Assembly (NCBI RefSeq): GCF_003086295.3
Contig: NC_092054.1
Coordinates: 18,983,878-19,047,877, forward strand
Length of the DNA: 64,000 bases
Source: Arachis hypogaea
Lineage: Eukaryota; Streptophyta; Magnoliopsida; Fabales; Fabaceae
Direction of reading: 5' to 3'
The translations under genes and the position numbers were made by a program. Within the stretch, counting starts at the first letter, position 1. Each line of letters begins with the position of its first letter. Of the stretch, positions 1 through 64,000 are shown in pieces. Below the pieces are notes generated by a model. It was not told the origin of the DNA, ran no database searches, and was given only the letters and a program-made list of their open reading frames with translations.

Positions 1-218
1 TAAATTCATAGCAACATCAACAAAAATAACTATAAGCACTAATAATCAGAAAAAAAAAATATCAATCTGCCATTAACCTAAACAAATTCATAATAAAAAA
101 TTCAACATTTTCAAAAAATTTATAATAAAAAATTAACAAATTCATAATAAAAAATCAACAAATTCAATCAGTTATAATTAACAACATAACATAAATAGAA
201 TAACTAAAAAAAAACAGA
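1..218. other. AT-rich flank, no gene
   Basis: Non-coding AT-rich sequence. Positions 80-165 hold three imperfect copies of a roughly 27-bp unit built on AAATTCATAATAAAAAAT. No open frame or family signature is visible. Confidence 0.6.
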
Positions 219-226
219 GATAATGC

Positions 227-695
227 CTATGACACGGGACACGACACGACACGGGACACGCCGACACGCGAATTTTAAAATCTTACATGACACGGAGACA
301 CGCATATATATAAAATATAAAGTATTTTTTAGATAAATTGTAATGATATTTTGATATTTTATTGATATTAAAATATAAATTAAAAATTTTAATTATTTTT
401 AATATCTTATTTTAATTATATCAAGTATTTAAAATATTTTTTGTTTTAATAAATAATAATATATACTATATCTAAATTTATTTTAGGAATATATGTTAAG
501 AATAAGACTGGACATGCGGACACGTGATGGTATTTAGGTGTGTCCAGACGTGTCTGGAGAAGAATTTTTTATTTTTTATTAAGACACGGTTGGACACAGC
601 AGACACGCGTGTCGGACGAGTGTCGGTGAGTGTCGTGTCCGAAATGTGTCCGACACGCGGACACGATAACTCAGCGAAGTGTCCGTGCTTCATAG
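227..695. mobile_element. non-autonomous TIR element (hAT-like), GACACG-rich ends
   Basis: The ends are inverted: CTATGACACGGGACAC on the left matches the complement of GTGTCCGTGCTTCATAG on the right. They are flanked by a perfect 8-bp direct repeat, GATAATGC, at 219-226 and 696-703. Both outer ends are packed with GACACG or GTGTCC words around an AT-rich core (300-490). An 8-bp TSD fits the hAT superfamily, though the termini are not classical. There is no transposase. A truncated reverse-oriented relative lies at about 32400-32672. Confidence 0.7.
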
Positions 696-703
696 GATAA
701 TGC

Positions 704-1400
704 AAAACGCAGAGAAGTAAGGAATGAGCAGACCACCAACATGTTCGAGAGAGGACGCATAAAACGGAGAGGACACGACGACGACGACGACGCGAAGCAA
801 GGAGTCGCGGCGAAGAAGATGACTTGCGAGCCAAAACGCGACGGTGCTTGGGACGTCGTCAAAGACGCACCGTGTCCAGGGAGATGAAGAAGACGAGACG
901 GCTGCGATGAGGTTGAAAGAGACTATGGTGCGATGAGGTGAGGAAGAGACTTCAAGGAGGGCTAGAGCCTGAGAGGGTTATTGGGAAATGGGTTCCGTTT
1001 AGGGGATTAGGGTTAGGGGGAATGGGGTATTCGAGTGTTTTTATTTTTTATTTTTTTAAAAAAATGACCCAAAACGATGCCGTTTTAAGAAAAAAAAAAA
1101 GAGTTTCGAACTAGCTGGGTTACACAAAATCGCCGGTTCTTCGGTTTTCATCAAAACTAGACAATTCAACCCGATTCTTTCTGGTTCTGTTCCTTATTCA
1201 GTCAAATTGCTCCACCGGACCGGTCAGGTGACCAGTTTACCGATTTTTTGGTCGAAAAGGCCGGTCTAGTCGATTCTTACAACTATGATAATAGGTTCCT
1301 ATTGATGGAGCCTCCTCTACAAGATTCCTCCTTCTTGAAATAGTTGTCTTCATCTTCGTCTGCTACATCTATTCTACATGTATAAAACCAATAAGGTCTT
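704..1400. other. intergenic, degenerate repeat remnants
   Basis: No gene is supported. 704-1010 is a G+A-rich, CpG-containing stretch. 1110-1290 contains repeated CCGGT, GGTCCGG and CGGTT words typical of an old degenerate plant repeat, weakly echoed at 32690-32870. Open frames here have low-complexity translations and no domain. Confidence 0.4.
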
Positions 1401-1737
1401 TGTTCGTACCTAGAGGTTGATACGAGTTTATGAGTTACCGAGATCCCGAGATGGATCGTTTTCACACTAGGCCTGGAGGGCAACATGCAAAAGCATTCCA
1501 AAACTTAAGTCAATAGTGCGCTTAGTAGGGATAAAAATGTGTGTCTTTCCTGCTTTTGGATCCCCCATTTTATATCTCTCTTTAGTATTCGTTAAGCAGT
1601 TATTGCTTTGAATATATGTTTCATCCCATTTTTCCAGTTTAATATTCTATTGGTACGTTATCCATATTCTTTGTGTGATATCGATAACGTATGAATCCGT
1701 GTAATCGGATTCTTGATGCTTATTCATGTATAGAACA
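1401..1737 (-). repeat. 3' LTR of element A
   Basis: This LTR starts TGTTCGTACC and ends TAGAACA, giving the short inverted TGTT/AACA termini. It aligns along its length with 11967-12302, sharing for example the block GTTGATACGAGTTTATGAGT and the end GATTCTTGATGCTTATTC. The two copies differ at many positions and by small indels, so the insertion is old. Confidence 0.85.
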
Positions 1738-2471
1738 ATGCACAAACTTGGGTCTCTTGACTTGCAACTTGTCGAGTGTACCCAAATTTTAATGGACTAG
1801 GCCCACTTAAGTTTTCTTTTTCTTTTTTTTTTCTTTCTGGACTTTGTAGCGCCAACAAATTCTTTGAAAACCCTTTCGGTTTTCCCTGAGCGATTTTAAC
1901 TCTTCTTGGTTTCTAAACCGTCGTCTACTTTCCTCATCAATCAATGTCACATTTATTTTTTTCTAAAAGGAACTCCACTTTATTTCACTTTCCATTTCCA
2001 ACCTTCCTCTGAAAAATTTCCTCTATCTTCGAGGAGCAAAGACCACTTTTTCTTCACTTCTCTTGAGTCTTCTGAGTGTTTGACTTTTCTCTCCACCCCT
2101 TCTCTCTCGCGATTACTACCTTTCATTCAGGTAAAGAATTCTAATATTTCTCTCTTCCTTATTTTCGCTATGTTGTCTTGGGTTTTGCAGAAATGAAGAT
2201 TTTACTGCTCCTGCCTGTGTGTGTATTTGAAATGTGACACTCCATATGCTCGACATTTTTTTGAATGATTGAGTAGTTGAATCGCTTTAGTGAGGGTGCC
2301 ACTGTTTAGCCTTTTTCCCTTAATTAGGGCATAAACAATTTATAAGGTTTTTTCCCATTCTTTCTGAAACTTGTAGATGTTTTATGCTAGGAATAAAGAA
2401 TTTTTTTCCTTTAGGAAAAGAGAAATTTCCCTTCTGTGACATAGTAGTGGTGCCCTTGTAGGTATATTGAC

Positions 2472-4176
2472 ATGTTAAGGAAAAAGGTGATAGTTTCTCG
2501 TGAGCGAGTTGGGACGTTATCTTTTGGGCCAGCTCCACATCCTATTCCAGTTCGGCAAGCTGATCCTTATTCTTGGGTTTCTGAAGAAGTGAAATCCACT
2601 CCTTCCACCATTACCCAGGACGAGCTAGAGGCTTTACGAGAAGCCGAGGTTATCTTCAATTCCGATCTGGGGAACCTATATGTACTTACTGTTCCCCCAT
2701 TGGAATGACTGCCTTTGCCATTATAACCATCATGTGGGCTCCCGTCCTGATTGGCTATGGATGTACGAGATGATATTCATATGTCTCGGGCTCCACCTTC
2801 CGTTTTCTGATTTTCAACAAGATATCTTGAGTTATACTGGATGTGCTCCTTCATAGCTACATCCAAATTCTTAGGCTATCATCTGAGGTTTTGAGCTATT
2901 GTGCTCTTTTCTAGGATTGAGTGCCGTTATAAGGTCTTTTTCTATTTTTTTTTTACTTTGACAATGCCTTTCAGTTTTCAAAGTCACGGGTTTATCTCCT
3001 TTCAAGGTATCCGAAATAGGAAGACTTTCACTTTTTTTGAAGAATCCTATCATGATTTTTTAAGATTGAGAGAGTAGAGGCAATCACACCTTTTTTCTTG
3101 ACTTTAGAGGATAAAAAAGGTTTAATTTTGTATTAGAACTTTAATGTTTCGTCCCATAAGATCCAATTGTAAGGTGTTAATGCTTCCGAGTTTGCGACTA
3201 TTCAAATGCTCTCAAAACGCTGGAATGAACATCCCTTAAGTCTTCAGACTGTTCTGGCTAATGAGCACACAGCTCGGAATGCCATCGGTAAATATTTTAT
3301 ATATTTGTTGATTTATGCTTTTACAACCTCCTATTTTAGTGATCCCATACCCCTTTTTTTACAGTTGACATGTCTAGAGGCTTGGAGGCTATTATAGCGA
3401 TGAGGAGAAGGTTGACTTCTTCTGCTGCTAACATTTTTGCTACCCCGAGCAATGGTGACAGAGTTTCTTCTTTTGCCACGCTAAGTAACATCCAACCTCC
3501 ACCGAAGGCTGGTCCTAATGTCCACAATGTCGAAGACACTTCTCCCCTAAATTCTCCCATCAAGAAAAAACATAAGAGAGGAAAAAGTCCTGCTGAAGTA
3601 GCTGAAATTCCTCATCCGATTTCCTTTGGATGTATTTTCAAAAAGGAATTCTAAGCTCCCGAGTTTGTTGATGAGTACCTCCTGACTGAGATGACTAAAT
3701 CAGGTCTAGCTAAACTTCCTCTTGAAGAAAATTTTTCTTGAGTTCAGAGGATGCTACTTCGTTCGCCACCTATATTAGGGATGTCGAGAAGGAGATTGCT
3801 ATCTTCCGATTTGAAGTGTCAGAACAGGAGAAATAGCCAAAGAAAGCGAGGTCGGAGGCTGAAAATTTAAATAAATCTATGAAAATTCTTAAGGAAGAGA
3901 AACAAGGCCTGCAAACCAAGGTTGAGACCTTGGAAGAGGTAAAGAAGACTTCCGACGTTTGGGAAGGAAATTATAAGAAACAAGTTTCGGAGCCTACATA
4001 ACATATTGATGATCTCTCCACCTCAGTTAAAATAGCTGAGCGGGCTGCCGTGAATGGGGTTTTCGATGTCGAGAAGAAGATGCTTGACCAGATCAGGCTT
4101 AGCTCCCAACTTGGACGTCTCCAAAGTGGGTGCTTTTAAGAAAGTGGTGGATGGAAAAATAGTTGATGTAATTTAA
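2472..4176 (+). pseudogene. antisense gene of Tat element A (gypsy-type aORF)
   Basis: This gene runs opposite to gag-pol, between pol and the 3' LTR. It starts MLRKKVIVSRERVGTL after a CTTGTAG acceptor-like site at 2456-2461. A conserved N-terminal region follows at 2472-3060, with DWLWMYEM, LPFSDFQQDIL and GFELLCSFLG. This resembles the Pfam 'putative gypsy type transposon' domain PF04195 (from memory). A GT-AG intron (about 3288-3365) precedes DMSRGLEAIIAMRRRL, then Lys/Glu-rich coiled coil (3750-4130). The C-terminus, LDVSKVGAFKKVVDGKIV, is nearly identical to that of element B. There is one frameshift near 2706 and many stops, three of them at codons also stopped in element B. It ends tail-to-tail with integrase. 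Function is unknown. Confidence 0.75.
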
Positions 4177-4559
4177 TTTCCCTTTGTGAAATTTTCTAAG
4201 TATGTTTACTTAGCTTCTTCAGGACTTTACTTAGGTGTAGCCGACACTTTACTTATGTCGTTATTTTCTATAAGTGCCTTTATTGCGATTTCTTTCTTAC
4301 CGTTTTCCCGGCTTGAGCTGTCATCAATACTTTACCAATGATTTAGCTTTCTATCATTTCATACAATTGAATAGGAATTACATATCATTTAGTAAACCAA
4401 ATTTTATTATGAATAATTTGAATACAAGAAGTTCACATTGAGGCCTCGTTAAAAGCCTATATTAATAGGAAAAGAGTGCCTTTTAGTATTTAAAAGTAAT
4501 TCTTGATATGGGAGATCTCTAAGGGTAATACCTTTTCAGGTGGACAACATTTCACGTCC

Positions 4560-5900
4560 TCGGGATATCAGAACCATCTAAACTATCCAATTTATAGGCC
4601 CTTTCCCTAAGACTTCCTTGATTATGAAATGTCCTTTCCAAGTCGAAACTAACTTCCCTTGAGTTCCTACTATACTAGCATCAGCCTACCTCCACACTAG
4701 AGCACCAACTCAGAAACTCCTAGGCTTAACCTTGGTGTTGTATTTTTTTGCAATCATTTTCTTTAGTGCCTGCTCAGCTAAGTTAGTCGCAGATTTTACC
4801 TCATCAATAAGATCTAGTTCAACATGATTTTTGGTATTCTCGAGGAGTATCCTTGGGCTGGGTTCTCCGACTTCTACCAGTATTACTGCTTCTTCCCCCT
4901 ATGTAAGTCGGAAAGGAGTTTCTCCTGTAGAAGATTGTGGGTGCTATGATAAGACTACAACACTAACCATATATCATCAACCCACGATCCTGGAAAGTTG
5001 TCTAATATCTTCTTCAACCCTTTAAGGATTATCTTATTCGCAACTTCAACCTTCCCGTTAGCTTGGGGGAACTCTACTGACACAAACACCTGGTGTATTC
5101 CTAATCCGCTTAGGAACTCACGAAACTTAGAGTCGGCAAACTGAGTCCTATTGTCAGTTACTATCGCCTCGAGAATTCCAAACCTCGTTAAGACGTCCCT
5201 CTATATAAAGTTCTGGCATTGGGTCGCTATTATCTTTGATAGTGACATAGCTTCAATCCACTTAGTAAAATAATCAATTGCCACTATAAGAAACTTCATT
5301 TGGCCAGGTCCTTAGGAAAAAGGACCCAACAGGTTTACCCTCCCCCCCCCCCAATTTCGCAAAAGGCTTCATCGGTATCACGGAAACGAGTTTTTGTGGT
5401 GGAGCTTGATGAATATTGCCATGGATCTGGCACCTCTTCACATAATCCATTGCATCTTTAATGATGATGGGTCAGTAGTACCCAGCCTTACGACTTTTTA
5501 TGCTTACGACTTTTTGTGCTAACGACCTCCCTTCCACTTGGTGCCCGCAGCATCTTTCGTGTATTTCTTGCAACACATAATTTGTTTATTGAGGAATTAG
5601 ACATTTAAGTAAGGGCTATGAAATACGCCTTTTGTACAGCTGGCCATTAATCATAGTATATTTGGCCGATTTCAGGCGCAACTTCTTAGCTACCTAGGGG
5701 TCATTAAGAAGGATTCCAAACTCTAGGTACATACGTATATGATTCAACCAAGTAGGGACAATATCCGAATGTGAAATCCTGACATTGGAAAGGCCTACTA
5801 ATGGTTCCAAGAATACTTCCTGAATCAAACTTCGATTACCACCTCCTGACTTTTTACTAGCCAATTTCGACAAAACATCATCTCGGACGTTTTGCTCTCA
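4560..5900 (-). pseudogene. integrase of Tat element A (broken)
   Basis: Read on the minus strand, 5650-5540 encodes the zinc-binding N-terminus (YVLQEIHERCCGHQVEGR), followed by a degenerate core. 4830-4590 encodes the C-terminal region with NLAEQALKKMIAKKYN and GKLVSTWKGHFIIKEVLGKG. These blocks are typical of gypsy integrases, which insert element cDNA into chromosomal DNA. Multiple stops and frame changes, and a poly-C run at 5342-5352, make it non-functional. It converges on the antisense gene ending at 4176. Confidence 0.75.
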
Positions 5901-5966
5901 GGGTACATGTTTAATACAGAATGATTTAAAATTTGAAATTTCACTTTGTACCTTTTTCAGATATAA

Positions 5967-6660
5967 CTATAGCAGTGGATCACGTGCTTGGTACTCGCCT
6001 TTAACCTGGGAGGTTACAATCTGGGAATCGCTGTACACTCTCAGCTCTGCCGCACCGACTTCAGATGCTAACATCAGTCCTGTAATTAGAGCTTCATATT
6101 CAACTTGATTGTTTGAGATTAGAAAATCAAACTTAATGGAGGTTTCGATGACCAATTCTTCTCCTTTATTTAGGATGACTCCTACTCCTTCGTACCTTGT
6201 ATGAGAGGCTCTATCAACATGGAGCTCCCAAGTCGGGGTCTCGTGAAAGGAATGGGTCATTTCATCTAATAAATCTACCATTACTTGTGCCTTAATAGCT
6301 GAATGTGGTTCGTATTATATATCGAATTATGATAATTTGATCAATCAGCTCATCATTCATCCTTCCAAATCTGGCTTTTGCAGAACTTTTTTAATCGGCT
6401 GGTCAGTTTGTACAATTATTAAGTAACTTTGGAAATACTGCCTCAAATGATGTGCTGATGTTAGTAATGTAAAAGCGAGTTTTTCTAGTTTTGAATATTT
6501 TACTTTGGGACTCTGAAGGACTTTACTAATAAAATACATAGGTTACCAAATCCAAAGTGTCTATCTCTGTCGCCTCTCGTTGTTGCTTACTATCATCTTC
6601 CAACATTAAGGCTGGAGCCACAGATTCATCAGTGATAGATACATACAGATACAAAAGTTT
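5967..6660 (-). pseudogene. RNase H region of Tat element A
   Basis: The minus-strand frame 6281-5967 reads WELHVDRASHTRYEGVGVIL, then VEYEALITGLMLA and YSDSQIVTSQVKGEYQARD. The D, E and D residues of an RNase HI fold are visible. This is the second, archaeal-like RNase H typical of Tat elements. The preceding frame 6539-6357 (SKVLQSPKVKYSKLEKLAFTLL) is the remnant of the ordinary gypsy RNase H. The two domains lie in tandem, as known for this lineage, but are separated here by frame breaks. Confidence 0.8.
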
Positions 6661-8285
6661 ACTGGGTTCCAGCTTTGTAAGGATAGGAGGAGATGATAGT
6701 AAGGTTTTAAAGTGATTGAAATCCCTTTCACATTCCTCCGTCCATTCAAAAGTTATTCCTTTCCTGATTAACTTAAAGAAAGGCTTTGCTTTTTTGCCAG
6801 AATCCCCCTAGAAACCTTGACAAAGCGACCAACCGACCTGTTAACCTCTGTACCTCTTTTAAATTGGGGTTAGCTTCAATACCTCTTTGAGTTACCATGA
6901 ATTCGAGGAACTTTCCTCCCCAAACACCAAATGCGCACTTTGTCAGGTTCAATCTCATGTTGTGAAGTCGAAGGTTACGGAAAGTTTCTTGTAAATCAAC
7001 TATTAAATCGGCATCTGTCTTGGTCTTTATCAACATGTCATCAATGTAGACCTCCATGTTTCTCTCGTTCTGCTCTTTGAATATTTTGGCATCAACCTTT
7101 AATATTTGGATCCTGTATTTTTTAAACCAAAAGAAATTCATGTAACAATAAATTCCTTCTAGAGTAATAAAAGCAAATTTATCTTCATTCGGTCGGGATC
7201 TAATTATAACCATTCTATGCATCTAAAAAACTCAGAATCTGATAACTAGATGAAGAATTAATCATATTATCAATGTTGGGTGAAGGAAAAATAGTTTTTA
7301 GGACAGACTTTGTTTAGGTCGGTGTAATTCACACACATTCGCCATTTTTCGTTGGACTTTTTTACCATTACAACATTAGATAACTAAGTCAAATATGTGA
7401 GTTCTCTGATAAACCCAACATTCAACAACCCTTTCACTTGCCTTTTGACCTCTTCAGATCAGTCTTGAGACATCTTACGACGTGGTTGTGCAGCCGACTT
7501 ATACGAAGGATCAATAGCAAGTTGATGGGGCATGAATGTGGGATCAATATAATACCAAGTAGGGCTGGAAGTGAGCCGAGCTGAGCCGAGCTAGACCAAG
7601 CTCAAGCTCGGCTCACGAAAATTGAGCTTGGCTCACGGCTCGACTCATTAACAATCGAGCTTATTTCTTAAGCTCAAGCTCGACTCACCAAAAGCTCACG
7701 AGCTGGCTCGAGCTCACGAGCTGGCTCAAATAAGAGAAACATAGATACATAATGTATAATTTTATATCAATAAATTATAACTTATATATTTTAAAAATAT
7801 TTGAAAAGATCAATTTTATATATTGTTTATCTATTAATAAATTATAATTTTTTTATTTATGTCCTATATTAAAATTATATGTAAAAAATAAATATAAATA
7901 TTAAATAATTAAGATTGTTATAATATATATATAATCGAGCCAGCTCACGAGCTAATGAGCTGAGCTTATCCAAGCTCAAGCTCGGCTCATTTAATTTATG
8001 AGCTCAATTTCAGACTCAAGCTTGGCTCACCAGCTCACGAGCTTAGCTTATCGAGCTGTTAACGAGTCGAGCTCAAGCTGGCTCATGAGCTAGCTTGACT
8101 CACTTCCAGCCCTAATACCAAGCATGTCAGATGGTTCCCATGTAAATAAATCGATGTTACCTTTCAAGAAATCCTAGAGCTCCAACTTCAAGGGATAAGG
8201 CAAGTCTTTATTGTTAAGTGTGTACTTCCCGACTTTATCCCCAATTAGGAGTTTCTCCAAATTGCCATTGGGCTCTAATCTTGTT
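6661..8285 (-). pseudogene. reverse transcriptase of Tat element A, split by a hAT MITE
   Basis: The minus-strand frame 7222-6773 holds the RT active-site block [12 protein letters not shown], with the catalytic YIDD intact. It is followed by [17 protein letters not shown] and [12 protein letters not shown]. The upstream fingers region (8285-7230) is interrupted by the MITE at 7560-8114 and carries stops. The block normally reading MPFGLKNT is scrambled (about 7120), so this RT cannot be active despite its intact catalytic motif. Upstream lies protease and downstream RNase H. Confidence 0.8.
7560..8114. mobile_element. hAT-type MITE inserted in RT of element A
   Basis: TIR TAGGGCTGGAAGTGAG on the left is complementary to CTCACTTCCAGCCCTA on the right. 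A perfect 8-bp TSD, ATACCAAG, lies at 7552-7559 and 8115-8122. The arms (7560-7735 and 7930-8114) are rich in GAGCTC, CTCGGCTCA and AGCTCACGAG words and can pair with each other around an AT-rich core. TIR and TSD length indicate a non-autonomous hAT element. Its removal restores homology with element B. Confidence 0.92.
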
Positions 8286-8290
8286 TTTTC

Positions 8291-8990
8291 TTAAATTCGG
8301 GAGTCCATATCCACCAAAAATACTCCTATAGACTCCTTGACTTTGTCTCTTAGGCTTAAACTTACAGTGTTGCATTTAATGGCAGCCACCCGATCTCCTC
8401 GGATTGTCGCCACACGGCCTTCTGATTTTAGATACTTCATAACAGAGAACATGGTCAAAATAAAGGCGCAAAGATTATTAAGCACTTTGTGCCCGAAGAT
8501 GACATTGTAAGCTGTCGAATCCTACAGAATGACAAATTCTGCTTGTATCACCCGAGTTTTTGGTCCTTCCCCTATTGTGAAGAGGAGGTCAATAGCTCCA
8601 CCGAACTTAATATAATGATCCCCCAAACCCACTACTCCAGGCAAGTGCGGCTTGAGGTACCGGTCTTTGATACCTAGGGCATCGAACACGTTTTTGAATA
8701 ATAAGTTGAATCTGCACCAGTGTCGACCAAGATTTTCTTTACAATCCCATTTTCCAACTTAGCAGTGATTACCAACGGCTCGTCAACCTCTAACATAGCA
8801 TATTGTAAATCCTTGACAGTAAATTGAATAGTCGGGAAGGTTTATATCTTTAGTATTTTTGAACTTGCAGTTTTAGCATCCTTTTTAATTGTATTCCTAG
8901 ATCTTGCCAAACTATTTTTCCCTACCACTACGTTCACCACTACCTGAGCAGTGATGTCTTGGTTTTCATTGGGTTTGACACTTTTGGGAT
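8291..8990 (-). pseudogene. aspartic protease of Tat element A (frameshifted)
   Basis: The minus strand reads ITAKLENGIVKKILVDTGAD around 8790-8700, giving the retropepsin DTGA catalytic motif. A one-base deletion just after GAD near 8700 throws the frame. The C-terminal half then reads GVVGLGDHYIKFGGAIDLL and AYNVIFGHKVLNNLCAFIL (about 8650-8460). This enzyme would cleave the Gag-Pol polyprotein. It lies between the gag zinc-finger-like region and RT and matches the same block in element B. Confidence 0.78.
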
Positions 8991-9749
8991 TCCAAGTTTT
9001 GCGTTCTTCATCGTCATTATGCCGTTGAGGCGACCTAACACATTAAACGATCTCGGGAAGTTTTCCATCCTGAATGGTTTGTTCCAAAGTATCCTTTAGA
9101 TCTATATAGCCTTCCATTTTATGATCGTAGGATTTATGATAATCATAGTATTGCGATTTGTTCAAGGAGGCCCTCAATCATACCTGTCTAGCCCCTATGT
9201 GACACTTGCTGATAGATTTCTACTAATTATGCAACTAAAGGTGTATATGTGGAAAACTTTTCCAGATGAGGAACTGATGATCTCAGAGCAATTTATCCCG
9301 AGCTCCCGGCCTTATTAGATGAGAGAGCTGGGTTTTTCCGCTTGGTTGAGACCACCTTTGAAACATTCTCGTCCCTCATGTATTCTAGAGCAATTTGATG
9401 AATTTCCTCATAGATTTTACACTTTTAGAGGTGAGGTACCTTCTGAAGTCCTCTTCAAGCAATCCAGCTATGAGACAAAGGCAAACAACTTCAAGAGTTT
9501 GTGTGTTGACCTCCAAAAATGCCTTATTAAACCGATCTAAAGAGTCCCTTATGCTTTCCTCAGTCCTTTGTTCTATACCAAGTAAGGAAATCGGATGTGT
9601 AGCCTGAGTTCACCTTGTTGTAAGGTGGGTAAAAGCCTTAATCTTAATATTGTGAAATGAAGAAATAGAACCATAGTGCAAAGTGTTAAACCATGCCATT
9701 GTCAGTCCAGATAACGTGACTAGAAACGATTTGCGCCTTATAGCATCTC

Positions 9750-11253
9750 TGGTGAGAGAAACTTTTGCATGGTCTAGAAATTTGCAGATAAATCCTCGTT
9801 GCAAGTATAGCTTCTAAACCAACAAAAGTCCTTTCATACAAACGTTTTGGTTGTCACAAGTAACAAACCCCTAAATAAATTGATAACCGAAGTATTCAAA
9901 CCTCGGGTTGTCTTCTCAAGGAACTGCAGGGAAGTATGTTCTTATTATTGGTTATGGAGATTGTAAATCGGGGTTTTGAAGGTGGGGAGCAAGTGATTTA
10001 ATTAGCAATTAAAGTAAATGAAGAACAAGTAATTTAAATGGCAAGTAAAATAAATAGATGACTGTAAATAAACTTTTGGCAAGGTATGAGAAATTAGAGG
10101 TCCTATCCTAGCTATCCTTATCAATGATGATGAAAATTGAATCTTAATTCCACTTTGTTAACCTTTACTAAGGCAAAGGAAGGTCAAGGGATTAATTGGT
10201 TTGATCTTCGGATCCTATTTATTTCCTAAGAAAAGATTGGGATTATTGAAGTTCAATTTAATTAACAAAGATAATAATTATCAATCATGTTTGAGTTTGA
10301 TAACTCTTGAGTTACTGATTTCTTAACCAAGACCAAAAGGAGAAAAGTAAATCTACTGGAATAAAAATGTCTTCAGATGGGAATAACAATAATGTAAATA
10401 AAAGAAAGCAATAATAAACTGAAATACCTCAAATAACATTAATTCAAAGAGTAATTTGTAACATAGAAGAATTCGTAAATTAAATTACAAAAGTAAATAA
10501 AAGGGAATATTGAACCTGATAAAGAGATAATCCTGAAAGCGAATAAAATCCTAATTCTAAATCCTAATCCTAAAGAGAGAGGAGAGAATCTCCCTCTCAA
10601 AACTAAATCTAAATCATGGAAAACTAACTAACTGGAGACTCTCCTTGAATGGATGCATTCCCCCACTTCATAACATCTGGTATATGCCTTCTGGACGTGG
10701 ATTTGGGCCAAAAAGAGCTTCAGAATTCGCTATGAGCATTTTGTGCAATTTCTGGTGCGTGGCCTCTGTCACGCGTCCGCGTGGGTCACGCGGTCACGTC
10801 ATTCAGAGTTTTCCTTGTCACGCGGTCGCGTCAGTCATGCGACCGCGTCATATGTGTTTCGCTCGAGGCGCGCGGTCACGTCAGTCATGCGGCCACGTCA
10901 ATGCCTTTTTGCGCTGGCATGCGGCCGCGTCGCCCATGCGATCGCATGGCTGCCAGTTTCTTCAAAAACTCTATTTTGTGCTTTCCTTTCATTTTTGTAT
11001 ATTTCCTTTCCATCCTTTAAGTCATTCCTGCCTTAGAAGATCTGAAACCACTCAACACACTAATCACGACATCGAATGGAAATAAAGGTAATTAAAATAA
11101 TTAATTTTAAAGCATAGAAAACATGTTTTTCACATACATCACATAATAAGGAAGGGAAAGTAAAACCATGCAATTAATATGAATAAGTGGGTGAAGGATT
11201 GAATAAATCACTCAGATTAAGCACAAAATATATCATAAAATATGGGTTTATCA
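9750..11253 (-). mobile_element. Athila-type solo LTR
   Basis: This 1504-bp unit starts TGGTGAGAG and ends GGGTTTATCA, i.e. TGATAAACCC...CA when read on the minus strand. A perfect 5-bp TSD, ATCTC, lies at 9745-9749 and 11254-11258. Internal words (GTATAGCTTCTAAACCAACA, GGTTGTCACAAG, AACCCTAATCCTAA-like stretches) are the complement of those in the LTRs at 47168 and 53300. 10755-10945 carries a CpG-rich cluster of CACGCGGTCGCG-type half-palindromes. No internal region is left, so it formed by LTR-LTR recombination. Confidence 0.9.
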
Positions 11254-11949
11254 ATCTCCTACCCCTTCTAAATTCATTCGTGCCTCGAAGGCATCTATAT
11301 GCTCCTGAGGATCAGACTTCCTCTCATACTTAAGATCCGTCGATTTGTGAAAGTGTTTAGGCAATCTGACTTGGAGGACATGTGAGGCAAACGGGGTTTG
11401 TTCCATGATTACATGTTCCTTGGGATCCTTATATCGTCTAAGACTCTGGCTCTTGTTCGGAGTCTTTTTCCTTTTGGACTTGGTAGACTGGGAATGGGAT
11501 TGTCCTTGCTCTCATAATCTTGATGTACTTCCTTCTGTCGAGGAGCTCCTCATCGGATTCGCCGACGATCATCTTCATGTCAGTACCTTCATGATCTCTC
11601 TAGGGTCTTCCTGTCTTGGCTATTTTGTCGATCTCTGGCTGTATGACTTCGGGATTACTGAGATTGTGAATGTCCTTCTAGCTTACGTTCTAACTCTTGC
11701 ATCTTGCACTGCATTTCTTGCATCTTGTGACGCATTTCTTGCATTGCATGGGCATAATCTACGGGTCCTAAACCGTTGATGCGGCGAGCTCCAGTATTGT
11801 GCTCAAACCCTGGGGGCACTTGATGTTCTTCAGTGGAATTGAGGTCAGTCTCACAACCATCTTCATCGTGCGTTTCCTTGTGAGACATGTTTTGGTCAAT
11901 GGCGGATTGAATTTTGTGATCAGCCATAGTATGAAACAATTTCAGGGTC

Positions 11950-11965
11950 TCCACAGACGGCGCCA
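11950..11965 (-). promoter_or_regulatory. primer-binding site of element A
   Basis: The minus strand reads TGGCGCCGTCTGTGG one base inside the LTR. TGGCGCCGT matches the complement of a plant tRNA-Asp 3' end, after which it diverges. The same site is present in element B. Confidence 0.75.
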
Positions 11966-11966
11966 A

Positions 11967-12302
11967 TATTCGTAACTAGAGGTTGATACGAGTTTATGAG
12001 TTATCGAGACCCTGAGATGGATTGTTTTCACACCAGGTCGGGAGGAAGGCACTCCAAAACTTAAGTCAGTAGTGCGCTTAGGAGGGATTAAAATGTGTGT
12101 CTTACCTGCTTTTGGAGCCCTAGTTTTATATCTCTCTTTAATATTCATTAAGCATTTAATGCTTTGAATATACATTTTATTTCGTTTCACCATTTTTTCC
12201 AGTTTAATATTCTATTAGTACATTATCCATGTTCTTTGCATGATGTCAATAACGTATGAATCTGTGTAATCAGATTCTTGATGCTTATTCTTGTTCAAAA
12301 CA
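11967..12302 (-). repeat. 5' LTR of element A
   Basis: Partner of 1401-1737. Its first dinucleotide is mutated (TATTCG where the partner has TGTTCG); it ends CAAAACA. On the minus strand it would supply the promoter for gag-pol. Confidence 0.83.
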
Positions 12303-12566
12303 ACCTTCTACATCAAAATCATCGCGTTAGTATTTTGTTTGTTGATATGACATAGCCACAATAGCAACTATTTTAATGTAAACACTAAAAAATCTCTGAT
12401 TCTACTCCCATCATGTAATGAAACTTACCACATACACAACTCGTCATATGTTAGATTCGATAGTTATAAGCCCTAATCGAGTTGGAATGAGGAGAATACC
12501 CTCAAATTATGATAGTATTGTCATTTCCATTTTTTAATTCAAGTAATAGTACAACTTTAATTATTT
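12303..12566. other. spacer between the two Tat elements
   Basis: 264 bp of AT-rich sequence separate the end of element A from the LTR of element B. No coding or repeat signature is visible. Confidence 0.5.
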
Positions 12567-12925
12567 TGTTTGTGCTCAAAGTGAGGACACGATCTAAGGA
12601 GGTGAAGGTAGGAGATCCCAACTTTGTCAACTGTTGAAATAGGCCAGGAGCAACCTGCAAGACACTCTGATGCTAAAGTCAGTAGAGTGTGAGGTTGTGA
12701 GTGAGTTTTTGTGTCCTTACCTGATGGTTGCCTTGCCCTTTTAGTCTTGGCCCTTTGGGGCTACCGTTTTTCTGGTATTAAGTACTCATTATGGTGCATT
12801 GTTTGCCGGAATTCGACAGTTGCGGAGTATGGCAACATATTCGTTGTAGCACCCGATCGTTATTCCATGAAGTCGGTTATGGACTTAATCGTTGGGTTAG
12901 TTACGTTCTCTTTTTGCCCATAACA
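12567..12925 (-). repeat. 3' LTR of element B
   Basis: 359 bp, TGTTTGTGCTC...CCATAACA. It aligns with 31289-31646 throughout, sharing for example GTCAGTAGAGTGTGAG and GTTGGGTTAGTTACGTTCTC. Just inside (12926-12940) the minus strand reads GAGTTGGGGGCAC, a plausible polypurine tract. Confidence 0.87.
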
Positions 12926-14417
12926 GTGCCCCCAACTCGGATTTCTGGACTTGGGCTTTCGGGTCGAGGGTATCCGGGTTTATGGGTTAAGCCTTCCTTT
13001 AAGTAGGAGTTTTCGAAGGGTTTATTTAAAGCAAACTGAACAGTTTTCTTTAATTTTAGTTATGCTTTCCTCGTTCCACGAACTGTCAGTTCTACTCTCT
13101 CTCTACAATAAATATAACATTAGTTTGATTTAAATAACCTTTATCTTTACCTTACCTTTCATTTCTACCAACACTCCCCCACTCTCTTGAAACTTTTCCA
13201 CGTCGCGTAGGCAGAGCCTTCTTCTTCTTTGAGCAGTTTTCTTTCACCTTCGCCCTTCGTCAAGCTCATCGTCGTTGATATCCTACCTATCAATCATCTT
13301 CAAAGTTAAAGATTCTGACGCTTCTCTTGTTCTTGCATTTGGTGTTTTTCCTTTTTGGAACTTTCTATTTGTGAATCTTTGTTCACTTTCCCCGCTCTGT
13401 GTATGCTGTTTGATGTTTTTTTGCCATTTCCACGCTTTTCTTTTGTTCATTTACCTTTGATTAGTCCGAATGTAGCTGGGGAACCACTGTTTGAGTTTTT
13501 CCAAATAACTTGGAGATTTTGCTTGCCCCTATTCTTGTGCTTGCTGGTTTTTACTTTTTGCCTCCTTAGCCAAAATTTTGTAGCGTTAGGAATTTGCTTT
13601 CTGATAGTGGTAGTAACTTAGTAGTAGTGACCCTGTAGGTGATGGTTAGAAAAAAGGTCATTGCGGCTTGAGGTTGTAGCAGTGGGAACTTGCCGAGACC
13701 CCGACCTGCCCCTATAAATATCAAGCTCCCAGTGAACATCTATTGTTGGGTGTCCGAGGAGATTCAGACTACTCCTTCCACTATCATGCAAAATAAGCTT
13801 GATAACCTGTAAGAAGCCCGTATTATTTTTTATTCTAGCATTAGTAATTTGTATATTTTTTCTGTTCCGAGATTCGAGGACCGTTTGTGCCACATAAATG
13901 AACATGCCGGTACTGTTCCAGATTGGTTATGGATGTATGAGACTTTATTCTCCAAGATCGGGGTTCAGTTACCCTTTTCTGATTTTCAAGTGAGTATTCT
14001 GACTCACACTGGGTGCGCCCTTTCATAACTTCACCCAAACACTTGAGTGATTATCTGAGGTTTTGAGCTTCTGTGCTCATTCTTGGATACCGTGCCTTCA
14101 CTTAGGATCTTTTTCTATTTTTTCACTTTAACAGTCCTATTTAGGTCACAAGGTCGCGGGTTCATCCCTTTCCGAGGCGTCTCGAATAGAGGAATTTTTA
14201 CTTTATTCGAAGAATCCGATCATGGATGCAAAGAAAAGTTTTTTAAGAATGAGGGGGTTGAGGGTACCATTCCTTTCTTTATGACTCTAAAGGGTGCCAA
14301 GAGATTTAACCTCTATTGGAACTTTAACGTTTTTTCGCTGAAAATCCGACTTTCCCATGTGAACTGACGAGCTTCTCTGTATCAACTTGTTAATAATGCT
14401 GTGGAATGAGCATCCAT

Positions 14418-15770
14418 TGATATGTGAGCATCTTTCTTATCTTTTCGTAGTAATTTGTATGTGGATTTGTTGGATTAAATCAAGATTTAGGAGTTTTAAG
14501 CCACCATGAATGCTACTTTGAGTTATTTTACAATTTGATTGATCACAGATAGCATTTGGGCAAGTTTGGCAGAATTCAGAAAAGAGAAAGGACTTTAACT
14601 CCAAGGCTGCCAAGGTGGCGCCAAACACCACCTCACTGGCGTTTGGTGCCAGGACACAAATAATTCATACTTGTCATTGCCGTAGTGGCGCCAAATGCCA
14701 CAACCCGGTGTTTGGCGCCAGAGACCTAGTAATGCGTGCATGGTTACTGCATACATGGTGCCAAATGCCACCAATCTCAAGTTTGGAACCAGTATGCGAA
14801 TAAAGGAGGAATCCCACGTGAATCAGCACTAAATCTTTGGGATTTAATTTGAATTTTATTAGTTCTGAATTAAGAAAAGATATTTTTAGGTTTTAGAAAT
14901 TATATTTTACATCAATTAGGATTAAATATAAAAGGAAAAGATATCTTGGCCTAGGGTTTCTTCTTCTCCTCTTCTGCAATTTCACACTTTTGCTCTGCTA
15001 GGGTTTTTCCTCACCATGAACAACTAAACATCCATTGTTAAGGTTAGGAGCTCTGTTTATTTGGATGAATTAATGCTATTATTTTCTACTTTTGATTAAT
15101 ACATTGATTTACATTTAAGAATCAGTTTCGTTCTTCATCATACGGATCAGAGTATATTGGAAAATAACTCTTTTCTAAATTGAATTCTTATTGAATATTA
15201 GAAAAGTTATATCACCTGAATAACAGCTTGGAACTGAATTCTCGTGACTCTCTAACTATCTAAATTTAATGTGATACGTGACATATAATCATATCATCTT
15301 TGGATTTTTTTAGGGTTTTATGTGGCTTATAAACTAGGATTTGAACTTAAATCCTCTAATTAGATTAAGTGACTAAGGAATTGGCAGTTGATTGAGTTAG
15401 ATGAGGACTAAACTACCAAGGAATTGGAGTCTAATCACTTAAAGTTTGTTGTGAATTGAATCTTTGCATAATCAAGGTAGTTAATAAGAATTGTTAATCC
15501 AGAAATCTGAACATCTCTAAAGCCTTAACTATTTTTCTCATACCGTTTTCACCAACCAGTCATTACTTGCTTGTTTGAATTCTCTGATTTACTGTTTTAT
15601 ACCAATTGAAACTCAAAACACCCTTTTTAGCTTGTCTGACTAGCCTAATCATTCAACTATTGTTGCTTAGTCCATTAATTCTCGTGGGATCGATTCACTC
15701 ACCTGAGTTATTATTTGGTACGACCCGGTGCGCTTGCCGGTAAGTTTATGGTATTTGAAATCCACAACCA
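14418..15770 (+). mobile_element. solo LTR with TGGCGCC hairpins
   Basis: 1353 bp, TGATATGTGAGC...CCACAACCA, with a perfect 5-bp TSD, TCCAT, at 14413-14417 and 15771-15775. Removing it rejoins the antisense gene of element B. Three hairpin-forming inverted repeats lie at 14616-14651, 14686-14720 and 14757-14792. No open frame of note. The family is probably gypsy (not resolved); strand is nominal. Confidence 0.85.
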
Positions 15771-16001
15771 TCCATTAATTCTGAGGGACATTCTTATTAA
15801 CGAGCAGGTTGCTCGAAATGCCATAAGTGAGATTCCAAATCTTTCTGTCTCCATTTATTTCTGACTTCTTCATTTAACGAGTTTTCTTTGCTCTTATCTT
15901 ACAGTTGACATGGCTAGAGGTCTTGCTGCCATTGCAGAGATGAAGAGGAGGTTGGCATCCCAACCTCCTATCACAGCTGGTGGGGACGGGGGTTCGGTGT
16001 T

Positions 16002-18236
16002 TGTAACATCTTGCATTTTTGAAAATCTAAATGTGAATAAATTGTGATTTTATCTTATTAAGTTTATGTATTTATTATTATATGAATATAATTATGTGAT
16101 TAAGTGGATTAACATAAAGACTTTTTGATTTCATAGTTAAAGATTCGGTTTATATTCGTGAAGGCTCAATATTAAATAATTATAATATTAAACTAATGGA
16201 TTAGAGGTAAGTAACGCCTGAACTTTTAGTACGATCATGAGGTGTTAAAAGTAAAGGTGTTACATTATGGTATCAGAGCAGTTCATTCCTGTTAGAGCTT
16301 TGGGAATTGACTGACTATGCTTTACTACATACTCTGAGTGTCTGTCATGCTTTGTGACTTGTTCTGATAACAAGAGTTTATATTTTATATGCATGACTGT
16401 ATGTTGATTAACGTTGTTAGCTTACTATTACATACATCATGCTATTAAATCTGGCCAACTTAACACTATTGATTTATGTATATGGGAATACTAATGGGTT
16501 ATCATGGATACAATGGAAGTAATAGGTGATGCGAATCACGGGATTTTAGGAACGTTAGAAATTAAGTTCTAGAGATTGGTTCCGTTTTGAAGTATAATCT
16601 TTATTCATGCTTGGCGTTATCTCTTTCTCTATCAATTGCATTGGAATTTCTAGTTCCTGATTTCTTTCTTTGAATGTAATCAATTTACTTGTCAATCTTA
16701 TCTTATCATTCATGCATGTCTTTGCCTGGTTCTGTATCTAGTTGTTGCTTAAATCTTTTGAAACATGTATCCTTATCATTATTTATAACTTTTCTTACAA
16801 ATTTTATGCTCCTTGATTTGAACTCGGATTTGTTTCAGTGCAACCTACCATTTCTTGTAATCTCTTTCTTGAGTACTTGTTTCAGATCCTCTTCGAGAAA
16901 ACTTCAATTCAAATCTTTTCTTACTTGATTGTAACTACAACCCTTCTTTGAATTTTGATGGGATTGTTTTTAATTCAACATATACTACTTACATAAACTC
17001 TGAAACATCTTTATATAGTTTAATCATTTTTATTTGTAATACACCACTTATCTTTTATTGATTTATAAAAATTTTTATTTCTGAATTTATTCTTTGAAAA
17101 GAACTTGATTTTCTTCCAACTATACTATAATTTTATGCCTACCTAATTTAATTATATACTTCAATATCCCCCAATATTCTTAAAGGAAATATTTTGCTCT
17201 TAGTACCAAATAAGCTTTAATTTACAAACCTCACATGATTTGTTTTGATTTGAAATTAATTTAGTATGACATATTATTTATACTTTGTTTAGTTCTTTTG
17301 AAAAATGTTGGATTTATATATTTCCTTTTGAAGAAGATAAACAATTTCCTCTGAATTAATTTGAAGTTGTTCTAAACTGCTGTACTATTTTTCTTATTAT
17401 TGTTCATATTAGAACTCTTTGATTCAAAATTCTTTCTTAAGATATTGATTTGACTCTTCTTCTGGTACTTTTAATTATTTATATATATCTTTGTTTGTTG
17501 ATAATCTCACGTATATTTTCAAATTCTTGCAAAATATCATCCTTGCCTGAGTATTCTTCTGATTTCTCGCAAATGTCGTTCGTGCCGTTTGTCCTTTTCT
17601 TCTCAAGTTTAGCATTCCTTATATATTAGTTCTTAGGGATGCGATTTGTGCGCATATAAAGCGAATCTGGTAAGTGTACGAGGTTATAGGGAGTCGTAGA
17701 CTTTTAAGGTAATGAGAGGAGGTGATCATACTTTGTCAAGAGTTCTGAACAAATATTGTGCCTATTTGATTTTGGATTTTAAAATTTAGTTTACGTTAAG
17801 TTATTTTATCAACTATTGCATAAACTAGTATATTTCTTTCTATATTCACGTGATATGATGTTCTTGATTTCTTTGAAATGTCCCAAAGGGGATATGAATA
17901 TAAACTTTTTCTCCATCTTATATCAATTTTCGAGGAAGAAAATTTTTGTAAGGTGGGTAGAATGTAACAACCTACATTTTTGAAAATCTAAATGTAAATA
18001 AATTGTGATTTTATCTTATTAAGTTTTGATTAAGTTTATGTATTTATTATTATGTGAATATAATTATGTGATTAAGTGTATTAACATAAAGACTTTTCGA
18101 TTTCGTAACTAAGGATTCGGTTTATATTCGCAAAGACTCAATATTAAATAATTATAATTTTAAATTAACGGATTAGAGGTAAGTAACGCCTGAGCTTTTA
18201 GTACGATCATGAGGTGTTAAAAGTAAGGGTGTTACA
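16002..18236 (+). mobile_element. short non-autonomous LTR retrotransposon
   Basis: LTRs 16002-16264 and 17963-18236 both begin TGTAACA and end TGTTACA. The primer-binding site TGGTATCAGAGCA (16268-16280) is complementary to initiator tRNA-Met. A polypurine tract, AAGGTGGGTAGAA, directly precedes the 3' LTR. Flanking 5-mers GTGTT (15997-16001) and TTGTT (18237-18241) differ by one base. The 1.7-kb internal region is AT-rich with no gag or pol, so it must be moved in trans. LTR copies differ by a small indel and scattered substitutions. Confidence 0.9.
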
Positions 18237-18889
18237 TTGTTTGCAACCATAAGTTGCCAACTTCGGCCTCAGCCTCGGGTGGTAGAAGGGAGTGGGGAAG
18301 GGCAAGGCCCTGAAATACTCGTTGTGGAGAATTCTCCTATCAACTCTCTTACTCGGAAGTGGCCCAAGATGACAACTAGGAAGATGCTGCTGTCTCCGCC
18401 CCCCGGCTATTAAGCACATTCTGGATCAGGGATTCTAGGCTCCCGAGTTTGTTGATCAACATATTATGGATGAAACCACTCGGGAAGCTCTTGCTAAGAT
18501 GCCGTTGGAGGTCACCCTTCCTTGGGTCTAGAGGATGCTCCTGTGTTCCGTGACCTATGTCCAAGACGCTGAGGTGGAGATTATAAACCTTTGCTCAGAG
18601 TTTCTTGCCAAGGACAAAATAATTGCTGAGGCCTCCAGCCAAGTCGATGAACTCAACAGTTCAATTACTACTCTTCAGGCTAATCAGACTTCTCTGGAGG
18701 ATGAGGTAAAAACTCTGAAGTCGGCTCAAGACGCTTCGAATTTGAGGGAGGCAACCCTGAAGAAGCAGGTTTCCGAGTTTATGAAGAAAATTGAGGAGCT
18801 TGACCTGGTTGTCTGGAGGGCCGAGCAGATGGCTATTGATGGTGTCTTTGATGATGAGACTAATATTAAGTATTAGATTAAGCTGAATG

Positions 18890-19087
18890 TGTAACATCCT
18901 ACCACACAGAGCTTTACACTTAAGTCGTAAAACAGAGGTGGTGTGGTATTACGACCTCTATAATAACAATAACAATAACAATAACAATAACAATAACAAT
19001 AACAATAACAATAATAATAATAATAATAACAATAACAATAACAATAACAATAACAATAACAATAACAATAATAATAATAATAATAAC

Positions 19088-19128
<41 letters not shown>

Positions 19129-19393
19129 CAACAACAACAACAACATTGGAAAGAATATATTATACAAGGAGCATTGAAAAACGGGTAAAATAAAATCGCC
19201 AAATTTAAAAGCGCAATGCTCAGGATGTAAGGTTACTTGCGTACGAAGGAATTAAGGTTCATAAACATAAACATACAAAAGGTAAGAATAGAGAGTCAAG
19301 AGTACAAAATAACAAGCTCCTAACTCAGCCTGCGAAGCTAAGGCTGGTCGGAGAATATTTATATACATAAATATACTTAACCCAAAACCCAAA

Positions 19394-19445
<52 letters not shown>

Positions 19446-20207
19446 AATTTTGGTTCTCCATAAACCTCTAAGAGATGCAAAATAAAACAAGTTATCAGGA
19501 GAGTCCTATACATCCATAAACCTCTAAGAGATGCAAAATAAAATAAGTTATCAGGAGAGTCCTATACATATGATCATATATATAGACTATACATCAAAAT
19601 AAAGCCCCAAAAATCCACTTCGCTGCAGAGAACTCGAGATGCCTAGCGAGGTACCTCTCGACCTGCATCTGAAAAACACAATATACGTATGGAATGAGAA
19701 CCGAGAGTTCTCAATATGTTTAAGGTGCCACGTACATAAGATATAAGGTCTTGGAAATGCCAGAAGCAATCCTAGAATGCCGACACTTTGATTATAAAAC
19801 TTAAAGAACTAAAACAGAAACCATGAATCAGGGTGGTTCTCTACAGCTTTCTAAACTTAACCAATTCCTTAAATCTAACTAAAACTTAACTAGAACCCTA
19901 AATCTCTCCGCCTTCACTCCGTTCCTCCATCTCCGGTGAAATTACAAAGACAAACAAACAGATAATGGCAAACACAGGTAGAATACAAGTAATACAGATA
20001 GCAAATATAACAAATAGCATATTATAATCACTTATGCAATCCTAACTAATGCACAAGCAAGCAATTAAAATAATATGCATATGATGCATGCCTGTCCTAT
20101 GGCTGATGAGTCTCATCTGTCGGTTATCAAGCCAACCCGACAAGTCCGGCTGCTAAACCCTAGAATGTCCCCCGACGCGCATCCTCAAGAGTCTATGTAT
20201 AGCTTTT

Positions 20208-20251
<44 letters not shown>

Positions 20252-21290
20252 GCTCAATGGGGGTTAATCTTCCCGGGAATTTATAAGTGCCCAGTCACCT
20301 CTTACGTCGTAGGGTCAACAGAGTATCGAGTCTCAACCTGGAACACGTGGTGGCAAGCCACAATACTTTACCCAGGGAAACTCGTATCTCAGATAATCAT
20401 TTCATATTCATTCATATACATTTCATAATCATTCATTATGGCCATAACATCACTTGTACATCATACAATTGCATTTTTACACATAACTCATCATAACCCG
20501 GAGCAAGTGGGGCGAAACCACAACCCTTGCATCTACCCAGGAGGTACATTCTCATATGCCTAGGAAGAATAAAGGAGGGGATCCTAACCTCCCACGATCT
20601 CGCTAAGGGTGATTTTACAATACCAGGAGGAACAAGGAAGGGGATCCTCAACTTTCACTATCTCCTGGGGTCGCACTTTCAAGAAAGAGTACCCAGATGT
20701 AACATTTATTCCTTTCTTTAGCCGGTTTCATAATTTAAGTAGTATATAAAAATATATATACATATGTACCCAACCTCCTCATACCTAAATCATCACTTCT
20801 CAAACTTTTTTCACCTCCAAGTTACCACCTATTCCTAGCTTTATCTCATTACTAGGCCTAATGCTAAGATCTAAGGTTAAAAGAGTGAACATAGAGGTTT
20901 AGAGGTTTAAATCAAGTTTAAAACACAAAAATTCCATTTGCTGAAAACAGGGGTCACGCGTACGCGTGGGCCTTGTGTACACGTGGGCATGCATTTTCTT
21001 TTTTTAAAAACGGGGGGTCACGCGTATGAGTGGGCCACGCGTACGCATGGGAGTGCAATTTGCCCATCACGCGTACACATTACCTCGTCCGCGTACGCAT
21101 GCATGCCAGACAGAAATTCCCATCCGCGTATGGAGGGGTCCACGTACGCATATATTGCAGATTAGTCAAAATGGCTAAGTCTGTAGAATTTCAGTTTTAC
21201 ATACCAAACTGCTGACGCGTATAACTTTTTCGTTTTAAAACATTTTTCATCCGTTCTTCGAGTGTCGTAAACTTCACAGACCAAATTTTC
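18890..21290 (-). repeat. partial 3' LTR of the 18890-25958 element
   Basis: Starts TGTAACATCC. It includes a microsatellite (18960-19145), TA repeats (19397-19441 and 20214-20248) and a 56-bp tandem duplication (19458-19513 and 19514-19569, unit CCATAAACCTCTAAGAGATG...). A CpG-rich ACGCGTACGCGTGG cluster lies at 20950-21160. Homology to the right LTR ends near 21290, so the inner part is deleted. Confidence 0.7.
18960..19145 (+). repeat. (AAC/AAT)n microsatellite
   Basis: About 185 bp of alternating AATAAC, AAT and finally ACA trinucleotides. All long frames over it (poly-Asn, poly-Leu, poly-Tyr/Cys) are artefacts of the repeat. Confidence 0.97.
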
Positions 21291-22589
21291 ATACAAAATC
21301 AATAGCTATTCTTTATTCAGTGTAGAACCTTCCATGGTTGCAGCATTTTGAATGGCTTTTGGTGGTCAGTCTTTACTTCCTCATGCGTCAAACACGCAAT
21401 CACATGCATCGCCACTTCGTTCTTTATTTCTAGCCGCTCGAAAATATCTTCTTTGATTTGTGGTACATTTTAGTAATTTCAGGATAAATTCAAAAATCCT
21501 CTCTTATGAACTTCGGACAATAGTTTCTCGTCTCAACTTCCGATTTCTACACAAAATTCTCTCTTGGTATCTTCCTGATTCAACAGGCTTCAATACACTT
21601 AGTAGCTCCTTATCACCATTATTTCGCTCCCTAAGTTCTCGACCTTACAATCTCTTGTAATTTGTAATTGGTTCAATTTGACACCTCTATCCACTTTCTC
21701 AACACCCAACTTAAGACCTTAACTTACTTAACAGTTCTTTCTCTTTGGTCATCCAAGCAATACTCAGAGACTTCCTGCTCAGGCATCCGTCACCACTTCA
21801 CGATGTTGTATTTGCGCACATCCTAAACCCCTTTGATAATGCATCATAATAATTCCGAATAGTTAATTAAGTTTCGGTATCATGACTACTGGCACAGAGG
21901 TTAATCCTTCTCTCGAGATTTGAAAGCTCTCTTCGTATTCAAGCATCACAGACGGTGCATTCTAACGCGTTAACTTACTCATAAGCATTACGGTCGGCAA
22001 GAATTTGAAGCTCCAAAACTCCTCTTGATGGTGCACACTTACATGTTTCAACTTCTGCGTCCAAAAGTCTTGTTCTAAAGAATCAACATCTCGATGGTTA
22101 CAGCTAGGATTCATACGCGATACTAATATAGGCTCAAGTTGAATTTCAAAAAGACATTACGCTCGAAAGACGAATGAATAATACAAACGGCATTTGTGAG
22201 AAATCAAAAGAAAATCTTGTATACGGTCAAACAGAGTTGTACCGAAATAATGGAATGTACAAGAAGAAGAACTAAGGTGCATCTCAAGAAAAGGGTGCAA
22301 ATCAAGGACCATTGGTAGAAAAAATAAAGCGTATAGAGTCAAAGAAGCATCGGCTGATTTTGAAGAACACGGTTTGCGACTGAGAGCAACTCCACTCGCA
22401 GCAAGTTCCCAAGATCCAAGGATTACGTGATTATAGTAAGACAAGCTCATACTCATCCTAGAAGAAACAAGATTCCTGAGCGTAAGGAGTGAAACTGAAA
22501 AGATGATCAAGTCATTTAAGAAGAACTCCAGATAGAGTTTCGATGCAGGTTTCAAATGAAAAGAAAGATTAGGTTGAATCACGAAGATC

Positions 22590-22745
22590 CGTTGGCACAT
22601 TCCTTCTCGCATAAAGTCTCCTGCCGTTCTCTTTCTTCTTCACTGGCATAACCGGTGCTTCTCACAATGAAACACTTAGTTGGACAATTCTCTCTTCCAG
22701 TACTCCATTCAGCTCGATCCTAAGTTTTACCGATTATAAGGGTGT
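22590..22745 (-). pseudogene. reverse transcriptase vestige
   Basis: The minus strand reads IELNGVLEERIVQLSVSL, a stop, then APVMPVKKKENGRRLY. This resembles the RT fingers block of gypsy elements, where a Leu/Glu-rich helix is followed by SP(W)GAPVLFVKKKDG. Only this block is recognisable; the rest of pol is missing or unreadable. It lies downstream of gag on the same strand, as expected. Confidence 0.45.
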
Positions 22746-23182
22746 CTTCGCTTGTGGTGCAATCGAAGTTATTTCGGCTTTCGACACTATGTCTATCGCA
22801 AACTCACTTTCTCTCTAAGATGAAAATTCTGGTACAACTTCAAGAATTACCTCGAAAACTTTTTCATGATAGGATTTGGTCTCATCTTCACTCGCCTCTT
22901 AAACAATTAGCAACTAGAAGTTGAATCCGTTCCATTCCTCTTCCTCGCTGCTCACCGTCACCAGGTTTCAAACAACAACTCCGTGTAGCTCTCAACACTT
23001 ACGATTCCTTAGACATAATCCAACCTGCTTTCGTTGCGTCACTCTGATTCTTAACATTTAAGAACCCAGCCACCCCTCTAAGTTAACCAAATATTGCTCC
23101 GTCTCAACAACTGGTAGTGTTCGACTAACCACCCACTTGTACTTCACAATTATCAAAATTTGTCATGTGTCACGAATGAATA

Positions 23183-23899
23183 TTACATATTAATGGTATG
23201 CAAGGAAGTTAGAAATTCAACTGCTAGTTTGCAATTACCTCGGGTCTGAGAATCAGATTCGGTTGCATCCCGGCCTTCTCTGTGTGGACAATTCCAAGAC
23301 ATATATCCTGGTCTCCCGCACTTGTAACATACACCTAGTCCGGCCCTACATGGTCTGTTTGGATGATACTTTTTGCATCTCGGACACTTCAAGTCTTCCG
23401 GTTGAGTACTAGTCTGCTCTTCTAAATCCTGTCCCTAATGGTTGTCGTTTCTTCGGTTATTGTTCCGGCATTGAGAACGTGAAGTGAAAAAACGACCCCT
23501 CTTGAAAATTTGGCTCCTAGGTGTAATTTTTTCCTTTTTTCTTTGTGAAAGGTTCCCGACGGTCGCTCCTTGCCACCACCGTCCTTCTTAAGCTTTCTCC
23601 TGTTGTTTGACCCGTGTTAACTTGCTCCGGATAATTCACTGTTTCCACTGGTACCACTGTACTCAAGACATTATTTTCGCCTTCATATCTATTACCACTG
23701 TCATTGCTAATTCTAGCTTGTGGTTCCATCCCATCCATCACTCGACTGGTCACAGCAGCAACAGCAACAGCACCAATGGCAGCAGCAACACTCATCATCG
23801 CGGTCACGAAATTGGTCAAACTACCTACCAGTATGGTTACCTCATTACCTCTCTATCCCCGACCTTGATTATGCCCACGACCGCGCCCACGAGAAGCCA
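23183..23899 (-). pseudogene. gag with CCHC zinc knuckle (broken)
   Basis: The minus strand starts MASRGRGRGHNQGRG, meets a stop within 20 codons, and continues with a frame open at 23819-23517. 23392-23183 contains KCPRCKKYHPNRPCRAGLGVC followed by CYKCGRPGYMSWNCPHR, a CX2CX4HX4C-like zinc knuckle with a second Cys-rich half. Gag packages the element RNA. The capsid core is largely missing between the pieces. An internal GCTGCTGTT repeat gives Ala-rich shadow frames. Confidence 0.7.
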
Positions 23900-24101
23900 T
23901 TTGATTCCTGTTTACACCAAACAAGTGATATCAAAGTAATCAGTCTCAATATCGCAAGTCTAGTGTTTCAAAGTCCCAAATGCATGCTCATGAACATTAA
24001 TGCCATATATATCAATCATATATCCTAATTAGCATGTATAGACACTTAGAGTATGCCCAGAAGCATAGTCAGTCCGTCTCTCAGGCTCTACAAGAATGAA
24101 C

Positions 24102-24114
24102 TGCTCCGATACCA
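24102..24114 (-). promoter_or_regulatory. tRNA-Met-type primer-binding site
   Basis: The minus strand reads TGGTATCGGAGCA, three bases inside the LTR. It has one mismatch to the initiator-Met type site TGGTATCAGAGC seen intact at 16268. Confidence 0.8.
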
Positions 24115-24117
24115 TAA

Positions 24118-25958
24118 TGTAACATACTACCACACAGAGCTTTACGCGTAAGTCGTAAAACAGAGGTGGTGTGGTATTACGACCTCTAAAATAATATATA
24201 TATATATATATATATGCACCCTACCTCCTCATACCTAAATCATTAGTTCTCAAACTTTCTTCACCTCCAAGTTACCACATATTCCTAGCTTCATTTCATT
24301 ACTAGGCCTAAAGCTAAGATCTAAGGTTAAAAGAGTGAAAATAGAGGTTTAGAGGTTTAAAATCATGTTTAAAATACTAAAATCCCATTTGCTGAAAACA
24401 GGGGGACGCGTACTCGTGGGAGTGCAATTTACCCATCAGGCGTACATATTACCTCGTTCGCGTACGCATGCATGCCAGACAGAAACACCCATCCACGTAT
24501 GGAGGGGTCCGTGTACGCACACATTGCAGATTAGTCAAAAATTGCTAAGTCTGCAGAATTTCAGCTTTACATACCAAACTTTCGACGCGCATAACTTTTC
24601 GTTTTAAAATATTTTTCATCCGTTCTTCAAACAGCGCAAACTTCACGGACCCAATTATCATATGAAACAAGTTTGAAACAATTTGGAGATCCGAATTCCA
24701 AGTTATGGCTCGTCAAAGTTCGGCCAAAAATTAGATTTTTCACGAAAATTCATAAACCTCTATTATCACCAACTCAACTCAATACTAACACTCTAAACAT
24801 GCAAACAGCACCACAACCTTTCAATTCAGCATCATAACCCCACATTCTATCAATACCAAGCATACCTCAACCTTACATGCGTTTCCTTCCAACAATTTCA
24901 ATAATAGCATCAAAATCATAATCATTAACATATCCACAATTAACAATTACCTTTACCACCATCAAAGTTATCATTTATTAGCTTCCTTACCACATCATCT
25001 ATATTCATACCATAAGACCAACAATTTATCATTTCTCAATAAACCAAGCATGCAATGCCAACTAAACAACCAAATAAATTCCAACACTTATAATTCAAGT
25101 TATCCTAAGTCGTCTAGCCTAAGTTTTCACAAGACATTACATATTAAATACGAGAAACCTAAACCATACCTTGGCTGGTACCTCCCTAAGCTAAAAAATA
25201 CCAAAATTCAAGCTTCAAGATTCCCAATTAACTCCAATAATTCCAGCCATCAAGGGTTTATTCCAAGAGCTCCAATTCACCAATTCAAGCTCCAATTTAA
25301 AATAATTTCAATCTAATTCATACAATTCACTAAATTAGCATTAGGGTATACAAAATTGGACAAAATACAAGGGTTTAGAGTTTTTTTACCTTACCCATTG
25401 ATGTTTGGAGTATAATCCAACAATTATCCAATGTTAGATTGCACCTAAACCACCAAAATCATCAAAATCACTCAAAACTCAAACCAATTTTGTGGGAAAA
25501 GGGGGCACAGAGAACTGGGCATGAATTATAGATATACTTACCACTTTATTAGATTGAATTGAAGAGGACTCCAAGACGAATTCGTGGTCGTAAATGGCTC
25601 GTCAATCAAAGCTCCGGATTAAAAGTTGCAAGGATTTAAAGTGGAACCAAGGGTTTTGGAACTTTCCCCCTCTCTCCCCTTGTGTTCTTCCTCAACAGCG
25701 TGTTTCTCATGAGTGTGGGGAGGAATGGGCTGAGTTCATGATGTTAGGGGAGTGTGGATTGGCCCTGGGCCCAATACGGGCCCGGTTCGTCCGGTTTGAC
25801 CCGTTTGGCCCAATTTTGGGCTAAATTCTTTAAAATTAGTGTCAAAATTCTTGTTTTAATTAGTTCTATCTTATTAAACTATAAAATTAGCATTCCTAAT
25901 TTTTTTTATTAAAATTTAATTTATTGACTAATTATTTGCTAATTTTACGGGGTTTACA
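24118..25958 (-). repeat. 5' LTR of the 18890-25958 element
   Basis: 1841 bp, TGTAACATAC...GGGTTTACA. It shares 24118-24190 and 24215-24640 with the left LTR but lacks the 1.75 kb in between, collapsed onto a TA repeat at 24193-24214. The distal 1.3 kb is unique to this copy. A CpG-rich palindrome cluster lies at 24405-24520. Target sequence resumes at 25959. Confidence 0.8.
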
Positions 25959-26224
25959 GAAGTCTCCCGACTTGGACGTCTCTCAAGTCGATGCCTTCAA
26001 AAAAGTTGTGGATGGGAAAGTTGTTTCCCATTTGTAATTTACATACAATTTCCTTTACTTATTTTCTTATTTTGAGGTTGCTACCTCGTTATTTTTGACA
26101 CTTTTGCAATATCATTCGCGTTTCTTTTCGAGATTTGAGTTATTTTTCCCGTTATGTCGGGGTGATTGAATTTTAACATTTTATTCATATCAACCCAAGA
26201 AACAAGATGCTCATCTAGTCTTTT

Positions 26225-27174
26225 TTTTCAATCCACTCAAGATTACCTTGTTTGCAGCCTTGGCCTACCCATTCGCCTGGGAATGTTCTACCGAGGCAAA
26301 AATTTATCGAATCCTCAAGCTAGACAGTAATTCTCGGAATCTCGTGTATGTGAACTGGGTTCTGTTATCCGTGATGATGGATTCCAAAATTTCAAACCTT
26401 GATATGATGTCTCTCCATACGAACTTTCGACATTAGGCAGAGTTAATGCTAGACAATGGTGCAGCTTCGATCTATTTGGTGAAATAGTCTATAGCAACTA
26501 TAAGCAGGGTCGGAGCTAAATAAAATATTAGAGGGGGCCAAAAATATTTACACAATAAAATAAGACTAAAATAAAATTTTAAGGGAGGCTAAACTGAAAT
26601 TTACATGTAAAAAATTAAAATTAGGGGGCAATAGCCCCCGTTTTTCTATATGTAGCTCTGCCCCTGTATCTCACCTGCCTGGGACCTTATGGAAATGGTC
26701 CCAGCAATTCCAACCCCCATTTAGCGAATGGTTGCATTGGTGTAATGGAAACGAGTTCATGGGGTGATGCCTGATGGAGGCTGTTGTGTTGTTGATACTT
26801 ATCACATTTCTTTACATACTCAGTGGCATCTTTGATAAGCGTTAGCCAGTAGTATCCGGCTCTGATGACTTTCTATGCCAACAATTTCCCCCCAAGTGGT
26901 GTCCACAGCAGCCTCCATGGATTTCCTGCAGTACATACATTGTTTGTTGGTCGCTTAAGCATTTCAATAAAGGCTGGGACATGCCTCTTTTATACAATTG
27001 CCCGTTTATCACAGTATACTTGGCTACTTTGAGCTGTAATTTCCTTGCCTCCTTGGGATCATTAGGCAATGTCCCACATTCTAGATATTCACAAATAGGG
27101 TTCATCCAGTTATTAAGAGTAGATGAACACAAAGTTTGAACATCGGGTTCTGTCACAGTGGGCTCTATGAGCAC
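26225..27174 (-). pseudogene. integrase of Tat element B
   Basis: 27174-26842 encodes the N-terminal part with VLQEIHGGCCGHHLGGN (HHCC zinc site) and the preceding NGQLYKRGMSQPLLKCL. Beyond a small hAT insertion (26505-26666), the catalytic core reads DYFTK, ITDNRTQFT and SVEHSQANGQ, covering all three DDE-core positions. Stops interrupt it and the C-terminal region is deleted. The core ends less than 200 bp from the end of the antisense gene, so the two genes converge. Confidence 0.78.
26505..26666. mobile_element. small hAT-like MITE (dTph1-type ends)
   Basis: 162 bp with imperfect inverted ends: CAGGGTCGGAGCTA on the left against CAGGGGCAGAGCTA read inward from the right. The CAGGGGCRGAGC terminus is typical of dTph1-like hAT MITEs. 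It interrupts the integrase core of element B, where homology with element A breaks. I see no clear 8-bp TSD. Confidence 0.65.
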
Positions 27175-27324
27175 ATATTGTATTAAACTACGATTTTTCG
27201 AGTCGGGCTTAGTGCTTGCAAGTTTAGATAGTACATTAGCACGAGTGTTTTATTCTCTAGATACATGTTTAATCGAGAAAGAATCGAAGGTTTTTACCTC
27301 TTGTTGTACCTTTTTCAAGTATTG

Positions 27325-27771
27325 TTACAATAAGGGGTCCCTTGCTTGGTATTCCCCGTTAACTTGAGAGGTCACCAACTGTGAGTCACTAAATGTGGTG
27401 ATGTTCGTTGCTCTGACATCCCGAACTAGTACCATTCCTGCAAGCAAAGCCTCATACTCAACTTGGTTATTTGAAATAGGGAAATCAAATTTGATGGAGA
27501 CTTCAACAACCACATCTTCTCATCTGGTCAAGATGACTCCTGCTCCGCTATATTGGAAGTTGGAAGATCCATCAACGTGTAGCCCCCACATCGGTATGTC
27601 GGGATCAGGGTGCGTCATCTCGTCTAGAAAATCGACAATCGCTTGAGCCTTGATGGATGAGAACAGCTCGTAATGTACATCAAATTGAGACAACTCTATG
27701 GACCAGTTCATCATCCGACCCGCGAGGTCGGATTTTTGAAAAATCTTTTTCATTGATTGGTCGGTCCGCAC
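27325..27771 (-). pseudogene. second RNase H of Tat element B
   Basis: Two frames cover the domain. 27771-27520 gives AQAIVDFLDEMTHP then WGLHVDGSSNFQYSGAGVIL; 27513-27325 gives VEYEALLAGMVLV and FSDSQLVTSQVNGEYQARD. The catalytic D (HVDGS), E (VEYEA) and D (SDSQ) are kept. This archaeal-type RNase H sits directly after the gypsy RNase H in Tat elements and probably removes RNA from the RNA:DNA hybrid. A stop separates the halves near 27517. Confidence 0.82.
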
Positions 27772-27804
27772 AATTATTAAGTAACTTTGGAAATACTAGC
27801 ACAA

Positions 27805-28299
27805 CTAACGTGCCAATGTTAGTAATGCAAAAGCGAGTTTCTCTATTTTTGAGTATCGCAGCTCAGGTCCTTGGAGGACTTTGCTAACGAAATATACTAT
27901 TAGTTGATGCTTGTCCTGATTCTCTAAGACCAAGGCTGAAGCCAGGGTCTCTTCGGTTACGTACAAATATGGATATAGGGGTTGGCCATGCTTGGGTTTT
28001 GCCAAAATAGGGGGAGATGAAAGCAAATTTTTAAAATGTTGGAAACCAGCCTCACATTCCTCCGTCCAAGTAAAGTCAACATCTTTCTTCGTTAAGTTAA
28101 AGAATGGTTTGGCTTTAGTAGTAGAGACTCCCAAGAACCTGGATAAGACGGCCAACTGACTTGTCAGCCTTTGGACCTGTTTGAGGTTTCGAGGACTTGA
28201 CATGTCCAAGATTGCTTGGCACCTTTCGGGATTAGCCTCTATACCTCTCTGGGTAACCATAAATCCTAAAAAATTTACCTCCCCAAACTCCAAAATCAC
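27805..28299 (-). pseudogene. RT thumb and first RNase H of Tat element B
   Basis: An open frame of 164 codons. It begins [20 protein letters not shown] and continues LKQVQRLTSQLAVLSRFLG (RT connection) and DFTWTEECEAGFQHFKNLL. The RNase H block YLYVTEETLASALVLE, VYFVSKVLQGPELRYSKIEKLAFAL follows. This is the standard gypsy order. In the catalytic position Y-L-Y-V-T replaces the usual acidic D, as is common in the degenerate first RNase H of Tat elements. It is the longest intact pol piece of the element. Confidence 0.82.
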
Positions 28300-29113
28300 A
28301 TTTTGTCGGGTTCAGCCTCATTCTGTGAAGTCGGAGGTGTTTGAACACTTCCTAGAGGTCCTTGATCAAGTCAGAATCTTCATTAGTTTTGATAAGCATA
28401 TCATCAATTTATACTTCCATGTTCCTCCTGATCTGTTGCTTGAAAACTTTTTCCATTAGCCTTTGGTATGTCGTCCCTGTATTTTTCAAACCAAAAGGCA
28501 TTACGGTATAACAGTAAATTCCCTCTAGGGTAATGAAAGCTGTCTTTTCTTTGTCAGCTTTGTGCATCGGGATCTGGTTGTATCCACTATAAGCATCCAA
28601 GAAGCTAAGAACCTGATATCTTGAGGAGGAGTCGATCATATTATCTATGTTAGGTAAAGGAAAATCGTCTTTTGGGCAGGCTTTGTTTAAATTGGTGTAA
28701 TCCACACACATTCGCCACTTTTCATTAGACTATTTCACCATTACCACATTCGACACCCATATGGAATAAGTTAGTTCCTGGATAAACCCGGCATCCAATA
28801 ATCTCTGGACTTGGCTTTTGACCTCGGCTGCTCGGTCGAGTGACATCTTATGACATCGTTGCGCGACCGGCTTGAAGGCGGGGTCAATGGCCAATTAATG
28901 GGACATGAATGCGGGGTCTATTCTGGGCACATCAGCGGGTTCCCAAGCAAATAAGTTTACATTACCTCTCAATAAATTTTGGAGTTTTGATTTCAGGGGG
29001 TAGGGTAGCTCTTTGTTGATCATGGTATATTTTTCTGGCTTGTCCCTAATTTGAAACTTTTCAAGTTCTCCGTTGGGTTCTGGTCTCGGGTTCTCCTGAA
29101 TTCGAGTGTCCAA
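28300..29113 (-). pseudogene. reverse transcriptase of Tat element B (stop in YxDD)
   Basis: 29113-28895 encodes the pre-RT linker (VNLFAWEPADVPRIDPAFMSH). 28711-28409 encodes the palm: MCVDYTNLNKACPKDDFPLP, FLDAYSGYNQIPM and MPFGLKNTGTTYQRLM, ending EV and then a stop where the catalytic Tyr should be. The remaining residues IDDMLIKT follow directly. The Tyr codon TAT has become TAA at about 28409-28411. Fingers and palm are otherwise well preserved, and element A keeps YIDD at this site. Confidence 0.85.
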
Positions 29114-29152
29114 GTCAACAAGAAAGACTTTGGTAGACTATTTGTCCTTATC

Positions 29153-29746
29153 TCAAAGCATGAGACTAACTTTGTTACACTTGACTGTGGACACCCGATC
29201 CCCGCGAATAGTCGCAACCCAGTTTTCTGCTATTAGGAACTTCATGACTAAGAACTTGGTTGAAATGAACGCGCATAAATCATTAAGAATCTTCCTTCCC
29301 AGAATGACATTGTAAGCTGTAAAATCTTGAAGAACAACAAATTTAGCTTGCACCGCTTTTATGTTCGTGCCTTCTCCTAAGGTAAAGAGAAGATTCACAG
29401 CTCTATCCAGCTTTATATAGTGATCCCCCAGGCCAACGACCCCTGGGAGGTGGAATTTTAGGTGTTGATCGTTTAACCCCAGAGTGTCAAATGCGTTCCT
29501 AAAAAGGAGGTTTGAGTCTACGCCGGTATCAATGAGGATCCTCTTCACAATGCCATTACCCAATCTGGCCGTGATAACGAGGGGCTCGTCTTCTTCCAAT
29601 GTGACGGCCCAGAAATCATCCGATGTGAACTGGACTGTCGGGATGCTTGTTACCTTGAGAACTTCCGAGGTTGCGGATTTGACGTCTTTTTTCACAGTGC
29701 TGTTGGATCTTGGCAACTTATTACTTCCAACCACTACGTTGACCAC
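29153..29746 (-). pseudogene. aspartic protease of Tat element B
   Basis: 197 codons open. The core reads LVITARLGNGIVKRILIDTG with D-T-G as the retropepsin catalytic triad, followed by VDSNLLF. Then come GVVGLGDHYIKLDRAVNLLF and the conserved AYNVILGRKILNDLCAFIST. The usual Ala/Ser after DTG is Val here. As part of a polyprotein it has no start of its own. It is separated from gag by a frame change near 29750 and from RT by a short gap. Confidence 0.85.
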
Positions 29747-29749
29747 AAC

Positions 29750-31252
29750 CTATGTTGTCTCCTCCATGTTCTCTGGAGGTCTCGAGCTCCTTGGGTTTCT
29801 AGTTTCTCGATCTTCTTCCTTGTTACATTGTCTTGGCAGTTGTACGTGTTGGACGAACTCAGGAAGCTTTCCGTCTTGGATTGCTTGTTCCAAGGCATCC
29901 TTAAGATCAATAGAAACTTTAGTCTTGTGACCATGGGAATTGTGGTAATCACAATATTGGGATTTATTTAGTGAGGCTCTGGGTCGGATTTGCGTTGCTT
30001 TTGGCAAGATGCCTCTATGAGAGACTTATTGATAAACTTCAGTAAAGGAGGCTACCAACGGAGTGTAGGAGGTGAATTTTCCAACTTTAAAAAATGAAGA
30101 TTTTGAGTTCGAGGTCTGTTCCGAGTTTTCTCCTTTTTGAGGAGATGGTGCTGGGTTTTTCCTTTTAGTGGAGACTACCTTTAACACAACCTCATCTCGC
30201 ATGTATTCTAACGCGATTTGATGGATTTTTTCTATAGATTTTATATCCTTGGAGGTCAAGTGTCTACAAAAATCTCCTTCCAATAGTCTGGCAATCAAGC
30301 ATAGGCACACGGCTTCAGGGATTCGTGTGTTCACCTCTAGAAGTGCTTTGTTGAACCGATCTAGGTAGTCTCGAATGCTTTCTCCTCCCGTTGTTCTACT
30401 TCCAACAACAAAATCGGGTGTTTCGCCTGAGTTCTCCTGGTGGTGAAGTAAGCCAAAAACTTGACTTTAATGTCCACAAAGGAGGAGATTGATCCGGTGG
30501 GTAAGGTGTTAAATCATACCATGGCGGGTCCCGACAGTGTTATCAGGAAAGCCTTACACCGGATGGCATCCTCAACTCCTTCTAGATTCATCCTAGCTTC
30601 AAAGGCATCAATATGCTCTTGAGGATCTATTTTTCTGTCATACTTCAAGTCAGTCAGCTTGTCGAAATGTTTCGGCAATCGAACTTGTAGGATGTGGGAG
30701 GCAAATAGAGTCTGACCCATAATGACGTGTTCTCGAGATTCCCTAAGCCTTTTAGGAGTTGGACTCCTTTGCGGAGTCCTCCTCCTTTTAGACTTGGCGG
30801 ATCTTGATTCCTCTTTCGCCCGAGAATCGCCGCGCGCGTCGACGGGGTGACCCTCTCTTGTCTTTACGACGTGGGGGAGAAGGCGAAACTTGCCGATGCT
30901 CCCTCCTACGTTCATGGTTCCCATTGCGAAGCTCATCACATTCCTTAACAGGGAGACTTTGAGAATGGGAATGCCTGGATAATGAGTGTTCAACCAATTG
31001 CCGTTGAAGCTCAAGCTGATATCGTTCCAACTCTTTTACCCTATGCCGCATTTTTTGCATAGCGTGGTGATAGTCGTCACCTAAGCCAGCAAAGTGACGA
31101 CCTTCTTGATTGACGGGTTCACGATTTTCATAGCTTGGAATGGCTTCTTCACGACTTGGCATGAGTTCTGTTTCATGTCCATCTTCCTGGTGTTGGCTTT
31201 TTAGTAGAGTTTTTAGATTGACGGTGGATTGAATCCGTCGTTCGGCCATCAT
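29750..31252 (-). pseudogene. gag of Tat element B
   Basis: The start ATG at 31252-31250 lies 19 bp inside the primer-binding site. The first frame (31252-30788) is charged and coiled-coil-prone (MQKMRHRVKELERYQLELQR), then Ser/Arg-rich. The capsid region continues in another frame to 30514 (PQEHIDAFEARMNLEG, AIRCKAFLITLSGPAM) and in a third at 30334-30026. 30007-29750 holds YCDYHNSHGHKTK, a nucleocapsid-like Cys/His block. At least two frameshifts. Order and content match gag of element A. Confidence 0.82.
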
Positions 31253-31270
31253 TGTTGATAAAGTGGGATC

Positions 31271-31286
31271 CCCACAGACGGCGCCA
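31271..31286 (-). promoter_or_regulatory. primer-binding site of element B
   Basis: The minus strand reads TGGCGCCGTCTGTGGG, two bases inside the 5' LTR. It is identical to the site of element A apart from its edge. Confidence 0.8.
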
Positions 31287-31288
31287 AA

Positions 31289-31646
31289 TGTTCATGCTCA
31301 GAGCGAGGACACGATCTGAGGTGGTGAAGGTAGGAGATCACAACTTCGTCACTGTTGAACCAGGTCGGGAGGCAACCTGCATGATACTCCGATGCTAAAG
31401 TCAGTAGAGTGTGAGATTGTAAGTGAGTTTTTGTGTCCTTACCTGATGGTTGCATCCCCTTTTAATCTTGACTCTTTGGGGCTATCGTTTTTTCGGTATT
31501 AAGTACTCATTATGACGCATTGTTTACTGGAATTCGACGGTTGTGGAGTATGGCAACATATCCATTGTGGCATCCAGCTATTATCCCGTGAAGTCAGTTA
31601 TAGCCTTAATCGTTGGGTTAGTTACGTTCTCTTTTTCTCCGTAACA
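31289..31646 (-). repeat. 5' LTR of element B
   Basis: 358 bp, TGTTCATGCTC...CCGTAACA; partner of 12567-12925. Numerous transitions separate the two, which indicates an old insertion, consistent with the several later insertions inside. Confidence 0.87.
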
Positions 31647-32399
31647 TGTTTATTTCCTTACATTTCTATGGTTTGAGCACCGCTATTAAATAAGGGTATA
31701 GGATTCATATATGCTTTTCAAATTAAGACAAAATCCAAGCAAAATAGAACACAAACATACTTCTAGAATGTTTTGCTTGTGTTTCTTTTTTTTCATATTT
31801 TTAGTATTGTTATTTTTGGGATTTCATAAAAATAATGAAAACAATATTTTTTATTAATAAAATCACGTTTTGAATTTCATTTCCTATTTTTACATTTTTT
31901 ACAAAATTATAAATTAAAAATATTAAAAATAAGAATACAACCAGTCATGTTTTAAATAAATGTTCACAAACTTTTTTCACATTCCCTCTCATCGTCTTTT
32001 CTTTACCAAATGATAACCCACTTGACTTGTCTTAGAATGGAGATTAATCACTGTTTGTCAAAGATAAACACGTTTTGGGAAAAAGAAAAGGGAGAATATA
32101 TGTGATTCTCTTCCATGGATAAGGCAAAAGCTGAAAAGCCGGTCCAAAGAAGGAAGAATGTAACAAAGTGTGTTCTCTTTTTCTTATTACAAAACAAATG
32201 CCTTTTACGATGCGGGATAAAAAGTAGCGTATACGTGGGTTAACTATTGCCGGCTTTAAAAATTCTGATTCTGATAAAATGAAAAAAGGGAACGTAAAAA
32301 ATAATTTATATAAAATGTTTGGTACGGTAGAGACTTTGCCGTAGTGATAATTTATTTGCCTCGTGAGCAATGGCACCTGAACTTGGATAGGAATCTTAA
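31647..32399. other. AT-rich spacer, no gene
   Basis: Mostly AT-rich single-copy-looking sequence. A minus-strand frame at 32376-32044 has no recognisable domain and is probably spurious. Confidence 0.5.
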
Positions 32400-32672
32400 A
32401 AAGTGTTGTGCGTGAACGTGTACCAATATTTTAAAAATCGAATATCAGAAATATTTTAAATATTTAATATAATTAAAATAAGACATTAAAAATAATTACA
32501 AAAATTAATTTATATTTTAATATTAATAAAATATCAAAATATCATTACGATTTATCTAAAAAATATTTTATATTTTATATGTATACGTGTTCCCGTGTCT
32601 TATAAGATTTTAAAATTCGTGTGTCGACGTGTCCCGTGTCGTGTCGTGTCTCGTGTCTGTGTCAGTATCTGT
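32400..32672. repeat. truncated copy of the GACACG-type element
   Basis: Reverse-complement relative of 227-480. It has the same AT-rich core (ATATCAAAATATCATTACGA against its complement at 335-360) followed by a GTGTCCCGTGTCGTGTCGTG run. The half corresponding to 490-695 is missing. No TSD seen. Confidence 0.7.
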
Positions 32673-33299
32673 GCATCACAGATATAGCTAATAAAACTGG
32701 TCTGACCGAAAACTGCATGCCTCTTCGGTTCAGTTCATTAAAGAAATTGTCAATCTAAAATCTATTGAAGAATTGCTAAATTAGTTGGTTGGGCTGAGCC
32801 GGAATCCGGTTAGTTTTCTCTATCTTGTCCTAGAGGACATCGTTTTGAGGTTTAAGAAAAAAGAGCAAAAATTGAAAAAATAAATAAATAAAAAGACACC
32901 TGATGAATCCTTTTTCCCTCATTTTTAGGTAGTGTTTGTTTTTAGAAAATAAAATTGAGATTTAAAGACTAAGATTCAGTATTATGTTTAATGGTTAAAT
33001 ATTAGAATTAAAATTTTAGTTTTGAGATACAAAATTTTAGTCCTTTCAATACCTCTAGAAAGTGGGGATACAAAGGACTGAAATTCCTGAACACGAAAAC
33101 TAAAATTTTAATAATATTTCTTCTCGAAAATACTTTCATTTAACATTTCAAATTTTCATTTTATCCCTTCCACCTGTCCAACCTTCCCTCACTTCCCCCG
33201 TACCTACTCCCTCCATCTCCTCTGTCGCGGCCGTCTTCTCCTTCCAGCGTCGTTCTTTCCGGCAAGCACAACGATCAATGACGGCGGTAACTAGCATTA
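32673..33299. other. unclassified repeat-like DNA
   Basis: Includes a degenerate CCGGTT-type stretch (32690-32870) and an AT-rich segment with repeated AAAATTTTAGT words (32930-33130). A C/T-rich run (33165-33260) follows. No coding support. Confidence 0.35.
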
Positions 33300-35550
33300 T
33301 CAAAATTTAGTTTTATTGTCACAAGTTCAACTCAATTCAAATTAAAATAGCTGAGAGTATTACTTGCGGATCGTCCTCTTTAGGATGTGCAATTATGTGA
33401 ATCAAAGTTGGTTGGGATAATTGGGATTGATAAGCATAAACAAGAAACTAAACTAACAAAACTAAATATGCGAGAAACTTAAACTGCAAGAAACTAAAGT
33501 AGGGATGATGGAATTATCAACTGAGCAATTATGAAATTAACAAGGCACAACATGAATTAAAATCTATTCTGAAAACTAATTAAACTAACTAGAAATAGCT
33601 AAAACAAGGGGTGTATATGGACTGGGCCACACCGGGTTTGGCTTAACCCAGACCCGACCCGAATATAGATCGGGTCTAATTTTTAGACCATAACCCGATC
33701 CTAGACCCGATGAAACCTACGCACCTTCGGACCGGGTGAAAATCGGATAAAAACCGGGTAAAAACCGGGTCTTTAGCATGTAAAAATCACCTAATCTCCA
33801 ACCATTATTTCACAATTCATATAGTAAAATTCACTTAAAAAAATATAACAAGAACCAACCCTTCTCTAAAATTAAAGCATAACCATAATCAATACTAATA
33901 TTGTCTAATAACACCAAATATTTAAATCAATACAAATAACACAATATTATGCATTAGTCTAAAGTCTTATGCATTTTAAACATAAAACATTAACTTATAA
34001 TCTTATAATGACTAATAACACAAAATATTAAGGTTTACAATATTTAAATTCCACATAAGAATAGCCATCATCCATCACTGATAACACAAACTATTAATTG
34101 TGTACGATGACCGGGCCACCGGGCCAAGTTCGGGTGACCCGAGCTATGGCCCGACCTGACCCAAAATAATGACCGGGTCTGTTTTTGAGACCCTTACCCA
34201 GCTCTAAACCCGATAAAATCACACTAAATTAGCCCCTAAAGTGTTCGGGGTCAGGCCGGATCTTCGGGCCGGGCCAGGCCATGTACACCTCTAGCTAAAA
34301 CAAAAGGTGATCAAAGAAGGTTTTTGGGTTTTAGTATAAGTGTAAAAGGCTATTAGTTAAGGTATGGAAAAAAGGGATCACCATCCTTATCTAACAATCA
34401 TGTAATGACAATTGTGAGTAATCAATCCCATTAAGTCTACCTCTATGCTTGAGGAAAGTCAAATAAGCATAGTCAACATCAATCCATAAGTCCTAATCTA
34501 ACTACTAATTGACTTAGTAGAAGATTAGTGTCAATGGGTGTTAATTTAACTAACAGAGATTTCACATTATTGATCCAATCAGACATAATGACTCAAGATC
34601 ACCCAATTCTTTTAACCTAGGCCAAGAGTGTCAAAAACTACGGTATAATCAAAGAAAATATTTCATCAAACACTTGATGTGCACTAAATAAAGACATGGG
34701 TAAGTTGCAAAATAAATGAAAATTAAAACTACCAACTACATATAATCACTATCAAAGGCTATAATAGACATGGAAGGAACATAAAACTCAAATTCAATTC
34801 AAGAAAATTCAATATTCACAGCAGTATCAAACTATGGTCATAAGTAATAAAAATGAGTAACTAACAAGTAAACTAGGTAATTGAGAGTGCAATGACTACA
34901 AAATTAAAAAGAAAACTAAAATTAAACAAGATCCAAACTACAATTCAGTAGCAAAGTATTAATAATCTTAAAAAAACCTAGAGAGAAGGTGAAATATTTC
35001 TCTCAAAAAAAAAAAAGAAGACTTAGAACAAAATCTAAAGGATTTCCTAAGTATGAGTGTGTGTCCATCTGCTTCTATTCTCTAGTTAATTAGCCTCAGC
35101 TTGGGTTGGAAATAGGCCCAGAGACCTGCAGAAAATCGCCACTCACGTGCTCCTTTAATAAGGTACGTTTTTTGTGTTCCGCGTACACGACAGGGGTCCG
35201 CATACACGAGATTACCAAAATTTCACATGGTGCGTACGCAGCAATGTCTCGCGTACGCGAGATTACTAAAATTTTCATGATTCATTGCTTTTGCATGTCC
35301 TCTTCTTCACTTTTTCAAGTCATCATTACCTTATAGGTCCTGAAACACTTGAACACACATATCAAGACATCGAATGTAGTCAAAAGTGAAATAAATTAAT
35401 CAATTAAATACCTCAAAAAGTATGTTTTAGTCACTTAAGTATATTAGGAGAAAATCATAAAAACATGCAATTTCAATGAATAAACGTGAGAAAAGTCGAC
35501 GAATTTCACTCATTTAAAGCAGATAAATACCATAAAATGTGGATTTATCA
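33300..35550 (-). repeat. 3' LTR of the truncated Athila-type element
   Basis: The minus strand starts TGATAAATCCACATTTTATG at 35550. It contains a weaker CpG cluster at 35165-35270 (GCGTACACGA, GCGTACGCGAG) and is interrupted by the hAT element at 33606-34293. The far end near 33300-33320 is approximate. Confidence 0.7.
33606..34293. mobile_element. non-autonomous hAT element
   Basis: 688 bp. The left end AAGGGGTGTATATGG pairs with the right end CCATGTACACCTCTA. A perfect 8-bp TSD, GCTAAAAC, lies at 33598-33605 and 34294-34301. The arms are rich in GGGCC, ACCCGAC and CCGGGT words around an AT-rich core. No transposase frame. Confidence 0.92.
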
Positions 35551-35600
35551 AACCTCCCTCCCTTCCACACACACTTAAACCCTGTATGTCCTCATGCTAA
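35551..35600 (-). promoter_or_regulatory. AGGA-loop hairpin and polypurine tract
   Basis: The minus strand reads TTAGCATG, loop AGGA, then a decayed arm CATACAGG. GTTTAAGTGTGTGTGGAAGG and GAGGGAGGTT follow directly, ending at the LTR start. The tract would prime plus-strand synthesis. The hairpin is the same module seen intact at 53261-53299. Confidence 0.75.
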
Positions 35601-37070
35601 AACTAATCAAAAGTGGAAGACGGAGATGAGAAACTTATTAATTGTAACCTAAAAGAGATTCAACTGCTTAATCTAGCATGACCTGCTTCTACTATTTCTA
35701 TATTCTTGGTTAAAATAAGCCCATATCCACGAGATGCATACAAATCAAGAGGGCCAAAGCAGTAAGATGCTAAAATCAATCAATCCGTTAAATTCAGCTT
35801 GAAGAAAAATCATATACAAACTTGCAAGTGAAGAAAGGTCTAAAAGAAAAAGAAACATAGAGTTGAGCAATCAAACTCTTACTAGTGTTTGCACTCTAAT
35901 TGCTCAAGTGTATAGGGCCTGATCTACTCAATTATCGACCAAACTTGCTTCTCCAAAACTTAATTTTCATCTAATAGTCGCAGATATTTAAGGTATGCAT
36001 ACAAGCATCAAGAGGTCTTTCATAGAGTTGTAATGAGGTTAGGGTCAAGGTAATGATAAATATGGTTAAATGAACCAAAATATAGATCTCTGATTAACTT
36101 AAGCTCTTCCTAACCTTACTCGTAGTAAATGTGAATTCATATACCTAGCTACCCACTATTCCTCTTTCATATGTTTATGCATTTTATTTCCTCCATGATT
36201 ATGCATATTTAATTGTTTGTGCACTTAGCCTTTATTTTGGGCTATGTTTTCTCCAAAATTTTATTTTATTATCATTATTGTTATTATTATTTATTTTTTT
36301 TTTACATGATAAGGCTTTTCTTTTCTATCAAAGAATGTATGTGCTTGCTTTACTTGATATATGAATATATCCAATTCCCAACACAATGCACTCTATTCTT
36401 TTTAATCACCAATGTTTTCTCTCTTTCTTTTCACGTTCCTTTTTTCCAACACAATGTAATGTAACAACTGTTCCCAAGCTAATTAAAAATTAGAATTGGA
36501 TATTCATTATTTTTCACTTAGGCTGATGTGCTTAATCAAAGAAAGAAAAACAAGGCTCAAAAGTATGGTTACAAAGGTGAATGAGAGAGATGGTTTATAT
36601 GGTTAAGTGGGTTTAAAGAAATAAAGGCCTCAATCACACAAATGTATACAAGCGATAAATGTTAGACCTCAACAATCAAGCAAGTTAAAGATCACAATTA
36701 TAGAGAGAATAAATAACGCATCGCAATACAATAGTGGTTATAATAATGCAACCACGCCATGAGGCTTAAGTCTCACCAGGTGATGCGTTCTAGCTCTAAC
36801 TATGTTCTAAACTATTATTCATGCAAGTTTATAAAAAAAATAGCTTAATTCAATGGATTATTGCCCTAAAATTACTTTCTCGAGAGTTTATTACCTTAAC
36901 CAACCAACCTAAGTGATTTTTTTTAACGAGTCAAACAACTTCCAAACATGTCTAACTATCCAAAATATCACAAAATAGAGCAGAAATATAATAACTATCT
37001 GACAAATATGCAAAATAATATCTAAAAGTGTTCAAAGGAAAAGTAATATAATATCACCAATCGAGTAGAC

Positions 37071-37109
37071 GACCTCCTCACACTTAGAAAAATGCACGGT
37101 CCTCCGTGC
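37071..37109 (-). promoter_or_regulatory. internal AGGA-loop hairpin with polypurine-like tract
   Basis: The minus strand reads GCACGG, AGGA, CCGTGC, a perfect 6-bp stem. CTAAGTGTGAGGAGGTC follows after 6 bases. It lies about 1.5 kb upstream of the terminal copy at 35551-35600, as in the element at 47168-54774. Confidence 0.7.
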
Positions 37110-37157
37110 CAAGATAGAATGTCACTGGGATGGGAGAGCAGACGGCTTTGCCTCAGG

Positions 37158-37668
37158 CTAGTTTGACAGAGATGCCTCGATGTCAACTGCTTGGTTCTCA
37201 TCATCATCACGCTCTGAGAGCTCCTCAGGAGTATCCAGCTCCTCTAGCATCGGATCCCAGTCCCAGATCTGGAGCTTGATATTCTCATAACGCATGTTGA
37301 TGTGCCTTTCCATGCATTGTAGTTGCTCCAAGATCCTGATTCTGAGCTCATGTGACAGTGGAGGCCATGACTCAGATGATGCAGGTGCTGATGTTTGTCC
37401 CATCGCTGCTGATGCTCTAGTCTTTCGCTTCTTGCCCACCAGCTGCTCATCCTTAAGCCAGTTACCATAAGGTATGAATTCATCTTTTCCAGGGATGTCT
37501 GGTGTTGTAGTCGTCAAGTTTCCACTCTACCTCATCTTTCGTGGCCATCTCAGTGATCAGGGATGGAAAAGCTGCCTTTCTCCAAAGAACGATAAGCACC
37601 TTCCACATGGATTGTTTGATAATCTTTGGGAGGAAGACTGGTTCACCCTCTAGGATGGTCCATACCAA
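37158..37668 (-). pseudogene. Athila-associated ORF fragment
   Basis: Two overlapping minus-strand frames. 37668-37480 contains WTILEGEPVFLPKIIKQSMW; 37517-37158 contains DEFIPYGNWLKDEQ and WPPLSHELRIRILEQLQCME. Blocks of this kind occur in the 'putative plant transposon protein' family found in Athila-type elements (PF20167, from memory). A frameshift joins the two near 37500. The C-terminal part is acidic (EELDTPEELSERDDDE). The 5' portion is missing because the element is truncated. Function unknown, possibly gag-related. Confidence 0.5.
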
Positions 37669-37759
37669 AATCGCTAGGTTGGCTGTGATGGTGGAAAAGA
37701 TGATGATGATGGAGAGAAATTAAAGTTTATTTTTTTAATTAACAAGGATATTTAAATAA

Positions 37760-37943
37760 GAATTTAATTTTGATGCTCTACCGGTGTAAAGTAGTTTTAC
37801 ACGTGCATCCAATTACATAATGTCACATTAGTAAAAATAACTACCTTTCACATTTATTACATGAATGGTCATCCAAAAGAACGGATGTGATTGCACGACT
37901 GTGTAAAACGTTTTACATTATTAGTGCATCAAAAATTAAATTC
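37760..37943. mobile_element. MULE-type MITE, copy 1
   Basis: 184 bp with TIRs of about 28 bp (GAATTTAATTTTGATGC...). A perfect 9-bp TSD, TTTAAATAA, lies at 37751-37759 and 37944-37952. The same family occurs at 63259-63441. TIR and 9-bp TSD indicate a Mutator-type MITE, as described for AhMITE1 in peanut; identity with that family is unchecked. Confidence 0.92.
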
Positions 37944-37952
37944 TTTAAATAA

Positions 37953-39599
37953 TTCTACTTATTTAAATATCTATATTTATCTTAAATTAATTAGAATATA
38001 TACTAACATATAACTCATTTTCATACACTTTGTATCAAACAAAATACAGAAATTTCTCTATCTACCAATTTTTATCTCTCCTCTAGAGATGTAACTCATT
38101 TCTATATTTGCGACTTGTGTTGTAGCACTAGGTGAAATGTTGAATGTAAAAGAGTATTGTCTGGGAGTCTATTAGGATAAGATAGATTTAAAGACAATTT
38201 AGAATTTTTATTAGGATTAGCGATTTGATTTGGTTAATATTTGTCATGCTAGAATCAAACCGATAAAAATAGCCAAAAAATGATTTTTTGGTTCGATCAG
38301 TCATTTTTGTTTTAGTTTGGTTTGATTTTGAATATCCTAGTATGTAGTATATGTGAGTTTGTGATGTTGTAATGTTCAAAATTAAAAGTTATTCCAGAAA
38401 ATACTCGTTAAAATTAATAATTAGACTATAAGTAAAATATTATTGAATAATCTCTTTAAATTTATTGATTATTAGATCATTTTGACTTTTGGCAAATATA
38501 TTGTATCTTTTGAAATTTTTTAATCATTTTTATTTTCGAATCTTTGTTATTATTGATAAAATTTTTAGGTCTATTTCAGTGGTTCACACAACAAATGATT
38601 ATTAATGACGATTTTCGACTACTCACAGAAAAACATTAAGATTAGTTCTTCTAAAAGTAGGATGCAAATTAAATAAGAGACTAATTTCTTTTAGATATTA
38701 ATCAAATTTTAGTATAATATAATATTTAGTTGTTAAATTTTATAGTATTTTTTAAAATTTTAGAATGTATATTATTAATATACAAAAAATGTATTGTCAT
38801 ATTTTTAAAATTTAAAAAAATATTAAATTCAATAATTAAGTGTTATGCCAGAATTTGATTCATGTCTAAAAAAATATGATAAATTTTATGGTATTTTTTA
38901 TTATGATATCTAAATTATCTAACTTACTTTTAAAAATTAAAAAAATATATTTAAAATAAAAAATAAAATATTTAAAATTTATTAAATATTATTTATTTAT
39001 TTTTTAGTAAATTAGACACAATTTTAAAAGTACCATAATATTCACCAAAAAATATATGACAAATGAAAATGACCACTCTCGTGTGAAAATTTTGTCAGAA
39101 AAGAGAACAGATATCACTTTTTCAGTTTTTTTAATAATATACATGGCATATATATAAACGGATTAAATAATCAGATAGCGAATCTAGGGTACGGTGTTTA
39201 TTGTTTAAAGGATAATTAGAAACATTAAATAATCAGACGGCGAATATGGGGTGTTTATCATTTAAAGGATAATTAACAAAATGATAAACATTGTAAATAA
39301 ATTTTTTTAGTCAATAATTAATTAATATTTTTTATAAAAATTATACTTTTTCAACTTCTATTTATCTATTACTTTATTAACTGATTGTTGATATAAAAAA
39401 ACAATTTTATGGTAAAATTGTTATGAAAATATATATAATTTGAAGGTGAATTCTATAGATAAAAATAAAATTTTTTTTACACATGAAGAATCTAACATGG
39501 CATAGATTTAAGAGTGACATCTATCTTTTGTTATTATTGTTTTGTTTAGATTTATCGAGACAAATGCATGCAGAATTCTGCTAGGAAGACAATGAGGTA
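37953..39599. other. AT-rich DNA with a 62-bp tandem repeat
   Basis: No gene. A unit beginning ATTAAATAATCAGA is duplicated at 39162-39223 and 39224-39282, with a few substitutions and a 3-bp gap. The rest is AT-rich without visible structure. Confidence 0.6.
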
Positions 39600-40570
39600 T
39601 GTATACAATGGTCACAATAATGGACTGTTTATTTGGTCCAATATAAATTAAAAAAACAAATTAACCCTCATTTATCCGAATTTCAAATGGCCTGTTTAGT
39701 TTCAATTTACCCTACCACCAATTTATCCCTAATTCCAATTTTTTCCATTAACTCTTGCTCTCACGGTTACCCCCCCCCCCCCAAACTCTTCCCGTTCGCT
39801 TTGCAGAATCCACACGCCGCCCCGCCGTATGCGCTGAAACCTGCATCCGTGCTAGCAGACCCGCATTGCCCGCCCTTCTTCGCGAGCATCCTCCCTCACT
39901 GGCCGCAACTCCTTCACACCGTCGCTGCTGCACATCCCACCGTGACTGCAGCCCAGCCTCCGCGCGCAACTCCTCTAACCCGAACTGGGCTCCTACCCCC
40001 TCGCGGGAAGGAACTACTTTGCACCAAACGCGGCTGAACATCCGACCGTGACCTGGTTGAATCATCGCGAACTGCAACACTGAACTTCCTCGCGCCCAAA
40101 AACCAACCATCCACGCGTACAGTAATTGTGAACATCCAGTTATATGTAGACAAGAACATCCGACATTTATGCATAAAGATAATCATGTAATCAATAAGTG
40201 GTATCATATACGCAGAATGACCATTCATTTTGTTTAATAAATTAACCATCCAGATACATACTAAAATGAACATCTGGTTGCTAGTTGGAGTCGCTGCGAT
40301 GGTGCGGTGCGGCGAGAACAACTCACACGATTGGAAGGTAATGGTGGAGGGGTGACCTCTGCGCACGGCGGGTTTACGGCGGTGAGAAAAGTGCTGGTTG
40401 GAGTCGCTGGCATAGTGCGGTGCGGCGAGAACAACGCACACGACCAGAAGGTAATGGTGAAGGGTGACTTCTGCGCACGGCCGGGAGAACTGAGAAGAAA
40501 GGGAGAGAGAGGGTAAAACCGTATAGAGAGAGAGAGTATGTGTATTGGTGTAACTGATTGCAATCCTAAT
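39600..40570. repeat. unclassified repeat block with GC-rich core
   Basis: A sharp compositional island in AT-rich DNA. 39772-39782 is poly-C, and 39790-40060 is C-rich. 40060-40280 repeats AACATCC or ACCATCC words. A 113-bp unit (from GTTGGAGTCGCTG) is tandemly duplicated at 40284-40396 and 40397-about 40489. A 221-codon minus-strand frame spans it (40579-39914) but translates the repeats themselves; I see no domain. Probably a transposable-element fragment. Confidence 0.45.
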
Positions 40571-42551
40571 TTGTTTCAAACTTGAAATTAGAAACTATTT
40601 AAAATTAATTAATTGACTATGATTTGATTTTAATTACAATTTAATTCTCATTGTATATATTGTACAATACATATATTGGCTCCTCGTACTTTCTCATGCA
40701 TAAAAGTTCAGATTTTGTCTTTTGTAATTAAATACAATGATTCTAATGAAACCTTAAGTAGAGATATATTTTTATTGTATTGAGTCAAAAAATAATAATT
40801 TTTTAGTTGTAACGGATTGTTATTAAAGGAACATATTTTATTGTGTTTACTTAATCAATAAAATTAATTAATTTTTATTAAATATTCTAAGTATGCAATA
40901 AATAATATTAAATACTACAAATAGTAAATATTAAAAAAAAAACAACCATTCAAATTCAAAATTTGATATCTAAATAACTGTATATAACACTAAATTTTTC
41001 TTATATTTTGCATAAAAAACTAATAGATGTTATTTTTATTTTGTGAGAATAACTTTAAAAATTTTTGTCATTTGATTCATGGATTAATTGAAAAAAATTC
41101 CTTAATCCATGAATTAGTTAATTTTTTTTCAAATTAATTTATAACACTTTAATATTTTGATTTATAGTACGAATGATAATTTATTTAAAATTATAAATAT
41201 TGATATTTTGAATTCGGAATAATTAAATTCGTTGCATTAAATGCGCAACAACTTAATAATAATCTTACATTGGTGTTAAATTAATGCAGAATTTTTTTTG
41301 TAGAAATAGATTTATTTATTTATTTGATTTTTAAATCATAACCTAGCCAATAGATTTCTTTCCTCTAAAAATAGTGTTTTGCTTCCGTCTATCTCATATG
41401 AAGTCATTTAGAGTCTTAGGCTTTATGCACAAAAGAGCTACAAGATTTACGACTTTAAATTAATTATCATTCATACTCTAAATCAAAATATCAACATATT
41501 ATAAGTTAAATTGAAAAAAAAAAAAAATACCGGCTAGGAAAAATCTTTAAAGGTGCTCTCAAAAAAAAAAAATTCTAAAACCTATTGGATCTTAGCTTGA
41601 TGGCAATCTAGTGTGATTAGTCGGACACTATTTTTTTTAAATAATATCACTTGTTAAAACTAAGATGTTTAGATTAGGATATCAAATATATATAAAAAAA
41701 AAAGAGTTTAGCTTTGTATACAATAATTTAGAATTTAAAATTTGACTTTAAATTGTTATTTTTTATTATTTATTGTATGTTTGGAATATTTAGTAGAAAT
41801 TGATTAAATATTATTTATTTTTTTATAAATTTAAATACTATTAGTTTATTAATAACAATAAAATATTTTTTTTAATCTAAAAATCAATTTACAGAACCTT
41901 ATAACAAGATATTTATTGAAACAAAAAATACATCTTTATAATATCTAAGTAGCGAGTTTGTCTTCAAAGTCCAAGAAATATTGTTTGTCTTTGACCCAAA
42001 ACATCTAAATCAGTCTCCTAATTAATCTTTTATTAAAATCATTTAAGTTTAATTATAAAAGACAAAACTTCAACTTTCATACTTTTATTTGTGACAAGTC
42101 TAAACACAACAACAATGATAAAAAAACACGTATCATTTTTAAATTTATGCCACATTAATTCTTTGTGTAAAAAAAACTTTTACGTTTATATACCATAGCA
42201 TTCACCTAATTTAAAAGATGAATTTGAAGAATGAAAAAACTATGTTTGCCTCCTAAAGTTTATATTGGTGCGAGTAATCATAATATGATTTAGTATTATC
42301 CGTATGATCATATGTTAATACCGTGACAAGGAATTGCTAATCATTTAATTAAGCACTATAATATAATACAAGTCATGTCACAAAATAGTGTCATATCATT
42401 CAACCACATCCAATCAAATGAAGTCACGTGTATATAAAATTAATTTTAGCAGTGTTATGCACAATAAAACAAGTCTGCAATGCGATTGGGAAGCAAAAGG
42501 AGCAAGTTGGACACTTGTAGTTATGTGTAGTTTACAATAAATCGTGGCAAA
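40571..42551. other. AT-rich intergenic DNA
   Basis: Non-coding. It holds an imperfect inverted repeat (about 41097-41215 against 41430-41545) that could be an old MITE. Otherwise there are only homopolymer and AT tracts. Confidence 0.55.
41097..41545. repeat. imperfect inverted repeat, about 110-bp arms
   Basis: The left arm has TATTTTGATTTATAGTACGA and GAATGATAATTTATTTAAA. The right arm has the complementary ATTAATTATCATTCATACTC and TAAATCAAAATATCAACATA. A smaller hairpin (TTCATGGATTAA / TTAATCCATGAA) lies at 41077-41114. No TSD identified. Confidence 0.6.
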
Positions 42552-42560
42552 TTCTCATTA

Positions 42561-43822
42561 GAGTAAACTACCATTTGTACCAACGAAGGTTGAAAACGCT
42601 GACATATCTATCCATAGAAGAAGAAAATTACCATTTGTACTCATAAAATATGAGTTTTGCACAACAAAAATATCCAAACACTAAAAAATTATCTAAAAAC
42701 CCCAAAATACTTTTATCATTACCATTGCTACCATCATCCCCATCTCTCTCTCCGCATCACATGAACATTCTCCGATCTAACCTCCATTTCTCTGCCACAA
42801 ACCACCTCTGTCACAAACTACCTCATTGCCACTCCTTCATCACCATAACCTTCACCTTTGATGAATCAAAATCAACCCAGAGAGGAATTTAAAATAGATG
42901 ACAATGGGTGAGAGTCAAAATTGGATCTTGGTTTCAGCTGAATCTAAAGCTGTTTGAGGGAACAAAACATTGAAAGGGGTGTCATGGAGAAAGCTAATAG
43001 AAATAGGGCGAAAAAGAACACAGATCCAAGGTGAGAAGAGAGTGAGGAGAGAGGATCAAATCTGAACAATCAAACACAGAAGCCTCATGTATTTGGATTC
43101 ACTTTTTCTGGGAGAAAAGAAAAATGGTGAAAGAGACAGAAAGAGAGAGAGAGAGAGCTCACCGCGATTTTAGTTCGCAAAGGGGACCGCGGTGGTGGCG
43201 GCTGGCGCGGTGGCCCGTCAGGGGCACTGGTTCGGTGATGAGGAGAAGGTAGCCCCGGTAGGTGAGGGTGGTCGGCGGTGAAAAGAGGAGAAGGGGGCAC
43301 TACGGCTCTAGGGTTGCTAGCGGCGGCGAAGCAGGGGCGAGGTGGATGCAAAGGTCCTCTGGTCGGCAAGAGCGAGACAAGGAAGGAGAGAAGGAGGGGT
43401 GGTTCTACGATGCAGAAAGAGGTGAAGAGGGTTGGCTATAACGGCTGTAAGGTAGCGTGAAGAGAAGGATCTCTGACACGGTAGGCTCTGGTTTGAGGCC
43501 GATGGTGATGGTGGCGAGGAGAAGCTGGCGCAGTGCTTCTGGACTGGCAGAGGTCCTCGACGTTGCTAGCGGAGAAGGGTGACGGTGGTTTGTGGTTGAT
43601 GCTGGGATTGGGTGGCTAAGAATATTGAGAGAGAGAGAGAGGAGGGAGGAAGGAGATGATAGTGTGGAGAGAAGGGTAATTTAGAGATTTTAGATAATTT
43701 TTTAGTGTTTGGATAATTTTGCCTGTAAAAATAATTTTTTATGGGTACAAATGGTAATTTTTTTTCTATGAATAAATATGTCAGCGTTTTCAACTTTCGT
43801 GGGTACAAATGATAGTTTCCTC
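42561..43822. mobile_element. Mutator-like element (MULE), non-autonomous
   Basis: Long TIRs (about 190 bp) begin GAGTAAACTACCATTTGTACC on the left; the right end is TTTGTACCCAC's complement running to GATAGTTTCCTC. A perfect 9-bp TSD, TTCTCATTA, lies at 42552-42560 and 43823-43831. The interior (43150-43600) is strikingly GC-rich and could be captured genic sequence, but I recognise no protein in it. The mirror-image frames at 42650-42892 and 43829-43566 are translations of the two TIR arms. Confidence 0.92.
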
Positions 43823-43831
43823 TTCTCATTA

Positions 43832-44321
43832 ATTATAATGTTTTTACCAACTAAGATGTCTCTTGACAGTTAGCACTAGCTAAACCGTGGTGGTTTTTCA
43901 TAATGTATACAATTTTTTTGTTCTAAACTAAATCGTGATAGTTTCGTTTTAACTTTTTAAGTTAAATCGTGATATCGTGATTTAGTTAAAAATCTTAAAT
44001 CTTTATAAATTGTAACAATTTATATTCATTAAAAAAAATAAAAAAACGTAATAAAATTTCATTTAAGACATTTATGTAATATTGTAACTTTGTAAGTTTG
44101 TAACTAGTTTAATTTATATATATAATTTGCTGCTCAACATTAAAAAATTGATTGATGTAGCTAATAATTCTTTCAAGGGTATCGGTTAGAGTATTAAAAT
44201 ATAAAATTTTGATCTTTTTTATTATATTTATATCCTAAAAAAATTCAAAAAATTTGTGTACTTTTTACCTTTAAATATTAATTATTTTTTTATTATGTAC
44301 AAGTGTAATAGCTCGTACTAA
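43832..44321. other. AT-rich spacer, no gene
   Basis: Non-coding sequence between the MULE at 42561-43822 and the MULE-like element starting at 44331. Two AAATCGTGATA-type words recur at 43930-43985. Nothing else visible. Confidence 0.5.
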
Positions 44322-44404
44322 CCACGAAAAGAATAAATAGTTATTTTTTATCATAAAAAATTGAGGAGTTGATAATACTTACTACAAAAAAATAATACGC
44401 TAAA

Positions 44405-44700
44405 TATCGTTGAATTTACCAGCGGACATTAGCAACAAAATTACTGGCGGATTCGATTTCCGATGATAAATTTGCCAGTAATATTTAGAGAAAAAAAATT
44501 GGCACGAGTATTACCGACGAAATTACCGGCAAATTTATCTACCAGTAAAGCTCAATTAATGAAATGTTGTGTTTTGGTCAGGTACAATACATTACCGTCA
44601 GATTTATCTGCCAATAAAGAGCAATTAATGGACCGCTGCGTTTTGGTCATGCGCAATGTATTACCGTCGGATTTATTCACCGGTAAATCCGACAGTAAAT
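44405..44700. repeat. CACTA subterminal repeats
   Basis: Two to three units of about 70-80 bp start ATTACCGNCG, contain CAATTAATG and GTTTTGGTCA, and are separated by TTTATCTGCC / CCGGTAAA palindromic words. Such arrays bind the transposition protein in En/Spm-type elements. Confidence 0.75.
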
Positions 44701-44714
44701 TTGTCCTAAACTAG

Positions 44715-44892
<178 letters not shown>

Positions 44893-45887
44893 CCCCCAAA
44901 CCACCTCTAGCCGTCCCTTCTACCAATACCAGCGTCACCAACAGCCTACAAAGATTGCATAGACTCTTTGCGTTGTGTTGGTTGTTCTGTCATCGCCGTT
45001 TTTGTCGCTCTTGCCACTGCTGTCGCTGCTTCCTGTGTCGTCGGAACTCTCTCCTTCCTTCCTCCAGGTAGGTTATCCTCCTCCTTCTCCCTATTATTTT
45101 TTTTTACAATTATTTTAAAAAACCTAATGTAACCTGCCGATTGGTCCTTGCTGCCGCCACTTTGCCATCTATGTTGTCACTATGCCAGAAAAGTCCTCTG
45201 TGTTACCATTGTTTCTGGATAACTCACTCACTTGCTAGTTTAAATTAGTTAAACTCTAAAATCTAATTTATGGTATATGTCTCTGTTCTCGTGTTATTTT
45301 GATTTAATTTTGTTATATTTTTTTTGGATTTTACTATTTTAGGGTTTGTTTTGATTTTATTCCCTTTTTTTTCGTTTATTCTAATTTAGATTTTTGGATT
45401 TATTCTGAGTTTATTATTTTATTTTAATTTTTGAATTTCAAATTTTTGAATTCATTGTTTTTTATTTCTATTTTAGTTTGTTCTTAATTTTTCTGTTCTT
45501 GATTTTTGTTCCTATTTTAGTTTATTTTTTATTTTTGGTTGAAATTTTTTATGGTTCTCCAATTATTACCTGTTGTTCTTAGTTCTTAATTTTAGTTATG
45601 CTTTATCATTATTAGAGTTCTATGTTGTAATTTAAAAAAATTACAAATAAAAATAGTAGTAGTGATAGGGCATCACATAAAAGAAGCTAATAACACATCT
45701 AGTTTTAAAAATGTAGTTAAAGAATTGCAAGAAATCAAAATTAGATATGAAAAAGGCAAAACCAACAATAAAAGGTACTTAATTATTAATTAATTATCAT
45801 TCAATATTTTTTTATGTAACACTATTATGTAAAATTTTTAATACTCTTATTTGTTGCAAAATAAGCACATAAATATTTTTGAAAAAA
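44893..45887. other. CACTA interior, no gene
   Basis: 44900-45070 is C/T-rich, then AT-rich. A GT donor-like CAGGTAGGTTATC stands at 45066, but no coherent coding frame is seen. Confidence 0.4.
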
Positions 45888-46180
45888 GGACAAATAGGTT
45901 CCTGACCTTTTGTTCTGCGGATATTTTTGTCTCTAACCATTTGAAAATACTTTTAAATTCCTAACTTTCACAAAATTTGGACAGATGTGTCCCTCCGTCC
46001 AAATGTTTCTATCAGATCCAACAAAAAAGTCTGACGTAGCTCCCGTTCTGATGACTGGAAGGGTATTTTCGAAAATTGGACAAATAAATCCCTGAACCTA
46101 AAAACTACGTTGTTTTGCATTTGACCCTAATCCTTAAATTGATCGTGTTTCTTTGTAGAGGCTAGTGGTGAGGAACCCTA
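45888..46180. repeat. left arm of long inverted repeat
   Basis: Starts GGACAAATAGGTTCCTGACC and ends GTGGTGAGGAACCCTA. It is complementary over nearly 300 bp to 46946-47167 plus 54775-54880, with a deletion of about 30 bp in this arm. Long arms of this type suggest a MULE or foldback element; no TSD is visible at its edges. Confidence 0.8.
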
Positions 46181-46257
46181 CCTTAAATTGATGCAGGTAG
46201 AATGGTGGTGTTGAGCTGATTTCTAGTTTGGATTTGGGTGACCAGATTGGTTTTGGA

Positions 46258-46941
46258 ATGGATTCGGGTGTGATGATGAACGAGGGCTCGTTTGGGAATG
46301 GGGGAGGCAATACGGTGCCGTTTAGCTTGGCGGAGATCTGGCCGTTCCCGCAGGCCGTCAACGCTGCTAGAGGCGGTGCCTTGGGGCTCAGGAGGCCGCA
46401 GTTTGGCTTGGGACAGTTTGGGGATTTTATTTCCGGTCCTAACTAGGAACCTGGAGCGGTTGCTTCAAAACAGAAGGCAGCCAGCGGTGGCGGTGGCGGT
46501 GGTAGTAGGAAGAGGCATGAATCAGAGGAGGAATCCCTTAAAGGTGTTTCCACCAGCAATGTTGCACCTAATGCCGTGGTAATTTTCATTATTGCCTCTG
46601 TTTATCCAATTACTACAACTAATTTACTGTGTCTCGAATTAATAAGAGAGAATTAAATGGAAAAATCATGTTCAATGCTATTAATTTTTTTCTCTATTTC
46701 AATTAAAATAATGAAAATGGATCTGCATCTAATGATAATCATAGTTCATGTTATACTTTCTGATTGCATCTAGTTGCAACTTGTTTATGTAGTTTGAATT
46801 AAGTGTAGTGAAAGTATTGTGAATTGAATTCATGTGTGAGTGTTTGTGTGGCCTATGCAGAATGATGGGGATGGAAAACGACTTAAAAGAGGAGGAAGAG
46901 CGTCTGGGAGTAGGAATGAAAGCCGTGACACGAAGGTTTAG
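46258..46941 (+). pseudogene. captured bHLH79-like transcription factor fragment
   Basis: Exon 1 (46258-46578) starts MDSGVMMNEGSFGNGGGNTV and contains PFSLAEIWPFP. After an in-frame TAG (46444-46446) it continues SRKRHESEEESLKGVSTSN. A GT-AG intron (46579-46860; GTAATT...TATGCAG) precedes exon 2 (46861-46941), which reads NDGDGKRLK and SGSRNESRDTKV then TAG. SLAEIWPF near the N-terminus and the NDGDGKRLK block match the bHLH79/BPE-like group as I recall it. The fragment stops before the basic helix-loop-helix domain, so it cannot bind DNA. It lies between the arms of the inverted repeat and keeps its intron, which argues for DNA-level capture. Confidence 0.75.
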
Positions 46942-47167
46942 GGATTAGGGCTCCTCATCACTAGCCTCCACAAAGAAATACAATCAATTTAAGGATTAGT
47001 GCCAAACATAAAACGATGTAGTTTTTAGGTTCAGGGGCTTATTTGTCCAATTTTTGAAAGTACCCTTCCAGTCATTAGTCCACGTGTCAACCCGTCACGC
47101 CAGGTCATCAGAACAGGAGTCACGTCAGACTTTTTTGTTAGATCTGATGGAGGCATTTGGACGAAGG

Positions 47168-48592
47168 TGATAAACCACTATTTTATAGTTTATCTTGTAC
47201 TCAATTGAGTGGTTTTTATCAAGTCTTTCACACTTATTCATACTAATTGCATAGTTTTACATTTTCCTTCCTAATCTTGTGCTATGATTGAAAATATGTT
47301 TCCTGTGCCTTTAAATTACCAAAAATTAATTCCCCTTTATACCATTCGATGCCGTGATATGTGTGTTAAGTGATTTCAGGGTTTATAGGGCAGGAATGGC
47401 TTAGAAAATGGAGAGGAAGCTTGCCAAAATGGAAGGAACGCAAGAAACCAAGGAGATGACCAGCGAGTACCGACGCGCATGCATGACTCACGCGAGCGCG
47501 CGGAATGGAGAAAATTGCAGCAACGCGTGCGCGTGCCTGACGCGAACGCGTGGATTGGAGTCTGCACAGATGACGCGCACGCGTGACTGACGCGTACGCG
47601 TGACATTCGCGATTTGCAGAATTAACAGAAAACTCTGGGGGCAATTTCTGGGTTGTTTTTTACCCAGTTTTCGGCCCAGAAAACACATATTAGAGGCTAT
47701 AAAGTGGAGAAATGCATTCATTCATCAAAAACAACTTTCATATTCACAATTTTAGGTTTTAGATGTAGTTTCTAGAGAGAGAGGCTCTCTCCTCTCACTT
47801 AGGTTTTAGGATTAGGATTTCTCTTAATTTTAGGATCGCTTCTTCATTCGAGGTTCAATGTTCTTTTAATTTATGTTTCTCTTCTACTTTTATTTATTCT
47901 AATGCTTTTACTTGTTAATTACTTATGTTGCCAAATTGGCTTATGAACTCTTCATGTTAGATTTGAATTTATGTTCAAATGCAATTTGAGGTATTTCAGA
48001 TTTATGGTTGCTTTCTTCTATTTATGATATAAATAATTTAGATTTTTTCCCCTTTGCTTTGGTTAAGTAATTGGTGACACTTGAGTTATCAAACTCAGCT
48101 GTTGATTAAAAATTGGAATTTGTTGATTGATTTGGATCCCTCTAAAGATAGTCTTTCCACAGGAGTTGACTAGGACTTGAGGAATCAAATTGATTAGTCC
48201 ACTTGACTTTCCTTTATTTAGTAAGGGTTAACTAAGTGGAAGCAATAAACAATTCTCATCACACCTGATAAGGATAACTAGGATGGGATTTCCAGTTCTC
48301 ATACCTTGCCAAGAGTTTTTATAGTTAGTTTTTTTCCATTGCCATTTACTATTGTTGCTTCTTATCTTAAAAAACCCAAAAAGATACTTTTTCCATAACC
48401 AAAATAAACACACCTCCCTGCAATTTCTTGAGAGACGACCCGAGGTTTAAATACTTCGGTTATAAATTTTATTGGGTTTGCTTAAGTGACAACCAAAATT
48501 TTTGTACGAAAGGATTCTCTGTTGGTTTAGAAGCTATACTTACAACGCGATTATTTTTATAAAACTCTTTACTAGTAGAAAACCAATCGTCA
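47168..48592 (+). repeat. 5' LTR of Athila-type element
   Basis: 1425 bp, TGATAAACCAC...CCAATCGTCA. A CpG-rich palindrome array lies at 47478-47612 (ACGCGTACGCGTGAC and variants). A TATA-like TATAAAGTGGAG at 47698 downstream of the array may mark the promoter. Confidence 0.92.
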
Positions 48593-48595
48593 AAA

Positions 48596-48613
48596 TGGCG
48601 CCGTTGCCGGGAA
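48596..48613 (+). promoter_or_regulatory. tRNA-Asp-type primer-binding site
   Basis: TGGCGCCGTTGCCGGG, three bases after the LTR, complementary to the 3' end of plant tRNA-Asp. It is the usual primer of Athila-type elements. Confidence 0.92.
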
Positions 48614-48707
48614 ATTGCAAACGTGTGCCTTATTATTGGTTATTGTAAATATTTTATTTTGCTTGTTTATTTCTTTTTATTTTTGTTTTTAATTTTTATT
48701 AGTTACT

Positions 48708-50332
48708 ATGAGTTCTCACCCCCGTCGCTTTGAGTTTGGTTCTAATGTTGTTGAAAGGAATGGAAGCTATAACAGGAACGTGCATCAAGGTCAAAACAAT
48801 CTAAGATGGAAGGAGCCACGGGGATCTGATCAACCCTTTCGGCAACAACACCTTTCAAGATACCATGGACAACGACCATCCTACAATGCATGCCAAGACA
48901 ATAGTTATGGTGGACCCCTCCGTGACAAACCACCTCCACCAAATTACTATGGTCAAGAGCCATTCCGAGGTGCATACCAAGATGATAGATATGGTGGACC
49001 CCCTTGTAGTTACCAACAAGCCCCATCATATGCCTATGAACCACCTCCTCAACATAGCTTTGAACTACCATACTCACAAGTCACCTAGAACCATTCACCT
49101 CCATATGACCCTAACCTTTATCCACCCTAATTCCAATTCAATTACTCCCAAGAACCACCACTTCCATATGTACCAGGTCCATATCCATCGACCCAAGAAT
49201 CACAGGCTCGCCTCAAGGAAACAGTAGATCAATTTCATGCAACCCTTCATCAATTGGAGCAAGCGATAAATCAATTAGCTTCCCGACGTTCGGACACTCA
49301 AGGAACCCCATGGCTTCATGAAGAGAATCTAATGAAGAACGTATCATGAAGGAGACACTAGAAATTCCGGTGGACAGTGAGCAGCATGACTTTGTATTGG
49401 AACAATTGGAGGAAGCCGTAATCGTTAAAGAGGAAGAAGTGGTCAAAGACTTAGGAGATGCGGATCGTCCATGGGAAAGCCCAGTCATAGAGCCTCCTTC
49501 TAAGGAGTTTGAATTTGATGTTGAGGAGGGTGTACAACCTCCAAGGCACATCATGGTTGAAGACTTTGAAAAGGATGATCAAAAGATGGATTCAATCATT
49601 GATGAATTCTTATCTACAATTGAATCCTCTCCCATTGGACTTGACATGGAGATCAAAGAAGAAGAAGCACAAACTCCCATGCCCTTGGTAAGGAATAAAG
49701 AAGAGATTGAATTGGAAGAAAACTACCAAGAGGAAGAGGTTGAAATTGAAGAAGCTTACAAAGAGGTGGAAGTTGTCAACGAAGAGCACAAGAGAGTGGA
49801 GCTTGAAATCACCTTGCCAAAGTTGTTGGAGACCTCTCCGCCTAAGTTACCATCATCCTTCATAGCATTCAAGTGGGTAAAATTCATATCCCTTAGCTTT
49901 CTCATCCCACTTGAATATGATTTACTTAAGACAGATGGTCAACTTAGAGCTCTTTGTGGCATTAAGAGTAAGAGGGAGATGGTTAGTAGTAGGAAATGTC
50001 ATGCAAGGTTCAATATGGTTACATGCTCCAAATTGAAGTATAAGGATTGGTATAATTCTCAATTGAATGCGTCTAGAAAATTGTTTGGATGTCTCCGTGA
50101 GAATTCCGACTGTTCATCACCCAAGTGGAAAAATGATGATCAACAAGAAGACGGGTGCAAAAGTAAGGTTTGGGACCCCGGAATTCAGTCTAGCAATCAA
50201 CACTCTTGGAGCCTTGTCACTTGCTTTAACTTGCTTGAAGGCTTTATGCAACTAGTGTGGGATCCCGGAGGCTATTGGAATTACAAACACTGGTGGGGAT
50301 TCCTGGATGAGTTCAAGCACAAGCCTCCATGA
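48708..50332 (+). pseudogene. internal ORF of non-autonomous Athila-type element (two stops, one frameshift)
   Basis: The first frame (48708-49088) is rich in Tyr, Pro, Gln and Arg (QQAPSYAYEPPPQHSFELPY) and ends at a TAG. The same frame continues past TAG (49086) and TAA (49125) with EPPLPYVPGPYPSTQES and LKETVDQFHATLHQLEQAIN. Near 49325 a +1 shift leads into the open frame 49346-50332. That part is acidic (EEEVEIEEAYKEVEV) and ends with a Cys/Trp-containing region (WDPGGYWNYKHWWGFLDEF). The original was one protein of about 540 residues. It has no protease or RT motif and no zinc knuckle that I can see. It may be a divergent gag-like structural protein; function unknown. Confidence 0.7.
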
Positions 50333-50554
50333 CAAGAAGCTCCTCAAATGTCTAACTTAAGGACTTTAACTAAAAGTGCTAGGTGGGAGACAACCCACCA
50401 TGGTATGATCATTCTTTTTCAGTCTTAGTTTGGTTTTATTTCGTTTTATTCTTAAATTTTATTCTATTCTATTTTTCTTAGTGATCATTTATAATATCTG
50501 CATCAGCATCTGCATTTTGGATTCTGCATACTGCATATATAAAAAAAAAGCACA

Positions 50555-51110
50555 CGACGCGCAAGCGTCGCTGACGCGTACGCGTCATATGTGCATGCGA
50601 GACAAGGGAGAACGAAACAGAAAGTTACGCGGGAGCGTGGCTGGAGGCGTGCTTTAGGCACAAACACGCCCATGCGTGCGCGTCCCTAACGCGTCCGTGT
50701 CAATTGCAAAATCAACCTCCCATGCGTACGCGTCACCCACGCGTATGCGTCACCCTACAAATCGGCGTAAAGAGGTGTCAGGCCGAAAGTTGTGCTGGCC
50801 TAGTGCGGGCACTGCGCCCAAGGCACAAAATCACCCACGCGTACGCGTCCCCGACGCATGCGCGCCAGTTTCAATTACTGACCACTCACGCGTACGCGTC
50901 AATGACGCGTACGCGTCAATGACGCGCACGCGTCACATGTTATTTTGGCACACACCCCAAGACAAACAGAGAGTTGTGCGCGCGCAAGGATCCTCGCGTG
51001 AATAGCACAAACATGGTCACGCAAACGCGTGACCGACGCCTACGCGTCACCCCCTCAGTACGCGACCCACGCGTACACGTGGAGTACACGTACGCGTCAT
51101 TCGCGAATCC
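50555..51110. repeat. CpG-rich palindrome cluster in element interior
   Basis: About twenty variants of ACGCGTACGCGTC, including perfect 14-bp palindromes GACGCGTACGCGTC near 50574 and 50910, are separated by 10-40 bp. The same words occur in the LTRs of this element and in other LTR families of the window. Confidence 0.85.
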
Positions 51111-51671
51111 GCACCTGAACCCTGCGCAGCCCTGTTTTTCATATCTTATCTTTCTAAATTCTAATTTCTTTCTTCCTTCTTTCTTACTTTCTTCTTCTTC
51201 ATTTCTTTACCTTTTCATCCTTATTTTCTTTCATTCTATTTTACTTAATTTATTTGCATACTTTCATTCACTGCATTTTAATTTTGTGCATATTTTTATT
51301 TTCTTTTCTAAAGTTATTCTTTTTTCATTGGTGTTAAATTTTCTTATTCAACTGTTATGTCTTTTCTGGTATTATTTTGGTGCTTAGTGACTTGTTTTAC
51401 ACTGTTGGATGATATTATTTATCTGTCACTGCCAATCTTTTATATTATGTGTATCCCTTTTGCATTGACATGAATTTATATTTTCTTGCATTACTCACAC
51501 TCTCTTTCCCATTGTTGCAAATTTTTGCACTCTTGATTTGCCATGTGCTTCTACTGTTTTCTCACTTGCATGTTGTAGCTACCATGTAATTGATACTCTC
51601 ATCATTTGGCATTAATCCAACCATATTTTAAATTATTTCCTATCTTTATTTCTGGGTTACTTTTCTTCTTT

Positions 51672-51840
51672 TTCCTTTTCTTTCAGGATGGCCACCGAGA
51701 AGGGATAGGAAGAACTTCTATATGGGGAAATAGACAAGTTCCATCTGCACAATCTTTGGAGAATAGCATCAATTGTAGTAGCCCGTCCACTTGCACATCT
51801 TAGCATGCACCGAGGACGGTGCAATCTTTAAGTGTGGGGA
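51672..51840 (+). other. short post-ORF segment upstream of the internal hairpin
   Basis: Begins ATGGCCACCGAGAAGGGATAG after TTTCTTTCAG, which looks like a 3' splice site. The frame stops after six codons; another frame stays open to 51803. Probably the remnant of a second small exon. No family recognised. Confidence 0.3.
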
Positions 51841-51843
51841 GGT
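51806..51843 (+). promoter_or_regulatory. internal AGGA-loop hairpin with polypurine tract
   Basis: TGCACCG, loop AGGA, CGGTGCA forms a perfect 7-bp stem. Three bases later comes TTTAAGTGTGGGGAGGT (51827-51843), identical over 17 bases to the tract at the 3' LTR. Confidence 0.85.
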
Positions 51844-53260
51844 CGATACCGACTTTCGTGGGTTAGTTATTTTCTTCTCAACACCAATATATTACTTTAT
51901 TTATTAGTTCATTGTTGCACTTGTATGTTTAATTGCATGTTTGTTTGATTTTGTGCATATTTTACCACCACTTGGTTAAAGTAATATTTTCTTTTTCAAG
52001 AAACTTTTTACAGCATTTCACTCATTTGAATTAAAATTTTTATTGAACTTGTTTGAAGAAATATTATTTTGGAACATGGTTTAGAGCTCGAACACACAAA
52101 ACCAGTAAGATTTTGAGCTTATTTGATTGGTTGCATTTTATCAACCAATATTTTATTTTTGGTGTGTGTTTTTCTCTCTAAAATTGTGATCTTTGTCTTG
52201 ATTAATTCTATATTTCAATGGTTTGATGTATGCATGCACTTATATGATTGAGGCCTTGTTTCACTAAGCTTACATACCTATATGGCCTTAACCTTTCATT
52301 ATCCTTTGCAAACCAATTTGAGCCTATTTTACCCTTTTTATTCTTTACTTTAGCTCATCACTAACTCTAAGCGGAAAATAATAATGTCCTTAATTTGAAT
52401 TCTTAGTTAGCTTAGACTAGTGAGAGTGTTCATAATTTAAGTGTGTGGAAAAGTGGGTTTGGAAACGTTTGGTTTAAGAATTGGGTGTTATATATCTTTA
52501 TGAAAATGTGAAAGAAATGTTTAAGACATGTTCATGCATTCAATAATTTAATCATATGCATTGAGAAAAACAAAAAAATAAAAAAAAATAAAAAAAAGAG
52601 AGAAAAAATAAAGGAGAAAAAGAAAAGAAAAAAAGAGCAATTAAGCAAAAAGAGGACAAAATCTGCAAAGTAAATGTTGATAGCAATGCATATGTACTGT
52701 ACTCGAATCAGGATGCATGAATATGTGGAAAACATGGTTAATGGATAGTTAGATTTTGTATTGTGATTACATGGATTGTCTTAAGTTAGGTGGGAAAAGT
52801 TTAAGTTAATTAAGGATTCGGATTTTAGTCCACTTGGCCAAATACAATCCTACCTTGACCTAACCCATTACAACCCTTAAAAGACCTCTTGATATGTGTA
52901 TTTGTGCATCAAATTAGTGTTGATTGGTAGAAGAAAAGCAAGCCTTAGAAAGCAAGGTTAGTAGAGAATTGAGAGAGTCGAACTTTAAACACCTGAGCGA
53001 TTAGAGTGTATACACTTCCGGTGAGGGTTCGACGCTCGATTCTATGTTCCCTGCTTTAATGAGCTATCTTCTTACAAGTTTACTTGTACTTTATTTTGTG
53101 ATTTGAATTAGTGGAATCTGATTCATGTTTGTCTTAGAGAATTTGTTTACTTTTAACCAAGTAGGTAGAAGTCATTTTGCATATAGTTGCATTCATATAG
53201 ATAGGTTGCATTTCATGCATTCTACCATTCCTCTTCACTCCTTTATAGCTTCTATTGAGC
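51844..53260. other. element interior between the two polypurine tracts
   Basis: About 1.4 kb of AT-rich sequence with no coding support. 52562-52650 is an A/G-rich tract. A 60-aa-scale frame on the minus strand there is low complexity. Confidence 0.6.
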
Positions 53261-53299
53261 TTAGCATGAGGACATGCTAATGTTTAAGTGTGGGGAGGT
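53261..53299 (+). promoter_or_regulatory. terminal AGGA-loop hairpin and polypurine tract
   Basis: TTAGCATG, loop AGGA, CATGCTAA forms a perfect 8-bp stem. Two bases later comes TTTAAGTGTGGGGAGGT (53283-53299), which directly abuts the 3' LTR. The tract is where plus-strand DNA synthesis would start. Confidence 0.9.
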
Positions 53300-54774
53300 T
53301 GATAAACTACTATTTTATGGTTTATCTTGTGCTCAATTGAGTAGTTTTTATCAAGTCTTTGCACATTTATTCATACTAATTGCATTGTTTTACATTTTCC
53401 TTCCTAATCTTGTGCTATGATTGAAAACATGTTTCCTGGGCCTTTAAATTACCAAAAATTAATTCCCCTTTATACCATTCGATGCCGTGATATGTGTGTT
53501 AAGTGATTTTAGGGTTTATAAGGCAGGAATGGCTTAGAAAATAGAGAGGAAGCTTGCAAAAATGGAAGGAACACAAGAAACCAAGGAGATGACCAGCGAG
53601 TACCGACGCGCACGCATGGCTCACGCGAGCGCGCGGAATGGAAAAAATTGCAGCGATGCGTGCGCGTGCCTGACACGAACATGTGGATTGGAGTCTGCAC
53701 AGATGACGCGCACGCGTGGACGACGCGTACGCGTGACAAGGAAATTCGCCAAATGACGCGCACGCGTGACTGATGCGTATGCGTGACCTTCGCGATCTAC
53801 AGAATTAACAGAAAATGTTGGGAGCGATTTTTGGGCTGTTTTTGACCTAGTTTTCGGCCCAGAAAACACATATTAGAGGCTATAAAGTGGAGGAATGCAT
53901 CCATTCATCAAAATAACTTTCATATTCACAATTTTAGGTTTTATATGTAGTTTCTAGAGAGAGAGAGAGGCTCTATCCTCTCTCTTAGGTTTTAGGATTA
54001 GGATTTCTCTTAATTTTAGGATTGCTTCTTCATTCGAGGTTCAATGTTCTTTTAATTTATGTTTCTCTTCTACTTTTATTTATTCTAATGCTTTTACTTG
54101 TTAATTACTTATGTTGCCAAATCAGCTTATGAACTCTTCATGTTAGATTTGAATTTATGCTTAAATGCAAGGTATTTCAGATTTATGGTTGCTTTCTTCT
54201 ATTTATGATATAAATAATTTAGATTTTTTCCCCTTTGCTTTGGTTGAGTAATTGGTGACACTTGAGTTATCAAACTCAACTGTTGATTGAAAATTAGAAT
54301 TTGCTAACTGATTTGGATCCCTCTAAAGCTAGTCTTTCCACAGGAGTTGACTAGGACTTGAGGAATCAAATTGATTAATCCACTTGACTTTCCTTTATTT
54401 AGTAAGGGTTAACTAAGTGGGAGCAATAAACAATTCTCATCACACCTGATAAGGATAACTAGAATGAAATTTTCAGTTCTCATACCTTGCCAAGAGTTTT
54501 TATAGTTAGTTTGTTTCCATTGCCATTTACTATTGTTGCTTCTTATCTTAAAAAACCCAAAAAGATACTTTTTTCATAACCAATAATAAACACACCTCCC
54601 TGCAATTCTTTGAGAGACAACCTGAGATTTAAATACTTCGGTTATAAATTTTATTGGATTTGCTTAAGTGACAACTAAAATTTTTGTACGAAAGGATTCT
54701 CTATTGGTTTAGAAGCTATACTTACAACGCGATTATTTTTATAAAACTCTTTACTAGCAGAAAACCAATCGTCA
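53300..54774 (+). repeat. 3' LTR of Athila-type element
   Basis: 1475 bp. It is longer than the 5' LTR mainly because the CpG palindrome array (53600-53800) has an extra unit of about 48 bp containing GACGCGTACGCGTGAC. Confidence 0.92.
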
Positions 54775-55179
54775 GAGGGACTCATCCGTCTAAGTTTTGT
54801 GAAGGTCAGGAATTTAAAAGTATTTTCAAATGGTCAAGAACGAAAATGCCCGCGGGACAAAAGGTCAGGGACCTATTCAGTAAATCCGATGCTATTCGAC
54901 GAATTTTTTGTAGTGACTAACCATGACTAATTTAAATAAACTTTGTAATTTTGAAAGATTATATCCGTTTGACATTTTTAATCAAACGTTAGTCTATAAA
55001 GTATGAACAAACCAACTCTCACTCTCTCTTTCTGTCTCTCTCTGCAATAACAACAACAAGAAAGAGTAACAGTTTTTTCTTTGCAACCTATTAAGTATTA
55101 ACCCTCCATCTCTCAATTTGTAACATTATCCTAAAATAGAAACATTCATTCACATACTCTCACACTATTACTATTCATC

Positions 55180-55347
55180 ATGCATAACCCCACTAGTGTT
55201 AACCACGAACAATGTTCTCTCCTTGATTTAGGAACCCAAATCTATCGCTTCACCTTCAATTCTACTCTCCCTGGACTAGACACATGCTCCTCTTCTTCTT
55301 TCCTCCACTTCAACGCATGTGCACCAAAATTAAACGTACCGTTTTAA
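55180..55347 (+). CDS. short unidentified ORF inside the outer MULE-like element
   Basis: 55 codons (MHNPTSVNHEQ...; contains IYRFTFNSTLPGLDTC). It lies in the interior of the 44331-55778 element, where captured host fragments are often found. Composition is more gene-like than the flanks, but I recognise no family. Stops close all frames after 55347. It could be a captured exon piece or chance. Confidence 0.25.
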   Translation: MHNPTSVNHEQCSLLDLGTQIYRFTFNSTLPGLDTCSSSSFLHFNACAPKLNVPF

Positions 55348-55787
55348 ATTGAAAGTCAGGGCTTTCGCCTTTGTGACTTTCGTCAATGACTTCAATAGAG
55401 CGGTTACGTTCTAGAGTTCCGATTGGCTTCACTTCGTTGGGAATTGGTTCATTAATATTCCGATACACCAATGACAATGGAAGTGGTGATGGAAATGGAG
55501 GGCATGTTGGGAGTGGTGACGATGGGAATGGAAATGAAGTAAGGGAATATGGTGATTTAGAGTTTTGATTCGATAAATAAGATGAGAAGAAGAAGGAAAG
55601 TGTTCGAAGAGAAAGAAGGGGTTTGGATGACATTATTAACAGCGTATTTTATAGATTAACGTATAGTTAGAAATGTCAAACGGATATAATCTCTTTTAAA
55701 TACAAAATTTATTTAAATTAGTCGTGGTCAGTATTGTCAGCACCTCAATCTTTTACTATAAAAAATGACTATTTACTCTTACAAAAA

Positions 55788-56690
55788 TTATCTTTTAATT
55801 AACATTATTATATAATTTGAAATAGATAATATATAAGATTAATTAACTCAACTGAGCAAAAAAGGAAAAATAATATAATCCCAAAATGAATTTGACAACA
55901 TTTAAAAATTTAAAAGATAATAATCATGGTTGTCATAATATTCGACTAGCATGACTCAATAAAGAAATTCTATATATTTTTTTACCTGTATATTGTCTTA
56001 TGTCCAAAGTAAAATGACTAAAACAATATTTTTATTGTAATTCATATTTGTTTTCTTCTATGAAATATGAAGCACAATATGCCTTTACACTCTTTATCGC
56101 TTAGTGAAAAACCTGTGTAATGTACGAAAATATTATTTTAAATTAAGTAAATGTTACTCTATTCTCTCTAAAATAACATGTAAGTTATTCTCTTTGATGT
56201 GTCATATTTTAATAGGTGTTTATTTATTTTAAATTTTTAATAAAATTTATTGGATAATTAATTTATCTAATAAAATAAAAAATAAGAAATTGATTTCAGG
56301 TCATTAAAATTTGTTAGAAATTTAACAAAATATTTAAAAAATAATGTTATATATTACTCTTTTATTTTTCACACAAAATCTCTCATTTCTAACAAAAATT
56401 AAATAAAAATTCAGACCTTCATAAAAAATAATTGCAAACTAGTTACATTAATTTTTAAAAAACAAGATATAAAGTGTTTCAATTTTTTTTTCATATAATT
56501 CTAAACCAAATTGTATAGAATAAATTTTCAAATTTAAAATCTACTTGACACGATAAACTTTTTAAATTGAAAATTTTCACGGTGATACTAATTCGTGTTT
56601 CTATTTTTAATTTGTCACATCAATATTTTAGTTTAAAATTTAGTTAATATAAAAAAAAATTTAAATTCATATTTTAATAACAGAAAAGCT
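55788..56690. other. AT-rich intergenic DNA
   Basis: No open frame, repeat family or RNA gene recognised. Several short TTTAAAAT-type homopolymer-like tracts. Confidence 0.6.
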
Positions 56691-56693
56691 CTG

Positions 56694-57905
56694 CATCCAT
56701 GTATTTTTTACATGGTTGTTAACCAAGTAATTTTCTCCACACGCGCGTCCCCACCCCTCACTCGTTTGTCATACACGCGCTACATATAATGTGCTGCAAC
56801 CTAAAACTTTACTCAACGTAAACCTCTTCTCCTTCTCCTTCTTCTCTGCTCGCGTTCTTCCTTATTGATCTACATTGCCTTCATTGTTCTCTTCTGGTCG
56901 TGTTCATCTTCTTATTTTCTTATTTCGATCTGGTTACGTTGCATTTATCTTCTTCCTATTCTTTTTCATTTTCTTCTTCGATCTGCACTTCTGAATCGAA
57001 CAATAAATGACTCAACTTCAAATCAGTTGAATGGGGAGCGATTTGGATTACTCTTATGCAACGAATCAAACTAACAAAATTTGGATTATTCAATTTTGAA
57101 TCGAATTGAATGGAATGAAATTGTTAATTTGAATTGAATTGATAATATGTAAATTATAGGCAGTTATTTGAATTTGATTTTATATAATGGATTATGTTTC
57201 GTTCACTCAATACTATACAATTGTTTCACCATGAGTACTGTGTTCAGTTCACCATGAGTACTGTATTCGGTTCATTTTGCAGAAAACTATTTGAATTTGA
57301 TTTTATATAATGGATTATGTTTCGTTCACTCAGTACTATACAATTGTTTCACCATGAGTATTGTGTTCGGTTCATTCTGCAGAAGGCTGTTTGAATTTGA
57401 TTTTATATAATGGATTATGTTTCGTTCACTCAGTACTATACAATTGTTTCACCATGAGTACTATGTTCGGTTCACTATGAATACTGTGTTCGGTTCACCA
57501 TGAGTATTGTGTTCGGTTCATTCTGCACTATTCAAAACTCTTCTTCCTCACCTTCTACTGCTTCTTCACCAGAGAGAGAAGGAGGAAAAGACAAAAAAAT
57601 ACAGTAGCAATACCAACAAAAGAATGACGATAAGGAGAAAACACGTGAAGAAGAAGGAACGCGAAGGAGGAGGAGGAGGAACGCAAAGAAGAAGGCGAAG
57701 AAGAAGAAGACGCTCCGTGCGTAAATGAGCGTGAGAAGAAGAAGAAGAAGAAGAAGATGCGTGATGGAGAAGAGAAAAAGAAGAAGAGAAGAAGTGTTGG
57801 GCAAGAGCGATTTCATGCGTGTTGGGCGCGTGTATTTCACGTTTCATTTAATGGTATTAGATTTTTTTGGTGTTGGGCCAACTTGGTTACATAGTTACAT
57901 GGATG
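56694..57905. mobile_element. TIR element with internal tandem repeats (unclassified)
   Basis: The left end CATCCATGTA...TACATGGTTGTTAACCAAG is inverted against the right end CTTGGTTACATAGTTACATGGATG. The interior holds three tandem units (57167-57289, 57290-57389, 57390 to about 57527), each starting TTTGAATTTGATTTTATATA. These contain 23-bp subrepeats around GTTCACCATGAGTACTGTG. 57600-57780 is A/G-rich. No TSD confirmed. Confidence 0.55.
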
Positions 57906-58026
57906 TGTAGCATCCCTGTTTTAATAAATATATAACAAATGTATTAAAATAACATTAAATTAGAATATGATACATAAAAAAGGATAACTTACATGTTACT
58001 TTAGAGACGATGGAATAGCATTCACC

Positions 58027-58864
58027 TAAGGATGGCAAAATTCTCCGAGACGCGGAGATCCCTGCAGGGACTGCCCCGAATGGGGATCCGATTGTGGGAA
58101 ATTTTCTCCGCGGGAATGGGATGGGGATAAAATTCCCCCGAAGCAGGCGCGGAGACCCGAGCGGGGATCCTCGCCCCGTCCCCGCTATTCCCTAAAATTT
58201 ATGAATTCCTTAAATTATCCTTAATAGTTTATTTCTCATATATGTTTTTTAGTCATTTCTCTCTCTCACACACACACACACATATATAGAAACCCAAAAC
58301 TCCTAATCTTTATTTGCATAACACTTCTTCAATTCAGAGATCTCTAAGGCTGTCCATACTCCATCCAACATCTCTGCAGCCACCCCCTCGTCACCCTTCT
58401 CACCGCATCGTCACACCTCACCGTGCCATTACCCTTACCGCGTCGTAATTTCTATTTGCGGCGTTCCTTTTTGTAACTCTACCGTCGTGTCCATTCTCTT
58501 CTCTGTTGCCGCGTCTCCCACCTCGTCCACTGCTTTTTTCTTTAGCTCATCGTTGCGTCCCTCCATTGCGTTATTTCGAAAGAAGTCACCATCGTATCAT
58601 TTAGACTTTTAGTATAAAATCTTGCAGTTTTTGTATAAGATAGATACTTGTAGCTCTATTTATATGGAAATTAATAATTAGTTAGAACTATTATGTAGAT
58701 GGGGAATGGAGTCCATGCGAGGAATGGGGCCCCGTGGAGAATGGGGATGGGAAGCAATATTCTCCCACGGCGGAAAATGGGGCGGGGATGAAGAGCAAAT
58801 CTGAGGACGGGGATGGGGAGTAGGGAGGCATCCCCTGCCCCCGCCCTGCCCATTGACATCCCTA
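58027..58864. mobile_element. non-autonomous hAT element
   Basis: 838 bp. The left end TAAGGATGGCAAAATT is inverted against the right end CATTGACATCCCTA. A perfect 8-bp TSD, CATTCACC, lies at 58019-58026 and 58865-58872. The arms are rich in GGGGATGGGG or CCCCGTCCCC words. The interior (58340-58560) has short CCGTC-rich stretches but no coding frame. Confidence 0.9.
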
Positions 58865-58997
58865 CATTCACCTTTAAATTAATATATGATGTATTGTATA
58901 TCATAAAATGTTTGATAAGAAAATGTCTTAATTAGCTAAAATTATTATTTAAGCAATTGCTGTAAAAGATAGTGTTGCACGTAATTCATGTATAAGA

Positions 58998-59044
<47 letters not shown>
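58998..59044. repeat. (ATT)n microsatellite
   Basis: About 15 uninterrupted ATT trinucleotides. The following 59045-59439 is AT-rich without other features. Confidence 0.95.
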
Positions 59045-59439
59045 CTAATAAAGTCACTAATTTACAATAAAAAATTAAGTCAATAATCTTTTGTAATAAA
59101 AGATGCTCTATATATAAATACCACAAATTATATTTCTACTATACTTTTTGCCTATATTTATATAAATTTTATGTAGAACTTTTTTACAAAATAATTAACT
59201 ATCAAAATAATCAAAATTTTCACCATAAAACAATCAAAATTTTTTATACAAGAGAATGAACCACCTCTATATTTTATATTTTTCTTCATATTTCAATTAT
59301 AAATATAAAGAGAATTCAATAATATAATCTATAAAGTTTGATTTTACATGTACACATATTTAATTTGATTATACTATTTTTATGAAGTTTGATCGTAAAT
59401 AATTTTAAGTTATAAAAGAAATCTATTGACTATTGCTAT

Positions 59440-60946
59440 TGTTGGAGATAAGTGTGTATGTCCAACAAAATACTATTGTGAATTATTATTATTATTATTT
59501 CTTTTTATAAGAATAAACTTTTATAATTTATGATAGTGTCCTTAATTAAAATTAGAAACGAATAATTACGATAGGGATCGTAATAATGAGATATATGTTT
59601 TTTGAGTACTTTTAATTTAAATTGTTCTTAATCGTAGAATCACTAAAAATAGGACATTAGTGATTCGGATATATATATATATAATAGCCTTCATTGGATG
59701 AAGATTAATAGATCTCATTTATTAAATTATATATATATAAATGGTATATATAGAGATATAACCATTGAACTGACTCACTCTAAGAATTCCTAATGGCTAT
59801 AGTTACCGTATATTTGTCAATAGGATATTCTTATGATGAACATAATATTAGAATTTTCCTTTGACCTGCGACTATCATAGTAATTGACAATGTATTTGTT
59901 ATACTTTGATTCCGGACACCTAACACCCTACGGTGTTAGTTGAATGGACATTGTGTATGATTTAAATACTTGTAAAATTAATGATTAGTCAAAATAGAAC
60001 CCATCAACTATAGTAATGAGTTTGAGCTCTACGATTATAATGAATGAAATAAACAATGCCTTGGTAAAGGGGTTTGAATGAATTAAGAAATGAGTTTCTT
60101 AAGTCATTCATAATTCATTATAATAATGGTAACAAGTTAGAGTTTGACAATTAAATCGTACTCTAAAAGTTAGCCAAGAGCTGAAAAGATGGAAGGAGTT
60201 GTATTTTTTTATTCATCTTGGGTTCTTAGTAAAAATATTATTACTTCATACTATCAGGTCGTCAAGGAGCGTTGCTAGACGCCAACCTTGATTAGTAAAT
60301 TTAGTATGACTAATTTACTACCCGCTTAGTATTGAATCTATGGGGTCACACACTAACGAGTGTTCTAATCCTTGGTAAATAATCATTTAATTATTATTTT
60401 GATTAGATCAAATAAATAATTATATTAATTCAAATGGAATATTATTATATTCTTTGCTAGCACCATGAATATAATAATATGATAATTGAGAATATTAAAT
60501 AATTAATTATTTATTCTATGATGAGTTTTAAATATGGATAAGATCCCAACTGATTCTGTTTCAAATTAAATTGTAATATGATTCACAAATCAGTCACCAA
60601 TCTCATACTATATATATGTGTATATGATAAAAGAAAGAACACACAAGTTTTTCTTTTACCTCTACATACACAGATATTCCAATTCTTAGTGAAGAATTGC
60701 TGGTGCAAGGAGTTGCAAGAAATTTCTCAGTTAAATCCATTGGTCAATGAGTTGACAACAAGAATCAATCTCGGTGTGGATACATATAGTACCTTCGTAC
60801 TATCGAAGGAGAAAATTTTCATTCACTAGGGTACTCAGGTATTGGCATCTAACCCATCTTATTTCAATAAAGTTTTAAGCACAAAATAGATCAATAGAAT
60901 TACTTTATTACTTCCGCTGCATGTTATGAACACTTATAATCCTACA
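59440..60946 (+). mobile_element. probable solo LTR (Ty1/copia-like)
   Basis: 1507 bp, TGTTGGAGAT...ATCCTACA, with related inverted ends. Near the 3' end lie TTTCAATAAAG (polyadenylation-like) and TTATTACTTCCGCTGCATG, a motif common near the ends of plant copia LTRs. Flanking 5-mers GCTAT and ACTAC match at three of five, differing by two transitions. No internal region. An 83-codon frame at 60578-60829 has no domain. Confidence 0.55.
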
Positions 60947-60951
60947 ACTAC

Positions 60952-61210
60952 ATAATAAACACATGAAATTATTATATGTTAGTGAGTGAAACTCATGCAA
61001 TTATTTTCAATTCTCAACTTAATACAAAGACAATTATATATGAGTGTTCACCATATTACTAAGGTAAAATACATCACAATATAAATAATATTTAAAGAAA
61101 TGTAGTTTAAATTTATATTTATCCATTTACGTAAATTGGGATAATTAAATACTTTTAATTTATATTTTAATATTGAAAATTAGAAAAAGCTAAAGTATAT
61201 TACGTGAAAG

Positions 61211-61263
<53 letters not shown>

Positions 61264-61594
61264 GTAATAAATTTGTCATTACTTTTTTAATTATGTAGAT
61301 ATTAAATAAATAAATAGATCTTATAAGTAAAAATCACTAGTTTATCTCTCTTTTTGGAGAAAAATTCTATTAAATTATAAGTCCCAATGATTTATTTCAC
61401 TACATAATTTGTATGAGTATATACTTAAATAGATTTTTTAGAAATTTTACATCGAATATTTTGGTCTTTGAAAAATTTTTATTATGTTGAGATTTTTGAA
61501 TTTTATAAAAATAAAATATATAAGTTATTTCGTTATATTTTTAAGAATTTATTTGTCCGAATAAAAACAATAGATCTAATTAATGTATAGATTA
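60952..61594. other. AT-rich DNA with (AAT)n
   Basis: Non-coding. A (AAT)n run of about 17 units occupies 61211-61262. Confidence 0.7.
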
Positions 61595-61621
61595 CAAGTA
61601 TAATAACCCGTGCCATGCACG
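61595..61621 (-). mobile_element. possible Helitron 3' end
   Basis: The minus strand reads CGTGC-ATG-GCACG (a 5-bp stem), GGTTATTATA, then CTTG followed by T. A hairpin about 10 bases before a CTRR-like end with insertion before T is the Helitron 3' signature, though CTTG departs from CTRR by one base. The RPA-like relic at 62805-63065 lies upstream on the same strand, as in RPA-carrying plant Helitrons. Confidence 0.35.
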
Positions 61622-62804
61622 TGATAAAACTGAAATTATAATTTTAAATTATTCTATTAAAATTAATTTGAATTGTAATAATTTAATTAATAAATAAATA
61701 ATATAATGTGCATTGTTCGTGTTTTTTTAAATATAGTATTAAATGTATTAACTTGAATGTAGTTATTAAGTGTATAAAAATTATGTTTGAATTATGAATT
61801 CTCTAAATGAAATTATCCTGTTTAAAATATTTAAATTATGATTTCAATCATAAATTACAATTATGATTTAAAATTTTTTTGATATAATATTACATTTTTT
61901 TCTTCATTTTACTATTAATATGTTGATATTGCAAGTCTAAATTACAGTATTTTACTTAATCTTGACTGAAATATAAAATAGTTACGTGTTTCTATCATTT
62001 AATTTATTTAATACACAATGTGCTAACACTAACAATATTTTTAAAAAAAGATATATTGATAAAAATAGATATAATATAATTACAAATATAACATAAATAA
62101 ATAAAATATATAAATAAATATAAAACCAATATGTTTACCAATGTATTTGTTAAATTTTATAAATTAGAGAATAAATTATGTATTTGGTTGCTTGGTGATC
62201 ACATAGATGATCAAGTAATTAGATTGTAAATTGATCTTATAGTGTACATCTTATTTTTTTTCTCATTTTTGAATGCGAGAATTAAGGGAGTAAGTAGTAA
62301 TATGTAAAGAAAAAAAAATTGCACCACAACACATAATTATAATCTAAAGAAATATTCATATTAAAATTTTACCCAAATCATGAAGATCAATCACAATATA
62401 CTGGTCACTTCTCTCTATTTTTGACCATGATATGAGTTTTTCTTTTCTAGTCAAGAATCTAATAACATCTAATTGAACAAAAAAATTGAATTAAAAGTAC
62501 CAAATTAAGGACAAATGAATGAATAATATAAGAAATTATAACTTCGAACGTGTATAAAATAAAAAGAATTTACTGATTTATTTTATATTAAACGATAAAA
62601 CTAACAATAGTATATTAATAAAATGATATACCTTTAAAAAAGTCACAATACAATTTCAAATATTTTTATAAATAAACTGTTAAAATTTTTGTTATCGATA
62701 AAATGATGCTATTATACAATTTTTTGGCAAAACTTAAAATCAAAAGGAAAATAATTTTGTGTGGGTTAATATAAATTAATTATGTACCAAATAAGTAGAA
62801 TCGT

Positions 62805-63065
62805 TCATTTTGTTTGTTTCAAAATATCAGCATGAGCAAGCAAATTAAAATGATTGTCCAGAATTTTACGATCATCGACCAAATGTACTATACCTGACTC
62901 CATCTTAAAAGATATTTTGTACGTTTGTACAGTTAGAAGATATATTTCGCTTGATTTCTCGATCTCAAAATTTGAGAAGACATAGACTTTCCTTTCTACC
63001 AATTCATTCTCAAATATTTTTGTCAAATAATTTTTTATTGAACAATGAATTTTATCGTATTGCAA
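62805..63065 (-). pseudogene. replication protein A 70-kDa-like fragment
   Basis: 86 codons open on the minus strand: DKIHCSIKNYLTKIFENELV, then VYVFSNFEI, YKISFKMESGIVHLVDD and FNLLAHADIL. This pattern (KI-A/C-S/T-IK, KFE, EGKVY-I-SNF, YK-NF) matches the N-terminal OB-fold/DUF223 region of plant RPA1-like proteins, single-strand DNA-binding subunits. The upstream splice acceptor reads TTTTGCAA instead of CAG. The 3' continuation stops after KQTK. It is a relic, possibly left by a Helitron. No intact gene surrounds it. Confidence 0.55.
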
Positions 63066-63204
63066 AACAAATTAAATATAAAAGCTATTAAAAAGAATTG
63101 TCTTTGACTTGATTGAACAATGAATTTTATCTTATTGCAAAATAAATTAAATATAAAAGCTATTAGCATTTACAAAGCTATTAAAAAGAATTGTCTTTGA
63201 CTTG
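63037..63204. repeat. 75-bp tandem duplication over an exon edge
   Basis: Unit 1 is 63037-63111 (ATTGAACAATGAATTTTATC...); unit 2 is 63112-63204 and carries an extra segment of about 17 bp. The unit spans the putative intron/exon junction of the RPA-like relic, duplicating its acceptor and first codons. Confidence 0.85.
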
Positions 63205-63258
63205 TGAAATGGTGTACTTATAAAATTAACTTAAAATATGAACTACAAATATTTATAA

Positions 63259-63441
63259 GAATTTAATTTTGATGCATTAACAGTGTAAAGTAGTTTTATA
63301 CGTGTATCCAATTACGTAATGACACATCAATAAAAATAAATACATTTCACATTGACCGCGTGAATGGTCATCCAAAAGAACGAGTGTGATTGCACGACTA
63401 TGTAAAATGCTTTACACTGTCAGTGCATCAAAATTAAACTC
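63259..63441. mobile_element. MULE-type MITE, copy 2
   Basis: 183 bp, same family as 37760-37943, starting GAATTTAATTTTGATGCA and ending with its complement. A perfect 9-bp TSD, TATTTATAA, lies at 63250-63258 and 63442-63450. Confidence 0.92.
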
Positions 63442-63450
63442 TATTTATAA

Positions 63451-64000
63451 ATTGAACTTGGCATTACTTGAAAAAATTTAGTAAATGAATCAATTAATCT
63501 TATCATCTATTAGAACTATTTCTATGTAAACCGTCTTACTCTTATCAAACTTGAATGAAATTTTTTATAGCCTTATAATTCTTGTTTTTATTTTTCATAC
63601 TTTCTCTTCGTATAATCTACTATAAGTGATACTATGAATAGGATCGTAGTCAATAGTCATTAGGTATGGAAAAAAAAAATAGAATAAAGACTATATGAAA
63701 ATTATAAATTTTTTAAATAATAAACATGAAAAAAAATTTACTGCTTATTATATATACTAACAATATGTCAATAATTTTAAAAATTTACTAATAATACTAA
63801 TAGTTTAAAGATAATTTTACTATAGTTATAATAAATTTAGTTATTACTCTAAATAAATAAAATAAATAATATATTTAAAAACTAAAGAAAAAAAGATTAG
63901 CAGTAATCATGTTCAGAATGTTCCTATATATTTTTTTTCTTTTTTTTGTTTACTATTTTTCACTGTAATGTTAGATCAAAGAAACTCTAAATTTGAAATA
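63451..64000. other. AT-rich DNA, no gene
   Basis: No coding, RNA or repeat feature recognised up to the window edge. Confidence 0.6.

What the first reader, a model, noticed from the sequence alone, without database searches (positions are those of the whole stretch)
51806..53299. AGGA-loop hairpin fused to the polypurine tract, with covarying stems
Seen directly: TGCACCG-AGGA-CGGTGCA (51806-51823) and TTAGCATG-AGGA-CATGCTAA (53261-53280) are perfect stems of different sequence with the same loop. Each is followed 2-3 bases later by the identical 17-mer TTTAAGTGTGGGGAGGT. A third stem at 37109-37094 (minus), GCACGG-AGGA-CCGTGC, differs from the first by a compensating C-G to G-C swap. Conserved loop, changing but paired stem and fixed distance to a polypurine tract argue for a selected RNA or DNA structure. 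It could place or protect the plus-strand primer. I know of no description of it.
Basis: partly seen in the sequence, partly recalled or inferred. Interest (0 to 1): 0.8.

Follow-up and report, generated by a model that had tools for sequence, protein, structure and literature searches.

The report
Paired hairpins before retrotransposon priming tracts
In very abundant plant retrotransposons, the suspected DNA-synthesis priming tracts are preceded at a nearly fixed distance by a small hairpin whose loop stays the same while its stem changes yet keeps pairing, which points to a structural signal in how these elements copy themselves.

Summary
The 17-mer has 30,404 exact copies in the genome. Of 88 distinct sampled sites, 80 carry an AGGA-loop hairpin upstream (at most one mispair in six; shuffles average 0.2). 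Stems change but stay paired: covariation score 0.90 against 0.22 shuffled and at most 0.17 slid over 26 distinct modules, a set chosen partly for pairing; draws that ignore pairing agree. The paired C-G to G-C swap has 2,158 copies, one unpaired intermediate 20; the other intermediate did not complete. In 18 of 20 regions an internal and an LTR-adjacent tract occur together, mostly 1.4-1.75 kb apart; two further lineages show such a pair. The core ends 11-13 nt before the tract's AAG. A doubled PPT is already reported for Athila4 and Calypso; I found no description of the hairpin, but the 2002 paper was not held. Best reading: a structural part of a plus-strand priming signal. The structure is strongly supported; the priming role is inferred, not tested.

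The parts
51806..51823 (+). internal hairpin TGCACCG-AGGA-CGGTGCA
   Evidence: read directly; fold z -3.45
51827..51843 (+). internal PPT-like tract TTTAAGTGTGGGGAGGT
   Evidence: 30,404 exact genome copies
53261..53280 (+). LTR-adjacent hairpin TTAGCATG-AGGA-CATGCTAA
   Evidence: read directly; fold z -3.54
53283..53299 (+). 3' PPT, directly before the 3' LTR
53300..54774 (+). 3' LTR of the plus-strand element, followed by GAGGG
47168..48592 (+). 5' LTR of the plus-strand element, preceded by GAAGG (5-bp flank, one mismatch to GAGGG)
   Evidence: LTR identity 94.0% over 1031 and 94.4% over 444 columns
48596..48612 (+). tRNA-Asp type primer binding site, 3 nt after the 5' LTR
   Evidence: 17-nt pattern typed from recall, up to 3 substitutions
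37094..37109 (-). internal hairpin GCACGG-AGGA-CCGTGC of a second element
   Evidence: fold z -4.13
37072..37088 (-). internal tract of the second element, TCTAAGTGTGAGGAGGT
35580..35601 (-). decayed LTR-adjacent hairpin of the second element (core GAGGAC 35593-35588, 4 of 6 pairs beyond it)
35551..35579 (-). decayed 3' tract of the second element; LTR-like TGATAAATCC begins at about 35550
   Evidence: sequence printed

Best explanation
A structured plus-strand priming module. SHOWN: Athila-type and related elements carry, usually twice, a hairpin with a conserved G-AGGA-C core and a changing but paired stem, whose core ends 11-13 nt before the AAG of a purine-rich tract. INFERRED: the hairpin is selected as a single-strand structure (in genomic RNA, or in minus-strand DNA after the RNA is removed) that helps make or use the plus-strand primer. 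Favoured mechanism: reverse transcriptase, having just copied the tract, meets the hairpin and stalls; the stem base lies 16-22 nt upstream of the tract's 3' end, so the trailing RNase H domain of a stalled enzyme would sit near the tract/U3 border, where the primer must be cut. The hairpin would also bound the 5' end of the retained RNA primer. The internal module would give a second plus-strand start, like a central PPT.
For: 80 of 88 distinct 17-mer sites have the hairpin within one mispair (shuffle mean 0.2) and none of the 88 has one in the 40 nt downstream. Covariation score 0.901 against 0.220 (sd 0.035) shuffled and at most 0.169 slid; draws not using pairing: 15.4 of 25.9 groups fully paired at five positions against 3.0. 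Paired swap 2,158 copies, G.G intermediate 20. In 20 of 20 loci located by stem sequence a tract follows within one mismatch, and the next pair outward, not fixed by the search, is Watson-Crick in 19. Core to AAG 11-13 nt in 97 of 99 rows, the other two lacking AAG. Two modules also in lineage B and in one lineage C region. Stem base to tract end 16-22 nt.
Against: No biochemical or cDNA data. Most Ty3/gypsy elements of other kinds were not examined, so necessity is not shown; Ty3 itself primes from a PPT with no hairpin mentioned in the passages read. The Ty3 enzyme's two active sites are given as about 13 bp apart (PMC5371799, passages), less than 16-22 nt. Core-to-tract distance is tighter than stem-base-to-tract distance, which suits a protein reading the core as well as a stalled polymerase. 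Some coding tract-like copies have no hairpin (L010, L011, L012, L075). No strand preference: 12 G.U against 10 A.C cells.
Confidence: 0.5

Rival explanations
1. The hairpin is a protein- or RNA-recognition signal (nucleocapsid, integrase or RT docking; packaging or dimerisation): a protein reads the nearly invariant GAGGAC core and the stem only presents it. It lies by the tract because element RNA or cDNA is held there.
For: Core nearly invariant (at least 90% in columns 9-14 of 28 modules) while the stem varies freely in sequence; core-to-AAG distance 11-13 nt whatever the stem length.
Against: Packaging or dimerisation alone does not predict two copies, each tied to a tract, in three lineages.
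Confidence: 0.27
2. The hairpin forms in minus-strand DNA and stops plus-strand synthesis arriving from upstream, limiting displacement of the tract-primed strand (a terminator next to each start).
For: It lies exactly where an upstream plus strand would meet the next tract-primed strand; minus-strand DNA folds are strong (z -3.38, -4.08, -3.55).
Against: The lentiviral central terminator is downstream of its PPT (recalled); no end mapping; DNA and RNA folding cannot be told apart by complementarity.
Confidence: 0.15
3. A double-stranded DNA palindrome bound by a host or element protein, or a feature of transcription, splicing or RNA stability unrelated to priming.
For: Inverted repeats are usual protein sites; in lineage B the internal module lies about 65 nt before the ATG of a PF20167 ORF.
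Against: The arms change completely between types while the middle stays fixed, the reverse of a usual palindromic binding site; a 5' position to an ORF is not shared by lineage A, where PF20167 ORFs lie before the internal module (L015, L024).
Confidence: 0.05
4. No selection: the pairing is inherited from a few founder sequences and the rest is copy number.
For: Copies of a subfamily are nearly identical; two of the five measures (pairs with change on both sides; further pair types) do not exceed shuffles.
Against: Six main stem types all pair, score and paired cells exceed every shuffle and slide, and flank-independent draws agree.
Confidence: 0.03

Closest known systems
Extra PPT of Athila4 and Calypso (Wright and Voytas 2002, as cited in PMC2829016, passages read; the 2002 paper itself not held)
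   Same: Env-type Ty3/gypsy elements with one additional PPT between coding region and 3' LTR.
   Different: The citing passage mentions no hairpin; whether the 2002 paper does is unknown to me.
Sirevirus multiple PPTs and PPT-flanking inverted repeat (PMC2829016, passages)
   Same: Several PPT copies near the 3' LTR; an inverted repeat at a set position by the terminal PPT.
   Different: There the arms (about 28 bp) enclose the PPT and reach into the LTR, and upstream PPTs lack it; here a short hairpin with a 4-nt loop lies wholly upstream, at both tracts. Sireviruses are Ty1/copia.
Central PPT of lentiviruses and PPT2 of Ty1 (recalled; also mentioned in PMC2829016 passages)
   Same: A second, internal copy of the tract.
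   Different: No upstream covarying hairpin known to me; those copies lie inside coding sequence; use as a start was shown there and not here.
Ty3 PPT (PMC5371799 and PMC3185511, passages)
   Same: Ty3/gypsy plus-strand priming, with RNase H positioning at the PPT/U3 border as the central problem.
   Different: One PPT. The word 'hairpin' does not occur in either text; 'stem-loop' occurs once in PMC5371799 in a place not shown to me.

Membership tests
Athila group (plus-strand element of the window) | PBS complementary to tRNA-Asp just after the 5' LTR | tested here: met
   TGGCGCCGTTGCCGGGA at 48596, 3 nt after the LTR; PMC1142308 gives tRNA-Asp at 5 bp for the Calypso group and Diaspora. Lineage B has the same PBS.
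Athila group (plus-strand element of the window) | one additional PPT upstream of the 3' PPT | tested here: met
   51827-51843 and 53283-53299
Athila group (plus-strand element of the window) | LTR pair with 5-bp target duplication | tested here: met
   LTRs by self-BLAST; GAAGG/GAGGG flanks, one mismatch
Athila group (plus-strand element of the window) | RT/integrase phylogeny | not tested
   its two longest ORFs have no Pfam hit; no tree was made, so 'Athila' rests on PBS and tract. Lineages B and C were not placed by phylogeny either.
Sirevirus-type PPT inverted repeat | arms enclose the PPT, right arm inside the LTR | tested here: not met
   the hairpin closes 2-5 nt upstream of the tract in the window; none of 88 sites has an AGGA hairpin in the 40 nt downstream
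Central PPT | internal tract used as a plus-strand start | not testable with these tools
   needs cDNA end mapping
Rfam RNA families | covariance-model match | tested here: not met
   window 51000-54000: no match up to E = 1 among 4227 families

The most novel reading that the evidence does not exclude
Athila-related plant retrotransposons define their plus-strand origins not by a polypurine tract alone but by a composite signal: a covarying AGGA-core hairpin at a set distance from TTTAAGTNTGG, used twice per element. In lineages where the tract is hardly purine-rich (AAGTTTGGTGTTG), the hairpin would be the main determinant that stalls or docks reverse transcriptase and positions RNase H.
Probability: 0.3. 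Interest if true: 0.8.

Novelty: new variant of a known kind. Interest (0 to 1): 0.62.

Why it matters
How reverse transcriptase picks the exact plus-strand primer has been explained mainly by the chemistry of the tract itself. A conserved, covarying hairpin at a nearly fixed distance, in elements with tens of thousands of copies in one genome, would add a structural determinant, give a direct test (break and re-pair the stem), and supply a marker for 3' LTR borders and extra priming sites in plant genomes.

Tried and rejected
G-quadruplex between the loop GG and the tract: rejected by inspection, since lineage B tracts lack the G runs. Rfam: no match. Strand preference by G.U against A.C: undecided (12 against 10 cells; 1,496 against 674 genome copies of one pair of forms, of which an unknown part is one subfamily). 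Tandem array in L019 as a trace of internal priming: its junction is not at the tract. Literature: ten searches; five were aimed at a hairpin, stem-loop or conserved stem by the PPT or at the stem letters, of which 8, 80 and 81 listed no paper; of 9 and 38 I saw titles and abstract starts only, and none describes this hairpin. Papers were seen as found passages. Never answered: genome counts for the C.C intermediate, the commonest internal stem, and the tract variant CTAAGTGTGAGGAGGT.

Full report
What was checked. The three hairpins and the two identical 17-mers are exactly as described. The window lies in an unnamed 2.56-Gb genome. It is most likely peanut: an 801-aa gag-protease ORF of lineage B (below) matches an Arachis hypogaea protein at 96% identity over 63% of the query; this is an inference.

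The element. The plus-strand feature is one LTR retrotransposon, 47168-54774: LTRs about 94% identical, a tRNA-Asp type primer binding site at 48596, and GAAGG/GAGGG flanks. Its two longest ORFs have no Pfam hit, so it looks non-autonomous. PBS type and doubled tract agree with the Athila group (PMC1142308 and PMC2829016, passages read); no RT phylogeny was made. The minus-strand hairpin at 37109-37094 belongs to a second element, whose decayed LTR-adjacent module has its core at 35593.

How general. The 17-mer has 30,404 exact copies, its reversed control 3. I fetched 20 regions of 8-10 kb around listed places on contig 1, then 60 pieces of 157 nt at further listed places. Among these, the eight 3-kb loci and the window, counting exact 17-mer sites with at least 60 nt upstream and 40 nt downstream and dropping identical contexts, 88 remained. 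Of these 70 have an AGGA hairpin with six pairs (G.U allowed) in the 60 nt upstream and 80 have one within one mispair; simple shuffles of the upstream sequences average 0.02 and 0.2; the 40 nt downstream have none. By class, 44 of 46 LTR-adjacent and 36 of 42 internal sites have it. By eye, six of the eight misses are mutated hairpins (two of them only in the loop: GGGA, AAGA), one is a coding tract-like copy (L075) and one looks deleted (L084).

Two modules. In 18 of the 20 regions an internal and an LTR-adjacent tract occur together, 17 at 1.42-1.75 kb and L015 at 3.06 kb (perhaps interrupted); L017 and L025 show one only (counted by eye, hairpins decayed in some). A recalled motif, GCTCGAGGACGAGC, has 14,051 copies against 0 for its reversed control. 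Five of six fetched sites read TTTGCTCG-AGGA-CGAGCAA, then TAAGTTTGGTGTGG; the sixth (L049) is unrelated. The element of one of these (lineage B; L117 and L055, LTRs 99.8% identical, flanks GAGTT) has a second module 2.07 kb on at its LTR: TTGCTTG-GGGA-CAAGCAA, then AAGTTTGGTGTTG and the LTR. Of 20 regions fetched about 2 kb downstream of other such sites, 14 contain this junction and all 14 have the hairpin, loop AGGA in 9 and GGGA in 5; of the other six, one (L109) has the hairpin with the tract deleted. The B junction has 36,604 exact copies. A third lineage (C) has the tract AAGTGTGGGGGAGGAT and, in L138, a second, partly decayed module 1.7 kb on; the other C region, L139, showed no LTR-adjacent module of its own, only a lineage B module on the other strand.

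Covariation. Of 99 rows with a core (52 distinct 22-mers), 40 of the 52 pair at all five inner positions against 12.6 on average and 24 at most when whole arms are shuffled. Six main stem types (AGCAT, GCACC, TGCTT, TGCTC, GCATC, GCACG with their complements) all pair fully. Of the ten stem types seen at least twice, three carry a mispair; 7 of 100,000 permutations of the ten reach the observed seven. Rows without a core, coding repeats (GAGGCC) and one GAGAAC row were dropped before this count. On a gapless alignment of 28 modules (26 distinct), 94.0% of cells pair and the covariation score is 0.901, against 56.1% and 0.220 (sd 0.035) in shuffles and at most 35.7% and 0.169 when slid; six of seven pairs change on both sides, but that measure and the number of further pair types do not exceed the shuffles. 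These 28 are two window modules and 26 of the 32 flank groups. That list preferred well-paired members, several of its loci were located by stem, and I left out six groups (2-4 of 6 pairs) as chance or coding matches, so this test leans towards pairing. A fairer test keeps such chance matches, leaves out the short loci located by stem (L055, L138 and L139 stay), anchors only on core and tract, and draws flank-independent groups at random 20 times: on average 15.4 of 25.9 groups pair at all five inner positions against 3.0 when whole arms are shuffled, highest 9. A further check: 20 loci found by stem sequence (12 of the 100 places listed, 8 of the 100) all have a tract within one mismatch after the hairpin; the next pair outward, which the search did not fix, is T-A 5, A-T 4, G-C 2 and G.A 1 in the twelve and T-A in all eight. 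Genome-wide, the paired swap GCACGG/CCGTGC has 2,158 copies and the one-sided form GCACGG/CGGTGC 20. The other one-sided form did not complete, and copies descend from few founders, so these are not independent events.

Spacing. From the end of GAGGAC to AAG is 11-13 nt in 97 of 99 rows (the other two lack AAG), though 7 to about 21 was allowed by the search. The stem base lies 16-22 nt from the tract's 3' end: 18 in 5 of 5 lineage B junctions, 20-22 in 44 internal sites, 16-21 in 38 LTR-adjacent sites. In one search the patterns themselves fixed 11-13 nt between core and AAG, so its 25-27 nt from core to tract end is not a separate result, and sites with fewer than five pairs beyond the core were dropped.

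Column conservation. Over the 32 flank groups, flanks carry mostly 0.0-0.4 bit per column, stem columns 0.2-0.5, the core 1.5-2.0 and AAGTNTGG mostly 1.5-2.0; core and tract are partly high because they defined the search. The stem is thus hardly more conserved in sequence than the flanks, yet paired.

Mechanism. Shown: a conserved, covarying, positioned structure. Not shown: what it does. Its attachment to tracts in two places per element and in three lineages argues for a role in plus-strand priming. A hairpin that stalls RT just after it copies the tract would bring RNase H near the tract/U3 border. The spacing suits a retroviral-type enzyme (17-18 bp between active sites, recalled) better than Ty3, where about 13 bp is given (PMC5371799, passages). 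The core spacing suits equally a protein that reads GAGGAC. Strand is undecided: 12 G.U against 10 A.C cells among distinct modules; genome counts 1,496 against 674 for one pair of forms, part of which is one subfamily; RNA and minus-strand DNA both fold into the hairpin.

Known and new. A doubled PPT is reported for Athila4 and Calypso, and multiple PPTs for Sireviruses, where an inverted repeat encloses the terminal PPT (PMC2829016, passages). The short upstream hairpin with a fixed core at both tracts was not found in the searches made. The library lacks Wright and Voytas 2002 and most subscription journals, so absence from print is not established. Hence: a new variant of a known kind.

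Noticed in passing
L010:768, L011:7638 (minus), L012:558, L075:91: A tract-like T[CT]TA[AC]GTGTGGGGAGGT lies upstream of the internal module (about 1.9 kb in L010-L012), apparently in coding sequence, and has no hairpin.
   Followed up: partly
L055:3925, 3958, 3991: In the lineage B gag-protease ORF a 33-bp repeat carries CAAACTCTAAGTTTGGTGTT, nearly the lineage's own tract, three times; similar repeats in L017 and L050-L053.
   Followed up: no
window 53300-53330 and LTR starts of relatives: The LTR begins with an imperfect inverted repeat (TGATAAAC...GTTTATC), so the 3' tract lies between two inverted repeats (seen by eye).
   Followed up: no
L015:3169-4047, L024:6083-7207 (minus), L055:4471-6027: ORFs with PF20167 (Transposase_32) lie before the internal module in lineage A (in L015 overlapping it) but after it in lineage B, where the ATG follows the tract.
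   Followed up: partly
L019: Tandem array of units made of an LTR plus the stretch around and after the internal module (about 3 kb); the junction is not at the tract.
   Followed up: partly
L011:3860, L012:4326 (minus), L013:1838 and 8373: Another repeat carries TTTAAGTGCGAAGAGGT without an AGGA hairpin, with CTGTAGC-TCAA-GTTATGG before it; kind of element unknown.
   Followed up: no
L117:2716-4460 and L055:6935-8681: LTRs 99.8% identical, so this lineage moved recently.
   Followed up: no
L056:5130-5147: The lineage B hairpin sequence occurs once in the viral contigs, inside an ORF and with no tract after it, apparently by chance.
   Followed up: yes
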